Below, piece after piece: positions 1-64,000 of a DNA stretch of 64,000 nucleotides (position 1 is the first letter of the stretch; each line of letters begins with the position of its first letter). The position numbers and the translations under genes were made by a program. This stretch comes from Deltaproteobacteria bacterium. Its GTDB lineage: Bacteria > Myxococcota > Myxococcia > Myxococcales > Anaeromyxobacteraceae. The notes below the pieces were generated by a model, which saw only the letters and a program-made list of their open reading frames with translations, was not told the origin of the DNA and did not search any database. The stretch covers positions 558,001-622,000 of the forward strand of contig JACRMN010000012.1 of NCBI GenBank assembly GCA_016214955.1, given 5' to 3'.

Positions 1-3000
1 ATCGGCCTGACCATGATCCACACCGTCTTCCACTCCGAGCACAACCGGCTGGCCGACGACATCCACGGGCTCATCCAGACCACGCTGACGCCGGTGGAGA
101 TCCTGGAGTGGGACGCGGTCGGCCCGGCCTCGGGCTGGGACTACGGCGAGCGGCTCTTCCAGGCGGCCCGCTTCGTCACCGAGATGGAGTACCAGCACCT
201 GGTGTTCGAGGAGTTCGCGCGCAAGGTGCAGCCGCAGGTGAACGTCTTCGCCGGCTACCACACCGAGATCGATCCAGCCATCGTGGCCGAGTTCGCGCAC
301 ACCGTGTACCGCTTCGGCCACTCGATGCTCACCGAGACCGTGGCCCGCATCAACGCCGACGGGCGCGGCAACGACCTGCCGCTGCTGGCCGCCTTCCTCA
401 ACCCGCTGGCCTTCAACGACGACGGGGCCGGCGGCACCCTGACCGCCGACCTGGCGGCCGGCTCCATCGCCCGCGGCATGGCGCTGCAGGTCGGCAACGA
501 GCTCGACGAGTTCGTCACCGAGGCGCTGCGCAACCGGCTCCTGGGCCTGCCGCTCGACCTGGCCACCATCAACCTGGCCCGCGGACGCAGCGAGGGCATC
601 CCCACCCTCAACGCCGCCCGGCGCGGCTTCCACGGCATGACCGGCAACTCGGCGCTGGCGCCCTACCTCTCCTGGGCCGACTTCGCCCTGGGCATCCGGC
701 ACGCCGAGTCGCTCGTCAACTTCGTGGCCGCCTACGGCACCCACCCCAGCATCGCCGCCGCCGGCGACGTGGCCGCGCGGCGCGCCGCCGCCGAGCGCAT
801 CGTCCGCGGCGACCTGGCCGACCCGGCCACCCCGGCCGACTCGCTCGACTTCCTCCTGGGGACCGGCGTCTGGTTCGACCCCGGCGACCGGACCATCACC
901 GGCGTCGACGACGTCGACTTCTGGGTGGGCGGCCTGGCCGAGAAGCAGGCGCCCTTCGGCGGCCTGCTGGGCTCCACCTTCAACTTCATCTTCGAGACCC
1001 AGCTGGAGCGGCTGCAGGACGGCGATCGCTTCTACTACCTGACCCGCACCGCCGGCCTCAACCTGCTGGTGCAGCTCGAGGGCAACTCGCTGGCCGAGCT
1101 GATCATGCGCAACACCGACGCCGAGAACCTGCCGGCCGACGTCTTCTCGCGCCCCGACTTCACCTTCAACCTGGCCTTCCTGGGCACCAGCGGCCCCATC
1201 GCCGACGACCCCGGGACCCCGGTCGACGAGTCGGCCATGCCCGACCTCATCCGCATGCCCAACGGGACGGTCCGCTACACCGGCCCGGCCCACGTCATCT
1301 GGGGCGGCACCGACGACCCAGCCGTGGTCGATCGCATCTGGTCGAGCGAGGGCGACGACACCCTGCGCGGAAACGGCGGGCGCGACTTCCTCGAGGGCGG
1401 CGCCGGCAACGACAACCTCATCGGCGGGGAGGGGAACGACATCCTCACCGACTCCTTCGGCGACGACGTCCTCAAGGGCGGGGACGGCAACGACGTCCTC
1501 AGCTCCGGCCCCGGGTTCGACCTCAACCAGGGCGGGCGCGGGAGCGACTTCATCATCGGCGGCTCCGATCCCACCGAGACCTTCGGCGGCCCCGGCAACG
1601 ACTTCATCTTCGCCGGCGACTCGGCCGACACCGTCTTCGGCGACGACGGCGACGACTGGATCGAGGGTGGCGGCCAGGCCGACCTGCTGCAGGGCGACAA
1701 CGGCGCGCCGTTCCAGAACGACCCGAACCAGCCGGGCCACGACGTCATCATCGGCGGCGGCGGCGACGACGACTACGACGCCGAGGGCGGCGACGACATC
1801 ATGGTGGCCGGGCCGGGCATCGAGCGCAACGAGGGCATGCTCGGCTTCGACTGGGTCACCCACCGGGGCGATCCGCAGGCGGCCAACGACGACATGCGCT
1901 TCACCGGCCTGCTGCCGCCCGACGTGGAGAACGTCCGCGATCGCTTCGACCTGGTCGAGGGGCTCTCGGGCTGGAACCTGGGCGACGTCCTGCGCGGCGA
2001 CGACCGCCTCGACGTGGACATGGTCGGCCACGAGCTGACCGCGGAGGGTGTGGCCCGCATCGCCGGGCTGGGCGCCCTCCTCGGCGGGGCCTCCTCCTTC
2101 ACCGGCGGCAACATCATCCTCGGCGGCGGCGGCAGCGACGTCCTCGAGGGGCGCGGCGGCAACGACCTCATCGACGGCGACGCCTGGCTCGACGTCAAGC
2201 TCCGCGCGCCCGACCCGGCCAGCCCGGGCAGCTTCCGGCTGGTCGACAGCATGCTGGCCCTCCGCGCCGACATGCTGGCCGGGCGGATCGACCCCGGCGA
2301 CGTCACCATCGTCCGCAGCATCGTCACCACCGGCGCCTCGCCCTCCGACGTGGACACCGCGGTGTTCACCGGCCTCCTGGCCGAGTACACCATCACCCCC
2401 AACGCCGACGGCACCCTGACCGTCGACCACAACGGCGGCGTCGACGGCGTCGACACGCTGCGAAACGTCGAGGTGCTGCTCTTCGCCGACGGCCCGGTCT
2501 CGGCCGCCTTCCCGGTGGCCGGCCTCTCCACCGCGGCGCTGACCTTCGCCACCCAGGTGGTCGGCACCAGCAGCGCGCCGCAGCCGGTCATCGTCAGCAA
2601 CACCGGGGTCGGCGCCCTGGCGCTCACCGGCATCGTGCTCGCCGGCGCCAGCCCGGCCGACTTCACCCTGTCGAGCGGCTGCGGCGCGACGCTGGCGCCC
2701 GGGGCCTCCTGCACCGTCACCGTCGCCTTCGCCCCCACGGCGCCCGGCGCGCGCACCGCCGCGCTCCTCGTCGCCAGCGACGACCCGCGCAACCCGGAAC
2801 TCGGCGTGGCCCTCGCCGGCTCGTCCACCGCCGTCCTGGCCACCCCGGCGGCGCTGTCCTTCGCCTCGGCGCTGGCCGTCACCAGCCCGGCACAGGTGGT
2901 GGTGATCGCCAACGCCAGCGCCACCAACCTGCGCATCAACGGCGTGGCCCGCGCCGGGGCCAACCCCGGGCAGTTCGCGCACACCACCACCTGCGGGCCG

Positions 3001-3801
3001 TTCCCGGCCAACCTGGCGCCGGGTGCGAGCTGCACCGTGAGCGTGACCTTCACGCCCACCACCGTGGGTGACAAGAGCGCCGTGCTCAACGTGAACGTCC
3101 CGGCCCCCGGCGTGTCCCAGTCGGTGCCGCTCGCCGGCTCCATCATCGCGCCGGTCTTCACGCTGGCCCCGGCCGCCCTGGCGTTCGACACGCCGCTCGG
3201 CATCACCAGCGCCGCGCAGGCGGTGACGGTGGCCAACACCGGCCTGGCCCCGCTCCGCATCACCGGCGTGGCGCGCGGCGGGACCAACCCCGGGCAGTTC
3301 GCCCACGTCACCACCTGCGGGCCGTTCCCGGCCAACCTGGCGCCGGGCGCGAGCTGCACCGTGAGCGTGACCTTCACGCCCACCACCGCGGGCACGAAGA
3401 GCGCCCTGCTCACCGTCAGCGTGGCGGCTCCCGGGGTGTCGCAGTCGGTGCCGCTCACCGGCACCATCACCGTCCCGACCTTCACGGTGTCGCCTACGGC
3501 GCTGGCGTTCGGCAGCCAGCTCCGCGGGACCGTGAGCGCCCCCCAGGTGATCGACGTGGTCAACACCGGCACCGCCCCGCTCCGCATCACCGGCGTCACC
3601 CGGAGCGGCCCCAACGCCGGGCAGTTCGCCCACACCACCACCTGCGGGCCGTTCCCGGCCACGCTGGCGGCCGGGGCGAGCTGCACGGTCTCGGTGACCT
3701 TCCGCCCGGCGGGGGCGGGGGCGCGCACGGCCCAGCTCAACGTGAGCGTGGCGGCACCCGCCACCTCGCGCTCGGTGGGCCTCAGCGGGACCAGCCTGTA
3801 G
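1..3801 (+). CDS. Animal-type haem peroxidase with RTX and ASH repeats (5' end outside window)
   Basis: Frame is open from base 1 and already inside a peroxidase domain (IHTVFHSEHNRLAD, distal region), so the true start lies upstream; 1266 residues are visible. Roughly residues 1-430 match animal haem peroxidases of the bacterial peroxicin type: YRFGHSML carries the likely proximal His, followed by a VGNELDEF stretch and the LPLDLATINLARGRSEG segment. Residues ~445-730 hold RTX calcium-binding nonapeptides (GGAGNDNLIGGEGND, GGDGNDVL). Residues ~840-1266 are four Ig-like ASH/choice-of-anchor-D repeats, three with almost the same CGPFPANLAPGASCTVSVTF block. Such proteins are usually secreted and fold on calcium outside the cell. 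The substrate is unknown. The export signal cannot be judged because the N-terminus is missing. Confidence 0.85.
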   Translation: MGLTMIHTVFHSEHNRLADDIHGLIQTTLTPVEILEWDAVGPASGWDYGERLFQAARFVTEMEYQHLVFEEFARKVQPQVNVFAGYHTEIDPAIVAEFAHTVYRFGHSMLTETVARINADGRGNDLPLLAAFLNPLAFNDDGAGGTLTADLAAGSIARGMALQVGNELDEFVTEALRNRLLGLPLDLATINLARGRSEGIPTLNAARRGFHGMTGNSALAPYLSWADFALGIRHAESLVNFVAAYGTHPSIAAAGDVAARRAAAERIVRGDLADPATPADSLDFLLGTGVWFDPGDRTITGVDDVDFWVGGLAEKQAPFGGLLGSTFNFIFETQLERLQDGDRFYYLTRTAGLNLLVQLEGNSLAELIMRNTDAENLPADVFSRPDFTFNLAFLGTSGPIADDPGTPVDESAMPDLIRMPNGTVRYTGPAHVIWGGTDDPAVVDRIWSSEGDDTLRGNGGRDFLEGGAGNDNLIGGEGNDILTDSFGDDVLKGGDGNDVLSSGPGFDLNQGGRGSDFIIGGSDPTETFGGPGNDFIFAGDSADTVFGDDGDDWIEGGGQADLLQGDNGAPFQNDPNQPGHDVIIGGGGDDDYDAEGGDDIMVAGPGIERNEGMLGFDWVTHRGDPQAANDDMRFTGLLPPDVENVRDRFDLVEGLSGWNLGDVLRGDDRLDVDMVGHELTAEGVARIAGLGALLGGASSFTGGNIILGGGGSDVLEGRGGNDLIDGDAWLDVKLRAPDPASPGSFRLVDSMLALRADMLAGRIDPGDVTIVRSIVTTGASPSDVDTAVFTGLLAEYTITPNADGTLTVDHNGGVDGVDTLRNVEVLLFADGPVSAAFPVAGLSTAALTFATQVVGTSSAPQPVIVSNTGVGALALTGIVLAGASPADFTLSSGCGATLAPGASCTVTVAFAPTAPGARTAALLVASDDPRNPELGVALAGSSTAVLATPAALSFASALAVTSPAQVVVIANASATNLRINGVARAGANPGQFAHTTTCGPFPANLAPGASCTVSVTFTPTTVGDKSAVLNVNVPAPGVSQSVPLAGSIIAPVFTLAPAALAFDTPLGITSAAQAVTVANTGLAPLRITGVARGGTNPGQFAHVTTCGPFPANLAPGASCTVSVTFTPTTAGTKSALLTVSVAAPGVSQSVPLTGTITVPTFTVSPTALAFGSQLRGTVSAPQVIDVVNTGTAPLRITGVTRSGPNAGQFAHTTTCGPFPATLAAGASCTVSVTFRPAGAGARTAQLNVSVAAPATSRSVGLSGTSL
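2518..3801 (+). repeat. Tandem ASH-domain repeats inside the peroxidase gene
   Basis: Four in-frame repeats of about 100-109 codons. The segment around CAGTTCGC recurs at 2971, 3295 and 3622, i.e. spacings of 324 and 327 bp, and long stretches of these copies are nearly identical at the DNA level. This suggests recent internal duplication and makes the region prone to recombination and assembly error. Confidence 0.75.
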
Positions 3802-3853
3802 CGGCGGCCGCGGGGACGGGGCAGCCCTCCCCCCGTCCCCGGGCCGGATCGCG

Positions 3854-3881
3854 AACGCCCGCGCAGCGCTGCGCGGGCGTT
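3854..3881. terminator. Perfect palindrome, likely bidirectional terminator
   Basis: A 28-bp perfect inverted repeat (half-site AACGCCCGCGCAGC) lies between the convergent peroxidase and dehydrogenase genes and is followed on the + strand by TCCTCTT. Position and symmetry fit a shared terminator. The U-tract is weak. Confidence 0.65.
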
Positions 3882-3913
3882 CCTCTTCCAGCCGGTCGGG
3901 GGCGGGCCCGGTG

Positions 3914-4789
3914 CTACTTCTTCGAGGCCAGCTCCATCGTCAGCTCCGCCACCGCGGAGATGTCCTTGGCGCCGCGGCCGCTCTCGACGGCGTCGCGGAG
4001 GAGCTGCCGCACCGCCGCGTTGACGGGCATCCGGGCGCCCAGCGCCGCCGCGGCCTCCTGCGCCAGCCGCTGGTCCTTCTCGGCCAGGGAGAGCGCGAAG
4101 CGGGGCTCGTGGTCGCGGTTGACGATCTGCTCGCCCTTCATCAGGTAGACGGGCGAATGGAAGCTGGAGGCCTGCACCACCTCCACCACCCGCGACGGCT
4201 CGATGCCCCCGGCCGAGCAGAGGGCCACCGCCTCGGCGAAGGCCGACATCATGGCGCCGCCGACGGCGTTGACGGCCACCTTGAGGAGCGCCGCCTGCTC
4301 GGCGCCGTCCATCTCGATGCAGCGGGCGGAGAAGGCCACCACCGCCTTGTGGGCCTTCTCGCGGGCCGCGGCCGGGCCGCCCATCAGCACCACCAGCTGG
4401 GCCTTCTCCGCGAAGGCCTTGGAGCCGAGGAGCGGCGCCGCCACGAAGGAGACGCCCCGGGCCTTGCAGCGCTCCTCCACCGAGCGCGCCGCCCTGGGGC
4501 CGGCGGTGGAGCAGTCCACCAGCACGTCACCGGCCTTCAGGGCCGAGAGCACGCCGGTGGGCCCCTCGAGCACGGCCTCCAGGGCCGACTCGTCGGTGAG
4601 GCAGGTGAAGACCAGATCCTGGCCGGCCGCGCACTCGGCGGGACTCGCCGCCGGGCGGGCGCCCTTCTTCACCAGAGGCTCGGCGCGCGCCGCGGTCCGG
4701 TTCCAGACCGTGACCACGTGGCCGGCGCGGCGCAGGTTGTTGGCCATGGGCGCGCCCATGGTCCCGAGACCGAGGAATCCGATTCGCAT
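3914..4789 (-). CDS. NAD(P)-dependent beta-hydroxyacid dehydrogenase (3-HIBDH/GLYR family)
   Basis: 291 aa, the normal family length. The N-terminus is a Rossmann dinucleotide site (GFLGLGTMGAPMANNL), so the ATG start is well placed. The substrate segment reads AAPLLGSKAFAEKAQL, in the position of the family APVSGSK motif, and the likely catalytic lysine lies in ALLKVAVNAVGG. The family reduces or oxidises small beta-hydroxyacids or semialdehydes such as 3-hydroxyisobutyrate, gamma-hydroxybutyrate or glyoxylate. The SGSK-like loop points to the GLYR/GHB branch, but the substrate cannot be fixed from sequence. It is convergent with the peroxidase gene and divergent from the flavoprotein gene. 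Confidence 0.85.
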   Translation of the reverse strand: MRIGFLGLGTMGAPMANNLRRAGHVVTVWNRTAARAEPLVKKGARPAASPAECAAGQDLVFTCLTDESALEAVLEGPTGVLSALKAGDVLVDCSTAGPRAARSVEERCKARGVSFVAAPLLGSKAFAEKAQLVVLMGGPAAAREKAHKAVVAFSARCIEMDGAEQAALLKVAVNAVGGAMMSAFAEAVALCSAGGIEPSRVVEVVQASSFHSPVYLMKGEQIVNRDHEPRFALSLAEKDQRLAQEAAAALGARMPVNAAVRQLLRDAVESGRGAKDISAVAELTMELASKK

Positions 4790-4914
4790 TCCCAGGATCT
4801 AGCGCGGAGCGAGGCTCCGAGGAAAGCGGCAAACGGCGGCGCCCGGGGTCCCCCGGAGGGAAGGGCCCCCGACGCACTTGGCGCCAGCCCAAACCCGTGA
4901 GAACTTCCGCGGAC

Positions 4915-6117
4915 ATGGCCACCCACGACGCCATCGTCATCGGAGGGGGAGTGAGCGGGGCGACCCTGGCCTGGCACGCCGCCCGGGCCGGCCGGAAGGT
5001 GCTCTGGGCCGAGAAGTCGGAGCGGCTGGGGGGCTGCATGCGGACCGTCCGCACCCCCGAGGGCTTCTGGTTCGAGCTGGGTGCCCACACCTGCTACAAC
5101 TCCTACGGCGCGCTGCTCGAGGTGCTGGAGGGGCTGGGGCTCCTCGGGGAGCTGCAGGCCCGGGGCAAGCCCTACATGCGCTTCCTCGACGCCGGCGGGC
5201 TGGTGCCCGGCGCCAACATGGGCGCCCTCTTCCGGCTCCTCGACAAGTGGGAGCTCCTCCGCTCGCTGCCGCGCCTCGTCGGCGCCAGGCAGGAGGGCGA
5301 GACGGTCTACTCCCACTACTCGCGCCTGGTGGGGCGCGGGAACTACGGCCGCGTGCTCGGCCCCATCCTCTCGGCGGTGCCCTCGCAGAACGCCGACGCC
5401 TTCCCGGCCGACATGCTGTTCAAGAAGCGGGCGCGCCGGAAGGACGTGATGCGCAGCTTCACGCTCAAGCGCGGCCTGGCCACCATCGCCGAGGCGGTGG
5501 GGGCCGCGCCCGGCGTCGAGGTGCGGCTCGGCGCCGAGGCGCTCCGCCTGCGCCAGGTGGCCGGCGGCTTCCGGGTGGAGCTCTCCTCCGGCGAGGCGCT
5601 GGAGGCGCCTGTGGTGGGCCTGGCGGTGACCCCGGCGGCGGCGTCGTCGCTGCTGCGCGAGGTGGCGCCGGAGGCGGCCGGCCTGGCGGCCCGGGTGCGC
5701 GAGGCGGTGGTGGAGACGGTGGGCTTCGCGGTGCCGGTCGCCAGGGTGAGCCACCTGCCGCCGGCCACCTTCCTCATCCCCCTCGACGACGTCTTCCACT
5801 CGGTGGTGACCCGCGACCCGGTGCCCGACCCGGCCTGGCGCGGCTTCGCCTTCCACTTCCGCCCGGGCCTCCCGTTCGAGGAGCGGCTGCAGCGCGCGGC
5901 GGCGGTGCTGGGGCTCGCCCCCGGCGACCTCACCGCGGTGACCGAGCGGCGCACGGTGCTGCCCTCGCCGGTGCTGGGTCACCAGCGGCTGGTGGCGGAC
6001 CTCGACAGGGCGCTGGTGGGCAGCCGGGTGGCGCTCACCGGCAACTGGTTCGCGGGGCTGTCGCTCGAGGACTGCGCCCAGCGCTCGCGCGCCGAGTGGG
6101 CCCGCGTGGCGGGCTAG
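4915..6117 (+). CDS. FAD-dependent oxidoreductase, protoporphyrinogen oxidase (HemY)-like
   Basis: 400 aa from ATG 4915; a GTG at 4897 would add six residues, and neither has a convincing ribosome-binding site. The N-terminus is the FAD-binding loop (AIVIGGGVSGATLAWHAARAG), then the amine-oxidase-type ERLGGCMRT motif and a FELGAHT segment. The C-terminal flavin contact may be the VALTGNWFAGLSLEDC stretch. The architecture fits the HemY/amine oxidase superfamily that oxidises proto- or coproporphyrinogen in haem synthesis. It is somewhat shorter than typical HemY (~460 aa) and no other haem gene is adjacent, so a different substrate is possible. Its TAG stop overlaps the stop of the facing hemerythrin gene within CTAG. 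Confidence 0.75.
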   Translation: MATHDAIVIGGGVSGATLAWHAARAGRKVLWAEKSERLGGCMRTVRTPEGFWFELGAHTCYNSYGALLEVLEGLGLLGELQARGKPYMRFLDAGGLVPGANMGALFRLLDKWELLRSLPRLVGARQEGETVYSHYSRLVGRGNYGRVLGPILSAVPSQNADAFPADMLFKKRARRKDVMRSFTLKRGLATIAEAVGAAPGVEVRLGAEALRLRQVAGGFRVELSSGEALEAPVVGLAVTPAAASSLLREVAPEAAGLAARVREAVVETVGFAVPVARVSHLPPATFLIPLDDVFHSVVTRDPVPDPAWRGFAFHFRPGLPFEERLQRAAAVLGLAPGDLTAVTERRTVLPSPVLGHQRLVADLDRALVGSRVALTGNWFAGLSLEDCAQRSRAEWARVAG

Positions 6118-6542
6118 CCCGGGCCCCGGGGGGCGCCGCCCGGGTGGGTGGAGAGCCAGGTGCCCAGCGCGGTGTCGGTGGTGGCGATGTGCTCCTTAAG
6201 CCAGTCCACCAGCGCCGCGCCCAGCGTGGCCGCGAACTCCGGCGTGGGGCCGGTCTTGCCGAGCTGCTTCTTCAGCGCCACGAAGGAGCGGATCAGCTCC
6301 AGGTGCTCGGCCACGTGGGCGGGGCGGTCCGGGTAGCCGGTCCGCTGCATCAGCGCCTCTTCCTGGCGGAAGTGCAGGTGGACGTACTCGCCCACGAAGG
6401 CCATGACCCGCTCCACCTCGGCGGCGACGGAGCCCAGCTGCAGGGCCAGGAGGAGCTGGTCCACGCGGCGGAACAGCTCCTGGTGCTGGCCGTCGATCTC
6501 GGGGTTGCCGACTAGGAGCTTGGGGTCCCAGGTGACGATCAC
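6114..6542 (-). CDS. Bacteriohemerythrin
   Basis: 142 aa. All di-iron ligands of the hemerythrin fold are in place: His20 in DGQHQELF, His57 and Glu61 (HFRQE), His76 and His80 (HVAEH), His118 and Asp123 (HIATTD). Bacterial hemerythrins bind O2 reversibly, for sensing, storage or delivery. The gene ends 10 bp upstream... of nothing coding on its own strand but begins only 10 bp after the end of the chemoreceptor gene on the same strand, so the two are probably co-transcribed. That pairing suggests an oxygen link to taxis, although the receptor itself has no hemerythrin domain. Confidence 0.93.
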   Translation of the reverse strand: MIVTWDPKLLVGNPEIDGQHQELFRRVDQLLLALQLGSVAAEVERVMAFVGEYVHLHFRQEEALMQRTGYPDRPAHVAEHLELIRSFVALKKQLGKTGPTPEFAATLGAALVDWLKEHIATTDTALGTWLSTHPGGAPRGPG

Positions 6543-6552
6543 GGGGTCTCTC

Positions 6553-8607
6553 TTAAGCCCGGGCGAAGTGCCGGTTCAAGCCATCCTGGCACCCCTCCGC
6601 GGGCGTTCCCACCCCGTCACCCTGGGACTCCACCCGGAAGCTCCCCACCAGCTCCTCCAGGGTCCGGGCCTCTCCGGCCAGGCGCTCGGCGGTGGTGGTG
6701 GACTCCTCCGAGACCGAGCTGTTGGAGATGGCCACGCGCGAGACCTCCTCGAGCGAGCCGGCCAGCTCGGCGAACCGGGACGAATGGCCGCCGGTGTCGG
6801 AGGCGATCTGGGAGACGATCTCCGAGACCTCGGCGATGCCGTGGGCGATCTCCTGGAGCTGCACCGCCACCGACTGGGCGGTGCCGGCGCCGGCCTCGGC
6901 CTGCTTCACCGACTCGCGGATGAGCTGCTCGGTCTTCTGGGCCGCCCCCTTGGAGCGCAGCGCCAGGGACCGCACCTCCTCGGCGACCACCGCGAACCCG
7001 CGCCCCGCCTCGCCGGCCCGCGCCGCCTCCACCGCGGCGTTGAGGGCCAGGAGGTTGGTCTGGAAGGCGATCTCGTTGATGTCGCGGATGATCTGGGAGG
7101 TGCCCTCCGCCGAGGCGCGGATCTGGGCCATGGCCCCCTGCATCTGCGCCATGGCCTTCTCGCCCAGGGCGGCGCGCCCGCGGGCCGCCTGTGCCAGCCT
7201 GTCGGCTCGCTGGGCCTCGTCGCTGGCCTTCTTGGAGCCGGCGGCGAGCGCATCGGCCGAGGCGGTGGCGCGGTCGATGGCGCTGGCCTGGGCGTCGGCG
7301 CCGCTGGAGAGCTTCTGGCTGGTGGAGGAGATCTGCGCGGCTGCCTCGCTGAGCTGCCGGACGGCGCTGGCCAGCGGGCCGATGGCCTCGGACAGCGCCT
7401 CGGCGGTGCCGTTGACCGCCTGCTGGAGCGCGGCGTGGTCGCCGCGGAAGTCGCCCTCGACGCGGGCGGTGAGGTCATGGGCCGCCAGCCGCGCCAGCTC
7501 GCGCGACGAGGCGGCGACCGGGGCCAGCACCGCGTCGAGGGTGTGGTTCACGCCCTCGACGATGCGGCGGTACTCGCCCTGGTGGGCGGACGGCTCGGCC
7601 CGGGCCGAGAGGCGCCCCTCGACGGCCGCGGCGGCCAGGGCCCTGGCGTCGGAGGCCAGGTGGCGCACCGCCTCGACGCACCGGTTCAGCGACTGGCGGA
7701 TGGTGTCCAGCTCGCCGCGGAAGGCCTCGGCCAGCGGCGCGGGCAGGTCGCCGCGGGAGACCCTGTCCAGGGCCTCGCGGATGAGCTGCAGCGGCCCGAT
7801 GAAGGTGTCGAGGGTGTGGTTCAGGCTCTCGAGCACCGGGCGAAACTCGGGCACCACCCGCGTCGGGTCGCCGCGGACATCGAGCCGGCCCTCGCGGGCC
7901 ACCGCCTCGGTGACCCGGCTGGTCTCCTCCGAGACCGCGCGCAGGCTGGAGGAGATGCGGCGGGCCACCAGCAGCGAGACCGTCGCCGACACCGCCACCA
8001 GCGCCAGCACCAGCAGCACCACCACCACCGAGAGCCATCGCACCCGGGCGGTGGCCCCGTCCTCCTCGGCGGCGATGCGGGCGCGGACCGCCTGGATCAC
8101 CGCCGCGTTGGCCTGCCTGTGGCGGGCGAAGGCGGCCTTGGCGGAGTCGAGCGCCTTGAGCGCCGCCATGGCGTCGCCGTCGGACATGGCCTTCGGCAGC
8201 GCCGTGCCGGCGGCCTCGAAGAACTCCAGCGCCGGCCCGGCCGCCGCCTCGATGAGCCCCCGCTCCGGGTCGCCGGCGGTGAGCGAGGCGCGGCGCGCCG
8301 CCAGCCGCTCCTCGAAGGCCTTGCGCTCCGCCTGCAGCTCCGCCACCAGCGGGGCCCGCTTGGCCTCGTCGTACTCCTGGGCCAGCCGCTGCAGGACGGT
8401 GTAGGCCTCGACGGCGTAGAGCGCCGGGGGCGCCACGTCGGCCACCAGGTCCTTGCCGGCGGCGATGCGCTCGTAGAGCGCGCCGCGGATGCGCACCGTC
8501 GAGATGGGCAGGAAGGAGACGAGGAACACGGTGACCAGCCCGCCGACGTAGACGGCGGTGAGCAGCTGCAGCGTGCGGGCGAAGGTCAGGCGATCGAGGC
8601 GAAGCAT
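6553..8607 (-). CDS. Methyl-accepting chemotaxis protein with periplasmic sensor and HAMP-like repeats
   Basis: 684 aa from ATG 8607, preceded by GGGGAT; an upstream in-frame start (8724) would precede the promoter described below and adds only low-complexity residues. TM1 is at ~14-34 and TM2 at ~205-230, flanking a helical periplasmic domain. After TM2 come HAMP and two further HAMP-like segments (two SLNHTL/GVNHTL copies). The signalling hairpin tip reads [35 protein letters not shown], the canonical receptor motif. Ligand unknown. No C-terminal CheR-docking pentapeptide is seen. Followed by the hemerythrin gene after 10 bp. Confidence 0.92.
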
Positions 8608-8630
8608 TGGAAATCCCCATTTCGAGAGAC

Positions 8631-8648
8631 GCCGGCGGCGCCGCCGGC
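8631..8648. repeat. 18-bp perfect GC palindrome in the receptor 5' leader
   Basis: A self-complementary 18-bp sequence (half-site GCCGGCGGC) lies just after the predicted sigma-54 start site and ~23 bp before the receptor start codon. It could be an operator or an RNA hairpin in the leader. In such GC-rich DNA chance cannot be excluded. Confidence 0.4.
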
Positions 8649-8660
8649 CCTGGCTCCCTG

Positions 8661-8676
8661 CGCAAGGGTCGTGCCC
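8661..8676 (-). promoter_or_regulatory. Sigma-54 (-24/-12) promoter of the chemoreceptor gene
   Basis: On the minus strand the sequence GGGCACGACCCTTGCG matches the RpoN consensus TGGCACG-N4-TTGCW at all core positions (GGCACG, TTGC), with the invariant GG at 8675-8674 and GC at 8663-8662, 12 bp apart. The predicted transcript starts near 8650, leaving a leader of about 43 nt before ATG 8607. An NtrC-type activator would be required; none is adjacent. Confidence 0.7.
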
Positions 8677-8763
8677 CGGAAGGCGGGGCGGGTGCGCGGC
8701 GAAAGGGGCGGTTGACGCGGACATCCGGCGCGCGGTGCGCGGCGGCGGCGGGGTGCGGGGCGC

Positions 8764-8785
8764 CCCGGGGCCGGGCGGCCCCGGG
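8764..8785 (-). terminator. GC hairpin after argR, possible terminator
   Basis: Nine-bp perfect stem (CCCGGGGCC / GGCCCCGGG) with a 4-nt loop, 18 bp past the argR stop. No T-run follows on the minus strand, so termination may need Rho or be only partial. Confidence 0.4.
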
Positions 8786-8802
8786 CGAGCGACCTGCCAC
8801 CG

Positions 8803-9270
8803 TCAGGGGGCGGCGGCGCCGAAGAGCCCCTCGATGGCGCGGGCCAGGGCCGGCGCCTGGCGCTCGCGGGCCGGGGCCACGAACACGGTGTCGTCGCCGG
8901 CGATGGTGCCGAGGGTCTCCGGCAGCCGTGCCAGGTCGATGGCCCGGGCCACCGCCGGCGCGCTGCCGGGGTGCGTGCGCACCACCACCAGCGAGCCGTT
9001 GCAGGACACCTGCGAGACGAGGCCGCGGAGCACCGGCACGCCGTCGCGCCGCTCCTCCTCGGGGAGCTCGTAGCGGCCGCCGCCCGGCGCCGCGGCCCGC
9101 CGGGCGCCGAGCCGGGCCAGGTCGCGCGACAGCGTGGCCTGGGTGGCGGCGAAGCCGGCGCGGCGCAGGAGCAGGAGCAGCTCCTCCTGCGTGGCCACCG
9201 GCTGCTCCCGGAGGATGCGGGCCACGGCCTCGCGGCGCCGATGCGGCGGCTGGCGGCCCCGCTCCCTCAC
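8803..9270 (-). CDS. argR: Arginine repressor ArgR
   Basis: 155 aa, the usual ArgR length. N-terminal winged helix (residues ~10-70, with ATQEELLLLLRRAGF and TQATLSRDLARLG as recognition region), then the C-terminal arginine-binding/oligomerisation domain containing GTIAGDDTVFVA, the conserved GTIAGDDT site. ArgR hexamers bind ARG boxes with arginine as co-repressor. The GTG start overlaps the argJB stop as GTGA, so it is last gene of the arg operon and probably translationally coupled. An ARG-box-like operator lies upstream of argC, so the operon is likely autoregulated. Confidence 0.93.
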   Translation of the reverse strand: MRERGRQPPHRRREAVARILREQPVATQEELLLLLRRAGFAATQATLSRDLARLGARRAAAPGGGRYELPEEERRDGVPVLRGLVSQVSCNGSLVVVRTHPGSAPAVARAIDLARLPETLGTIAGDDTVFVAPARERQAPALARAIEGLFGAAAP

Positions 9271-11396
9271 GCGCCGGCCCCCGCGGTGCTGCCCACCGGC
9301 AGGCGGGTGACCAGCGTGCCCACGCCACGGTCGGTGAAGAGCTCGGCGATCACCGTGTGGGGCGTGCGGCCGTCGAGGACGTGCACCCGCTCCACGCCTC
9401 CCTCCAGCGCCGCCAGGATGGCGCGGGCCTTGTGCTTCATGCCGCCGGTGAGCGAGCCGGCCTCCATGCGCCGCACCAGGTCGGGGGCGGTGACCTGGCG
9501 GACCAGCTCGCCGTCGGGCGCCGACTCGAGGATGCCGGGCACGTCGGTGAGGTAGATGAGCTTCTTGGCACCGAGTGCCGTGGCCACCGCCGCGGCCACG
9601 TCGTCGGCGTTGATGGAGAGGCTGCCGCCGTCCTCACCGAGGGCGATGGGCGAGATCACCGGGACGTAGCCGCCCTGCAGCAGCATGCGCAGGAACTCCT
9701 GGTTCACCTCGGTGATCTCGCCGACGTGGCCCAGGTCGCGCCCGCTCTCGTGGGACTTCTTGCGGGCCCGCAGGAGCTGGCCGTCCTTGCCCGAGACACC
9801 CACGGCGCCGGCGTTGCGGGCGTTGAGCAGCGCCACCAGCTCCTGGTTCACCTTGCCGGAGAGCACCATCTCCACCACCGGCAGGCTCTCGTCGTCGGTG
9901 ACCCGCAGGCCGTCGACGAACTCGGAGCGCTCGCCCATGCGCTCCAGGGTGCGGGTGATCTCCTGGGCGCCCCCGTGGACCACCACCGGCTTCAGCCCCA
10001 CGCGCTTCAGCAGCGTCACGTCCTCGGCGAAGGCGGCCTTGAGGCTGTCCTTCACCATGGCGGCGCCGCCGTACTTGATGACCGCGATCTGGCCGGAGAA
10101 GGCGGAGATGTACTTCAGGGCCTCGACGATCAGGGTGCGCTTGAAGGCCGGGCTGTAGTTGGCGACCCGGTCCTCCTTGGTGACCATCCCGTCCTTCTGC
10201 TGCACGATCATCGAGGTGTAGTCGGCGTTGATCTTCACGTAGTCGTAGCTGAGGTCGCAGCCCCAGGCCACGGCGCGGGCGGCGCCGTCGGCGAGTTGCA
10301 CCAGCACGTCCACCCGCGGCTCGCGCATCTTGGCCTTGAGCGCCTCGCGGTCGATGTCGAGGGGCGCGCCGTTGCCGAAGACCGCCACGCCCTGGAGCGC
10401 CACCCGGGCGCGGAACGGGTCCACCGGCCAGCCCTGCGAGCCGGCGCGGGCGCCCACCGTGGAAAGCACCCGGCCCCAGTTCGGGTCGGCGCCGAAGAGG
10501 GCGGCCTTCACCAGCGGCGAATGGGCGATGGAGCGGGCCAGGTCGCGGGCCGCGGCCTCGGAGGGCGCGCCCTCCACCACCACCTCCACCGAGCGCGTGG
10601 CCCCCTCGCCGTCGGCCGCCACCGCCCGGGCCATCTCGCCGAAGAGGTCGGTGAGGGCGTTCACCAGCACCTCGAGGTCGGGACCGGGCTCGGCGATGCG
10701 GGGGTTGCCGCAGAGGCCGTTGGCCAGCACCAGCACGCAGTCGTTGGTGGACATGTCGCCGTCCACCGTCACCATGTTGAAGGTGGAGGCCACCGACCGG
10801 ACCACCGCCTCCTGCAGCAGCCTGGGCGTGACCGCGGCGTCGGTGGCCACCAGGCAGATCACCGTGGCCAGCTGCGGGGCGATCATCCCCGAGCCCTTGC
10901 AGATGGCCGAGATGGTGGCCGCCTTGCCGCCCAGCACCACCTCCCGGGCCGAGAGCTTGGTCCGGGTGTCGGTGGTCATGATGGCCTCGGCGGCCTGGTC
11001 GGCCCGGTCGCCGAGCTGCTCCACGAGCTGAGGCACCGCCGCCACCACCTTCTGCACCGGGAGCCGGGCGCCGATGACGCCGGTGGAGGCGGTGAGCACC
11101 GCCCGCTTCTGGATGCCCAGCGCCCCGGCCACCGTCCCGCGGATCACCTGGACGTCGGCCAGTCCCTCGGGGCCGGTGAGGGCGTTGGCGTTGCCGGAGT
11201 TGGCGACGATGGCCCGCATCCCCTCGGCGGGCACCCGCGGGCGCGCGTCCTGCACCGGCGCGGCGCTGGCGGTGTTGGCGGTGAAGACGCCGGCGGCGGC
11301 GGCCGGCACGTCGGAGACGATGAGCGCCAGGTCGCGGCGCGCCGGCTTGAGGCCGCTTGCCACGCCGGAGAAGCGGAAGCCCCGGGGAATCTTCAT
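9267..11396 (-). CDS. argJB: Bifunctional ArgJ-ArgB fusion: ornithine acetyltransferase + acetylglutamate kinase
   Basis: 709 aa in one uninterrupted frame. Residues 1-395 are a complete ArgJ, ending with DYVKINADYTS as ArgJ proteins do; self-cleavage should occur at Ala177-Thr178 in KGSGMIAPQLAT, giving an alpha chain and a beta chain. Residues ~415-700 are a complete ArgB: AVIKYGGAAM (phosphate loop), VVVHGGAQEI, VSGKDG, SINADDVAAA and LTGGMKHKA. ArgB is usually encoded separately, so the processed product would be an ArgJ alpha chain plus an ArgJ-beta/ArgB chain. HGGA replaces the usual HGGG. Together they transfer acetyl groups to glutamate and phosphorylate acetylglutamate. The gene abuts argC (no gap) and overlaps argR. 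Confidence 0.9.
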   Translation of the reverse strand: MKIPRGFRFSGVASGLKPARRDLALIVSDVPAAAAGVFTANTASAAPVQDARPRVPAEGMRAIVANSGNANALTGPEGLADVQVIRGTVAGALGIQKRAVLTASTGVIGARLPVQKVVAAVPQLVEQLGDRADQAAEAIMTTDTRTKLSAREVVLGGKAATISAICKGSGMIAPQLATVICLVATDAAVTPRLLQEAVVRSVASTFNMVTVDGDMSTNDCVLVLANGLCGNPRIAEPGPDLEVLVNALTDLFGEMARAVAADGEGATRSVEVVVEGAPSEAAARDLARSIAHSPLVKAALFGADPNWGRVLSTVGARAGSQGWPVDPFRARVALQGVAVFGNGAPLDIDREALKAKMREPRVDVLVQLADGAARAVAWGCDLSYDYVKINADYTSMIVQQKDGMVTKEDRVANYSPAFKRTLIVEALKYISAFSGQIAVIKYGGAAMVKDSLKAAFAEDVTLLKRVGLKPVVVHGGAQEITRTLERMGERSEFVDGLRVTDDESLPVVEMVLSGKVNQELVALLNARNAGAVGVSGKDGQLLRARKKSHESGRDLGHVGEITEVNQEFLRMLLQGGYVPVISPIALGEDGGSLSINADDVAAAVATALGAKKLIYLTDVPGILESAPDGELVRQVTAPDLVRRMEAGSLTGGMKHKARAILAALEGGVERVHVLDGRTPHTVIAELFTDRGVGTLVTRLPVGSTAGAGA

Positions 11397-12431
11397 CTAG
11401 CCCCCCAGGAGATCGAGCCCGAGGGTCTCGTCCCAGCCCATGGCGCAGTTGAGGGCCTGGACCGCCTGGCCGGCGGCGCCCTTCGTGAGGTTGTCGATGG
11501 CCGAGACCGCCACCGCGGCGCCGGCCCGCTCGTCCACCGCCAGCCCCAGGTGGGCGCGGTTGGTGCGGACCACGTCCTTGACCGCCACCTTGTCGGCGGC
11601 CAGCAGGCGCACGAAGGGCTCGCCGGCGTAGGCGCCGTTCCAGGCGGACTGGAGCGCCGCGGCGCTGGCGCCGGGCAGGAGCCGCAGGGCGCAGGTGGCC
11701 AGGATGCCGCGCCGGATCGGCACCAGGTGGGGCGTGAAGGAGATGGGGCCGCAGCGCCCGGCGAAGCGGCGCACCGTCTGCTCGATCTCGGGCACGTGCT
11801 GGTGGCGGGCCAGCCGGTAGGCGCGCAGGTCCTCGTCGACCTCGCAGAAGCTGTAGTCCTCGCTGGCCTTGCGGCCCGCGCCGGAGACGCCGCTCATGGC
11901 GGAAACGGCGATGCCTTCGGCGGCCACCAGCCCGCTCTTCACGAGCGGCGCCAGCGCCAGCGCCGTGGCGGTGGCGTAGCAGCCGGGGTTGGAGACCAGG
12001 CGCGCGCCCCGGAGCCTCTCCCGCTCCAGCTCCGGCAGGCCGTAGCGGGCCTCGGCCAGGGCCGCCGCCTGGCCGTGGGTGAAGCCGTACCAGGCCGGGT
12101 AGAGGGAGGCGTCCTCGAGCCGGAAGGCGCCGGAGAGGTCGACCACCCGCAGGCCGCGGGCCAGGAGCTTCGGGCCCAGCTCCAGGCTCACCTCGGCCGG
12201 CGTGGCCAGGAAGGCGATCTCGGCCTGGGTCGAGGCGGCGTCGGCCAGGGCCGAGTACCGCAGCGCCGCGGCCGGGCCGCCGAGGGGCAGCCGGTCGCCG
12301 GCCGCCTCCTGGGCCCAGCGGTCGGAGTACAGCGAGACCAGGCGCAGCCGGGGGTGGCGGGCGGCGTAGCGGGTCAGCTCCAGGCCGGAGTAGCCCGAGG
12401 CGCCCACGATCGCGATGGAATGTTCATGCAT
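11397..12431 (-). CDS. argC: N-acetyl-gamma-glutamyl-phosphate reductase ArgC
   Basis: 344 aa. NADP-binding N-terminus (IAIVGASGYSGLEL), catalytic Cys151 in VSNPGCYATA, and the C-terminal HQHVPEIEQ segment of type-1 ArgC enzymes. It reduces acetylglutamyl phosphate, the product of the ArgB half encoded immediately downstream. First gene of argC-argJB-argR. The ATG is the only sensible start (MHEHSIAIVGASG) and lies only ~2 nt from the transcription start predicted from the promoter, so the message may be leaderless. Confidence 0.94.
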   Translation of the reverse strand: MHEHSIAIVGASGYSGLELTRYAARHPRLRLVSLYSDRWAQEAAGDRLPLGGPAAALRYSALADAASTQAEIAFLATPAEVSLELGPKLLARGLRVVDLSGAFRLEDASLYPAWYGFTHGQAAALAEARYGLPELERERLRGARLVSNPGCYATATALALAPLVKSGLVAAEGIAVSAMSGVSGAGRKASEDYSFCEVDEDLRAYRLARHQHVPEIEQTVRRFAGRCGPISFTPHLVPIRRGILATCALRLLPGASAAALQSAWNGAYAGEPFVRLLAADKVAVKDVVRTNRAHLGLAVDERAGAAVAVSAIDNLTKGAAGQAVQALNCAMGWDETLGLDLLGG

Positions 12432-12436
12432 ACCGG

Positions 12437-12450
12437 TGCATGAGAATGCA
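12437..12450 (-). promoter_or_regulatory. ARG-box-like operator
   Basis: TGCAT-GAGA-ATGCA is a perfect inverted repeat with the TGNAT-N4-ATNCA layout of ArgR boxes. It covers the -10 element of the argC promoter. A second overlapping inverted repeat (TCATGCA, 6-nt spacer, TGCATGA, 12424-12443) crosses the argC start codon, so two operator sites may be arranged side by side. Confidence 0.65.
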
Positions 12451-12468
12451 CGCGGCGGCGATTGTCAA
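12440..12468 (-). promoter_or_regulatory. Sigma-70 promoter of argC-argJB-argR
   Basis: On the minus strand a perfect -35 TTGACA (12468-12463), a 17-bp spacer, and -10 TCTCAT (12445-12440). Transcription should begin near 12433, beside the argC ATG at 12431. The ARG-box-like operator overlaps the -10, a classic steric-repression arrangement. Confidence 0.65.
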
Positions 12469-12491
12469 CGATCGAGGGTGTGGAGAAAGGC

Positions 12492-12519
12492 AGAGGGGCC
12501 GGCGGGAACCGGCCCCTCT
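12492..12519 (-). terminator. Intrinsic terminator of the tRNA-Leu gene
   Basis: Eleven-bp perfect GC-rich stem (AGAGGGGCCGG / CCGGCCCCTCT) with a 6-nt loop, 30 bp past the tRNA 3' end, followed on the minus strand by CCTTTCT. It separates the tRNA unit from the arg operon. Confidence 0.75.
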
Positions 12520-12548
12520 CACCAGCCTTGCTGCTGGAGCTGCCAGAG

Positions 12549-12632
12549 TGCCCAGGAGAGGACTCGAACCTCCACGGCCTTGCGACCGCTAGACCCTGAA
12601 TCTAGTGCGTCTACCAATTCCGCCACCTGGGC
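12549..12632 (-). tRNA. tRNA-Leu (anticodon CAG)
   Basis: 84-nt type II tRNA. Acceptor stem GCCCAGG/CCTGGGC with discriminator A; D-arm region GGCGGAATTGGTAGACGC; anticodon stem-loop CTAGA-TTCAGGG-TCTAG giving CAG, which reads CUG, a major leucine codon in this window; long variable arm; T-loop TTCGAGT. The CCA end is not encoded (CTC follows). Confidence 0.96.
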
Positions 12633-12643
12633 GAAGCGGGGGC

Positions 12644-12673
12644 TTTATCGGATCGGAGGAGGGGGGCTGTCAA
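12644..12673 (-). promoter_or_regulatory. Sigma-70 promoter of tRNA-Leu
   Basis: Minus strand: perfect -35 TTGACA (12673-12668), 18-bp spacer, -10 GATAAA (12649-12644), ending 11 bp before the mature tRNA 5' end. Confidence 0.65.
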
Positions 12674-12774
12674 GGTGAAGGGGGTGGGCGGGGCGGGCCC
12701 GGGCCGCGCACCGGGCCTGCCGCCCGGACCGGGGAGCGCCGGCGGCCGCGCTTGCGCCCCCCGGACGCGGCACC

Positions 12775-12780
12775 TACGCT
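12775..12780 (+). promoter_or_regulatory. TANNNT -10 element (TACGCT) for a leaderless transcript
   Basis: TACGCT ends 7 nt before ATG 12788 and no ribosome-binding site is visible. This is the spacing of leaderless -10 elements; see the related finding. Confidence 0.35.
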
Positions 12781-12787
12781 CCCGGTC

Positions 12788-13198
12788 ATGCGCCCGCCCG
12801 GCAGGCTGCTCCTCCTCGCGCTGGCCGCGGCCGCCCCCGCCTGCAGGTCCTCGGCGCCGTACACCGTGCCCTCGGCCCTCCTCAACAGCGCCATCGCCGT
12901 CGGGGCCGCCGCCCACCAGCGCGCCGAGGGCGGCTGCTACGCCACCTGCACCGCCGGCATGGCCTGCAACCCGAAGAACGGCTACTGCGAGCCGGTGCCG
13001 CTCTGCGGCACCTGCCGGCCGGGCGAGGCCTGCACCCAGACCGAGGCCGGCTGGCGCTGCGCGTCCCCGGGGACGCCGGTCATCGACCTGGAGCGCGGTC
13101 CGCCGCCCGCCGCGCCGGGCAGCGCGCTCCCCGGCGTCTCGCCGGCCACCGGGAAGCCGCCGCCCCCTCCGGCGGAGCAGAGGCCGGGGACGCCCTGA
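12788..13198 (+). CDS. Cys-rich lipoprotein of unknown function
   Basis: 136 aa from ATG 12788. The first 22 residues form a lipoprotein signal (LLLLALAAAAPAC, lipobox ending at the Cys). Residues ~55-95 are Cys-rich, with eight Cys in pairs (GGCYATCTAGMACNP, PLCGTCRPGEACTQ) that resemble small disulphide-bonded EGF-like units. The C-terminus is Pro/Ala-rich and probably disordered. Expected location is the outer membrane or periplasmic face. I do not recognise a named family. Convergent with the DUF3014 gene. Confidence 0.75.
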   Translation: MRPPGRLLLLALAAAAPACRSSAPYTVPSALLNSAIAVGAAAHQRAEGGCYATCTAGMACNPKNGYCEPVPLCGTCRPGEACTQTEAGWRCASPGTPVIDLERGPPPAAPGSALPGVSPATGKPPPPPAEQRPGTP

Positions 13199-13222
13199 CC
13201 GGACGAGCGCGCCGCGCCCTCG

Positions 13223-14014
13223 CTACTTCTTCCCCGCCGCCGGCGAGATGCCGAGCGCCTCCGAGACCTCGCGGGCCTTCGCCTGGACGGCCGCGGTGTT
13301 CTTCGGCCCCATCCGCAGGAGCTGCTTCTCCACGTCGCCGAGCACCTCCAGCTTCTGGTCGGCGTACGCGAACATGGTGCCGCCCGCCTCCACCACCTCC
13401 ACCTCGCCCCTGGGCACCGGCGTGCGCAGCACGCGCGCCAGCAGCCGGGCGGTGGCCTGGTCGAGCGAGCCCTGCGGGTAGCCGAGCGCCCGGTAGGCCC
13501 CCTCCACCAGCGGGTGGAGCGCCTGGTAGGCGCGGGCCAGGGCCTTCGCGTCCACCGAGGCCACCGCCTCGGCGAAGCGGTCGTAGCGGGCGTAGCTCTG
13601 CGCGCTGGGGTAGAGCTTCCGGCCGCGGCGCTCGACCTGGAAGGCGCCCTCGGGCTTCGCGCAGGAGAGCAGCTTCGCCGGGACGACGCCCTCGGAGAGC
13701 CCCTCGGTGAGCTGGGCCCAGCGGCGGGCCGGCTCGTCGCCCGAGAGGCAGGCGCGGTAGAGCGGGTGGGCCGAGATGGCCTGCAGGAGCGCCGGCACGG
13801 CCGAGGCGTCGGGTGCCGGGGTCGCGCCCGGCGCCGGCGCCGCGGGCCCGGCCGGCGTCGCCGGGGCGGCCGGCGCGGCGGGCGGAGGCGCCGGCTTCTG
13901 CAGCAGGCGCCAGGCGAGGAATCCGCCGAGCCCCAGCACCACCACCGCGGCGGCGACGAGGTAGGGGGCGCGGCTCGGTGGCGGGCGGGAGAAGGGTGCG
14001 GGGGTCTCGGACAT
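13223..14014 (-). CDS. DUF3014 membrane-anchored protein
   Basis: 263 aa from ATG 14014. One TM helix at ~16-36 (YLVAAAVVVLGLGGFLAWRLL), then a 40-residue Pro/Ala linker, then a domain matching DUF3014: SYARYDRFAEAVASVD, AYQALHPLVEGAYRALGYP, EVLGDVEKQLLRMGPKN. The domain would face the periplasm. Function of the family is unknown. An earlier in-frame start at 14176 adds only biased residues and is not preferred. Confidence 0.8.
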   Translation of the reverse strand: MSETPAPFSRPPPSRAPYLVAAAVVVLGLGGFLAWRLLQKPAPPPAAPAAPATPAGPAAPAPGATPAPDASAVPALLQAISAHPLYRACLSGDEPARRWAQLTEGLSEGVVPAKLLSCAKPEGAFQVERRGRKLYPSAQSYARYDRFAEAVASVDAKALARAYQALHPLVEGAYRALGYPQGSLDQATARLLARVLRTPVPRGEVEVVEAGGTMFAYADQKLEVLGDVEKQLLRMGPKNTAAVQAKAREVSEALGISPAAGKK

Positions 14015-14226
14015 GAAGGCCTCGTGGGGCGCCGGCGCGGGAAGGGACCGCGCCCATGATGCACCAACCGAGCGGGCAGCGGCGCACTTCCCCCCGCCCG
14101 GGACCCGCCGGCACCGGCCCACGCGGGGTTCGACGGGCAGTGCACGCCGGATTCGCGGCGCGACACCCCGTCTCACCCGGCGGCGCCCGGCCCCGCGGTG
14201 GAGCGGTGGCGGCGGCGTCCCTCGGC

Positions 14227-14232
14227 TATCAT
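14227..14232 (+). promoter_or_regulatory. -10 element TATCAT, leaderless spacing
   Basis: TATCAT matches TATAAT at five of six positions and ends 6 nt before ATG 14239, with no ribosome-binding site between. No clear -35 is seen. Confidence 0.45.
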
Positions 14233-14238
14233 CCGCGG

Positions 14239-14883
14239 ATGCTCGCGCAACTCGCTGCGCTCCTGCTCGCCCAGGCCGACCCCGTCTCGCCGCTGCCGCT
14301 CGCTCCGCGCCCGGTGCTCTCGCTCCTCGGCGGGGAGCAGCTCGGCGTCGGCGACTCGCTGGCGGCCGGCCAGGCCGGCTACGCCACCGTGAGCGCCGCC
14401 TACGCCCAGGGACTGGGCCAGGCCGACGTGGGGGCCGAGCTCTCCCTCGCCTGGACCACCGGCGAGGTGACGGCGGCCGGCCTCGGCAGGCGCACCCTCT
14501 GGCGCAGCGGGACCTGGTCGCTGGGGCTGCGCGCCCGCGCCGGCCTCTACCTCGCCCTCGGCCCCTCCTTCGGCCGCTACGCTCACCGCGGCGACACCGG
14601 TCTCCTGCTCGCCCCGGGGCTGGCCCTCTCCACCGCGGCGGGCGCTGCGCAGGTGGGCTTCGGGCTCGACCTGCCCATGGCCGTCACCTTCCGCCGCGGC
14701 GGCGGCACCTGGATCTCGCCGGTGCTCTCGGCGACGGTCGAGGTGCCGCTGGCCGGCGACCTCTCGGCCGGCGCGCGCCTCTCGGTGGCCCGGCGCTGGG
14801 ACTCGGGCGGCGCCCCCGGCGCGCTGCGCTCGGCCGACAACCTGGGCGAGCTGCTGCTGCTGGTCGCATACCGCATCCTCTGA
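14239..14883 (+). CDS. Small exported protein, outer-membrane beta-barrel-like
   Basis: 214 aa from ATG 14239. A short hydrophobic N-terminus (LAQLAALLLAQA) acts as a signal peptide. The rest alternates polar and hydrophobic residues in ~10-residue strands with Gly/aromatic turns (WSLGLRARAGLYLALG, VGFGLDLPMAVTF, DLSAGARLSVARRW), and the C-terminus LLLLVAYRIL is like the last strand of a barrel. An 8-stranded barrel is plausible. No family recognised. Confidence 0.65.
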   Translation: MLAQLAALLLAQADPVSPLPLAPRPVLSLLGGEQLGVGDSLAAGQAGYATVSAAYAQGLGQADVGAELSLAWTTGEVTAAGLGRRTLWRSGTWSLGLRARAGLYLALGPSFGRYAHRGDTGLLLAPGLALSTAAGAAQVGFGLDLPMAVTFRRGGGTWISPVLSATVEVPLAGDLSAGARLSVARRWDSGGAPGALRSADNLGELLLLVAYRIL

Positions 14884-14965
14884 GCTGCGGGACCTGGCGC
14901 CGGGGTGTCGCGACCCGGGGTCCCGGCGGACCCCGATCCAAACCCAGTCACCCCGCTCGCCGGGG

Positions 14966-14981
14966 AGGCGCGACCCTTGCT
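14966..14981 (+). promoter_or_regulatory. Sigma-54-like motif before the HDOD gene
   Basis: AGGCGCGACCCTTGCT matches TGGCACG-N4-TTGCW at the invariant GG and GC with 12-bp spacing and shares the ACCC spacer of the receptor promoter at 8661. The predicted start (~14992) is only 2 nt before GTG 14994, which would leave no leader, so the match may be fortuitous or the start codon different. Confidence 0.35.
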
Positions 14982-14993
14982 TGGGAAGGTGCC

Positions 14994-16223
14994 GTGCATT
15001 CCGCTCCCGTCGCCCCGCGCCCGCAGCCGCCCCAGCCCCTCGACCTCGACGCCGCCATCGTCGACGTCGTCGGGCGCGGCGCCGTCAAGGTCCCGCCGTA
15101 CCCGGCCGTGGCCATGAAGGTGGACAAGCTGGTGAAGCGCGAGGACTACGGCCTCGACGAGCTCACCAAGCTGGTGGCCTCCGACCAGGCGCTCGCCGCC
15201 GACGCCCTGCGCTGCGCCAACTCGGCCTTCTTCTCCCGGGGCATGCCGGTGACCTCGCTGGTTCAGGCCATCACCCGCATCGGGGGGAAAGAAATGGCGC
15301 GGCTGGCCATCGCCTCCGGCCTGGGCGCCCACGCCCGCGCCCCCGGCCCGCTGGCCTCGCTGAAGCGGCGCATCTGGCTCGACGGCCTGGCCGGTGCGGC
15401 GCTGTGCCAGGAGCTGGCGCGCAAGCGGCTGCTCGACGTCGAGGAGGCCTTCGTCTGCGGCCTGCTCCACGACTTCGGACGGATGATCGCCGTGGCCTGC
15501 GTGGAGGAGATCCTGGCCGCCCACCCCGGCCAGCGGGCCATGCCCCTCGAGTACTGGCTCGGCGTGGTGGACAGGTACCACGTGGAGCTGGGCCTGGTGC
15601 TGGCGGCCAAGTGGGACCTGCCGCAGATGGTCTCCGACGTGATCTCGCTGCACCACACCGATCCGCAGGGGGCCGAGGAGCCGCGGATGGTGGAGCTGGT
15701 GATGGCCGCCGACGAGGTGGTGCGGATGCTCGGCGAGAGCATCTCCCTCACCGCCGAGGACCTGGGCGCCATCTCGCTCCTCAGCGGCCCGGAGTGCGAG
15801 CTGGTCTCGCGGGTCCTCGACAGGCTGCCGGCCTTCATCGCCTCCTTCGAGGGCGACGCGCCGGCCGCGGCCCCGGGCCAGAGCCTGGTGGAGGCCGAGC
15901 TTCCGCAGGAGGAGGGGATGGCCGGTCCCCGGCCCGTGGACTTCCCGGTGGAGATCGTCGCCGGCCGCGACAGGCGGGTCTACCGGGCCATGGGCATCGC
16001 CACCAACAACCTCATGGTCAACGGCCCGACGCCGCTGCCCGAGAACGTGCTCCTCCAGGTGGAGCTGCGCTCCGACCCGCCCATCAGCTGCTGGGCCAGC
16101 GCCAAGGTCTCGTGGCCGGAGAACGGTGGCCACACCGTCCTGCTCCAGCCCTTCGCCCTCAACGGCAAGGCGCACGAGTCCTGGAAGGAGATCCTGCGCA
16201 AGACCGTGGAGCCGGCCGGCTAG
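14994..16223 (+). CDS. HDOD-domain signalling protein with C-terminal PilZ-like region
   Basis: 409 aa from GTG 14994, preceded by GGAAGG. Residues ~25-235 are an HDOD domain: VKVPPYPAVAMKVDKLV, ASDQALAADALRCANSA, GLLHDFGRMIAVA, LVLAAKWDLPQMVSDVI. HDOD proteins are non-catalytic relatives of HD-GYP phosphodiesterases found in signalling networks. Residues ~310-405 (RPVDFPVEIVAG, NNLMVNG, PISCWASAKVSW) look like a degenerate PilZ beta-barrel without the Arg motif. A regulatory adaptor role is likely; the partner is unknown. Confidence 0.82.
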   Translation: MHSAPVAPRPQPPQPLDLDAAIVDVVGRGAVKVPPYPAVAMKVDKLVKREDYGLDELTKLVASDQALAADALRCANSAFFSRGMPVTSLVQAITRIGGKEMARLAIASGLGAHARAPGPLASLKRRIWLDGLAGAALCQELARKRLLDVEEAFVCGLLHDFGRMIAVACVEEILAAHPGQRAMPLEYWLGVVDRYHVELGLVLAAKWDLPQMVSDVISLHHTDPQGAEEPRMVELVMAADEVVRMLGESISLTAEDLGAISLLSGPECELVSRVLDRLPAFIASFEGDAPAAAPGQSLVEAELPQEEGMAGPRPVDFPVEIVAGRDRRVYRAMGIATNNLMVNGPTPLPENVLLQVELRSDPPISCWASAKVSWPENGGHTVLLQPFALNGKAHESWKEILRKTVEPAG

Positions 16224-16231
16224 CCGTCGCG

Positions 16232-17638
16232 CTACCAGCGGGCCAGGCAGGCCACCGCCGCCGTGCAGGTCTGATCCACCGACCGCATGCGCCGCAGCAT
16301 CTCCACGCCGTCGACCACCGCCGTCACCCGGGCCTGGGCCGGAAGCTCCCGGCCCTGCCTGTCGATGAAGAGCACGGTGGGCTGGCCGACGATGCCGTAC
16401 TTCTCGTGGATGGCGTCGACGGCGGCGGCCACCCGGGCGTCGTCCATCACCTGGGTGGAGTTGTCGATCTTGAGGAGCACGAACTTCTTCGCCTCCTCGC
16501 GCACCGCCGGGTCGGCCCAGGCGGTGTGGTCGAGCTCGATGCAGGCGGCGCACCAGTCGGCCCAGAAGTCCACCAGCACCGGCTTGCCCTCGGCGCGCGC
16601 CAGGGCCAGGGCCCGCGCCTCGTCGTTGACGATCCAGGGCAGCCCGTCCTCCCTGGCCAGCGCCTCGCGCCGGGCCGCGCCCGAGCCGACGGCGTAGACC
16701 ACGGCCAGCACCGCCAGCGCCACGCCCAGCCCCTTGGCCAGCCGGTGGCGCGCCGGGCCGCCGAAGCTGAGGTCGAGGGCGCCGAGGAGGAGGCCCAGGG
16801 CGGCGGCGGCGGCGGCCCAGAGCACCGCCTGCGGTGCCGGGGAGAAGACCGCGCGCAGCGCCGGGAAGGCGTCCTTGGCGAAGAGGCCGGCGGCGGCCAG
16901 CAGCGCCACGCCGAAGAAGCTCTTCACCGTCTCCATCCAGGGGCCGCTCTTGGGCAGCGCCACCGAGAAGGCGCCGATGAGGAAGAAGAGGAGGCCGATG
17001 CCCAGGGCGTAGACGAACATGATGCCGGCCCCGAAGGTCACCGAGCCCTTGGCGGCCACGAAGGCCAGCGCCGCGGCCAGCACCGGGCCGGTGCAGGGGG
17101 CGGCGATGATGCCGGCCACCAGCCCCATGCCCAGCGCCCCGGCGTAGCCGGTGCCGCCCACGCTGCTGAGCCGCGCCTGCCAGGAGGCGGGGAGGGCGAG
17201 CTCGAAGGCGCCGAACATCGAGGCGGCCATGGCGGCCAGGACCAGCGCCACGAACCCCACCGCCCAGGGGTTGGTCATCACCGTGCCGAACGCCTTGCCG
17301 CCGAGGGCCGCGGCCACGCCCAGCGCCGTGTAGGTGGCGGCGATGCCGAGGACGTAGAGGAGCGAGAGGGCCACCGCCTGGCGGCGGGTGCGGGCGCTCC
17401 TGGCGCCGAAGATGGAGACGGTGATGGGGATGAGCGGGTAGACGCAGGGCGTGAGGCTGGTGAGGACGCCGCCGGCGAAGGCGGCGCCGAAGGCGAGGGC
17501 CGAGCCCTCGGCGAGGTAGCGGCCGAGCCCGAGGTCGGTGGCCGCGCCGGTGGAGCCGGTGAGCGAGAGGGCGGGGAGCCAGGCCACCAGCGCGAAGGCG
17601 GCGGCGGCGAGGGGGAGTCGGGTGAGCAGCTTCTTCAT
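16232..17638 (-). CDS. dsbD: DsbD-type thiol:disulphide interchange protein lacking the N-terminal domain
   Basis: 468 aa from ATG 17638 (GAAGGACG upstream). After a signal/TM1 the membrane domain has the two DsbD cysteine motifs, [13 protein letters not shown] and [12 protein letters not shown], within about eight TM helices. The C-terminal ~130 residues are a thioredoxin domain with WCAAC ([17 protein letters not shown]) and the cis-Pro in GQPTVLFI. The usual N-terminal DsbD-alpha domain is absent; only ~35 residues precede the first Cys motif helix. It would move electrons from cytoplasmic thioredoxin to periplasmic targets such as DsbC or cytochrome c assembly factors. A TACGAT -10-like hexamer lies ~33 nt before the start. 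Confidence 0.9.
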
Positions 17639-17735
17639 GTCCGGCACCACGTCCTTCGGACCACTCTCGAGATCGTACCAAGAAAAAGTCCTGCCGGCGC
17701 GCCCGGTTGGAGCTGCGGCGCCCCGCGCCCCTCCC

Positions 17736-17765
17736 TTGTCCGGCACCGGCCCCGCGGGATATATC
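17736..17765 (+). promoter_or_regulatory. Promoter of the isc operon
   Basis: -35-like TTGTCC (17736-17741), 18-bp spacer, -10 TATATC (17760-17765), ~85 bp before iscS. It is the only AT-rich patch in the divergent dsbD-iscS interval. No IscR-type operator was recognised. Confidence 0.5.
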
Positions 17766-17849
17766 GATCCCCCGCCTCCCCCGCATCGACGCCGCCCGGG
17801 GCCGGGCGTTACATCCTCGAGGCCCGCCCCGTTGGAGACCCCGGAGGCC

Positions 17850-19064
17850 ATGAAGGTTCCGATCTACATGGACAACGCCGCCACCACGCCCGTGGATCCC
17901 CGGGTGCTGGAGGCGATGCTTCCCTACTTCACCACCGAGTTCGGCAACGCCGCCTCCAAGAGCCACGTCTTCGGCTGGCGCGCCGAGGAGGCGGTGGAGG
18001 CGGCCCGGGCCGAGGTGGCGGCGCTCATCGGCGCCACCGCCCGCGAGATGGTCTTCACCTCCGGCGCCACCGAGTCGAACAACCTGGCGCTGAAGGGGGC
18101 CGCCCAGTTCCTGGCGCCGCGGGGCAAGCACCTCGTCACCTGCCAGACCGAGCACAAGGCGGTGCTCGACTCGATGCACGCGCTGGAGCGGCAGGGCTTC
18201 GAGGTCACCTACCTGCCGGTGGCGCGGGACGGGCGGCTCGACCCCGGCGACGTCGCCCGGGCGCTGCGCCCCGACACCACGCTGGTGTCGGTGATGCACG
18301 CCAACAACGAGGTGGGGGTGCTCCACCCGGTCGAGGAGATCGGCCGCATCACCCGCGAGCGCGGCGTCCTCTTCCACACCGACGCGGTGCAGTCGGCCGG
18401 CAAGGTGCCCTTCGACGTCGAGAAGGTGGGCGCCGACCTGGTCTCGCTCTCGGCCCACAAGCTCTACGGCCCCAAGGGAGTGGGTGCCCTCTACGTGCGG
18501 CGCAAGCCCCGGGCCCGCCTCATCGCGCAGATGGACGGCGGGGGCCACGAGCGCGGCCACCGCTCCGGCACCCTCAACGTGCCCGGCATCGTGGGCATGG
18601 GCAAGGCCTGCGCCATCGCCCAGGCCGAGCTCCCGGCCGAGTCGGCGCGGCTCCTGGCGCTGCGGGAGCGGCTCCGCGCCGGCATCGAGCGGCGGGTGGA
18701 GCGGGCCACGGTGAACGGCAGCCTCACGCACCGGCTCCCCGGCAACCTCAACGTCAGCTTCGCCTGCGTGGAGGGCGAGGCGCTGATGCTGGCCATGAAG
18801 GACGTGGCCGTCTCCTCCGGCTCCGCCTGCACCTCCGCCTCCCTGGAGCCCTCCTACGTGCTGCGGGCCCTGGGCGTACCCGACGAGCTGGCCCACGCCT
18901 CGCTGCGCTTCGGGCTGGGCCGCTTCAACACCGAGGAGGAGGTGGACCACGTGGTGGAGCTGCTCGCCCAGAAGGTGCAGAAGCTCCGCGACATGTCCCC
19001 GCTCTGGGACATGGTGAAGGCCGGCATCGACCCCTCCACCGTGCAGTGGGCCGACAACGCCTAG
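17850..19064 (+). CDS. iscS: Cysteine desulfurase IscS
   Basis: 404 aa from ATG 17850 with GGAGG just upstream. PLP lysine is Lys204 in [12 protein letters not shown]; the persulphide-forming loop is [11 protein letters not shown] with Cys327, close to E. coli IscS numbering (Lys206/Cys328). [10 protein letters not shown] and [11 protein letters not shown] complete the class V aminotransferase site. It supplies sulphur for Fe-S clusters on IscU, whose gene begins 4 bp later. First gene of iscS-iscU-hscB-hscA. Confidence 0.97.
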
Positions 19065-19068
19065 CGCC

Positions 19069-19464
19069 ATGAACTACTCGGACAAGGTGGTGGACCACTA
19101 CGAGAACCCGCGCAACGTGGGCACCCTCGACCAGGCCTCGCCCGACGTGGGCACGGGCCTGGTGGGCGCGCCGGCCTGCGGCGACGTCATGCGGCTCCAG
19201 ATCCAGGTGGACGGCGCCGGCGTCATCCGGGAGGCGCGCTTCAAGACCTTCGGCTGCGGCTCGGCCATCGCCTCCTCGTCGCTGGTGACCGAGTGGGTGA
19301 AGGGGCGGACGGTGGAGGATGCGCTCCGCATCCGCAACACCGACGTGGCCAGGGAGCTGGCGCTCCCGCCGGTGAAGATCCACTGCTCGGTCCTGGCCGA
19401 GGACGCCATCCGGGCGGCGGTGGCCGACTGGAAGAAGAAGCGCGGCCTGCCGCCGGCGCCGTGA
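19069..19464 (+). CDS. iscU: Fe-S cluster scaffold IscU
   Basis: 131 aa. Cys37 (GAPACGD), Cys63 (FGCGSAIASSS), His105 and Cys106 (KIHCSVLAEDAI) sit at exactly the E. coli IscU positions, and the HscA-binding LPPVK motif is at 99-103. It assembles clusters from IscS sulphur and hands them on with HscB/HscA. The stop overlaps the hscB GTG start as GTGA. Confidence 0.97.
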   Translation: MNYSDKVVDHYENPRNVGTLDQASPDVGTGLVGAPACGDVMRLQIQVDGAGVIREARFKTFGCGSAIASSSLVTEWVKGRTVEDALRIRNTDVARELALPPVKIHCSVLAEDAIRAAVADWKKKRGLPPAP

Positions 19465-20042
19465 GCTGCTGGAGCTGCCAGGCCGAGGTGGCGCCCGGGG
19501 GGCCCTTCTGCGGCTGCGGGCGCGTCCAGCCGCCGCCGGGCGCCTTCGATCCCTTCGAGGCGCTGGGCCTGCCGCGGGCCCTGGAGCCGGGGCCGGTGGA
19601 GGAGGCCCACCGCCGGCGGGCCCGACTGCTCCACCCCGATCGCTTCGCCCGCAGGAGCCCGCAGGAGCAGCGGCTGGCGCTCGCCTGGGCCACGCGGCTC
19701 AACGACGCCCGGCGGGCGCTCCAGCGGCGGCGAGACCGTGCCGCCTGGCTGCTGCGGCTCCGCGGGCGCGATCCGCTGGCGCCCGGCGCCGCCCGCGACG
19801 GCGCCTTCCTGGCGGAGCAGCTGGCGCTGCGGGAGCGGCTCGCCGAGGGGCGGGCCGCCGGCGACGGGCGGGCGCCCGGCGAGATCGCGGCCCAGGCGCT
19901 GGCGCGGCTCGCGGCGATCGACGAGGAGCTGCTCGGGCTCCTCGGCCCCGCCGAGCCGGGCGAGGAGGCGCTGCGGGCGGCGGCGGCCTGCCTGGTGCGG
20001 GCCCGCTTCCTCGAGGCCCTGGCGGCCGAGGCGGGGCGCTAG
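19461..20042 (+). CDS. hscB: Co-chaperone HscB with N-terminal Cys4 motif
   Basis: 193 aa from GTG 19461. J domain at ~30-95 with the HPD triad at residues 58-60 (LLHPDRF), then the C-terminal IscU-binding helical bundle. Unlike E. coli HscB it starts with a CWSC...FCGC motif (Cys3, Cys6, Cys17, Cys19) that probably binds a metal, resembling the N-terminal zinc domain of metazoan HSCB. It stimulates HscA ATPase and delivers IscU. hscA begins 1 bp after its stop. Confidence 0.9.
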
Positions 20043-20043
20043 C

Positions 20044-21909
20044 GTGGCGCGCGCGCTGGGCATCGACCTCGGCACCACCCACTCGCTCGCCGCCTGGGTG
20101 GACGAGCGGGGCCGGGCGCGGCTGGTGGAGATGGACCGCGGCCCGCTGCTGCCCAGCGCGGTGGACTACGGCGCCGGCCCGGAGCCGCGGGTGGGCGCGG
20201 CGGCGCTGGCGGCCGCGGCCGAGCGGCCGGGGCAGGTGGTGCTCTCGGTGAAGCGGCTCATGGGGCGCGGGCCGGGCGAGGCGGAGGGGCGCGCCGCGGC
20301 GGGCGGCGAGGCGGGCGCCCTCCGGCTCGACGTCGGCGGCCGGACGGTGACCCCGGTGGAGGTCTCGGCCGAGATCCTCCGCGCCCTCCGGCGGCGCGCG
20401 GCGGCGGCGCTGGGCGAGCCGCCCGGCGCCTGCGTCATCACCGTGCCCGCCTACTTCGACGACGCCCAGCGGCAGGCCACGCGCGACGCCGGCCGGCTGG
20501 CCGGGCTGGAGGTGCTGCGGCTCCTCCCCGAGCCCACCGCCGCGGCGCTGGCCTACGGGCTCGACCGGCGGGTGCGCGGCACCTTCGCCGTCTACGACCT
20601 GGGCGGCGGCACCTTCGACCTCTCGGTGCTCCGCCTCGAGGAGGGCCTGTTCGAGGTGCTCTCCACCGCCGGCGACACGCGGCTCGGCGGCGACGACCTG
20701 GACCGCGCCCTCGCCGAGGCCCTGCTCGGCGACGCCGGGCTGCCGCCGCCGGCGCCGGCCGGCTGGCGCGCGCTCCTCCTCGCCGCCCGCCAGGCGCGGG
20801 AGCGGCTCTCCGCCGAGCCGGAGGTGGCCCTCGACCTCGTGCTGCCCGGCGGCGGCCGGCTCGCGCGCCGGCTCTCGCGCGGGGAGCTGGAGCGCCTCCT
20901 CGCCCCGGTGGTGGAGCGCACCGGGCCGCCCTGCCGGCAGGCGCTCCGCGACGCCGGCCTGGCCCCCGGGGCCCTCGACGGCGTGGTGCTGGTGGGCGGC
21001 GCCACCCGCACGCCGCTGGTGCGCCGCCTGGTGCGCGAGCTCTTCGGCCAGGAGCCGCTCACCGACGCCGACCCCGACACCGCGGTGGCCCAGGGGGCGG
21101 CGCTGCAGGCCGACGCGCTCTCCCGCGGCGGGCGGCCCGATCTCCTGCTCCTCGACGTCATCCCGCTCTCGCTGGGCGTGGAGATGATGGGCGGCGTGGT
21201 GGAGCGGCTCGTCCCCCGCAACGCCACCATCCCGGCCAGCGCCTCCGCCGAGCTCACCACCCACGCCGACGGTCAGACCGGCCTCGTGGTCCACGTGGTC
21301 CAGGGCGAGCGGGAGCTGGCCCGCGACTGCCGCAGCCTGGCCCGCTTCACGCTCCGCGGCATCCCCCCGCTGCCGGCGGGCGCGGCCCGGGTGCGAATCA
21401 CCTTCGCGGTGGACGCCGACGGCATCCTCTCGGTCTCGGCCCGCGAGGCGCTCACCGGTCTCGCCCAGGAGATCCAGGTGAGGCCCACCACCGGCCTCTC
21501 CGAGGAGGAGGTGGGGCGGCTCCTCGCCGAGGCGCTGGAGCGCGAGGGCGAGGACCTCCGGGCCCGCTTCCTGGCGGAGCTGCGGGTGCAGGCCGACAGG
21601 AGCCTGGCAGCGCTGGCGGCGGCGCTCGCCGAGGACGGTGACCTGCTTGCCCGCGAGGAGCGCGAGGAGCTGGACCTGCGGGTGCGCGGCCTCGCCGAGG
21701 CCATGGCCGGCGACGATGCCGGCGCGCTCCAGGCCTGGCTCTCGTCGCTCGAGGGCGCGGCCGAACCCTTCGCCGAGCGGCGGGTGGCTCGCCACCTGGA
21801 CCGGGCGCTGCGCGGGCGCCACGTGGAGGAGGTGGCGGGGGAGCGGCCGCCCGCGGTCCCGCCGGGGCCTTGCCCGGGCGGGCCGCGCCGTCGCGCGCCC
21901 GAGGATTAG
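20044..21909 (+). CDS. hscA: Hsp70-family chaperone HscA
   Basis: 621 aa from GTG 20044, normal HscA length. ATPase signatures: [63 protein letters not shown]. Substrate domain starts near [18 protein letters not shown], and a helical lid follows. Last gene of the isc operon; with HscB it releases clusters from IscU. No ferredoxin gene follows, unlike in Proteobacteria. Confidence 0.95.
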
Positions 21910-21944
21910 GAAGAGGGGAGACCCGCGCCGGAGCCGAGGCAGCC

Positions 21945-22574
21945 ATGACGCCTGACAGCTGGGAAGACCGCTACAGGGTTGGCGACACGCCCTGGGACGT
22001 GGGCGCGCCCGACAAGCACCTCACCGGCTTCGTGGAGGCGCGGGGCACGGGGAAGGGCAGGGTGCTCGAGGTGGGCTGCGGCACCGGCACCAACGCCCTC
22101 TGGCTCGCCGGGCGCGGCTACCAGGTGACGGCGGTGGACCTCTCACAGCTCGCCGTGGAGAAGGCCCGGGCCAAGGCGCCCTCCGGCGCGACCTGCACCT
22201 TCGCGCGGCTCGACTTCCTGGCCGAGGAGCCGCCCGGCGGGCCGTTCGACCTGGTGTTCGACAGGGGCTGCTTCCACGTCTTCGACGAGCCGGCCGACAG
22301 GAGGCGCTTCGCGGAGCGCGTCGCCTCCCTGCTGGCGCCGGGTGGCCACTGGCTGAGCCTCATCGGCAGCACCGACGGCCCGGAGCGCGACTCGGGGCCG
22401 CCGCGGCGCTCGGCCCGCGACGTGACCGACGCCGTCGAGCCGGTGCTGGAGCTGGTGGAGCTGAGGCGCGTCTCCTTCCAGGATGCGCGGGCCGCGCCCC
22501 ACGCTCCCCTCGCCTGGTTTGCGCTCGCGAGGCGCAGGGAGCTGCCGGCGCAGCCGTCGACGCGGTTGACGTAG
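21945..22574 (+). CDS. Class I SAM-dependent methyltransferase (TPMT/TehB-like)
   Basis: 209 aa from ATG 21945. Starts WEDRYRVGDTPWDVGAP, a signature of small thiol/oxyanion methyltransferases, then SAM motif I VLEVGCGTGTNALWLA, acidic motif II VTAVDLS, and DLVFDRGCFHV. Relatives methylate thiols, halides or tellurite; the substrate cannot be assigned. It lies 35 bp after hscA and may be read from the same transcript. Confidence 0.85.
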   Translation: MTPDSWEDRYRVGDTPWDVGAPDKHLTGFVEARGTGKGRVLEVGCGTGTNALWLAGRGYQVTAVDLSQLAVEKARAKAPSGATCTFARLDFLAEEPPGGPFDLVFDRGCFHVFDEPADRRRFAERVASLLAPGGHWLSLIGSTDGPERDSGPPRRSARDVTDAVEPVLELVELRRVSFQDARAAPHAPLAWFALARRRELPAQPSTRLT

Positions 22575-22710
22575 GGCGCCGTCGGCAGCCTGCGGCGCCT
22601 CCCGCAGGTTCCGCATGTGCGGCCTTCGGACGCATCGGCTTGGCCGCCCCGCGGGGGGACGCTGGGCGCAGGGCCCGATCGCGGGCAGGCGGCCCTGGAG
22701 GGGAGGGAGC

Positions 22711-23871
22711 ATGCCGGGCGCCGCCGCGCACTTCGCGGAGATCCTTCACGAGGAACAGCTGGCGGCCCTCCTGCGGCGCTGGCGCACCGAGCACCCGCGC
22801 ATGGCAGTCCTGGCGCTGCTCCCCGAGGGGGAGCGCGGCGGCATCGAGCGGCTGCAGGCCGCCTGCCGGCGCGAGGCGGTGCCCCTGGCGGGCGCCGTCT
22901 TCCCCGCCCTGCTGGCGCGCGGCGGCTTCGCCACGAGCGGGGCCTGGCTCCTGCGGCTCGACGAGGCACCGCCCACGGCGCTGCTCGCCGACCTGCCCCG
23001 CGAGGAGCGGGATCTCCGGGCCATCGCCGGGAGCCTGGTGGACCGCCTGGAGCCCGGCCTCTCCGGCTCCACCGACCTCACCCTGCTGCTCATCCCCGAC
23101 GCCACCTTTCCGAGGGTGGGCTCGCTGCTCGACGAGCTGTACCTGCGCCTCGGGAACCGCGTCCACTACATGGGCGCGAGCGCCGGCAGCGAGACCTTCC
23201 AGCCCATCCCCTGCCTCTTCGACGGCACCCGCGCCGTCCAGGGCGGGGTGCTGGCGGTGCTCCTCCCCGGCGACCGGCGGGCGGTCCTCGACCACGGCTA
23301 CCCCACGCCGTCCCGCCTCATCACCGCCACCACCACGGTGGGCAACCGCATCATCCAGATCGACTGGCGGCCGGCCTTCGAGGTCTACCGCACGATGAGC
23401 CGGCTGCTCCACGGGGTCGACGTCACGCCCGAGACCTTCTACCGCTTCGCCGTCCACTTCCCCTTCGGGATCCTGCTCGCCAACAACTCCATGCTGATCC
23501 GCATCCCGGTGGAGCTGGAGGCGGGCGGAGCCCTGCGCTGCGCCGGGGAGGTGCCGGCCAACTCGGTGCTGGCGCTCCTGGCAGCGCCCACGCACGGCTC
23601 GGCCGAAACCGTGGAGCGGCTGGCCGGCGGGCTCGCCGAGCCGGGCGGCTCCGTGGAAGGGAAGGAGCTCCTCTTCTTCTACTGCGCCGGCCGGCGGCTC
23701 ACCTTCGGCGAGGCGGAGGCGGTGCGGGAGACCGAGGCGCTGCGCCGCCTCACCGCCGCGGGCGCGATCGCCGGGGCGCTCTCGCTCGGCGAGATCGGCG
23801 GGACCGCCGAGTCGAGCTACCCGCTCTTCCACAACGCCACGCTCCTCGCCAGCGTCTGGAAGGCGCGATGA
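22711..23871 (+). CDS. FIST-domain sensory protein
   Basis: 386 aa from ATG 22711 with a strong GGAGGGGAGGGAG upstream. FIST N region ~20-220 ([39 protein letters not shown]) and FIST C ~225-370 ([38 protein letters not shown]). FIST domains bind small ligands in signal-transduction proteins. The protein has no output domain and overlaps the following kinase gene as ATGA, so it most likely feeds that kinase. No TM segment, hence cytoplasmic. Confidence 0.87.
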
Positions 23872-25928
23872 ACCGCGACCGGGTCCTGGCGGTCCTCTAC
23901 GACATGGCCATGGTGATCGGGGCCGAGGTCGAGGTCAGGCCCCTCCTGGTCCGCACCGTCCAGCGGCTCCTGCACCACACCGCCTTCCCCGTGGGACTGG
24001 TCCTGCTCGCGCCCGGTCCGCCGGATGGCCAGGAGGCCGAGGCCCGGCTGGAGGTGGCCATCGGCGACTACCAGCTCGGGGGCCGCGTGGGCTCGCGGCT
24101 GCGTCTCCCGGTGGAGCTCTTCACCGGCGAGGCGGCGCTGCGGGAGGCGCCAGCCCTCCTGGAGTCGCTCTCCGGACCCCGCTGCCGCTACACCAGCTTC
24201 CTGCGCCTGCCGGTGGAGGGGGAGGGCGTGATCCTGCTGCTCACCACCCGGGGGCCGGGCCTGGACCCGCTGCTGGCGCCGGTGTTCCAGCCGGTGATGG
24301 CCAACCTGGCCCGGGCCATCGGGCTGTGCCGCGACCACGAGGCCCACGAGGCCCGCCTCCTGGCGGAGCGCGACGCCGCCCGGGACGGCCTGGCCGAGAG
24401 CGCCGAGGTGCTGCGGGCCATGAACCAGGCGGCGCTCGACGCCATCATCGTCTGCGACGGGGAGGGCCGGATCGCCGCCTGGAACCCGGCGGCCACCGCC
24501 ATCTTCGGCTACCGGGCCGACGAGGTCCTGGGCCGGCCGCTGCACGACCTGCTGGCACCGGAGCGCTACCGCGGCCGGGCGGCGGCGGGGCTGCGCCGCT
24601 TCGCCGACGCCGGCGAGGCGCCGGTGATGGGCCGCCTCCAGGAGACCGAGGCGCTGCGCAAGGACGGCTCCGAGTTCCCCGTGGAGATCTCGCTCTCGCC
24701 GATGATGCTGCAGGGCCAGCGGGCCACGGTGGGGATCGTGCGCGACGCCAGCGAGCGCAAGGCGGTGGAGGAGAAGCTCCGCCGCTCGCAGCGACTCGAC
24801 GCCCTGGGGCAGCTGGCCAGTGGCGTGGCCCACGACTTCAACAACCTGCTGGCGGTCATCAACGGCTCCGCGGAGCTGGCCGCCAGCAGCCTCCCGGCCG
24901 ACGCGCCGCAGCGCGCCGACCTCGAGGACATCCTCGAGGCCGGAGGGCGCGCGGCAGCCCTTACGCGCCAGCTCCTCGCCGTCGGCCGCCGGCAGACCCT
25001 GAACCCCGTCCTCCTCTCCCTCAACCAGGTCGTGACGGATCTCGGCAAGCTGCTGCGGCGGGCGCTCGGCGAGGACGTGCGGCTCGAGACGCGGCTGGCG
25101 CCGGACCTCGGCTACGTGCGTGCCGACGCCACCCAGATGGAGCAAGTCCTGATGAACCTGGCGCTGAACGCCCGCGATGCCATGGCGGCCGGCGGGCGGC
25201 TCACCATCGAGACGGCCAACGCCGAGCCGCACGTCGGCGGGCCGGCCCCCGGCGTCTCCGAGCGCCTGACCGGGCCCTCGGTGGTGCTGACCGTCGCCGA
25301 CACCGGCAGCGGCATGGACCAGGGCACCATGGATCGGATGTTCGAGCCCTTCTTCACCACCAAGGCCGCGGGCCGGGGCACCGGGCTCGGGCTGGCGACG
25401 GTGTACGGCATCGTCAAGCAGAGCGGCGGGCACATCGAGGTCGAGAGCCGGGTGGGGGTGGGGACGACCTTCCGGGTCTTCCTGCCGCGGATCACCGGCG
25501 AGACCAGCGCCCTCGAGACAGGGAGCGCTGCGGCCATGCCCGGCGGCAGCGAGACCATCCTGGTGGTCGAGGACGATCCCGGGGTGCGCCGGCTCGCCGA
25601 GCGAGTCCTCGCGTCACTGGGATACCGGGTGCTCTCGGCCGAGGAGGCTCCCGAGGCGCTGCGGCTGAGCGAGGCGCTGGGCGAGCCGATGCACCTGCTG
25701 CTCACCGACATGGTCATGCCCGGCATCGACGGCGTGAGCCTGGCGCAGCGCATGGCGAAGCGCCACCCCGGCCTGGCGGTGGTCTACATGTCCGGCCACC
25801 CGGCTCGAACGCTGGAGCAGCGCGGGGGCTTGCCCGCCGGCGCGCCCTTCCTCCAGAAGCCGTTCACGGCGAGCGAGCTGGCGCGCCAGGTGCGCCGCGC
25901 GCTGGACGCCGCCCGCCCGCGCCCCTGA
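23868..25928 (+). CDS. Hybrid histidine kinase (GAF-like, PAS, HisKA, HATPase, receiver)
   Basis: 686 aa from ATG 23868. Residues ~1-165 are GAF-like, 180-305 PAS ([35 protein letters not shown]), HisKA with phospho-His in [18 protein letters not shown], HATPase with [17 protein letters not shown] and [16 protein letters not shown], and a C-terminal receiver ([22 protein letters not shown] with phospho-Asp, FLQKPF). No TM helices. The receiver phosphate must pass to an unlinked phosphotransfer protein or regulator. Coupled to the FIST gene. Confidence 0.92.
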
Positions 25929-25974
25929 GCGAGGCCGCCGGCGCTTCCCGCGGGCCTGCCGGCGGCTGCTCCGG

Positions 25975-26082
25975 GCCGAGGCCGGCGATCCAGGCGGTGA
26001 TGGCCTCGACCCCCGCAGGGAGGAACGCCGCCTTGTGCCCGCCGGGGAGCAGCCCGATCCGCCGCCCATCCCGCGCCGTTCC
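25975..26082 (-). pseudogene. Possible C-terminal remnant of an alpha/beta-hydrolase
   Basis: On the minus strand a 35-codon stretch reads [20 protein letters not shown] followed by AWIAGL, the pattern of the last catalytic-His region and helix of alpha/beta-hydrolases. No other part of such a gene precedes it and the frame then runs into the kinase gene antisense. Very short evidence; could be chance. Confidence 0.22.
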
Positions 26083-26158
26083 AGACGGTGCCCCGAATGG
26101 ATCGCATCGAGGCGCGGCACTGCGGGTCGACGTGGTGTGTGCTATCGGATCGACCAGC

Positions 26159-26512
26159 ATGGAGAAGAAGCCGCGGATCTTCACGATGTCGTTCGGGAGC
26201 GTGTACCCGCTCTACGTGCAGAAGGCACGGAAGAAGGGCCGGACGCAGGCAGAGGTCGACGAGATCATCACCTGGCTCACGGGCTACGGCGGGGCGCAGC
26301 TCCGGCGCGCCATCGAGGCCAAGGTCGACCTCGAGGCGTTCTTCGCCAAGGCGCCCCGGATGAATCCGAACGCGGGCCTCATCAAGGGCGTGGTGTGCGG
26401 CGTGCGCGTGGAGGAGGTCGCCGACCCGCTGATGCGGAAGATCCGCTACCTCGACAAGCTCATCGACGAGCTCGCCAGGGGGAGGGACATGGCGAGCATC
26501 CTCCGACGGTAG
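26159..26512 (+). CDS. DUF2200 family protein
   Basis: 117 aa from ATG 26159. It aligns with the whole DUF2200 family by recalled consensus: [75 protein letters not shown]. Function of the family is unknown; soluble and basic. Codon use differs from neighbours (three of four Thr codons are ACG, two Ala are GCA), which suggests later acquisition. No operon partners. Confidence 0.87.
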
Positions 26513-26514
26513 CC

Positions 26515-26580
26515 CTCGCGTCCCCCCGTCCCTTCCGCGACCCCTCCCCATCGCCCAACACCCCGTCCCCCCTCGCCCCG
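26515..26580 (+). promoter_or_regulatory. C-rich, G-poor tract, possible Rho-utilisation site
   Basis: The 66 bp after the DUF2200 stop are dominated by C with little G on the + strand (runs of CCCCCC, CCCCTCCCC, CCCCCC), the compositional bias of Rho-loading sites. No hairpin is present, so termination of the DUF2200 transcript would have to be Rho-dependent. Confidence 0.3.
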
Positions 26581-26613
26581 GCGCGGCCCGCCGCCTGCAG
26601 CCTCGCGGCGCGC

Positions 26614-27207
26614 ATGCTCCTCCTCCTCTCCGCCCTCCTCGCCGCTCCTCCCTCCGTCGCCGCCGCCGACGTCCCCCGCCTCCTGGCCCGCCTCGCCGCC
26701 ACCGATCCCCCCGTCGAGGAGGTGCAGCGCGCGGCGGCCCTGCGCGCCGCGCCCACGCCGTCCGAGGCCGCCTCCTGGACCTCGCGCGCCCGCTGGTCCT
26801 CCTGGCTCCCGCGCCTCACCACCTCCTTCCGCCACGACGAGCGGGCCCAGCACACGCTCGGCCTCACCTCCACCGCCGAGGTGGACTACGTGCGGCTGGC
26901 GCCGGGCAACGAGGTGCGGGTGCAGCTCACCTGGAACCTCGCCGAAGTCGCCTTCTCCGACGCCGAGGTCCGCACCGCGGAGGCGGCAGCGCGCGCGGCC
27001 AGGCTGCGTGCCGAGGCGGCCGAGCGGGTCACGCGGCTCTACTTCCGGCGGCGCTCGCTCCTGGCCACCCTCTGGCTGGCGCCGCCCGACGACCCCGCGG
27101 CGCGCCTCGCGGCCGAGCTGGCGCTCGACGAGGCCACCGCCGAGCTCGACTTCCTCACCGGCGGCCTCTTCACCCGCGAGCGGGCCGGCGTGGCGGTGCG
27201 GCCGTGA
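26614..27207 (+). CDS. Exported protein of unknown function
   Basis: 197 aa from ATG 26614. N-terminal signal peptide (MLLLLSALLAAPPSVAAA), then a predicted strand-rich stretch (SWLPRLTTSFRHDERAQHTL, EVRVQLTWNLAEVAF) followed by a long Ala/Arg-rich helix (~120-190) with coiled-coil character. The pattern is loosely like half of an outer-membrane efflux (TolC) protomer but too short to be one. Its stop overlaps the next gene as GTGA, so the two probably work together. Confidence 0.65.
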   Translation: MLLLLSALLAAPPSVAAADVPRLLARLAATDPPVEEVQRAAALRAAPTPSEAASWTSRARWSSWLPRLTTSFRHDERAQHTLGLTSTAEVDYVRLAPGNEVRVQLTWNLAEVAFSDAEVRTAEAAARAARLRAEAAERVTRLYFRRRSLLATLWLAPPDDPAARLAAELALDEATAELDFLTGGLFTRERAGVAVRP

Positions 27208-28133
27208 GGCGCCTCCTGATCGTCGCGCTGGCAGCGGCCTGCCAGGCGCTGCCCGAGCCGCTCACCCGCGTCGAGCGCATCGCCCCGGCGGGCACCGTCG
27301 CGCCCGGCGAGGTGGTCGTCGAGGTCCGCTTCACCGCGCCGGTGTCGCCCGACGGGCTCGCCGACGGCCGCCGCGCGGCCCTGTGCCGGTCGACCGACGC
27401 CCCGGCGGTGGCCGCCGCCGCCAGCGCCGAGGCCGGCATCCCCGCCGGCGCGCAGGTGGTGCCGGCCGCCATCGAGCTCACCGACGGCGGGCTGCGCCTG
27501 GTGCTCCGGCCCGAGCGGCCGCTCTGGCCCATGGCCTCCTGGGCGCTGGTGCTGGGAAAGGGGATCCGCGACGCCGAGGGGCGGCCCGTGCTCGATCCCG
27601 CCGGCCGGCAGCGGGCCGTGGTCCACCCCTTCGAGACCGGCGACCTGCCCGCCGGGGCGCTCCCCGCTCTCGCCCTCGTCGAGGCGCTGGCCCAGGCCGC
27701 CGCCCCGGCGGCCGGGGGCGAATACGCCGAGGTCGAGAACCTGGGCAGCGCGCCCGCCGACCTGGCCGGCTTCCGGCTGGCGAAGCGCACCGCCAGCGGC
27801 GCGGAGGTGCGCTGCACCCTCGAGCCCATGGCCGGCGCGGCCGTGGCCGCCGGCGGGCGCGGCCTGCTGGTGGGCGGCGCCTGGGACGGCCGCCACGCCG
27901 TGCCGGCCGGCACGCCGCACTACCGCTGCGGGGCGAGCGCCTTCCTCGGCGGGCTGGCCGACGACCGGCCCGTGTCGCTGCGGCTCGAGTCGCCGGGCGG
28001 TGCGCCGCTCTCCGGCCTGGGCTGGGATGCGGCGGCGCCGCGCTGCGCCGCGGCGGCCCTGGTGAGGCTCGATCCCGGCGGCCCCGACCAGGCCGCCAAC
28101 CTCGCCTGTGGCGCGCCGAGCCCCGGGAGCTAG
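27204..28133 (+). CDS. Lipoprotein with Ig-like and lamin-tail domains
   Basis: 309 aa from GTG 27204. Lipoprotein signal with lipobox LAAAC at ~9-13. Residues ~25-160 look like a bacterial Ig-like (SbsA-type) domain: APGEVVVEVRFTAPVSPDGL, LVLRPERPLWPMASWALVLG. Residues ~180-305 resemble a lamin-tail domain (GEYAEVENLGSAPADLAGFRL, GRGLLVGGAWDGRHAV). Lamin-tail domains in bacteria occur on surface proteins. Translationally coupled to the previous exported protein. Role unknown. Confidence 0.75.
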   Translation: MRRLLIVALAAACQALPEPLTRVERIAPAGTVAPGEVVVEVRFTAPVSPDGLADGRRAALCRSTDAPAVAAAASAEAGIPAGAQVVPAAIELTDGGLRLVLRPERPLWPMASWALVLGKGIRDAEGRPVLDPAGRQRAVVHPFETGDLPAGALPALALVEALAQAAAPAAGGEYAEVENLGSAPADLAGFRLAKRTASGAEVRCTLEPMAGAAVAAGGRGLLVGGAWDGRHAVPAGTPHYRCGASAFLGGLADDRPVSLRLESPGGAPLSGLGWDAAAPRCAAAALVRLDPGGPDQAANLACGAPSPGS

Positions 28134-28206
28134 GCGAGGAGCCGGGTCGCCGGCCGCGCCGCCGCCCGCCTCGGCACCTTGCCGTCTCCGGATCGCGCCC
28201 GGCCGC

Positions 28207-28896
28207 TCAGGTGTTCTCGACGATCCACTTGCCCAGGAACTGATCCTTGAGCACGTAGCCGTCGGCGCCGCACTCCTCGGCGAGCTGCGCCACCTTCTCG
28301 CGGCTGTCGCCGGAGCAGAAGATCACCTTGATGGACCGGAACATGTCGTTCTTCTTGATGAAGCGGCAGAACTGGGCGCCGCTCACCTTGGGCATGTGGA
28401 TGTCGAGCAGCACCAGGTCCGGCCGGGTGGCGCGCTTCAGGATGAGCGAGGTGGCGCTCTCGGCGTCGCTGGCGGTGAGCACGTCGAAGCCGGCGCTCCG
28501 CAGCTCCTCGGCGAGCAGCCGGGCGGTGATCTCGCTGTCGTCCACCACCAGCACCCGCCGCCGGCCGCCCACCGCCAGCGCGAAGCGGCGCGGCAGGTCG
28601 TCGGCGGGGCCCAGCGCCAGCACCCCGTCGGCCCCGGCCTCCGCGGCCGCCGCCTGGAGCAGCTCGACGGGCTGATCGCCCATGACCAGCGCGCGCCCGG
28701 CGAATCCGCGGTCGCGCAGCACGGCGATGACCTGGCGCGCCCTGTCGGGCTCGGCGAGCAGCGCACCGGCGTCGCGCACCCCGGCGGCCAGCGCTGCCGG
28801 ATCGGCGTGGCCCTCCAGGCGGTGGCCGGAAGGCTCCAGGGCGAGCCGGAGGAGCTCGGTGACGACCGCGCTGTCGGTGCAGACCAGGATCTTCAC
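28207..28896 (-). CDS. frzZ: Dual-receiver response regulator, FrzZ-like
   Basis: 229 aa from GTG 28896 (an upstream start at 28935 is possible). Residues ~1-110 are a degenerate receiver: one acidic pocket residue (Asp8), no phospho-Asp at strand beta3 (GALLAEP), no Lys on beta5. Residues ~114-229 are a complete receiver with Asp119/120, phospho-Asp165 (LVLLDIHMP) and Lys217. No output domain. Two fused receivers, divergently transcribed upstream of a frzA-B-CD-E-G-F-ordered operon, is exactly the position and shape of M. xanthus FrzZ, the output of the Frz pathway. The phosphodonor should be the CheA hybrid encoded at 31082. Confidence 0.8.
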   Translation of the reverse strand: MKILVCTDSAVVTELLRLALEPSGHRLEGHADPAALAAGVRDAGALLAEPDRARQVIAVLRDRGFAGRALVMGDQPVELLQAAAAEAGADGVLALGPADDLPRRFALAVGGRRRVLVVDDSEITARLLAEELRSAGFDVLTASDAESATSLILKRATRPDLVLLDIHMPKVSGAQFCRFIKKNDMFRSIKVIFCSGDSREKVAQLAEECGADGYVLKDQFLGKWIVENT

Positions 28897-28975
28897 GCCG
28901 CTGCGCCTCGTACCCCCGGATGTCCAGCCTACCACCGATCTTGCCCGGCCAGGCGGGGGGGCCGAAGATGCACCG

Positions 28976-29464
28976 ATGCCCGAGCCCCGCGAAGCCCAGA
29001 GCGCGGCGCCCGACCCCGCGCCGGGCGAGGGCTGGCTCTTCTGCGTCCGCGCCGGGGCGGGACGCTACGGCTTCGACGCCGCCCTGGTTTCCGAGGTGGT
29101 GCGGCTCGGCCCGCTCACCCGCCTGCCGGGCGCGCCCGCGGCGCTCCCGGGCGTGTTCACCCACCGTGGAGAGGTGCTGGCGGTCCTCGACCTCTGCCGG
29201 GTACTGGGGCTGCCGGCCGCGCCCATGGGCCTCGGGGCCCGGGCGGCCGTGCTCCGCATCGGCGCCTGGCGGCTGGCGCTCCTGGCCGACGCCGTGCTCG
29301 GGCTCGTCCAGGTGCCGGCCGCGGCGCAGGAGCCGGCGCCGGCCCAGGGTGGGCCGGCGGCGCGCTGGCTGCGGGGGGTGGGGCGCGCCGGCGCCGAGCC
29401 GGTCGCGATCCTCGACCTGCCGGCGCTGGTGCAGGACGCGCGGCAGCGGAGCTTCGCGCCGTGA
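28976..29464 (+). CDS. frzA: CheW coupling protein (FrzA-like)
   Basis: 162 aa from ATG 28976. CheW fold: WLFCVRAGAGRYGFDAALVSEV, LTRLPGAPAALPGVFTHRGEVLAVLDL, RLALLADAVLGLVQV, VAILDLPALV. It should bridge the FrzCD-like receptor and the CheA hybrid. First gene of the Frz-like operon, overlapping the second cheW as GTGA. Confidence 0.87.
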   Translation: MPEPREAQSAAPDPAPGEGWLFCVRAGAGRYGFDAALVSEVVRLGPLTRLPGAPAALPGVFTHRGEVLAVLDLCRVLGLPAAPMGLGARAAVLRIGAWRLALLADAVLGLVQVPAAAQEPAPAQGGPAARWLRGVGRAGAEPVAILDLPALVQDARQRSFAP

Positions 29465-29847
29465 GCGCCGGCGCGGCGGTGCTGCTCTTCCAGGTCGGGC
29501 CGCGGCTCTACGCCACGCCGGTCGCCGCGGTGGCCCGCATCGACGGGGCCGGCGCCGCCGGCGAGGCGCCAGGCCCGCTGGGCTCGCCGTACGCGCCGGC
29601 CCGGCGGCTGATGGTGGACGACGGCCGCGGTGCCCTGGCGCCCTTCGCCGTGGACGCGGTGCTGGGGATCCAGCGGATCCCGGCCGACGACCTCCGGCCC
29701 CTGCCGCCGCTCTGCGAGGGGCTGGTGGCGCCGGGTGTGACCGGGCTGGTGCTGTGGCAGGGGGCGCCCACCCCGCTCGTCGACCTTTCCACCCTGGTGC
29801 ACCGGCCGGCGGCTCCGCCCCCGGCCGGGAGGAGGCGCGATGGCTGA
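29461..29847 (+). CDS. frzB: Second, short CheW-like protein (FrzB-like)
   Basis: 128 aa from GTG 29461. CheW-like throughout (VLLFQVGPRLYATPVAAVARI, FAVDAVLGIQRIP, GLVLWQGAPTPLVDLSTL) but shorter, with a compressed central region lacking the usual intervening strands. Position matches FrzB of M. xanthus, an accessory CheW-like protein. Overlaps cheW-1 by 4 nt and the receptor gene by 8 nt. Confidence 0.8.
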   Translation: MSAGAAVLLFQVGPRLYATPVAAVARIDGAGAAGEAPGPLGSPYAPARRLMVDDGRGALAPFAVDAVLGIQRIPADDLRPLPPLCEGLVAPGVTGLVLWQGAPTPLVDLSTLVHRPAAPPPAGRRRDG

Positions 29848-31069
29848 GCGAGCGAAGCGCAGGAAGGCCGCCCCGCGGGGCGGCGGACGGGGGGCCGGCG
29901 GCACCGGCCCCATCCTCGAGGTGCTCCGGGCCCTCGCCGAGGGGCGCGGGGAGGTGCCGCGGCTCGAGCCGGAGCGCCTCCCGTCCTCGCTGCGCCCCAT
30001 CGCCGCCGCGCTCAACCAGGCGGTGGAGCGGGTCCAGGGCGACGCCAACGAGGCAGGGCTGCGCATCGCGGCGGTGAGCCAGGGCGTGGACGAGGCCATC
30101 GACTCGCTGGTGAAGATGATGGTGAAGGGAGACCTCTCCGGCGGGCTGCGGCTCGGGGTCTCCGACGCTGCCCTGGCCCCGCTCATCGCCGGCCTGGGCC
30201 AGGTGATGGAGACGCTGAAGCGCTTCGTGCTCGAGACCCGCGACGCCGCGCTCCACCTCTCCACCAGCGCCGCCGAGGTGCTCTCGGCCGCGACCCAGAA
30301 CGAGTCCTCGACCAGCCAGCAGGCCAGCGCCGTCCACGAGACCACCGCCACCATGGAGGAGCTCAAGGGGGCGTCGCAGCAGATCGCCGACAACGCCCAG
30401 ACGGTGGCCGCCATCGCCGAGCAGACCCTCACCGCCACCCGCCAGGGCGAGGGGGCCATCAAGGCCTTCCTCGAGGCCATGGAGAAGGTGCGCCACAACG
30501 CCGGCGAGGTGGACCAGGCCATCGCCAAGCTCTCCCGCCGGGTGGAGCGCATCGGCACGGTGGTGGAGGTGATCGACGAGATCGCCGACCGCTCCGACCT
30601 GCTGGCGCTCAACGCGGCGCTGGAGGGGGCCAAGGCCGGCGACGCCGGGCGCGGCTTCTCCATCGTGGCCGCCGAGATGCGGCGGCTGGCCGAGAACGTC
30701 CTGGAGAGCACCCGCGAGATCAAGAACCTCATCACCGAGATCCGCGAGGCCACCCAGGCGGCCAAGGAGGCCTCCGACGGCAACCAGCGCATGGCCGGGG
30801 AGGGCGAGAAGCTGGGCGGGGCGGCCATGGCCAGCGTCTCCTCCATCCTCCACGGCGCCGAGGAGACGGTGAGCGCCTCGCGGGTCATCCACCTGGCCAC
30901 CCAGCAGCAGCGCAGCGCCACCGAGCAGGTGGTGATGTCGATGGGCGAGGTGGAGTCGGTCACCCGCCAGGCCCAGGCCGGCTCGCGCCAGGCCACCGGC
31001 GCGGCGGCCGAGCTCTCCCGGCTGGCTGCGCGGCTGGCCGAGCTGGTGAAGCGCTTCCGCGTCGAGTAG
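29840..31069 (+). CDS. frzCD: Cytoplasmic methyl-accepting protein, FrzCD-like
   Basis: 409 aa, no TM segment and no HAMP domain, as in M. xanthus FrzCD (~417 aa). A basic N-terminal tail is followed by a ~100-residue domain and a long coiled coil. The signalling tip VEVIDEIADRSDLLALNAAL and AGRGFSIVAAEMRRLAENV is the FrzCD-type variant of the receptor hairpin. It should cluster in the cytoplasm or on the nucleoid rather than in the membrane. Gene overlaps the second cheW by 8 nt. Confidence 0.88.
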   Translation: MAERAKRRKAAPRGGGRGAGGTGPILEVLRALAEGRGEVPRLEPERLPSSLRPIAAALNQAVERVQGDANEAGLRIAAVSQGVDEAIDSLVKMMVKGDLSGGLRLGVSDAALAPLIAGLGQVMETLKRFVLETRDAALHLSTSAAEVLSAATQNESSTSQQASAVHETTATMEELKGASQQIADNAQTVAAIAEQTLTATRQGEGAIKAFLEAMEKVRHNAGEVDQAIAKLSRRVERIGTVVEVIDEIADRSDLLALNAALEGAKAGDAGRGFSIVAAEMRRLAENVLESTREIKNLITEIREATQAAKEASDGNQRMAGEGEKLGGAAMASVSSILHGAEETVSASRVIHLATQQQRSATEQVVMSMGEVESVTRQAQAGSRQATGAAAELSRLAARLAELVKRFRVE

Positions 31070-31081
31070 CGGGCCGGGTCG

Positions 31082-33214
31082 ATGGACCAGCGCACCCGCG
31101 AGAGGCTGCTGCCCAAGTTCCGCGAGAGCGCCGCGGAGCGGGTGGAGCAGATCGCCGCCGGGCTCCTGCGCTGGGAGCAGGGCGGCGGGACGGCGGTGCG
31201 CGACGAGCTCTTCCGCGAGCTGCACACGCTCAAGGGCGAGGCGCGGCTCCTGGGCTTCACCGGCCTCTCCCAGGTGCTCCACGCCGCCGAGGATCTGGTG
31301 AAGGCGCTGCCCGAGGGGGCCGCGGCGCGCCCGCTGGTGGACGCGCTGCTGCGGGCCTGCGACGCCGTGCCGGGGCTGGTGGACGGCCCGCCGGCCGGCG
31401 GCGACGCCACGGCGCTCCTCGCCGAGGGGCTCCGCGCCCTGGCCGGCCCCGCCGCCCACCTCCCGCCCCGCGAGGCCCGGCCGCCCGGCGGGGAGCCTCC
31501 CCCGCCGCGGGCCGCGACCACCGTGCGGGTGGGCGTGGAGGAGCTGGACGAGATCGCCGCCCTGGCCGGGGACCTGCTGGTGGACGGTGCCAGGGCCCGG
31601 GGGCGCACCCGCGAGCTGCAGGAGCTGCTCTCCCGCTGGAGCCGGCTCGGCGACCTGGCCCTGGCCGCCGCCGACGAGCTCCGCCACCGCGGCGACGGGC
31701 AGCGCGCCGACCGCATGGCCCGCGACGTCCACCTGCTGCGCACCGACGCCTTCCGCTTCCTGCGCCGCCACGCCGACGCGGTCGGGGCGGTGGAGGGCCA
31801 GTTCGCGCTCCTCGCCGACCGGGTGAGCCAGGCGCGGCTCGTGCCCCTCTCCACGCTGCTGGCCGGCCTGCCGCGCGCCGCCCGCGACCTGGCGCAGGAG
31901 CAGGGCAAGGAGGTGGCCTGCGCCATCGAGGGAGCCGACCTGGGCGTGGACCGCGCCATCCTGCTGGCGCTGGGCGACCCCCTCGTCCACCTGCTGCGCA
32001 ACGCCGTGGACCACGGCCTGGAGCCGCCGGCGGAGCGGATCCGCGCCGGCAAGCCGCCCGCCGGGCGCATCGCCATCACCGCCCGGCTCGACGGGGAGCA
32101 GCTCGAGCTCACGGTGGAGGACGACGGGCGCGGGCTCGATGCCGAGGCCATCCGAGCAGCGGCGCAGCGGCTGGGCCTGGCCCAGGAGGAGCGGCTCCGC
32201 GCCCTCGACGGACCGGCGCTCCACGACCTGCTCTTCCTGCCCGGCTTCACCACCCGGGCCGAGCCGGGAGAGGTCTCGGGGCGCGGCGTGGGACTGGAGG
32301 TGGTGCGCCGCCGGGTGACCGAGGTGGGCGGGTCGGCGGTGGTGGAGCCCGCCCCGGGGGGCGGCACGCGCTTCGTGCTGCGCATGCCCCAGTCGCTGGC
32401 CCTCCTCGAGGTGCTGCTGGTGCGGGTGGAGGAGGACGTCTACGCCATCCCCGCCGCCGACGTGGAGGGCGTGGGGCGCATCGACCCGGTGGACCTGACC
32501 GAGGTGGCCGGCCTCCGCGCGCTCCGGCAGGGCGAGCGGCTGGTGCCGGTGGCGGCACTGGGGCCGCTGCTCTCGCTGGGGCCGGCGCCGCGGGCTCGCC
32601 GCCCTGCGGCCGCGTTCCTGCGCCACGGCCAGGACCGGGCCGCCATCGTCGTCGACGGGCTCGCCGGCGAGCGGGAGGTGGCGGTGAAGAGCCCGGGCGC
32701 GTTCCTGGCGGGCGCGCCCTACCTCACCGGCGCCGCGGTGCTGCCCGACGGGAGGGCGGCGCTGCTCCTCTCCACCCCGGGTCTGGTGGCCGCGGCCCGG
32801 CGGCAGACCGGCCCGGTGCCGGCGCCCCCGGCGCGGCGCCGGCTGCGGGTGCTGCTGGTGGACGACAGTGCCATCGCCCGCGACACCCAGGCCGCGCTGC
32901 TCCGCGGCCTGGGGCACGAGGTGGAGGAGGCGGTGGACGGCGAGGACGCCTGGCGCCGCCTCGCGGCCGGCGCCTTCCAGGCGCTGCTCACCGACGTGCA
33001 GATGCCGGTGCTCGACGGCATCGACCTGGCGCGCCGCGTCCGCGGCAGCGCCCGCCACGCCCGCCTGCCGGTGGTGATCCTCTCCTCGCTCTCGGCCCCG
33101 GAGGAGCGGCGCCGTGGGCTCGACGCCGGCGCCGACGCCTACCTGGTGAAGGGCGAGCTCAGCGCCGAGGCGCTGGGGGCCACGCTGGAGCGGCTCTGCG
33201 GGGGCGGGAGGTGA
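31082..33214 (+). CDS. frzE: CheA histidine kinase with C-terminal receiver (FrzE-like)
   Basis: 710 aa. Hpt domain with phospho-His48 (FRELHTLKGEARLLGF), a Pro/Ala linker without a clear P2 domain, dimerisation helices, HATPase (LLRNAVDHGLEPP, VEDDGRGLD, GRGVGLEVVRRRV), CheW-like regulatory domain (LEVLLVRVEEDVYAIPAADVEG), and a receiver (VLLVDDSAIARD, LLTDVQMPVLDG phospho-Asp, LVKGE Lys). The CheA-CheY fusion is the FrzE architecture. Autophosphorylation would be relayed to its own receiver and to the FrzZ-like protein. cheB begins before its stop (GTGA). Confidence 0.92.
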   Translation: MDQRTRERLLPKFRESAAERVEQIAAGLLRWEQGGGTAVRDELFRELHTLKGEARLLGFTGLSQVLHAAEDLVKALPEGAAARPLVDALLRACDAVPGLVDGPPAGGDATALLAEGLRALAGPAAHLPPREARPPGGEPPPPRAATTVRVGVEELDEIAALAGDLLVDGARARGRTRELQELLSRWSRLGDLALAAADELRHRGDGQRADRMARDVHLLRTDAFRFLRRHADAVGAVEGQFALLADRVSQARLVPLSTLLAGLPRAARDLAQEQGKEVACAIEGADLGVDRAILLALGDPLVHLLRNAVDHGLEPPAERIRAGKPPAGRIAITARLDGEQLELTVEDDGRGLDAEAIRAAAQRLGLAQEERLRALDGPALHDLLFLPGFTTRAEPGEVSGRGVGLEVVRRRVTEVGGSAVVEPAPGGGTRFVLRMPQSLALLEVLLVRVEEDVYAIPAADVEGVGRIDPVDLTEVAGLRALRQGERLVPVAALGPLLSLGPAPRARRPAAAFLRHGQDRAAIVVDGLAGEREVAVKSPGAFLAGAPYLTGAAVLPDGRAALLLSTPGLVAAARRQTGPVPAPPARRRLRVLLVDDSAIARDTQAALLRGLGHEVEEAVDGEDAWRRLAAGAFQALLTDVQMPVLDGIDLARRVRGSARHARLPVVILSSLSAPEERRRGLDAGADAYLVKGELSAEALGATLERLCGGGR

Positions 33215-34224
33215 GCGGCCCGGTGCGCGTGCTGGTGGCCGACGACTCGGCCGAGTTCCGCGACCTGCTCTGCCGGCTGCTGCGGGAGGATCCCGCCTTC
33301 GAGGTGGTGGCCGTCGCCTCCGAGGGGGACGCCGCAGCCACGGCGGCCCGGACCCACTGGCCCGACGTGGTCACCATCGACCTGCACCTGCCCGACGCCG
33401 AGGGCTACTCCGGCATCGCCCGCATCATGGCCGAGACCCCGCGGCCCATCCTGGTGCTGGCCAGCAACCCCAGCGAGAGCGCCACCTTCAAGGCCCTGTC
33501 GCTGGGGGCGCTCGACGTCATGGGCAAGCCCGGGCCGCAGGAGGACCTGGCCGCCTACGGCCAGCTCCTGCGCAGCCGGCTGCGGCTCCTCTCCGGCGTC
33601 AAGGTGATCCGCCACCTCCGCGGCCTCCGGCAGCCGCCGCGGGCCGCCGCCCGGCCGGGCCTGGGCAAGCGCGAGCTGGTGGTCATCGGCGCCTCGCTGG
33701 GCGGGCCGCGGGCCCTCGCCCAGATCCTGCGCGGCCTGCCCGCCGAGCTGCCGGTGCCGGTGGCGGTGGTGCAGCACATCGCCGACGGCTTCGCCGAGGG
33801 GCTGGCCACCTGGCTCGACCAGGAGTCGCCGCTGGAGGTGCGCGCCGCGGCGGACCGCGACGTGCTCAAGCCGGGCCGGGTGCTGCTGGCGCCCAGCGGC
33901 CGCCACCTGGTGGTGGCCGACGGCTACGTGCGGCTCACGGACGACCCGCCGGTGGACACCTTCCGGCCCGCGGTGAACGTGCTCTTCCGGTCGGCCGCCC
34001 AGGTCTACGGACCGCGCTGCTGCGGCGTGCTGCTCACCGGCATGGGGCGCGACGGTGCCGACGGGCTCTCGGCGCTGAAGCGGGGCGGGGCCGTCACCTT
34101 CGCGCAGGACGAGGCATCGAGCGCCGTCTTCGGCATGGCCCGGGCCGCCATCGAGGCCGGGGCGGTGGACCGGGTGCTGCCGCTCGACGAGATCGCCCGG
34201 GCGGTGGTCGAGGCGGTGCGGTGA
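33211..34224 (+). CDS. frzG: Chemotaxis methylesterase CheB (FrzG-like)
   Basis: 337 aa from GTG 33211. Receiver with VADDSAEF, TIDLHLP phospho-Asp and MGKPG Lys; catalytic triad Ser in IGASLGGPRAL, His in VVQHIADGFAEGL and Asp in LLTGMGRDGADGL. Removes methyl groups from the FrzCD-like receptor. M. xanthus FrzG lacks a receiver in its described form, so the receiver here is worth noting. Overlaps both neighbours by GTGA. Confidence 0.92.
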   Translation: MSGPVRVLVADDSAEFRDLLCRLLREDPAFEVVAVASEGDAAATAARTHWPDVVTIDLHLPDAEGYSGIARIMAETPRPILVLASNPSESATFKALSLGALDVMGKPGPQEDLAAYGQLLRSRLRLLSGVKVIRHLRGLRQPPRAAARPGLGKRELVVIGASLGGPRALAQILRGLPAELPVPVAVVQHIADGFAEGLATWLDQESPLEVRAAADRDVLKPGRVLLAPSGRHLVVADGYVRLTDDPPVDTFRPAVNVLFRSAAQVYGPRCCGVLLTGMGRDGADGLSALKRGGAVTFAQDEASSAVFGMARAAIEAGAVDRVLPLDEIARAVVEAVR

Positions 34225-35732
34225 CGATGCCCTCCGACGACCTGCTGGCCGGCCTCGCGGCCCTGCTCCAGGAGCGGGTGGGGCTGCAGGTGCGACCCGA
34301 AGGGCAGGGGGCGCTGCGCCTGGCGGTGATGGCCCGCTTCGAGGACCCGCGGCCGCCGCCGGTGTCGCTGGCCGGCTACCTGGCGCACCTGCGCTCCGCG
34401 GAGGGCGACGAGGAGCTGCGCAGGCTGCTCCCGCTCGTCACCGTGGGCAAGACCCACTTCTTCCGCGACCAGCGCCAGTTCCAGGCGCTGGCGGAGCTCC
34501 TGCCCGGGCTGCTGGCGGCCCGCCGCGCCGAGGGGCGGCCGCTCTCCATCTGGTCGGCGGGCTGCGCCACCGGCGAGGAGCCCTACACCATCGCCATGGT
34601 GGCCGCCGAGGCGGGCGCCGAGGCCGGCGACCTGGAGTTGCTGGCCACCGACGTGAACCCCGAGGCCGCCGCCTTCGCCATGGCCGGCCGCTTCCCCGAG
34701 AAGCGCACCCGCGACGTCCCCGCGCCGCTGCGGGAGCGGTACTTCGAGGCCGCCGCCGAGGGGCTGGTGGTGGGGTCGCGGCTGCGCAGCCTGCTCTCGG
34801 GCGTGCGGGTCCACAACCTGGTGAGCCAGCCCTCTCCGCGGCCGCTCTCCGGGAGCTGGGACCTGATCTTCTGCCGCAACGTCATCATCTACTTCGACAC
34901 CCCCACCGCCCAGGCGGTGCTGGGCCGCTTCCTGGCCAGCCTGGCGCCCGGCGGCTGGCTCTTCCTCGGCTACTCCGAGTCGCTCTTCCGCATGTTCGAG
35001 GGCTTCGAGCTCTGCGAGGTGGGCGGGGCCTTCCTCTACCGCCGGCCCGAGGGCGTCCCGCCGGCGGCGCCGCCGCCGCGCGAGCCCCGCACCCCGCGGG
35101 CGCTGGGACAGGTGCCCCGCTACGCCCCGCAGGCGGTTCGCCACGCCGCGCCGCCGCCCGCGCCCCCCGCGGCTCCGCCGGCGCGCCCGCGCCCCGCCTT
35201 CTCGGCCCAGGAGATCCTCGACGCCGCCGTGCAGCTCTGCGCCGCCGGCCGCTTCGCCGAGGCCCGCGCCCGCCTCGAGGCCCACCTGGCCCAGGGAGGC
35301 GAGGAGCTGGCGGTGCGGCTCACGCTCGCCAACCTCCTCGGCGTCCTGCAGGAGCCGGACGCGGCCGGCGCCGGCTACCAGGCGGCGCTGCGGCAGGAGC
35401 CGCTCAGCGCCGAGGCCCACCTGCTCCACGGCGTCCACCTCTTCGGCCGCGGCGAGCCCGACCGGGCCGCCGAGGAGCTCTCGCGGGCCCTCTTCCTCGA
35501 CCCCGAGCTGGCCATGGCCCACTACTACCTGGGCCGCTGCCGCGAGGCCCAGGCCGACCCGCTGCGCGCCCGGCTCTGCTACCGCAACGCGGTGGACGCC
35601 CACCGGCGCCAGCCGGCGGGACGCAGCCATCCCTTCGTGGGCCACTACCCCGACCTGCCCGAGGACGGCGCCCCGTTCGCCCGCGCCGCCGAGTACGCCC
35701 TGGTCGCCCTGGGCGAGCGGGCGCCCGTGTAG
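34221..35732 (+). CDS. frzF: Chemotaxis methyltransferase CheR with TPR domain (FrzF-like)
   Basis: 503 aa from GTG 34221 (ATG 34227 is an alternative). CheR catalytic domain ~10-275: VTVGKTHFFRDQRQF, SAM site IWSAGCATGEEPYT, DLIFCRNVIIYFD. A Pro-rich linker (~280-330) leads to three or so TPR units (~335-470: AAGRFAEARARLEAHLAQG, AHLLHGVHLFGRGEPDRA, AMAHYYLGRCREAQ). FrzF has the same CheR-TPR design, the TPRs controlling which receptor Glu are methylated. Last gene of the operon. Confidence 0.92.
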   Translation: MTMPSDDLLAGLAALLQERVGLQVRPEGQGALRLAVMARFEDPRPPPVSLAGYLAHLRSAEGDEELRRLLPLVTVGKTHFFRDQRQFQALAELLPGLLAARRAEGRPLSIWSAGCATGEEPYTIAMVAAEAGAEAGDLELLATDVNPEAAAFAMAGRFPEKRTRDVPAPLRERYFEAAAEGLVVGSRLRSLLSGVRVHNLVSQPSPRPLSGSWDLIFCRNVIIYFDTPTAQAVLGRFLASLAPGGWLFLGYSESLFRMFEGFELCEVGGAFLYRRPEGVPPAAPPPREPRTPRALGQVPRYAPQAVRHAAPPPAPPAAPPARPRPAFSAQEILDAAVQLCAAGRFAEARARLEAHLAQGGEELAVRLTLANLLGVLQEPDAAGAGYQAALRQEPLSAEAHLLHGVHLFGRGEPDRAAEELSRALFLDPELAMAHYYLGRCREAQADPLRARLCYRNAVDAHRRQPAGRSHPFVGHYPDLPEDGAPFARAAEYALVALGERAPV

Positions 35733-35735
35733 AGT
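35730..35735 (+). promoter_or_regulatory. TANNNT -10 element (TAGAGT) before the phosphorylase gene
   Basis: TAGAGT ends 6 nt before ATG 35742 and shares its first three bases with the cheR stop codon. Leaderless spacing, no clear ribosome-binding site. Confidence 0.3.
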
Positions 35736-35741
35736 GGGTGC

Positions 35742-37052
<1,311 letters not shown>

Positions 37053-37057
37053 CCTCT

Positions 37058-37123
37058 GGTCGCGGTCGCGGTCGCGGTCGCGGTCGGGGTCGCGGTCGGG
37101 GTCGAGGTCGAGGTCGAGGTCGA
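37058..37123 (+). repeat. 11-copy imperfect GGTCGN hexanucleotide repeat
   Basis: Tandem copies of GGTCGC, then GGTCGG/GGTCGC, then four GGTCGA, followed by a decayed GGTTCG. It fills the 88-bp spacer between pdp and punA and ends ~17 bp before the punA ATG. Such repeats change length by slipped-strand mispairing; here length changes would shift leader length, not a reading frame. Confidence 0.9.
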
Positions 37124-37140
37124 GGTTCGCAGGAGCGCCC

Positions 37141-37983
37141 ATGAAGAAAGCCAGCCTCGCCGATCGCCTCGCCTACGCCGTCGCCTGGATCCACGGAAGG
37201 AGCGACCTGCGCCCGGTGGCCGGCGTCGTGCTCGGCTCCGGACTGGGCCGCTTCGCCGAGTCGCTGGAGAAGGCAACCCTCATCCCCTACGGCGAGATCC
37301 CCGAGTTCCCCACCTCCTCGGTGCCGGGCCACGCCGGCCGCATGGTGGTGGGCGAGCTTCCGTCCGCGGGCGGGCCGGTCCCGGTGGCGGTGCTGCAGGG
37401 GAGGGTGCACGGCTACGAGGGCTTCGCGCCCGACGAGGTCGCCTTCGGCGTCCGCGTGCTGGGCCGCCTCGGCATCTCCAGCCTCTGGCTCACCAACGCC
37501 GCCGGCGGTGTCAACCCCGCATACCAGCCCGGCGACCTGGTCCGCATCACCGACCACCTCAACCTCACCGGCCAGAGCCCGCTCACCGGCCCCAACCCCG
37601 ACCTCCTCGGCCCCCGCTTCCCCGACATGAACGCGGCCTACGATCCGGCCCTGGGCGCGCTGCTGGAGGAGGAGGCGCGCCGGCTCGGCATGCCGCTCGC
37701 CGCCGGCGTCTACGCCGGGCTCTCCGGCCCCAGCTACGAGACCCCGGCCGAGATCCGCATGCTGGCGCGGCTCGGCGCCGACCTGGTGGGCATGTCCACG
37801 GTCCACGAGGTGATCGCCGCGCGCCACATGGGGCTGCGCACCGCCGCCCTCTCGCTGGTCACCAACCGGGCGGCCGGCCTCTCGCCCACGCCGCTGACCC
37901 ACGACGAGGTGCAGCGGGTGGGCGCCGAGCGCGGCGAGCAGGTGGCCCGCCTCCTGGCCGCGGCCATCCCGCGCGCCCGGTAG
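37141..37983 (+). CDS. punA: Purine-nucleoside phosphorylase
   Basis: 280 aa from ATG 37141 with AGGAG upstream. Trimeric PNP signature: [48 protein letters not shown] and [16 protein letters not shown] plus the [12 protein letters not shown] purine site. Converts inosine/guanosine and phosphate to base and ribose-1-phosphate. Spacer to pdp carries the hexanucleotide repeat. Confidence 0.95.
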
Positions 37984-38025
37984 GCGCGCCACCCTGCTAC
38001 CATCGCGGGGCGGGAGGAGGCGGCC

Positions 38026-38364
38026 ATGAGCGACGGCAAGGGCACCGACAGGTGGGAAGACCGGCGCGACAGCGCCCGCGTGGCCATCCGGCTCATGGTC
38101 CGGGACCTGGAGCTGGGCGGCTCCTTCGAGGAGCGCTCCGGCAACCTGGCGCTGGGCGGGGTCTACTTCACCGAAGGTCATCCTCCGGTGGGCAACCGGG
38201 TGGAGCTGCGCTTCTTCGTCCCCGGGAGCAACGACGAGGTGCGGGCCACCGGGGAGGTGCTGCGGGTCACTCGCGACGGGTCGGCCTTCGGCGCCCACGT
38301 GCGCTTCGAGGACCTGCCGGTCGAGACCGAACTGGCCATCGCCCGCTTCCTGGAGAGCCGCTAG
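38026..38364 (+). CDS. PilZ-domain protein
   Basis: 112 aa from ATG 38026, with GGAGGAGG upstream. Single PilZ domain: the c-di-GMP Arg motif ([14 protein letters not shown]) and the NLALGGVYF (D/NxSxxG-like) motif, then [19 protein letters not shown]. Predicted c-di-GMP binder without an output domain, so it probably acts by protein contact, possibly on pili or the Frz system nearby. It sits oddly between two nucleoside-salvage genes. Confidence 0.88.
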
Positions 38365-38366
38365 CC

Positions 38367-38759
38367 GTGGGCGTGCCTGCCCGGCTCCTGGGCGCTGCCC
38401 GCTCGGTGCGCCGCCGCGCCTACGCGCCCTACTCCGGCTTCCGGGTGGGGGCGGCGGTGCGGGCCGGCGGCCGGGTCTTCGCCGCGCCCAACGTGGAGAA
38501 CGCCAGCTACGGGCTCACCGTCTGCGCCGAGCGCAACGCCGTGGCCGCGGCCGTCGCCGCCGGCGCGCGCCGCCTCACCGCCCTGGCGGTGGCCAGCGCC
38601 ACCCGGCCGCCCACGCCTCCCTGCGGCGCCTGCCTGCAGGTGCTGGCCGAGTTCGCCGGCCCCGACCTGCCGGTGCTGCTCGGCGGCTCCGGTGGCAGCC
38701 GGGTCGAGACCACGCTGGGCGCGCTCCTGCCGCGCGGCTTCTCGAAGCGCTTCCTGTAG
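38367..38759 (+). CDS. cdd: Cytidine deaminase
   Basis: 130 aa from GTG 38367 (GTG 38373 possible). Zn site CAERNA with the catalytic Glu, and [13 protein letters not shown] for the two Cys ligands; N-terminal [14 protein letters not shown] and [17 protein letters not shown] are the standard Cdd motifs. Deaminates cytidine/deoxycytidine to (deoxy)uridine, the substrate of pdp. Starts 2 bp after the PilZ stop. Confidence 0.94.
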
Positions 38760-38766
38760 CGCTCCC

Positions 38767-38782
38767 GGCCGGGCAGCCGGCC
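38767..38782 (+). terminator. Short GC hairpin after cdd
   Basis: GGCCGG-GCAG-CCGGCC, followed by AATCCTT. A weak intrinsic terminator or attenuator for the salvage transcript. Confidence 0.35.
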
Positions 38783-38811
38783 AATCCTTCGCCTCGCGGA
38801 CACCCCTCGGG

Positions 38812-38817
38812 TACCAT
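38812..38817 (+). promoter_or_regulatory. -10 element TACCAT, leaderless spacing
   Basis: TACCAT (five of six with TATAAT) ends 8 nt before ATG 38826; no ribosome-binding site in between. Confidence 0.4.
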
Positions 38818-38825
38818 CCCCGGCG

Positions 38826-39731
38826 ATGACGGCTCCGCCCGAGGGCACCTCCGCCACCGGTGCGCCGGTCCCGGCCCTGGCCGGGGCCATGCTCCGCGCG
38901 CTGCGCCCGCACCAGTGGGCCAAGAACGCGCTGGTGCTGGTGCCGCTGCTGGGCGCCCACCTGGCCGGCGACCTGACGCGCCTCCGCGGCGCGCTCCTCG
39001 GGCTCGCCGCCTTCTGCCTCACCGCCTCGGCCGTCTACCTCACCAACGACCTCGCCGACCTGGCCGCCGACCGGCTCCACCCGCGCAAGCGGATGCGGCC
39101 CCTGGCCTCGGGCGCGCTGCCGGCGGGGGTGGCGCGGGGGATGGTCCCGGTGCTGCTCGCCGGCGCGGTGGGGCTGGCGCTGCTCCTGCCGCCGTCGTTC
39201 GGCCTGATCCTCGGCGTCTACTGGCTGGCCACCATCGCCTACTCGCTGGGGCTGAAGCGGCGGCCGGTGCTCGACGTGCTCGTCCTCGCCGGGCTCTACA
39301 CCGCGCGGCTCTACGCCGGCGGCGCCGCTGCGCGGGTCCCGGTGTCGGAGTGGCTGGCCACCTTCTCGATGTTCCTCTTCCTCTCGCTGGCCTTCCTGAA
39401 GCGGGCGGTGGAGCTGGCCGGGGCGCAGTCGCAGGGGCGCGGCTACCGGGTCGAGGACCGGGAGCCGGTCTTCGCCATGGGCATCGCCAGCGGCTACCTC
39501 TCGGTGCTGGTGCTGGCGCTCTACGTCTCGGCCCAGGACACCGCCCGGCTCTACGCCCACCCGGAACGGCTCTGGCTGCTGTGCCCGCTCTTCCTCTACT
39601 GGGTGAGCCGCGTCTGGCTGCTGGCCCGCCGCGGTGAGCTGGACGACGACCCGGTGATCTTCGCCCTGCGCGACCCGGCCAGCTGGTCGGTGGCGGCGCT
39701 GTGCGCGCTCGTCGTCTGGCTGGGCAGGTGA
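38826..39731 (+). CDS. UbiA-family prenyltransferase, decaprenyl-phosphate phosphoribosyltransferase-like
   Basis: 301 aa, about eight or nine TM helices. First Asp motif: NDLADLAADRLHPRKRMRPL, the NDxxDxxxDxxHPxKxxRP signature; second motif YSLGLKRRPVLDVLVLAGLY with RLYAGG. It begins LRPHQWAKNALVLVPL, close to the mycobacterial Rv3806c branch that adds phosphoribose to polyprenyl phosphate. The next two genes encode DprE1- and DprE2-like enzymes, which supports that assignment over ubiquinone or menaquinone synthesis. Stop is 8 bp before the DprE1-like start. Confidence 0.85.
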   Translation: MTAPPEGTSATGAPVPALAGAMLRALRPHQWAKNALVLVPLLGAHLAGDLTRLRGALLGLAAFCLTASAVYLTNDLADLAADRLHPRKRMRPLASGALPAGVARGMVPVLLAGAVGLALLLPPSFGLILGVYWLATIAYSLGLKRRPVLDVLVLAGLYTARLYAGGAAARVPVSEWLATFSMFLFLSLAFLKRAVELAGAQSQGRGYRVEDREPVFAMGIASGYLSVLVLALYVSAQDTARLYAHPERLWLLCPLFLYWVSRVWLLARRGELDDDPVIFALRDPASWSVAALCALVVWLGR

Positions 39732-39738
39732 GGCCCGG

Positions 39739-41043
39739 ATGACGCCCGAGTCCTGGGGCCGCATCCCCCGCCTCCGCCCCGCCGCGGTGGTCCCGCTCCA
39801 CTGGGCCGAGCCCGCGGCCCTCGCCGGCCGGGCGGCGCCGATCCTGGCCCACGGCCTGGGGCGCAGCTACGGCGACGCCTGCCTCAACGAGGGCGGCACC
39901 CTGCTCCTCACCCGCGGGCTCGATCGCTTCCTGGCCCTCGACGAGGCGGCCGGCACCCTCACCTGCGAGGCCGGCGTCTCGCTCGCCGAGATCCTCACGC
40001 TGGTGGTGCCCCGCGGCTGGTTCCTGCCGGTGGTGCCGGGCACCCAGCACGTCACCGTGGGCGGTGCCATCGCCAACGACGTCCACGGCAAGAACCACCA
40101 CCGCGCCGGCACCTTCGGTGGCCAGGTCCGCTGGCTGGAGCTCCTGCGCTCCACCGGCGAGGTGCTGCGCTGCTCGCCGGACGGGAACCGCGAGCTCTTC
40201 GCCGCCACCGTGGGCGGGCTGGGGCTCACCGGGCTGGTGCTGCGCGCCGGGCTCTCGCTGCGCCGCATCGCCACCACCCGCGTGGCGGCCGAGAGCCTGC
40301 CGCTGCGCGACCTCTCCGAGTTCTTCGCCGGCTCGGCCGAGTCCGACCAGCGCTTCGAGTACACCGTCGCCTGGATCGACTGCCTGGCCTCGGGGGCGCG
40401 GCTGGGGCGGGGCATCCTCCACCGCGGCAACCACGCGGCCGGGCCCGGCCCGCTCGCCTGGCGCTCCGGCAGCCGCCTCTCGGTTCCTTTCGAGCTGCCG
40501 TTCTCGCCGCTCGGCCGGCTCACCCTCGGCGCCTTCAACGCCCTCTACCACGCCGCCCACCGCGGCGCTGGCGCCCGCGCGGTCGAGGCCCGCGGCTTCT
40601 TCTTCCCCCTCGACGGCGTGGCCCGCTGGAACCGCATCTACGGCCGCGCCGGCTTCTTCCAGTTCCAGTGCCAGGTCCCGCCGCCGGCCGCCCCCGAGGC
40701 CCTGCGGGCGCTGCTGGCCACCATCGCCCGCTCCGGCCAGGGCTCCTTCCTGGCGGTGCTCAAGAACTTCGGCGCCGCGCCCTCGCCCGGCCTCCTCTCC
40801 TTCCCTCGCGAGGGCACCACGCTGGCCCTCGACTTCCCCGACCGCGGAGAGCGCACCGCCCGCCTCTTCCGCGAGCTCCACGCCGTCGTCGCCGATCACC
40901 GGGGGCGCATCTACTCCGCCAAGGACGCCCACATGAGCCCGGCCCAGTTCGCCGCCCAGCACCGCGAGGCGCTGCCCGCCTTCCGCGCCCAGGTCGACCC
41001 CGCCTTCTCCTCCTCGCTGTGGCGCCGGGTGACCGGTGGCTGA
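39739..41043 (+). CDS. FAD-dependent oxidase, DprE1-like (polyprenyl-phosphoribose oxidase)
   Basis: 434 aa. VAO-type FAD domain: ILAHGLGRSYGDACLNEGG, WFLPVVPGTQHVTVGGAIAN, GGLGLTGLVLRA. The C-terminal RIYSAKDAHMSPAQFAA and VDPAFSSSLWRR match mycobacterial DprE1 around its active-site Lys (AKD). The benzothiazinone-targeted Cys of DprE1 is replaced by Ala (TTLALDFPD). Expected reaction: C2' oxidation of polyprenyl-phospho-ribose. Overlaps the DprE2-like gene by 8 nt. Confidence 0.86.
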   Translation: MTPESWGRIPRLRPAAVVPLHWAEPAALAGRAAPILAHGLGRSYGDACLNEGGTLLLTRGLDRFLALDEAAGTLTCEAGVSLAEILTLVVPRGWFLPVVPGTQHVTVGGAIANDVHGKNHHRAGTFGGQVRWLELLRSTGEVLRCSPDGNRELFAATVGGLGLTGLVLRAGLSLRRIATTRVAAESLPLRDLSEFFAGSAESDQRFEYTVAWIDCLASGARLGRGILHRGNHAAGPGPLAWRSGSRLSVPFELPFSPLGRLTLGAFNALYHAAHRGAGARAVEARGFFFPLDGVARWNRIYGRAGFFQFQCQVPPPAAPEALRALLATIARSGQGSFLAVLKNFGAAPSPGLLSFPREGTTLALDFPDRGERTARLFRELHAVVADHRGRIYSAKDAHMSPAQFAAQHREALPAFRAQVDPAFSSSLWRRVTGG

Positions 41044-41782
41044 GCCCGGACGCGTCCTGGTGCTGGGCGCCACCTCGGCCATGGCCCAGGCCTGCGCCCG
41101 CCTCTGGGCGGGGCGCGGCGCCTCGCTCCTCCTGGTGGGGCGCAACCCGGATCGGCTCGAGGCGGTGGCCGCCGACCTGCGCGTGCGCGGCGCGGCGCGG
41201 GTGGAGACGCTGGCCGCCGACCTGGCGCCGCTCGAGGGGCAGGGCGCGCTCCTCGACCAGGCCTGGGCCCGGCTCGGGGCGCCGGACGTGGTGCTCCTGG
41301 CCCAGGGGCTGCTCGCCGACTCCGACGCCTGCGAGGCCAGCGCCGAGCTCACCGCCCGGGTGCTGCAGCTCGACTTCACCGCCACCGCGCTCCTGGCGCA
41401 GGAGGCGGCCCTGCGGCTGGCCCGGCGTGGCGCCGGCACGGTGGTGGCCATCTCCTCGGTGGCGGGCGACCGCGGCCGCCAGTCCAACTACGCCTACGGC
41501 GCCGCCAAGGGCGGGCTCTCCCTCTTCCTGGAGGGGCTGCGCAACCGGATGTTCCGGCAGGGGGTGCGGATCCTCACGGTCAAGCCGGGCTTCGTCGATT
41601 CCCCCATGACCGCCCACCTCCGCAGGAACGCCCTCTTCGCCTCGCCGGAGACGGTGGGCCGGGCGGTGGTCCGCGCCGTGGACCGCGGCCGCGACCGGAT
41701 CTACGTGCCCGGCTTCTGGCTGCCGGTGATGCTCGTCGTCCGGCACGTGCCCGGGTGGATCTGGAAGCGGCTCAGGCTGTGA
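41036..41782 (+). CDS. Short-chain dehydrogenase, DprE2-like
   Basis: 248 aa from GTG 41036. Rossmann loop VLVLGATSAMAQACARLW, catalytic Ser in VVAISSVAGDRGRQ, YxxxK as NYAYGAAKGGLSLF, and VKPGFVDSPMT as in DprE2. The C-terminal segment (FWLPVMLVVRHVPGWIWKRL) is hydrophobic and probably membrane-associated. With the DprE1-like protein it should complete epimerisation of polyprenyl-phospho-ribose to the arabinose form. Confidence 0.86.
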   Translation: MAEPGRVLVLGATSAMAQACARLWAGRGASLLLVGRNPDRLEAVAADLRVRGAARVETLAADLAPLEGQGALLDQAWARLGAPDVVLLAQGLLADSDACEASAELTARVLQLDFTATALLAQEAALRLARRGAGTVVAISSVAGDRGRQSNYAYGAAKGGLSLFLEGLRNRMFRQGVRILTVKPGFVDSPMTAHLRRNALFASPETVGRAVVRAVDRGRDRIYVPGFWLPVMLVVRHVPGWIWKRLRL

Positions 41783-41795
41783 CTCCGCCGCCGGT

Positions 41796-41824
41796 TTGAC
41801 GGCCGCCCGGCGCCGGCCTATTTC
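41796..41824 (+). promoter_or_regulatory. Sigma-70 promoter of ribF
   Basis: -35 TTGACG (41796-41801), 17-bp spacer, -10-like TATTTC (41819-41824). The start would fall a few nt before ATG 41834, leaving almost no leader. Confidence 0.45.
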
Positions 41825-41833
41825 TCTCCGGGC

Positions 41834-42793
41834 ATGGAAGTCTTCGGCTCCGCGGCCGAGGCGGGCGCGCTGCGCGGCTGCGCCGTGGCCATCGGCAACT
41901 TCGACGGCGTCCACCTGGGCCACCGGGCCCTCTTCGACCTGGCGCTGCGCCAGGCCCGCGCCCGCGGTGCGCGCGCCGTGGCCCTGACCTTCCACCCCCA
42001 CCCGGTGCGGGTGCTGCGGCCCGGGCTCTTGCCGCCCTGCCTCACGCCGCTGCCCCGCAAGCTGGAGCTCTTCGCCGCCTGCGGGCTCGACGCCGCGGTC
42101 GTCCAGCCCTTCGACCTCTCCTACGCTGCCTCCACCGCCGCCGAGTTCGTGGAGCGGGACCTCCACGGCGCCCTGGGCGCCGCCGAGGTGGTGGTGGGGC
42201 ACGACTTCACCGCTGGTCACTCCCGCACCCGGGTGGACGGGCTGCGCGCCCTCCTGGCCGGGCGCGGCGCCCGGCTCTACGTGGTGGATCCGGTCACCAG
42301 CGACGGCCTGACCGTCAGCTCCACCAAGATCCGCGAGTTCCTGCTGGAGGGGAACGTCACCGCCGCCGCCGAGCTCCTCGGCCGGCCCCACGACCTCGAC
42401 GGCACCGTGGTTCGCGGCGACGGGCGCGGCCGCTCCATCGGCTTCGCCACCGCCAACGTGGCCACCGACGCCATGCTCCCCGGCAACGGCGTCTACGCCG
42501 TGCGGGCGCTGCGGGGCGGGCGGCGGGAGCGGGGCCGGCCGCTCCTCGGGGCGCGGGCGCTGGGCGGCGTCTGCAACGTGGGGGTGAAGCCCACCGTGCA
42601 CGAGGGCGGGGCCCCGGGGGCCGAGGTCCACCTCTTCGACCACGACGGCAGCGACCTCTACGGCGAGGTGCTGCGGGTCTGCTTCGTGGAGCGGCTCCGC
42701 GAGGAGCGGCGCTTCTCCTCCCTCGACGCCCTGCGAGCCCAGATCTCCCGCGACGCCGAGCAGGCGCGCGGGCGCCTCTCGCAGCCGGGCTGA
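41834..42793 (+). CDS. ribF: Bifunctional riboflavin kinase / FAD synthetase RibF
   Basis: 319 aa. N-terminal FAD synthetase (AVAIGNFDGVHLGHRALF, TFHPHPVRVL, VVVGHDFTAGHSRTRVDGL, SSTKIREFL) and C-terminal riboflavin kinase (GRPHDLDGTVVRGDGRGRSIG, GFATANV, NVGVKPTVHEGG, VHLFDHDGSDLYGEVL). Makes FMN and FAD, the cofactor of the adjacent DprE1-like oxidase. It lies between the DPA-type cassette and the GT-C gene. Confidence 0.96.
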   Translation: MEVFGSAAEAGALRGCAVAIGNFDGVHLGHRALFDLALRQARARGARAVALTFHPHPVRVLRPGLLPPCLTPLPRKLELFAACGLDAAVVQPFDLSYAASTAAEFVERDLHGALGAAEVVVGHDFTAGHSRTRVDGLRALLAGRGARLYVVDPVTSDGLTVSSTKIREFLLEGNVTAAAELLGRPHDLDGTVVRGDGRGRSIGFATANVATDAMLPGNGVYAVRALRGGRRERGRPLLGARALGGVCNVGVKPTVHEGGAPGAEVHLFDHDGSDLYGEVLRVCFVERLREERRFSSLDALRAQISRDAEQARGRLSQPG

Positions 42794-42806
42794 GAGGGGC
42801 CGGCAC

Positions 42807-44753
42807 GTGATCGAGCCGGTCTCTCCCACGCGAGCCCCCCGGGCCGGCCTGCTCCTGGCGGTGGCCCTGGCCCTGACCGCCGCCGCCTACGCCGAGGCGC
42901 CGCGGGGCCCCTTCGTCTGGGACGACTGGTCCCTCATCCACGCCAGCCCGGCCATCCGCGAGGGCGGCCCGCTGCGCACCATCCTGCTGGGCCCGTTCTG
43001 GACGCGGAGCGCCACGGCACCGGCGGTGTTCAGCTACTACCGGCCGCTGGTGAGCGCCTCCTACGCCGTCGACTGGTGGATCTCGGGCGGGGCGCCCGGC
43101 TGGTTCCACGTCGTCAACGTGCTGCTCCACCTCGGCTGCGTGGCCCTGGTCTTCGCGCTCGGCCGCCGCGCCGGCGCCGGGCCCGCCGGGGCCGCGCTGG
43201 CGGCCACGCTCTTCGGCCTGGCGCCCCGGCTGGCGGAGAGCGCCGCCTGGATCTCGGGTCGCACCGACCTCTGGGCCTCGCTCTTCGCGCTCCTGGCCCT
43301 GCTCCTCCACGACCCCGGGCCCGGCGGGGGCCGGCGGCGGGCGCTGGCCGCGGTGGCGCTGTTCCTCGGCCTCTGCGGCAAGGAGGTGGCGGTGGCGGCG
43401 CTCGCGGGCCTCGTGGCGATGGAGGCCGAGTCGGTCCGCCGCGAGGGGCGGAGCCGGTCGGCGGCGGCGCGCGGGCTCGTCCCCGGAGGCCTGGCGCTGG
43501 GCGCCTACCTGGTGCTCCGCGCCGGGGCGCTGGAGCGCGCGGTGCCCGCGGGGACTCCCCTGTCGCTGCCTGGGCGGCTCTCGGCCGCCCTCCAGGCGCT
43601 GGGCACCTACCTCACCATGCTGCTCGACCCGCTCCGGCCCGAGCTGCTCGTCGGCAACCTCGCGCGGCGCGAGCCGGCGCTGATCGCCCTCGGGGTCGCC
43701 GCGGCCCTGGGCCTGGCGGCCGGCGCCGTCCTGGCCGTGCGGCGGGGGCTGTCGCCGCCGCGGGCCGCGCTCCTCGTCACCTCGCTGTGCGCCCTCGGCC
43801 TGGTGCTCCACCTCGTCCCGCTGGCGGTCACCGTGGTGGCCGCCGACCGCTTCCTCTACCTGCCGCTCGCGGCCCTGGCCCCGGCCGCGGCGGGCGCGGC
43901 CTCGGGCCTGCGCCCCGGGGCGCGCCGGATGCTGGCCGCGCTGGCCCTGGCTTCGGTGCCACTCTTCGGGCTGGCGCTGCGCCAGCGCGTGGCCGAGTGG
44001 GCGGACCCCGAGGCCCTCTGGCGCGCCGGCCTGGCCCGCTCCGGCGGCGAACCCCTGGCGCACCTGGAGCTCGGCAACGTGCTCTTCCGGGCCCGCCGCC
44101 ACGCCGAGGCGCTGCCGCACTACCGGGCCGCGGCGCAGGGGACCGTGGGGCAGCTTCACGCCGCCGCCCTCGGCAACCTGGCCAGCACCGCCTCCGAGCT
44201 CGGTCGCTACGACGAGGCGCGCGAGACCACGCTGGGCCTGGTGGCGCTGGAGCCGGACCTGGCGCTCCACCGCTACAACCTGGCCGTCATCGAGGCGCGG
44301 CGGCTCGATCTCGCGGCCGCCGCGGCCCGGCTGGCCGAGGCCCTGCGCCTCCAGCCCGACTACCCCGAGGCCCTCGCGGCGCGGGACAAGCTGGCCGCCC
44401 TGGGCGCGGAGCTGGCGCGGCTCGGCCCCGAGGCCGCCGGCGAGCCGACGGCGGTCCGGGCGGCACGCGCCTCGCTGTGGGCGCGGCTGGGACGCGACCG
44501 GGAGGCGGTGGCGCTCCACGGCGCCGTCGCCCGGGCGCCCGACGCCTCGCCCCGCGCGCTCCTGGACGCGGCGGCGTACCTGGCGCGCCTGGGCGATCCG
44601 GCAGAGGGCCGCGCTGCCCTGGAGCGCGCGGAGGCCGCCGGGGCCTCCGGGCCTGAGCTGGCGGCCGCGCGCCGGGCCCTCGAGGCGCGCCGGGCAGGGT
44701 CCGACCTTTCGGGCCCGAGGACGACATCAACCCCTGAGATTCCGGGTAGATAG
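42807..44753 (+). CDS. GT-C-fold membrane protein with TPRs (TMTC-like)
   Basis: 648 aa from GTG 42807. About 9-11 TM helices over residues 10-400, with the lumenal/periplasmic DDW motif (GPFVWDDWSLI), YYRPLVSASYAVDWW, FHVVNVLLHLGC and AWISGRTDLWASL. These match eukaryotic TMTC and bacterial relatives (lipid-linked sugar transferases). Residues ~410-540 are TPRs (PLAHLELGNVLFRARRHAEA, LGNLASTASELGRYDEA, LALHRYNLAVIEARRLDLA). A protein O-glycosyltransferase role is plausible; donor and acceptor are unknown. pilB follows after 96 bp. Confidence 0.75.
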   Translation: MIEPVSPTRAPRAGLLLAVALALTAAAYAEAPRGPFVWDDWSLIHASPAIREGGPLRTILLGPFWTRSATAPAVFSYYRPLVSASYAVDWWISGGAPGWFHVVNVLLHLGCVALVFALGRRAGAGPAGAALAATLFGLAPRLAESAAWISGRTDLWASLFALLALLLHDPGPGGGRRRALAAVALFLGLCGKEVAVAALAGLVAMEAESVRREGRSRSAAARGLVPGGLALGAYLVLRAGALERAVPAGTPLSLPGRLSAALQALGTYLTMLLDPLRPELLVGNLARREPALIALGVAAALGLAAGAVLAVRRGLSPPRAALLVTSLCALGLVLHLVPLAVTVVAADRFLYLPLAALAPAAAGAASGLRPGARRMLAALALASVPLFGLALRQRVAEWADPEALWRAGLARSGGEPLAHLELGNVLFRARRHAEALPHYRAAAQGTVGQLHAAALGNLASTASELGRYDEARETTLGLVALEPDLALHRYNLAVIEARRLDLAAAAARLAEALRLQPDYPEALAARDKLAALGAELARLGPEAAGEPTAVRAARASLWARLGRDREAVALHGAVARAPDASPRALLDAAAYLARLGDPAEGRAALERAEAAGASGPELAAARRALEARRAGSDLSGPRTTSTPEIPGR

Positions 44754-44767
44754 CCTCGGCCGATTCC

Positions 44768-44797
44768 TTGACCCTCGCGGGAGCCGCCTGCTACAAC
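44768..44797 (+). promoter_or_regulatory. Sigma-70 promoter of the pilBTC operon
   Basis: -35 TTGACC (44768-44773), 18-bp spacer, -10 TACAAC (44792-44797), with an AT-rich CTTTTTGG just after; ~45-nt leader to pilB. Confidence 0.5.
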
Positions 44798-44849
44798 TTT
44801 TTGGCTGGGCGGCACCCCTTCGCCCCCTCTGCGGGCGGGAAAGCGCGAT

Positions 44850-46556
<1,707 letters not shown>

Positions 46557-46569
46557 CCCACCCCGCACC

Positions 46570-46591
46570 GCCCCGCGCCGTGTGGCGGGGC
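46570..46591 (+). other. Hairpin in the pilB-pilT spacer
   Basis: GCCCCGC stem pairs with GCGGGGC across an 8-nt loop, 17 bp before the pilT ATG. Without a T-run it is more likely an mRNA processing or attenuation element than a terminator. Confidence 0.35.
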
Positions 46592-46607
46592 AGCGAAGGC
46601 GCTGACC

Positions 46608-47717
<1,110 letters not shown>

Positions 47718-47773
47718 TTCGACCAGCGCCCGGGATTCCCCTACACTCGTCGCGATAGCGGAGGACGGACGAC

Positions 47774-49030
47774 ATGGCCCAGGCTGCCGCCAGCACGCAG
47801 AAGACCGCCCCGGCGAAGGCCGTGAAGCTCCCGGTCTACGTCTGGAAGGGCAAGACCCGGCAGGGCGACAACCGCACCGGCGAGATGGAGGCCGCCGACA
47901 AGGAGGCGGTCAAGGCGCGCCTCGCGCAGATGGGGGTCGAGGTCAAGAGCGTCAGCCGGAAGCTGGAGATCAACTTCCGCCTCCCCGGCGTCGGCGGCGT
48001 CGGCACCAAGGACCTGCTGGTCTTCACCCGCCAGTTCGCGGTGATGATCGACGCCGGCCTCCCGCTGGTGCAGGCCCTCGACATCATCGGCACCCAGGCC
48101 GACAACGCCGCCTTCCGCACCGTGCTGATGGCGGTGAAGGGCAAGGTCGAGGCCGGCTCCACCTTCGCCGACGCCCTCGCCGACCACCCCAAGGTCTTCG
48201 ACGAGCTCTTCGTCCAGCTGGTGCGAGCCGGCGAGATCGGCGGCATCCTCGACACCATCCTCAACCGGCTCGGCGCCTACCTGGAGAAGAACGACAAGCT
48301 GAAGCGCCGGCTCAAGGGGGCGATGGTCTACCCCTCCATCGTGCTCACCGTGGCGGTCGGCGTCACCGTGGTGCTGCTGGCCTACGTCACGCCCACCTTC
48401 GAGAAGATGTTCAAGGACTTCGGCGGCGCCATGCCCGGGCCGACGCAGTTCCTCATCGACCTCTCCCACGGCCTGCGCGACAACTGGTACCTGTTCGTGG
48501 GCATCCCCGTCGCGCTGGTGGTGGCCTTCCGGATGACCGTCCGCTCCGCCAAGGGCCGGCGCCTCTGGGACACCTTCGTGCTCAAGACGCCGATCTTCGG
48601 CCCCCTGGTGCGCAAGGTGGCGGTGGCCCGCTTCACCCGGACCCTGGGCACGCTGCTCTCCTCCGGCGTGCCCATCCTCGACGGCCTGGAGATCGTGGCC
48701 AAGTCTGCCGGCAACCGGGTCATCGAGAGCGCCATCATGTTCGTCCGGGCCCGCATCTCCGAGGGCAAGAACATCGCCGGCCCCCTGGCCGACACCGGCG
48801 TCTTCCCGCCCATGGTGGTGCAGATGATCGGCGTCGGCGAGGCCACCGGCGCCATGGACGCCATGCTCAACAAGATCGCCGACTTCTACGACGACGAGGT
48901 GGACGTGGCCATCTCGGCGCTCACCAGCATGATCGAGCCGCTCCTCATGGTCTTCCTGGGCGGCGTGGTCGGCGGCTTCCTGGTGGCCATGTACCTCCCC
49001 ATCTTCAGCATCGCCGGCAACATCAAGTAG
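47774..49030 (+). CDS. pilC: Pilus inner-membrane platform protein PilC
   Basis: 418 aa from ATG 47774 with GGAGG. Two T2SSF domains (FTRQFAVMIDAGLPLVQAL; FTRTLGTLLSSGVPILDGLE) and three TM helices (SIVLTVAVGVTVVLLAYV, WYLFVGIPVALVVAF, LLMVFLGGVVGGFLVAMYL). Couples PilB/PilT to pilin polymerisation. N-terminal 20 residues are a low-complexity extension. Confidence 0.96.
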   Translation: MAQAAASTQKTAPAKAVKLPVYVWKGKTRQGDNRTGEMEAADKEAVKARLAQMGVEVKSVSRKLEINFRLPGVGGVGTKDLLVFTRQFAVMIDAGLPLVQALDIIGTQADNAAFRTVLMAVKGKVEAGSTFADALADHPKVFDELFVQLVRAGEIGGILDTILNRLGAYLEKNDKLKRRLKGAMVYPSIVLTVAVGVTVVLLAYVTPTFEKMFKDFGGAMPGPTQFLIDLSHGLRDNWYLFVGIPVALVVAFRMTVRSAKGRRLWDTFVLKTPIFGPLVRKVAVARFTRTLGTLLSSGVPILDGLEIVAKSAGNRVIESAIMFVRARISEGKNIAGPLADTGVFPPMVVQMIGVGEATGAMDAMLNKIADFYDDEVDVAISALTSMIEPLLMVFLGGVVGGFLVAMYLPIFSIAGNIK

Positions 49031-49040
49031 AGGCCGGGCG

Positions 49041-50615
49041 TTGGCGCCCGCGCTCCCGACGTCCCAGGTCCAGCCGGACGCTGGCGCCCTGCGCCGCCAG
49101 GTCTGGCTCACCCTCTTCCGGCTGGTGCTGGTCACCGTCCTCCTGGGCGGCACCGCCTTCTGGCAGTGGCGCGAGGGGCTGGCCCGGGGCGGGGAGGTGG
49201 CCGTCGGGCCCCTCTACTCCGTGGTGCTCGTCACCTACGCGGTGTCGCTGGGCCTGGCGGTCGCGCTCCGGCTCCGCTGGGCGCCGGCCGGCGTGGCCGC
49301 CGCCCAGGTGGCGCTCGACGTCGGCCTGGCCACGGCGGTGGTGGCGCTCACCGGCTGGGCCGACAGCGTCTTCGTCTTCCTCTTCGTCATCGCCATCGTC
49401 AACGGCAGCCTGCTGCTCTTCCGCCGCGGGGCGCTGCTGGCCGCGGCCCTGTCGCTGCTGGTCTACGTGCCGCTGGCGCTGCTGGTGCCGCCCGTGGCCC
49501 CGCCGCCGCTCACCCTCTTCGCCCACGCCGGGGCGCTCCTGGCCACCGCGGCGCTGGCCGCCTACCTCTCCGAGCAGCTGCGCAGCACCGGCGAGCGGCT
49601 GGCGGCCCGCGAGGTGGACCTGGCGGAGATCACCGCCCTCCACGAGGCCATCGTCCAGTCGGTGCAGAGCGGCCTGCTCACCCTCGACGGCGAGGGGCGG
49701 GTCACCTTCCTCAACCGCGCCGGCGAGCAGCTCACCGGCTACCGCCGCGAGGAGGTGGTGGGCCAGGCGCCCGCCTGGCTGACGCCGCTCACCCAGGGAG
49801 GCGAGCGCGCCGAGACCGACTTCCAGAACGGCCGCGGCGAGCGGCTGCGGCTGGGCTACGCCGCCTTCCCGCTGCGCTCCGAGGGGGGCGCCCAGCTCGG
49901 CCAGGCGGTCATCTTCCAGGACCTCACCCAGCTGCGGGCCATGGAGGAGCGGGTGCAGCGCAACGAGCGGCTCGCCGGCCTGGGGCGGGTGGCCGCCGGC
50001 CTGGCCCACGAGCTCCGCAACCCGCTGGCCTCGATGAGCGGCTCGCTGGAGCTGTTGCGCGACGGCGCGGTCCGCCCCGAGGATCGCCGGCTCATGGAGA
50101 TCGTGCTGCGGGAGGCCAACCGGCTGGAGCAGCTGGTGGGCCGCTTCCTGGAGTACTCGCGCCCGGCGCCGCCCCGCCGCGCCGCCGTCGACCTGGCGCG
50201 CGTGGCCCAGGAGACCCTGGAGGTCTTCTCCCACGACCCGGCCTCGGCCCGCACCACCGTCCGCACCGAGCTGGCCGAGGCCCGCGCCAGCTGCGACCCC
50301 GACCAGATCCGCCAGGTGCTCTGGAACCTGCTCGTCAACGCCTGCCAGGCCAGCGCCACCGCCACGGTGACGGTGCGCTCCCGACCGGAGCCGGGCGGCG
50401 GGGCGATCCTGGAGGTCGAGGACGACGGCCCGGGCATCGCCCCCGAGGACCTGTCCCAGATCTTCACCCCCTTCTTCACCACCAAGCCCAGCGGCACCGG
50501 GCTGGGGCTGGCCACCGTGCAGCGGCTGGTGGACGCCCACGGCGGCACCGTCTCGGTGCGCTCCGGGCCGGGGCAGGGCGCCTGCTTCACCGTGCACCTT
50601 CCGACCGAGGGCTGA
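49041..50615 (+). CDS. pilS: Sensor histidine kinase PilS
   Basis: 524 aa from TTG 49041 (AGAGG upstream). Six TM helices in residues ~25-190, a short PAS (~210-310: VQSGLLTLDGEGRVTFLNRA, GYRREEVVGQ), HisKA with His in GLAHELRNPLASMSGSLE, HATPase [26 protein letters not shown]. Same domain plan as PilS, whose membrane domain senses pilin level. Partner PilR follows after 21 bp. Confidence 0.9.
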   Translation: MAPALPTSQVQPDAGALRRQVWLTLFRLVLVTVLLGGTAFWQWREGLARGGEVAVGPLYSVVLVTYAVSLGLAVALRLRWAPAGVAAAQVALDVGLATAVVALTGWADSVFVFLFVIAIVNGSLLLFRRGALLAAALSLLVYVPLALLVPPVAPPPLTLFAHAGALLATAALAAYLSEQLRSTGERLAAREVDLAEITALHEAIVQSVQSGLLTLDGEGRVTFLNRAGEQLTGYRREEVVGQAPAWLTPLTQGGERAETDFQNGRGERLRLGYAAFPLRSEGGAQLGQAVIFQDLTQLRAMEERVQRNERLAGLGRVAAGLAHELRNPLASMSGSLELLRDGAVRPEDRRLMEIVLREANRLEQLVGRFLEYSRPAPPRRAAVDLARVAQETLEVFSHDPASARTTVRTELAEARASCDPDQIRQVLWNLLVNACQASATATVTVRSRPEPGGGAILEVEDDGPGIAPEDLSQIFTPFFTTKPSGTGLGLATVQRLVDAHGGTVSVRSGPGQGACFTVHLPTEG

Positions 50616-50624
50616 ATCTCGCGG

Positions 50625-50630
50625 TAGGAT
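50625..50630 (+). promoter_or_regulatory. TANNNT -10 element (TAGGAT) before pilR
   Basis: TAGGAT ends 6 nt before ATG 50637, offering an internal, leaderless pilR transcript in addition to read-through from pilS. AGGAT could also serve as a weak ribosome-binding site. Confidence 0.3.
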
Positions 50631-50636
50631 GCGGCC

Positions 50637-52010
<1,374 letters not shown>

Positions 52011-52028
52011 AGCGCGCGGCGCCGGGAT

Positions 52029-52064
52029 CCTGCAAACATTTCACAGCGCCTGCACCCGCCTGCA
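52029..52064 (+). promoter_or_regulatory. Three phased CCTGCA repeats, candidate PilR enhancer
   Basis: CCTGCA occurs at 52029, 52049 and 52059, spaced 20 and 10 bp, i.e. on one face of the helix, and about 90-125 bp upstream of the predicted sigma-54 start. Position and phasing fit an NtrC-family activator site; the sequence is not a known PilR consensus. Confidence 0.4.
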
Positions 52065-52105
52065 TGTGGGCGCCCGGACTCCTCCTCCCACCCGGCCGAG
52101 ATCAG

Positions 52106-52120
52106 GGCGCTTTTTGCGCC
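52106..52120 (+). other. Small hairpin GGCGC-TTTTT-GCGCC
   Basis: Five-bp perfect stem with a T5 loop, 96 bp after pilR and just before the sigma-54 motif. No T-run follows the stem, so at best a weak terminator; it could also be part of the regulatory region. Confidence 0.3.
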
Positions 52121-52127
52121 AGTGGGC

Positions 52128-52143
52128 CGGATCGCGGCTTGCT
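52128..52143 (+). promoter_or_regulatory. Sigma-54 (-24/-12) promoter of the pilY1-minor pilin operon
   Basis: CGGATCGCGGCTTGCT aligned to TGGCACG-N4-TTGCW keeps the invariant GG (52129-52130), C and G at consensus positions, and TTGCT, with GG and GC 12 bp apart. Transcription would start near 52154, 28 nt before ATG 52182. It lies directly after pilR, the gene for a sigma-54 activator. Confidence 0.6.
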
Positions 52144-52181
52144 GGAAGGGGGCCCAGGCACCTGCCCGCCCGGAGACCGCG

Positions 52182-55100
52182 ATGACCCGAACGACCCATG
52201 TCCCTCTCGCCGCCCTGCTGGCGATGGCGCTGGCCCTGCCCGGAGCCGCGGCCGCCTACGAGAAGACCTTCTCCCAGGGGTCGCTCATCATCCCCACCCA
52301 GGCCGAGTACCAGACCGACTGCGGCACCATCTCGGCCTACGGCCTCATGTACATGCTGCTGCTGCGCAACGAGGTGCGCGCCGCGGCCACCCCCGCCAAG
52401 CCGCCCATCACCATCTACTGGATCATCGAGCCCCGGAAGCTCTCCCACCACCGGTGCAACACCGGCCGGATGAGCGGCACCACCTTCGTCCCCAACAGCG
52501 GCCGGCCCGACTACACCGGCTTCAACGAGAACGACGGCTGCGACTTCGTCGTCGAGGCCACCGACGGGCGGCCGGTGGGCCTCCTGCAGAACGACGGCAG
52601 CGTGCGGAACGACTTCAAGGTCACCACCACCACCTACTCCACCGCCACCGGCCAGGTGACCCGGGACAACATCGGCTGCCTGGCGAACTCGCCCACCGGC
52701 ACCTGCGCCACCATCGGCCACACGGCCACCAGCGACACCAACCTGGTGAAGTACTCCGGCGGCCTCTGGGTCATCGACGCTGCCGACCGCCCGGCGGTGC
52801 TGGAGGAGCTGAACCTGGCGCTCGCCAACGCCACCAACCCGATGTGGAAGTTCCGCGACAACGGCACCTGCACCACCATCCCGGTCCCGCTCACCACCGC
52901 CTCGCACCACGTCAACATCCACGTGGCCAACTCCAGCTTCCGCGCCCCGGTGGCCCGGATGATGAACGACAAGCCGGCCCGCATCGCCCTGATGGGCGCG
53001 CGGTACGTCTGGATCCTCGAGAACTACCTGGAGAACGCCGGCCTGGCCGGCCTGGCGAACGCCGCCGGCACGCCGCTCGCCCACGGCGTCATCTACGACG
53101 TGCTCGACCCCCTCACCGACTTCCTCAGCACCGGCACCTATCCCTACGGCGCCATCAACATGACGGAGACGGTGGGCACGGAGACCAAGAAGGTCTACCA
53201 GGTGATGTGGGCCCCGCACTGGGAAGAGGACTCCGACGTCGTCGCCACCCCCTCGGGCTACACCGCCACCACCTACCGGCAGCAGGCCTTCCAGAACATC
53301 GCCCGCTTCGCCGACGACGGCTACGGGGTGTTCCTGGAGTGCGCCTCCATCGCCTCGCACGAGGGCTCCTTCGCGGTGGGCTCCAACGTCTGCAGCGGCA
53401 CCGACCGGACCTGCCGCTGCAACGACGACACCCAGTGCACGATCAACAGCACCATGGCGCCCACCTGTACCGCCGGCACCACCTGCGGCACCTTCTGCCT
53501 GGCCTGCCCCGCCGGCACGGTGATGAGCACGCCCTGCGACCGCGCCCGCTGCATCCCCATCGGCAGCGAGTGCCCCGCCGGCTCCACCTACCGCGCCAAC
53601 GACTTCACCTGCTGGGCCTGCACCGACGCCACCCGCCCGCGGATCGACAGCCCGCTGCCGGCGACCGGCACGCCGCAGTGCCGCCGCAACGACGGCACCA
53701 GTCCCCGGAACGCCACCGCCCGCACGCCCAACGGCAGCCTGGCCACGGCCGGCACCAGCGCCTGCACCAGCCCGGGGTACGCGCTGTCCTGCGTCACCAC
53801 CGTCACCCCCGAGCTCACCGGCTGGGACCCGGTCCGCTTCCAGACCAACGCCCGCATCGTGAAGAACGGCATCACCGGCGACGCCCAGTACGGCGGCAAC
53901 CACGAGATCCCCGACTGCACCGACCGCGAGGTGCCCGGGGGCCAGAAGTACGCCAACAGCTTCTCGGCCAGCGCGCTGTGCATGAACTACCACCCCACCG
54001 AGGGCGGCCCGGGCAACATGTTCTCGCAGAAGGGCAACTCCCGGTACCGCGGCGACATGGGCCACACCTCCTACTGGAAGCCGGCAGCGGCCGCCGGCTC
54101 CGCCTACGGCGGCTCCACCTTCCACTTCGCCACCAGCCGCAGCGGGACCGCCCAGGACGACGGCTGGGACTTCGTGACCGCGCGCCACAAGGACGGCGAC
54201 CCGACCAAGGGCATGGTGGTGTACCTCGGCGGCCACGACCTCTCCAACGACCCCGCCGGCAACCGGGTGGTGCTCAACACCATGCTCAACCTGGGCTTCT
54301 CCGACGCCGGCCCCGAGCTCTCGCGCTCCGAGCCGGTGGGCTACGTCTCCTGGTCGGGCACCGCCGACAACCTCACCAAGACCGAGACCGTCTTCCAGGG
54401 CACCTACGTGCAGCGGCCTCCGCCCGGGCCCTACCAGGACTGGATCAACTACAACCCCTCGGCCCCCCACTCCTGGCGCTTCCCGTACATCAACGGCCAC
54501 CTGCGGGCCTATCCGCTGAGCTCCGTCAGCACCACGCTGCAGAGCTTCGCCGACAACGCCACCTGGGACGCCGCCTCCCGCATCCCCGCGCCGGGCAACC
54601 GCACCATCTTCTCGGTGATGAACGGCAGCGGCAACAGCGGGTGGAAGAGGATCAACTTCCGCTACACCGAGACCGACCCCGCCACCTGCACCGCCTTCTA
54701 CATGGCCGGCAGCAACAAGGTCTGCTCCCTCTCGGCCAAGCTCGCCGAGGGGAACACCGCTGGCGTGACCCTCAGCACCCTGGAGGCGGGCAGCCCCAAC
54801 GCCACGCGGCTCGGCACCTTCGTCCAGCAGGTGCGCGGGTTCTGCGCCCCCCGGGTGGCGGGCGCCTTCGAGCCCTCCAGCGACGCAGACTGCGCCAACA
54901 CCGGCACCATCTGGCAGCGCAACACCCCGCTCCTCGGCGGCGTCGACCACTCCAGCCCCGCCATCGTGGGCCAGAGCCCCTACCCGGTGGTCTCGGGCTC
55001 GACCTCGGTGGTCTACTCCCACCGGCCGACGGTGGCCTACTTCGGCGCCCGGGACGGCATGCTCCACGCCGTCTTCGTGTCCGGCACCCTCCCGTGGGTC

Positions 55101-56717
55101 GGCAACACCCGCACGCTCGCCGCCGGCACGGCGGCGGGCACCGAGCTGTGGGCCTTCGTGCCGCCCGGCCAGATCCGCAGCCTCTCCACCAACAACGCCA
55201 TGGTGGACGCCAACGTCAGCGTCATGGACGTGTTCGGCGACTTCCCCCGCGACGCCAACAACGACGGCGTCTTCGACCTCTCCTCCGACGCCGAGAAGCC
55301 GTCGGGCCAGCGGGAGTGGCGCACCATCCTGGTGTCCACGGCCGGCGAGGGCGCCTCCGAGATCTTCGCCCTCGACGTCACCGACCCGCTGCGGCCGGTG
55401 CTGCTCTGGCGGGTGAGCGGCCCCGACAACCGCACCAGCAGCTTCACCGCCAGCAACCAGGCCACCTACGCGCTGCGCTGGGCCAACACCGCCACCACCA
55501 ACTACGACTACACCCCGGCCACGGCGCCCGACGGCATCAAGACCGGGCTCTACGACTACAAGAACCTGGGCTACGCCTTCGGCACCGCCATGGGCACGCT
55601 CTGGAGCGGCAACGCCTTCCGCTGGGTGGTCTACGCGGCCACCAACAGCGCCGACTGGACCGACGCGGTGGCGCCCACCGGCTACCGCGGCATCGAGGTC
55701 TTCGCCATCGACGTCATCACCGGCAAGAAGCTCTGGCAGTGGCAGAACCGCTACACCATCCGCAACGACGCCGGGACCGTCATCGCCGACAACCTCACCA
55801 TCCCCGGCCGCCCGGCCCTGGTGGACGTGAACGGCGACGGCTCGGTGGACCGGCTCTACGTGGGCGACCTGGAGGGCCACCTCTGGGAGCTCTCCGCCGA
55901 GACCGGCCGCAACCTGAACTACCTCGACACCGCGCTGCCCGGGAAGCGCTCCTTCCCGCTCTACGCCACCCCGGCGATGACCACCAGCGGCGTCACCACC
56001 GCGGTGCAGGACGAGTACCGGCCCCAGGGCCAGAGCGCGCTGGCGCGCCAGCCGCTCACCAGCCCGGTGGGCATCGGCCGGTTCTCGGTGGTCCCCACCG
56101 CCCTCGAGCCCTACCTCAAGGAGCGCATCGCCGTGGCCGAGGGAACCATGGGCGTGGACTGGTCCATCTCGCCGACGCAGCGCGGCCACGTCTACGTGAT
56201 GCCTGTCTTCCCCGAGGGCGGCTCCGGCGCCGTCTCGCTGCTGGGCGGCAGCCAGGCCAACACCCGGCTCACCGCCCCGCTCTCCGTCTCCGACGCCGCC
56301 GCCGCCGTCGACGGCGGCCTGCTCCTCTCCGCCGCGGTCTGGGACACCCAGCTCTCGGTGGGCGAGCGGGTCTACGGCATGCCCAAGATCCTCAACAACC
56401 AGATGTTCGTGAACACCTCCTACGGCACCTTCACCGGCGACCTCACCTCGTCGATCAACGACGCCGGCCGCACCGTCCGCGTCGACACCAACAGCGGCGC
56501 CGCGCGGGTAACCGATCTCGACACCGGGCAGAAGCGCTTCGGCGGCGTGCTCATCTTCGGCACCGAGATCGTCGTCACCTCCGACAAGGGGATGACCCGC
56601 CTGCACAACCAGGTGGACTCCTCGGTCACCGGCGCCCGGGTGCGCTCGCGCACCTCGCCCACCTCGCCCAAGAGCTGGGAGCAGCGGCTCGACGGCAACC
56701 CGCCGTTCGTCCAGTGA
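52182..56717 (+). CDS. pilY1: PilY1-like pilus tip-associated protein
   Basis: 1511 aa from ATG 52182. Signal peptide ~1-25 (LAALLAMALALPGAAAA). Residues ~26-400 show no von Willebrand A domain such as Pseudomonas PilY1 has, and match no family I recognise. ~404-500 is Cys-rich (TCRCNDDTQC, CGTFCLACPAG). ~915-1500 is the PilY1 beta-propeller: GGVDHSSPAIVG, YFGARDGMLHAVFV, ELWAFVPPGQIRSL, FALDVTDPLRPVLLW, and YVGDLEGHLWELS. Two calcium loops are visible: D1024-N1026-D1028-D1032 and D1215-N1217-D1219-D1223. PilY1 sits at the pilus tip or outer membrane and primes assembly. Heads a minor-pilin operon. Confidence 0.87.
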   Translation: MTRTTHVPLAALLAMALALPGAAAAYEKTFSQGSLIIPTQAEYQTDCGTISAYGLMYMLLLRNEVRAAATPAKPPITIYWIIEPRKLSHHRCNTGRMSGTTFVPNSGRPDYTGFNENDGCDFVVEATDGRPVGLLQNDGSVRNDFKVTTTTYSTATGQVTRDNIGCLANSPTGTCATIGHTATSDTNLVKYSGGLWVIDAADRPAVLEELNLALANATNPMWKFRDNGTCTTIPVPLTTASHHVNIHVANSSFRAPVARMMNDKPARIALMGARYVWILENYLENAGLAGLANAAGTPLAHGVIYDVLDPLTDFLSTGTYPYGAINMTETVGTETKKVYQVMWAPHWEEDSDVVATPSGYTATTYRQQAFQNIARFADDGYGVFLECASIASHEGSFAVGSNVCSGTDRTCRCNDDTQCTINSTMAPTCTAGTTCGTFCLACPAGTVMSTPCDRARCIPIGSECPAGSTYRANDFTCWACTDATRPRIDSPLPATGTPQCRRNDGTSPRNATARTPNGSLATAGTSACTSPGYALSCVTTVTPELTGWDPVRFQTNARIVKNGITGDAQYGGNHEIPDCTDREVPGGQKYANSFSASALCMNYHPTEGGPGNMFSQKGNSRYRGDMGHTSYWKPAAAAGSAYGGSTFHFATSRSGTAQDDGWDFVTARHKDGDPTKGMVVYLGGHDLSNDPAGNRVVLNTMLNLGFSDAGPELSRSEPVGYVSWSGTADNLTKTETVFQGTYVQRPPPGPYQDWINYNPSAPHSWRFPYINGHLRAYPLSSVSTTLQSFADNATWDAASRIPAPGNRTIFSVMNGSGNSGWKRINFRYTETDPATCTAFYMAGSNKVCSLSAKLAEGNTAGVTLSTLEAGSPNATRLGTFVQQVRGFCAPRVAGAFEPSSDADCANTGTIWQRNTPLLGGVDHSSPAIVGQSPYPVVSGSTSVVYSHRPTVAYFGARDGMLHAVFVSGTLPWVGNTRTLAAGTAAGTELWAFVPPGQIRSLSTNNAMVDANVSVMDVFGDFPRDANNDGVFDLSSDAEKPSGQREWRTILVSTAGEGASEIFALDVTDPLRPVLLWRVSGPDNRTSSFTASNQATYALRWANTATTNYDYTPATAPDGIKTGLYDYKNLGYAFGTAMGTLWSGNAFRWVVYAATNSADWTDAVAPTGYRGIEVFAIDVITGKKLWQWQNRYTIRNDAGTVIADNLTIPGRPALVDVNGDGSVDRLYVGDLEGHLWELSAETGRNLNYLDTALPGKRSFPLYATPAMTTSGVTTAVQDEYRPQGQSALARQPLTSPVGIGRFSVVPTALEPYLKERIAVAEGTMGVDWSISPTQRGHVYVMPVFPEGGSGAVSLLGGSQANTRLTAPLSVSDAAAAVDGGLLLSAAVWDTQLSVGERVYGMPKILNNQMFVNTSYGTFTGDLTSSINDAGRTVRVDTNSGAARVTDLDTGQKRFGGVLIFGTEIVVTSDKGMTRLHNQVDSSVTGARVRSRTSPTSPKSWEQRLDGNPPFVQ

Positions 56718-56728
56718 GGAGGCAGGGA

Positions 56729-57211
56729 ATGGCGCGCAGGCCGAGGGCACGCGGGGCGGCGCTCATCGAGGTCATGATCTCGGCGCTGATCCTGCTGGTG
56801 GTGACGGTGGGGTTCGTGGGGGCGGTGAAGGAGGCCATGAGCGCCACCGCGGTGGCCCACCGCCGCACCGAGGCGACGCTGCTGCGCACCGGCCTGCTGG
56901 AGAAGCTGGCGGTGGCTCCCAAGGCGGCCATCGCCCGGCTGGAGGACCAGGTCTGGCGGGTGGAGAGCTGCTACGACAAGGACGCCATCCCCACCGGCGA
57001 GAACACCGCCTGGACCACCGACTACGCCTGCCCCGCCGGCACCACCTACCGCCGCCTCCTGGCGGTGGTGCCGGTGCCGGCCATCTCCGGCATCGACCAG
57101 CGCACCTGGACGGTGCGGGTGCTGGTGGACAGGGCCGACGCCACCTGCGACGCCGCCACCCGCTACTCCTCCATCAGCTGCGTGGGGGCCGACTTCTTCG
57201 TCACGGACTAG
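56729..57211 (+). CDS. pilV: Minor pilin, PilV-like
   Basis: 160 aa from ATG 56729. Prepilin leader ARRPRARG before the cleaved hydrophobic helix ALIEVMISALILLVVTVGF; Glu5 is present (AALIE after Gly; GAALIEVM replaces GFTLIE). The C-terminal domain has paired Cys. Primes the pilus together with PilY1, PilW and PilX. 11 bp after pilY1. Confidence 0.85.
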   Translation: MARRPRARGAALIEVMISALILLVVTVGFVGAVKEAMSATAVAHRRTEATLLRTGLLEKLAVAPKAAIARLEDQVWRVESCYDKDAIPTGENTAWTTDYACPAGTTYRRLLAVVPVPAISGIDQRTWTVRVLVDRADATCDAATRYSSISCVGADFFVTD

Positions 57212-57214
57212 ACC

Positions 57215-58390
57215 ATGACCCGGACCCGGACGCGCAAGGCCTCGCAGGGCATGACCATCCTGGAGCTGCTGTTCGTGGTGGCCATCGCCTCGGTGGTCAT
57301 CGCCGGCATCACCAAGGTGGTGGCCGACATGATGAAGACCAACCAGGCCCGCCTGCTCGGCGCCCAGGTGCAGGGCGAGGGGCGCACCTCGCTGACCCGG
57401 ATCGAGGGCGACCTCCGACTGGCGTCGCTCGGCTCCACCTACGGCATGATCTTCACCCAGGACACGGCCGGAAACGTGGCCATCCGCCCGGCGGTGCAGG
57501 TCTACGACAACGTCACCGCCCGGAACGCCAACGCCATCGGCGGACGGCTGGTGAAGGCCGGCACCGACGCGCTGCTGGTGGTGGCCGCCCGGCCCGAGGG
57601 GGCCCGCGCCCAGGCCTGGGTGACCGGCAAGGGCACCAACTTCGACTCCACCGCGCCGCTCTACCTGACCACGCGCACCGGCTTCGCGGTGAACCAGCAC
57701 GTGCTCGTCGGCCCCTACCTCTACTCCACCTGGGGCAAGATCACCGGCCTCATCGACGCCAGCGCCGGCGGCCTGCCGGCGGGCATCAACTTCACCAGCG
57801 GCGCCGTCAACGTCAACGCCTACCCGCAGGGCAAGCTGGACAACGGCTCGGCGGTGCGCGAGGCCGAGGCGCGCCTCTACTTCGTCAACGACCGGGACGA
57901 GCTGGTCTCGGTGCTGGTCGACCAGCCGCGGGCCCCGCAGGCGCTCGCCGAGGTGCTCTCCTACGAGGTGCACGCCACCGGCGTCGAGAACCTCCAGGTG
58001 GACTGCGAGATCGACACCGGCACGGCCTTCGCGGCCTGCCCGGCCGCCGCGGCCGACGCCGAGGCCAGCTGGGCCCTGGGCGCCGGGACCACCAGCCGGT
58101 TCGGCGTGGGCGACACCAGCCGCTACGGCGTGGCCTTCGCCGGCGACACCCGCCAGGACGTGGCCTTCGTGCGGACGCTGATCCTCTCGGTGGTGGTCCG
58201 CAGCCCGCGGCCGGTGCGCGACCAGCGCGGCGACCCGACCATCGCCATCGGCAACAACCCCGCCCTGGGGCCGCTGGCCTACAACCCCGAGACCAACCAG
58301 CCGTACCAGCTCGCCGACGGCGACGCCTTCCTTCGCCGCGCCTACCGGGTGCCGGTGGCCATCCGCAACGTCAGCCTGGGGGTCTACTGA
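57215..58390 (+). CDS. pilW: Minor pilin, PilW-like
   Basis: 391 aa. Prepilin cleavage expected at SQG/MTILELLFVVA, with Glu5, and a helix VIAGITKVV. The large C-terminal domain (~360 aa) is typical of PilW, with the PilW-like GARLYFVNDRDELV-type segment (REAEARLYFVNDRDELVSVL). Start 3 bp after pilV; stop shares one base with the pilX start (TGATG). Confidence 0.86.
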   Translation: MTRTRTRKASQGMTILELLFVVAIASVVIAGITKVVADMMKTNQARLLGAQVQGEGRTSLTRIEGDLRLASLGSTYGMIFTQDTAGNVAIRPAVQVYDNVTARNANAIGGRLVKAGTDALLVVAARPEGARAQAWVTGKGTNFDSTAPLYLTTRTGFAVNQHVLVGPYLYSTWGKITGLIDASAGGLPAGINFTSGAVNVNAYPQGKLDNGSAVREAEARLYFVNDRDELVSVLVDQPRAPQALAEVLSYEVHATGVENLQVDCEIDTGTAFAACPAAAADAEASWALGAGTTSRFGVGDTSRYGVAFAGDTRQDVAFVRTLILSVVVRSPRPVRDQRGDPTIAIGNNPALGPLAYNPETNQPYQLADGDAFLRRAYRVPVAIRNVSLGVY

Positions 58391-59121
58391 TGCGCGCCAG
58401 CCGTAGCAGCCAGCGGGGCGTCACGCTCCTCTTCGCCATCCTCATCATGCTCATGGTCACGGTGCTCTCGGTGGCCATCATCAACTACGCCGGGCGGGAC
58501 CGGATCGCCGCGGCGCGGATGTCGGTGCAGGAGCGCGGGCTGGCCTGCGCCGAGGCCGGCCTCCAGTACGGGCGCCGCTACTTCGGCTGCAACTACAAGA
58601 CCACCTCCGGCTGGAACGCGATCCTCAACGGGACGGTGCCCGGGCGCTACGACCCGGCGCTGGGCGACGCCTACCCCGCCAGCCTCGCCGCCATCGACCG
58701 GCGGCTCCGCGGCGACCGGAACAACGACGGCACCCTCGACCCCGGCACCGACCTGAACGGCGACGGCCAGGCGGACTTCTGGGTGAGCATCCGCGACGAC
58801 GACGACGAGCGCGACGGCGTCGCCGATCCGAGCGCAGTCGGCGCCGACGTCCGGACCCGCGACAACAACCTCACCGTGGTCCTCCGCTCCGAGTGCATCA
58901 ACCCGGCCTGGACGGTGGAGGCCGGCGGGCAGCGCCGCACCGTGGTGCTCGAGACGCTGCTGGTCTACATGCCCAACACCAACACCCCGTACGGCAAGGC
59001 CACCTCCTCGTCCGACTTCCCCGAGGCCAGCGCCACCGGTCCCACGGTGGTCTCCCGCGACGCGGCCGCCATGGAGAGCCTGGCCATCTGCGACGAGACG
59101 CCCATCGGGTCGGGCATCTAG
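58390..59121 (+). CDS. pilX: Minor pilin, PilX-like, with EF-hand-type calcium loops
   Basis: 243 aa. Leader SRSSQRG then VTLLFAILIMLMVTVLSVAI; no Glu5, as in PilX. Residues 109-129 hold two DxNxDGxxD loops (D109/N111/D113/D117 and D121/N123/D125/D129), and a third acidic run DDDDERDG follows. Overlaps pilW by one base and closes the operon. Confidence 0.82.
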   Translation: MRASRSSQRGVTLLFAILIMLMVTVLSVAIINYAGRDRIAAARMSVQERGLACAEAGLQYGRRYFGCNYKTTSGWNAILNGTVPGRYDPALGDAYPASLAAIDRRLRGDRNNDGTLDPGTDLNGDGQADFWVSIRDDDDERDGVADPSAVGADVRTRDNNLTVVLRSECINPAWTVEAGGQRRTVVLETLLVYMPNTNTPYGKATSSSDFPEASATGPTVVSRDAAAMESLAICDETPIGSGI

Positions 59122-59135
59122 CCCTGGCCCCGCCC

Positions 59136-60443
59136 GTGCGCGCCCGGCCCGGAGGCGAGAGCGAGGCCGACGGAGGGGCGCCTGCCAGCGGGTCCCTGGC
59201 CGCGCTGGCGCGCAGGGGCGCCTGGGCGGTGGCCGACCAGGCGGTCTTCGCCGGGACCCAGTTCGTCGTCACTGCCCTGGCGGCGCGCTGGATGGCGGCG
59301 GAGGCCTTCGGGGCCTTCGCCACCACCTACGCCGTCTTCCTGCTGGCGGCCACCTTCCACACCGCGCTGCTCAGCGAGCCGGCCCTGGTGGTGGGCGCGG
59401 CGGGCGCGGCCGCCGACCGGCCGCGCTACCTCACCGTCCTCGCCTGGCTCCACCTGCGGATCTCGGTGGCGCTGGTGGCCGCCCTGGCGCTCGCCGCCCT
59501 GGCGCTCGCCGCGCTGGGCGTGACCGCGCTGGCCGGGCCCCTGGCGATGCTGGCCCTCTCCGCCCCGGCGATGCTGCTCCTCTGGCTGATGCGCCGCGCC
59601 TGCCTGCTGGAGGCGACCTCGCGCCTGGCGGTGGCGGGCGGCCTGCTCTACCTGGTGGTGCTCGTCGGCCTGGTCGCCGCCCTGAGGGTCGGTGGGCGGC
59701 TCGGGGCCGCCACCCTGGTGGCCGCCCACGGCGTCGCCGGGCTGGCCGTCGGCCTGGCCATGGCGCGGGCGCTGGGGATCCGGCGGCCGGCGTCGGCCAG
59801 CGAGGCCGAGCGCCGGCGGGTCCTCGCCGAGCACTGGGCCTACGCCCGCTGGTCGTTGCCCACCAGCGCGCTCACCTGGGTTCCCGCCAACGTCCCCTAC
59901 GTGGTGCTCCCCATCGCCGCCGGGTGGGACGCGTCCGGGGCCCTGCGCGCGGTGACCACGGTGTTCATGCCCTTCGTGCTCGCCAACCAGGCCCTCGGCC
60001 AGATGCTGGTCCCGGTGCTGGCCCGCGCCACGCCCGAGGCGGCGGCGCGGCTCTCCCGCCGGACCGCAGCGCTGCTCACCCTGGTGTCGACGGCCGGCTG
60101 GCTCGCCTGCGCGCTCGGCGGCGAGGCGGTGATCGCCGCCCTCTTCGGTGCCCGCTACGCCGGGCAGGGCCGGCTCCTCTGGATCCTCGGGCTCCTCCCG
60201 GTGCTCAACGGGCCGACGGGCGTGATGCTCAGCCACCTGCGGGCGCGCGGCCGCGCGGAGGCGGTCTTCTGGGCCTACCTGGCCGGAGCCGCCTGCGCCG
60301 TCACCGCCGGGGTCGCGGCCACCGCCCGCTGGCTGCTCGACGGCGCGGCGCTGGCCATCATCGGAGCCTACCTGGTGCTGCTGGCGGCCACGGCCTTGCA
60401 GGTGCGCCGCGGAGTGGGTAATCGGTCCCCGGGGCCGGCGTGA
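59136..60443 (+). CDS. Oligosaccharide flippase (MOP superfamily)
   Basis: 435 aa from GTG 59136. About 12 hydrophobic helices over the full length (FAGTQFVVTALAARWMAAEAFG, LMRRACLLEATSRLAVAGGLLYL, YVVLPIAAGWDASGALRAV, LGGEAVIAALFGARYAGQGRLL), the pattern of Wzx/polysaccharide-export proteins of the MOP family. Would move a lipid-linked glycan across the inner membrane. Head of a glycan cluster, 15 bp after the pilX stop and partly in the same direction, so read-through from the pilus operon is possible. Confidence 0.82.
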   Translation: MRARPGGESEADGGAPASGSLAALARRGAWAVADQAVFAGTQFVVTALAARWMAAEAFGAFATTYAVFLLAATFHTALLSEPALVVGAAGAAADRPRYLTVLAWLHLRISVALVAALALAALALAALGVTALAGPLAMLALSAPAMLLLWLMRRACLLEATSRLAVAGGLLYLVVLVGLVAALRVGGRLGAATLVAAHGVAGLAVGLAMARALGIRRPASASEAERRRVLAEHWAYARWSLPTSALTWVPANVPYVVLPIAAGWDASGALRAVTTVFMPFVLANQALGQMLVPVLARATPEAAARLSRRTAALLTLVSTAGWLACALGGEAVIAALFGARYAGQGRLLWILGLLPVLNGPTGVMLSHLRARGRAEAVFWAYLAGAACAVTAGVAATARWLLDGAALAIIGAYLVLLAATALQVRRGVGNRSPGPA

Positions 60444-60478
60444 GCGCCGGGTTCGCGGCGCCCACCACGGAAGGTCCG

Positions 60479-61243
60479 ATGGAACCAGCCTACGCAGAGC
60501 GCTTCGCCACCATCGCCGATGCCGAGACCTACGACCGCGTCGAGTACGCCGCGGGGAGCTACGCCAGCAGCATCTGGGCGCTGCAGCGTCCCTTCCTGGC
60601 GCGGCTGGTGGAGGGGGCCGGGGCGCCGGGCGGTGAGCGGGCGCTCCTCGACTTCGCGTGCGGGACGGGGAGGGTGCTGGCCAGCGTCGAGGGGCTGGCC
60701 ACCCACGCCGCCGGCATCGACATCTCGCCCGCCATGGTCGAGCTCGCCCGCCGGCGGTGCACCCGGGCGCGCCTGCACGTCGGCGACCTGGTGGCCGACC
60801 CGGGCCTCCTGCCCGGCCCCTTCGACGTCATCACCGCCTTCCGCTTCCTCCTCAACGTCGACCCCGAGGTGCGCCTCCCGGTCCTGGCGGCACTCCGGGG
60901 CCGGCTGCGCCGCCCCGGCGGGATCCTGATCGTCAACGCCCACGGCAACTCCCGGTCGATGCGCCACCCGGCCATCGCCTGGAAGCGGCTGCGGCGAAGG
61001 CTCTCGCCGGCCCCTCCCCCGCCGGGCGAGATGCTGGCCGAGATGGGCCCGGCCGAGACCCGGGACCTGCTGGCCCGCGCCGGGCTGGCGGTGGAGGCCC
61101 AGCACGGCTTCGGCGTCGTTCCGCCCACGCTCTACCGCACGCCGCTCCGCGGGCTGGCGAGGGCCATCGACGGCCTGGCCGCGGCGCGCCCCCTCGCCCG
61201 GAGCGTCAGCGTGGACCTCCTCTTCGTGTGCCGGGCCGCCTGA
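60479..61243 (+). CDS. Class I SAM methyltransferase (glycan cluster)
   Basis: 254 aa from ATG 60479, which has GGAAGG 4 nt upstream; a GTG at 60440 overlapping the flippase stop (GTGA) would add 13 residues. SAM motif LLDFACGTGRVLASVEGL, acidic AAGIDISPAMVELA, and GPFDVITAFRFLLN. The C-terminal half contains a PPTLYR-type substrate loop. Probably modifies a sugar or lipid carrier; substrate unknown. Confidence 0.82.
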   Translation: MEPAYAERFATIADAETYDRVEYAAGSYASSIWALQRPFLARLVEGAGAPGGERALLDFACGTGRVLASVEGLATHAAGIDISPAMVELARRRCTRARLHVGDLVADPGLLPGPFDVITAFRFLLNVDPEVRLPVLAALRGRLRRPGGILIVNAHGNSRSMRHPAIAWKRLRRRLSPAPPPPGEMLAEMGPAETRDLLARAGLAVEAQHGFGVVPPTLYRTPLRGLARAIDGLAAARPLARSVSVDLLFVCRAA

Positions 61244-61255
61244 GGTGGCGCCGCG

Positions 61256-62341
61256 ATGAGCCCAGCGCGCCCCGCGCCTCCCGGCTGGACCTCCCTCTTC
61301 GCGCCCGGCGGCGCGGGCCCGGCGCTCGCCCTGCGCGAGGTGGGCCTGCCGCGCGGCGCGATCCTGGTCCTGCCCGCCGGGAGCGCCGCGGCCCGGGCCA
61401 CCCTGCGGCTCTACCCGGCGCAGCGGCCGCTGGCGCGGCTGGCGCAGGCGCTGCTGGCGGTGGCCGCCCCGCTGGGCCTCGGGCCCGGGACGCGGCGCGC
61501 GCTCCGGCTCTCCCCCGCGGACCCGTTCGTCGACTTCCTGTGCGCCGCCGGGGCCGACCTGGCCTCGCGAAGCCCGCTGGGGATCTTCGCCGGCCGCGGC
61601 GACCTGCAGCGCTTCGTCCTCGTCCTCCTCGACGCCGAGGGACGTGCGCGGGGCGTGGTCAAGGCCGGGCTGGAGGAGCGGGCCCGCGCGCAGGTGCGCC
61701 GCGAGCGCGACCTCCTCGCCGCCCTGGCGGGTGAGCCGGGGGTACCGGCGCTCCGCGGCTCCTTCGAGTCGGAGCAGGTGAGCGCCCTGGCCCTCGACCA
61801 CCTGGAGGGGGAGACGCTCCGCGCCTGTGCCCCGGCAGAGCTGCGCGCCCTGCTCCTGCCCTGGCTCCGCGCCGGCGAGTGGGCCCGCCTCGAGGAGCTG
61901 CCGCAGGGCCAGGCGCTGCGCACCGTGGTCGCGGGCAGCGCGGCGGGGCGGAGCGCGCTCGCCACCCTCTCCGGCGGCCGCTTCCACCCCGCCCTCCGCC
62001 ACGGCGACCTGGCCCCCTGGAACCTGCGCCGCGCCGGCGGCGCCGGCCCCCTGGTGGCCCTCGACTGGGAGCAGGGAGAGCTGCGCGGCCTGCCCGGCTG
62101 GGACTGGCTCCACTGCGTGGTGCAGACGGAGCTGCTGGTGGTCCGCGCCGGTGCCGGCAGGCTGGCCCGCGCCGTCCGCGGCCTGCTGGCCGCACCGGAC
62201 TTCGCCGCCTACTGCGAACGGGCGGGGCTGGCAGGCCGCGAGCGCGCCCTCGCCACCCTCTTCCTCCTCGCACTCGCAGCGCAGGCTCCCGAGGGCGGGG
62301 CGCGGGAGGCCCTCCTGGGCGCGGTCGGACAACTGGGATAG
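61256..62341 (+). CDS. Kinase-fold phosphotransferase (aminoglycoside phosphotransferase-like)
   Basis: 361 aa from ATG 61256. A variable N-terminal ~130 residues is followed by a kinase fold: GVVKAGLEERARAQVRRERD (Lys and alphaC), catalytic loop ALRHGDLAPWNLRR (HGDxxxxN), metal Asp in VALDWEQGEL (DWE). The family phosphorylates small hydroxyl substrates such as sugars, homoserine or choline. In a glycan cluster a sugar kinase or regulatory role is likely; lipid targets are possible. Confidence 0.72.
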   Translation: MSPARPAPPGWTSLFAPGGAGPALALREVGLPRGAILVLPAGSAAARATLRLYPAQRPLARLAQALLAVAAPLGLGPGTRRALRLSPADPFVDFLCAAGADLASRSPLGIFAGRGDLQRFVLVLLDAEGRARGVVKAGLEERARAQVRRERDLLAALAGEPGVPALRGSFESEQVSALALDHLEGETLRACAPAELRALLLPWLRAGEWARLEELPQGQALRTVVAGSAAGRSALATLSGGRFHPALRHGDLAPWNLRRAGGAGPLVALDWEQGELRGLPGWDWLHCVVQTELLVVRAGAGRLARAVRGLLAAPDFAAYCERAGLAGRERALATLFLLALAAQAPEGGAREALLGAVGQLG

Positions 62342-62362
62342 TGTCGCCGCCCGGGAACTCCC

Positions 62363-63022
62363 ATGGTCAAGCACTTCCCCCTCCCCCGGCGCCTCGTCGA
62401 TCGCGTGGAGTACGTGCTGGCCGCCTGCGCCGGCAAGCGGGTGCTGCACGTGGGCTGCGCCGCCTACGCCAGCGAGGGGGACTGGGAGGCGACGGTGCGC
62501 TCGGGCCGGTGGCTCCACGGCCGGATCGCCGCCGTGGCCCGCTCGCTGGCCGGCATCGACAGCTCCGAGCCGGCCGTGAAGCTGCTGCGCGAGCGCCACG
62601 GCCGCACCGAGATCCAGCTCGGCTCGGCCGAGGCGCTCGACGGGTTCGACCTCTCCGGCTTCGACACCATCGTGGCCGGGGAGCTCATCGAGCACCTCCC
62701 CAGCCCGGGCCTCTTCCTCTCCGCGGTCGCCGCCGGGATGGGCCCCCAGGCCACCCTGGTGGTCACCACCTCCAACGCCTTCTGCGTCCGGCGGCTGCTG
62801 CGCGTGGCCACCGGTGCCGAGAGCGTGCACCTCGACCACACCGCCTACTACTCGCACCGCACGCTGGCGCGCCTCGGCGAGGTGTGCGGCCTCCGCGTGG
62901 TCGACCAGGCCGGCTACATCCTGCCGCGCGGGAGCCCGCTCCTGCCGCGGGCCATCGAGCGCTGCGCCGCCCTGGTCTCGCCCAACCTGGGCGAGGGGAT
63001 CGTGGCCACCTTCTCCCGCTGA
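62363..63022 (+). CDS. Class I SAM methyltransferase (second of the cluster)
   Basis: 219 aa from ATG 62363. SAM loop VLHVGCAAYASEGDWE is an altered motif I with CAA in place of GxGxG; LAGIDSSEPAVKLLRE, then AGELIEHLPSPGLFL, the motif-IV-like EHL of glycan methyltransferases. Probably acts on the glycan built by this cluster. Ends 4 bp from the stop of the opposing glycosyltransferase. Confidence 0.82.
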   Translation: MVKHFPLPRRLVDRVEYVLAACAGKRVLHVGCAAYASEGDWEATVRSGRWLHGRIAAVARSLAGIDSSEPAVKLLRERHGRTEIQLGSAEALDGFDLSGFDTIVAGELIEHLPSPGLFLSAVAAGMGPQATLVVTTSNAFCVRRLLRVATGAESVHLDHTAYYSHRTLARLGEVCGLRVVDQAGYILPRGSPLLPRAIERCAALVSPNLGEGIVATFSR

Positions 63023-63025
63023 AGG

Positions 63026-64000
63026 TCACGCGCTGCTGCGCGCGAAGGCCTCCCGCGCCCGGCGGTAGATGGCCAGGAGCCGCTCCAGGCCGATCTCGGG
63101 CGAGAGCTCCCGCTCCCAGGTCCGCCGCGCCTCCTGCCCGCGCCCGAGGGCCAGCCCCGGGTCGGCCAGCGCCTCGCGCAGCGCCTCGGCCAGCGCCTCC
63201 GGCCGGCCCGGCTCCACCGTCCAGCCGCGCCCGCCCTCCACCCACTCGCCCATCGCCCCGAGCCGGCTCGCCACCACCGGCAGGCCGGCGGCGAAGGCCT
63301 CGCCCAGCACCAGCGGGAACCCCTCGTAGCATCGCGAGGGGATCACCAGCACCGCCGCCTGGCGCATCGCCGCCGCCACCTCGGCCGCGGGGACCGGGCC
63401 CATCCACCGCGCCCCCAGCTTCTCGGCGCGCTGCCGCAGCGCCGGCGCGTCGGGCCCGTCTCCGGCCAGGGTCAGCCCGCCGGTGCGCCCCAGCAGCGAC
63501 CAGGCGTCGAGCAGCAGATCGGCCCCCTTCTCCGGCGACATCCGGCCGACGAACAGGGCCCCGGCGCGCGGCGCACGCGGATCGGGAGCCGATCCACCAG
63601 GGGTGAAGTTCGGGCGGACGGCGATCCGCTCCGCGGGCAGGCCGCCCTCCACGAAGAGGTCGCGGGCGAAGCGGGTCAGCGCCACGTAGACGTCCACCTC
63701 GCGCCCCCAGGTCCCGAGGAGCCGGTGGGCCGCCAGCATGGCGGCCACCACCCCGGAGGCGGCGCGGCTCTCCCGGTAGCAGGCGTGGAGCACGCCCGGC
63801 CAGGGGACGGCCCGGCCCACGCAGTCGCGGCAGGGGGCGCCGTCGCGCAGCAGCAGGGCGCCGGGGCAGATGAGCCGGTAGTTGTGCAGCGTCTGCACCA
63901 CCGGGACCCCGCGGCGGCGCAGCGCCGCGTAGGCGGCCGGCGAGACCAGCGGCAGGGTGTTGTGGAAGTGGGCCACCTCGGGCCTCTCGCGCTCGGCCAG
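63026..64000 (-). CDS. Family 4 glycosyltransferase (5' end outside window)
   Basis: Frame stays open to base 64000, so the N-terminus is missing; an internal GTG at 63976 is not taken as the start because the coding pattern continues beyond it. Acceptor-side residues VAHFHNTLPLVSPAAYAAL, then the GT4 nucleotide-sugar domain LFVGRMSPEKGADLLLDAW, LAGDGPDAPALRQ, and VIPSRCYEGFPLVLGEAFAAG with the EX7E motif. Retaining transferase that extends a glycan chain. Sugar unknown. Convergent with the methyltransferase. Confidence 0.88.
   Translation of the reverse strand: MAERERPEVAHFHNTLPLVSPAAYAALRRRGVPVVQTLHNYRLICPGALLLRDGAPCRDCVGRAVPWPGVLHACYRESRAASGVVAAMLAAHRLLGTWGREVDVYVALTRFARDLFVEGGLPAERIAVRPNFTPGGSAPDPRAPRAGALFVGRMSPEKGADLLLDAWSLLGRTGGLTLAGDGPDAPALRQRAEKLGARWMGPVPAAEVAAAMRQAAVLVIPSRCYEGFPLVLGEAFAAGLPVVASRLGAMGEWVEGGRGWTVEPGRPEALAEALREALADPGLALGRGQEARRTWERELSPEIGLERLLAIYRRAREAFARSSA

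What the first reader, a model, noticed from the sequence alone, without database searches (positions are those of the whole stretch)
9267..11396. ArgJ and ArgB fused in one 709-residue protein
Both halves are complete and in one frame; the ArgJ self-cleavage site (Ala177-Thr178) is intact, so the beta chain would carry the kinase. Thus argC-argJB give three consecutive steps in two genes, which might allow hand-over of acetylglutamate. The kinase site has HGGA in place of HGGG.
Basis: seen in the sequence. Interest (0 to 1): 0.55.

Follow-up and report, generated by a model that had tools for sequence, protein, structure and literature searches.

The report
Ornithine acetyltransferase fused to arginine sensor
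Many soil bacteria of the myxobacterial group make two arginine-synthesis enzymes as one protein, and comparison of relatives suggests the second half is kept mainly because it senses arginine, with its own kinase chemistry lost in several lineages.

Summary
The fusion is real, but on the minus strand: window 9267-11396, 709 aa, ArgJ (9-395) plus acetylglutamate kinase (437-675), in an argC-argJB-argR operon. It is no sequencing error: 77 near-full-length fusions occur in 76 of 195 genomes of the phylum. The ArgJ cleavage site is kept (Ala 77 of 77; nucleophile Thr 63, Ser 14).

The unexpected result lies in the kinase half. Six arginine-binding positions are kept in 77 of 77, but all 11 kinase positions in only 14; 24 (including the window) differ only by HGGG->HGGA; 39 have lost 2-8. 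Where the kinase is broken, a separate ArgB2 is usually present (36 of 39); 58 of 60 scored ArgB2 keep all 11 kinase positions and 0 of 60 the arginine site. Where it is intact, the fusion is usually the only ArgB found (11 of 14).

Best reading: the fused domain is an arginine sensor on ArgJ, convergent with N-acetylglutamate synthase; the window's protein is an intermediate that may still be a working kinase. Arginine control of ArgJ is inferred, not shown. The link with ArgB2 is not significant after tree correction.

The parts
9267..11396 (-). argJB, 709-aa ArgJ-NAGK fusion (ATG start, TGA stop)
10212..11372 (-). ArgJ domain, residues 9-395 (Pfam PF01960)
   Evidence: model blocks mostly pLDDT 78-98 apart from the block holding the cleavage site (59); nearest solved fold 1vz8/1vz6
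10863..10868 (-). ArgJ self-cleavage site Ala177|Thr178
   Evidence: Ala in 77 of 77, Thr 63 / Ser 14 of 77; solved ArgJ beta chains align from 178
10152..10211 (-). Linker between the halves, residues 396-415, low model confidence
10104..10151 (-). N-helix of the kinase half (modelled helix 416-431); arginine-site residues Tyr429 and Phe433 (Tm Y15, F19) lie at and just after its end
9372..10088 (-). Amino acid kinase (NAGK) domain, residues 437-675 (Pfam PF00696)
   Evidence: nearest solved NAGK folds 2buf, 2v5h, 2bty (arginine-controlled NAGKs)
9966..9977 (-). HGGA, residues 474-477 (HGGG in ordinary NAGK)
9315..9344 (-). Arginine-binding motif ELFTDRGVGT, residues 685-694
   Evidence: (motif in PMC4490483)
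11397..12431 (-). argC (N-acetyl-gamma-glutamyl-phosphate reductase), upstream in the same operon
   Evidence: argC found upstream of 75 of 77 fusions, within 150 nt in 71
8803..9270 (-). argR (arginine repressor), overlaps the argJB stop by 4 bp
   Evidence: argR found downstream of 60 of 77 fusions

Best explanation
The gene encodes a self-cleaving ornithine/glutamate acetyltransferase (ArgJ) whose beta chain carries an arginine-binding acetylglutamate kinase (NAGK) domain. The property of the fused domain kept throughout the family is arginine binding: arginine would bind between the N-helix and the C-terminal loop and change the domain, and through the covalent link and the shared oligomer turn down ArgJ. 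Kinase chemistry is optional: it is kept where the fusion is the only NAGK, and has decayed in several lineages that mostly also carry a separate, arginine-insensitive ArgB2. The window's protein is in between: 10 of 11 kinase positions are intact, the third glycine of HGGG is alanine, and a complete ArgB2 exists elsewhere in the genome, so it may be a working but redundant kinase plus a sensor. Shown from sequence: the fusion, its conservation, the kept arginine site, the lost kinase positions, the make-up of ArgB2. Inferred: that arginine binds, that it acts on ArgJ, and that the HGGA kinase still works.
For: 77 near-full-length fusions (76 of 195 genomes). Six arginine-site positions (T. 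maritima Y15, F19, K196, E266, G272, G274) kept in 77 of 77; the seventh (T275) is T in 44 and S in 33. Kinase positions: all 11 kept in 14, only HGGA changed in 24, 2-8 changed in 39. Of 74 columns in which all 14 intact fusions carry the T. maritima residue, 44 fall below 95% in the broken set, but 0 of the 6 arginine columns; arginine-site region 10 kept / 3 lost against 20 / 41 elsewhere (Fisher p 0.005). ArgB2: 58 of 60 keep all 11 kinase positions, 0 of 60 the arginine site. ArgB2 found with 36 of 39 broken, 22 of 24 HGGA and 3 of 14 intact fusions. In f2/f7 genomes a TIGR00761 search found only the fused ArgB over the cut-off. In 10 of 38 genomes with a broken kinase, six of them at least 90% complete (G103, G104, G140, G144, G145, G162), the fusion is the only ArgJ found and those six have ArgB2: fused ArgJ must work there while its kinase half cannot. 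Key ArgJ residues (oxyanion T-G, K, E, N) kept in 77 of 77. The broken Archangium domain still models as a NAGK fold nearest 2buf/2v5h/2bty. Arginine site and its effect on attached acetyltransferases: PMC2566978, PMC4490483.
Against: No experiment shows arginine binding or ArgJ inhibition. Interdomain geometry is not defined by the models (pTM 0.61 and 0.63, linker pLDDT near 50). The association with ArgB2 fails as a tree-corrected test: 2-3 independent pairs on supported branches, median p 1. Calling rows 'broken' by catalytic changes makes the loss of catalytic columns partly circular; only the retention of the arginine columns is independent of the definition. The arginine site could also be kept because arginine inhibits a still-active kinase in the intact and HGGA groups. 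G068 (98% complete) has a broken kinase and no ArgB2 found. In 14 of 77 the ArgJ nucleophile is Ser and nearby ArgJ positions have changed too.
Confidence: 0.55

Rival explanations
1. Plain bifunctional enzyme: both halves are fully active, the fusion gives equal expression and perhaps passes acetylglutamate from ArgJ to the kinase. Arginine inhibits the kinase as in other cyclic-pathway bacteria.
For: In f2 and f7 (11 fusions) all 11 kinase positions are kept and no other ArgB is found, so the kinase is very probably active there. In the window 10 of 11 positions are kept. Separate argJ and argB genes lie next to each other in 71 of 80 loci of the genome-contig scan, with a gap of 0-75 nt where measured, so fusion by loss of a stop is easy.
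Against: 39 of 77 fusions keep the fused domain but not its kinase residues. Nothing supports channelling; no interface is predicted. The window genome has a second, complete ArgB.
Confidence: 0.3
2. Decaying duplicate: the fusion is being replaced by a second, arginine-insensitive set (ArgJ2, ArgC2, ArgB2); the kept arginine motif is just slow decay or structural need.
For: The window genome has ArgJ2, ArgC2 and ArgB2; ArgJ2 or another second ArgJ is present in many fusion genomes. One second fused copy in G091 (L085) looks degenerate.
Against: In 10 of 38 genomes with a broken kinase no second ArgJ was found, yet the fused ArgJ keeps its oxyanion, lysine, glutamate and asparagine positions (77 of 77). 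The kinase half does not evolve clearly faster than the ArgJ half within clades: ratio 0.51-1.31 over seven clades, 0.73 in the Archangium-type clade and 0.97 in the largest broken clade against 0.71 in the intact f2 clade. Neutral decay would not spare all six arginine positions in 39 of 39 broken rows.
Confidence: 0.12
3. Regulation runs the other way or outward: the arginine-binding half acts as a scaffold or partner (for example for ArgB2, ArgC or a PII protein) rather than on ArgJ.
For: NAGK partners are known (PII in plants and cyanobacteria, the yeast NAGK-NAGS metabolon; PMC3329491). The nearest folds include PII-NAGK complexes 2v5h and 2jj4.
Against: No partner was looked for or found here; the covalent link is to ArgJ.
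Confidence: 0.08

Closest known systems
Classical and vertebrate-like N-acetylglutamate synthase (NAGS, ArgA)
   Same: An amino-acid-kinase domain that binds arginine, in classical NAGS without kinase activity, joined to the enzyme that acetylates glutamate; same arginine motif E-(L/I)-(F/M)-(T/S)-x-x-G-x-G-T (PMC4490483 passage)
   Different: The acetyltransferase here is ArgJ (self-cleaving, unrelated fold) at the N-terminal side, not a GNAT domain at the C-terminal side
Bifunctional NAGS/K of Xanthomonas and Maricaulis
   Same: One polypeptide for glutamate acetylation and acetylglutamate phosphorylation, arginine-sensitive (PMC2566978, PMC4490483 passages)
   Different: GNAT domain instead of ArgJ; opposite domain order
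Arginine-sensitive hexameric NAGK (P. aeruginosa, T. maritima ArgB)
   Same: Kinase half aligns over its full length with 2buf and 2bty, N-helix and arginine site kept
   Different: Here the N-helix is preceded by ArgJ and a linker; HGGA in the window, catalytic loss in 39 of 77
Ornithine acetyltransferase ArgJ (S. clavuligerus 1vz6, M. tuberculosis 3it4)
   Same: Full ArgJ domain with cleavage site
   Different: Chain continues past the usual C-terminus into a kinase domain
Other arginine-pathway fusions: ArgH(A) of Moritella and relatives; yeast Arg5,6
   Same: Pathway enzymes joined in one chain (PMC1382215 passages; Arg5,6 named in the PDB list)
   Different: Other enzymes joined

Membership tests
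ArgJ (ornithine acetyltransferase) | Full-length ArgJ domain over curated cut-offs | tested here: met
   PF01960 456 bits, NF003802 452.6 (cut-off 351), TIGR00120 407.7 (cut-off 298)
ArgJ (ornithine acetyltransferase) | Self-cleavage site with N-terminal nucleophile of the beta chain | tested here: met
   Ala177-Thr178 in the window; Ala 77 of 77, Thr 63 / Ser 14. Cleavage itself not testable here
NAGK (ArgB) | argB equivalog domain over cut-off | tested here: met
   TIGR00761 242.1 bits, cut-off 151.3
NAGK (ArgB) | Catalytic and substrate residues (E. coli K8, G10, G11, H42, G43, G44, G45, R66, N158, D162, K217) | tested here: inconclusive
   10 of 11 in the window, third Gly of HGGG is Ala; roles of G11, G45, K8, K217, D162 from PMC3329491, N158 and R66 from PMC2851564; the other four positions are my choice by conservation
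NAGK (ArgB) | Phosphorylates acetylglutamate | not testable with these tools
   needs an assay
Arginine-sensitive NAGK/NAGS | N-helix with aromatic residues plus the C-terminal arginine motif and the beta-sheet lysine | tested here: met
   Six positions kept in the window and in 77 of 77; motif
NAGS (AAK domain + GNAT acetyltransferase) | GNAT domain fused C-terminal to the AAK domain | tested here: not met
   Only ArgJ and AA_kinase domains found in the 709 aa; works like NAGS at most, is not one
NAGS | Acetyltransferase activity controlled by arginine | not testable with these tools
   needs an assay

The most novel reading that the evidence does not exclude
ArgJ was placed under direct arginine feedback by capturing a NAGK as a covalent arginine sensor, which then lost its kinase chemistry several times (at least five changes of the label on the tree) in lineages that mostly carry an arginine-insensitive ArgB2: a convergent re-invention of the N-acetylglutamate synthase design on an unrelated acetyltransferase fold, moving the control point of the cyclic arginine pathway from the kinase to ArgJ.
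Probability: 0.45. Interest if true: 0.75.

Novelty: new variant of a known kind. Interest (0 to 1): 0.6.

Why it matters
In the cyclic arginine pathway the control point is described as arginine on NAGK and/or ornithine on ArgJ (PMC3827942 passage; PMC3329491 passage). An ArgJ with its own arginine-binding domain would be a different wiring, and the family offers a natural series from active kinase (fusion is the only ArgB found) through HGGA to broken kinase, in which the change of a catalytic domain into a regulatory one can be tested step by step. Why NAGS carries a dead kinase domain is an old question; here the same outcome seems to have arisen separately with another enzyme.

Tried and rejected
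Sequencing error or frameshift joining two genes: rejected, 77 near-full-length homologous fusions. Independent argB start at codon 396: not conserved, not fully excluded for the window. HGGA as a unique oddity of this protein: rejected, it is in all 23 rows of the window's family f1 and in one f17 row. Tree-corrected test of kinase loss against ArgB2: not significant. A GNAT search for a short NAGS in the window genome gave 18 unspecific hits and was not resolved, so whether the fused ArgJ must itself prime the pathway from acetyl-CoA is open. Relaxed rate in the kinase half: no clear sign.

Rows left out: one search aligned 77 of the fused rows; left out were L083 and L089 (cut by contig ends), L088 (starts inside), L168/G139 (partial) and L084/G057 (frame broken). 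The seventh arginine position (T275) was left out of the 'six kept' count because T and S both occur. In one search the ArgB2 count covers L099-L158 (60 rows, one of them, L124/G010, from a genome without the fusion); the fragments L159 and L160 were left out. In one search three ArgB2 (G071, G110, G151) were counted as present from fragments.

Paper searches for an ArgJ-ArgB fusion: (open-licence PMC only). None of the listed titles and abstract starts names it; I read search listings and passages, no whole paper. One search hits for 'argJB' lie mostly in Staphylococcus papers and were not opened. A published description in a subscription journal is not excluded, and genome annotation of Anaeromyxobacter may already show the two domains.

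Full report
What is there. The reported coordinates hold one open frame of 709 codons on the minus strand, ATG at 11396, stop at 9267. Residues 9-395 match ArgJ and 437-675 the amino acid kinase family, each nearly full length, and both equivalog models pass their cut-offs. The gene sits in a tight minus-strand operon: argC (11397-12431) directly before it, argR (8803-9270) overlapping its stop by 4 bp. The ArgJ cleavage site Ala177-Thr178 is intact and solved ArgJ beta chains align from residue 178. The kinase motif is HGGA.

It is a conserved gene, not an error. A search of 195 genomes of the phylum found matches in 160. From the places fetched, 77 near-full-length fused proteins from 76 genomes were aligned; partial or interrupted fusions in five more genomes (G026, G070, G139, G148, G057) were left out. 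argC lies upstream of 75 of 77 fusions, within 150 nt in 71, and argR downstream of 60 of 77. A scan of a wider genome collection returned 80 loci: 9 fused, all in Myxococcota or Deltaproteobacteria records including Polyangium fumosum, and 71 with separate neighbouring argJ and argB genes, mostly Clostridia. The fusion therefore probably arose by joining adjacent genes of an argCJB operon (inference).

The kinase half. I scored 11 kinase positions and 7 arginine-site positions against T. maritima and P. aeruginosa NAGK. Published roles cover K8, G11, G45, D162 and K217 (PMC3329491, passage), N158 and R66 (PMC2851564, passage), and the arginine motif, lysine and N-helix (PMC4490483 and PMC2566978, passages); the remaining kinase positions were added by me because they are conserved. 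Result: six arginine positions are kept in 77 of 77 (the seventh is T in 44 and S in 33), while all 11 kinase positions are kept in 14, only the third Gly of HGGG is Ala in 24, and 2-8 are changed in 39. In those 39, N158 is kept in 0 and R66 in 3, so acetylglutamate binding is very probably gone. On a tree of the ArgJ half (trait columns left out) the label 'broken' needs 5 changes and the three labels together 6; many branches there are weakly supported.

The second ArgB. The window genome has another argC-argB pair (L003) and another argJ (L002). ArgB2 lacks the N-helix and the arginine motif. Over 60 ArgB2 rows, 58 keep all 11 kinase positions and 0 keep all six arginine positions; the two exceptions have HGAG. 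ArgB2 was found for 36 of 39 broken, 22 of 24 HGGA and 3 of 14 intact fusions. In the f2 and f7 genomes with intact fusions, a family search found no other ArgB over the cut-off. The three broken cases without ArgB2 are G068 (98% complete), G143 (88%) and G152 (85%). The tree-corrected pair test has only 2-3 usable pairs and is not significant, so the association is descriptive. Separate arginine-sensitive ArgB genes of relatives without the fusion, such as L162 and L163, carry both sites, and G010 and G163 have a separate arginine-sensitive ArgB beside ArgB2, so ArgB2 can coexist with an intact NAGK.

Is the fused ArgJ needed? In 10 of 38 genomes with a broken fused kinase no other ArgJ was found; six of these are at least 90% complete and all six have ArgB2. 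The ArgJ oxyanion pair, the lysine, the glutamate and the active-site asparagine are kept in 77 of 77 (which residues matter is recalled from ArgJ structures). In one clade of 14 the nucleophile is Ser, with further ArgJ changes, which I cannot explain.

How it most likely works. ArgJ cleaves itself, the beta chain carries the NAGK-like half, and the protein assembles through both the ArgJ contacts and the N-helices of the NAGK half (inference from the known oligomers). Arginine binds at the kept site, as in NAGK and NAGS, and through the covalent link lowers ArgJ activity (inferred). Where the domain is still an active kinase, arginine would also inhibit that. AlphaFold models of the window and Archangium proteins have confident domains (mean pLDDT 89.2 and 88.4) but an ill-defined linker and relative placement (pTM 0.61 and 0.63), so no contact between the halves can be claimed. 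Both kinase halves match arginine-controlled NAGK structures better than E. coli NAGK: 2buf at 45% and 44% identity, against 1gs5 at 28% and 25%.

Place among known things. NAGS and NAGS/K combine an arginine-binding kinase domain with a GNAT acetyltransferase; this protein combines one with ArgJ, in the opposite order. It fails the defining GNAT feature of NAGS, so it is not a NAGS, but it may work like one. Seven searches of the open PMC library listed no paper naming an ArgJ-ArgB fusion; subscription papers and genome annotations were not covered.

Limits. All conclusions on function are from sequence. Broken/intact was defined on the catalytic positions, so only the retention of the arginine positions is an independent result. 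Genome incompleteness affects each statement that a gene is absent.

Noticed in passing
L002:1363-2676 (G000:C26 near 450 kb): Second, stand-alone ArgJ (437 aa, about 42% identical to the fused one over 13-351) in the window genome; relatives at 69-83% identity occur through family f1 and at about 65% in Archangium-type genomes. Role unknown.
   Followed up: partly
L003:1426-3358 (G000:C16): Second argC-argB pair; this ArgB2 lacks the N-helix and the arginine motif.
   Followed up: yes
L062-L080 group (14 fusions, genera g17, g26, g32, g39, g40): ArgJ nucleophile Thr is Ser and VDGD is VDGE in the clade whose kinase reads LGR...HGE; the ArgJ half may have changed function too.
   Followed up: no
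L085 (G091:C66, about 326-328 kb): A second fused copy in one genome with many odd residues at conserved places (YDSVRLNSDHGS, HVG); possibly a decaying or specialised duplicate.
   Followed up: no
L084 (G057:C4): Fusion whose frame changes near the HGG motif and whose kinase part continues in another frame; assembly error or a true split, not resolved.
   Followed up: no
L208-L278: In Clostridia, Treponema and one Cyanobacteria record argJ and argB are separate but directly adjacent, with 0-75 nt between the stop and the found argB start, the likely layout before fusion.
   Followed up: partly
f6 genera g19, g21, g33 (for example G076, G094, G121): Several large genera of the same family have no fusion and only a separate ArgB: arginine-sensitive in the two read from g19 and g33 (L162, L163), ArgB2-like in the one from g21 (L161); the fusion seems to have been lost there.
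   Followed up: partly
window 6553-8724 (-): A frame just downstream of argR whose translation looks like a methyl-accepting chemotaxis protein; recognised by eye only.
   Followed up: no
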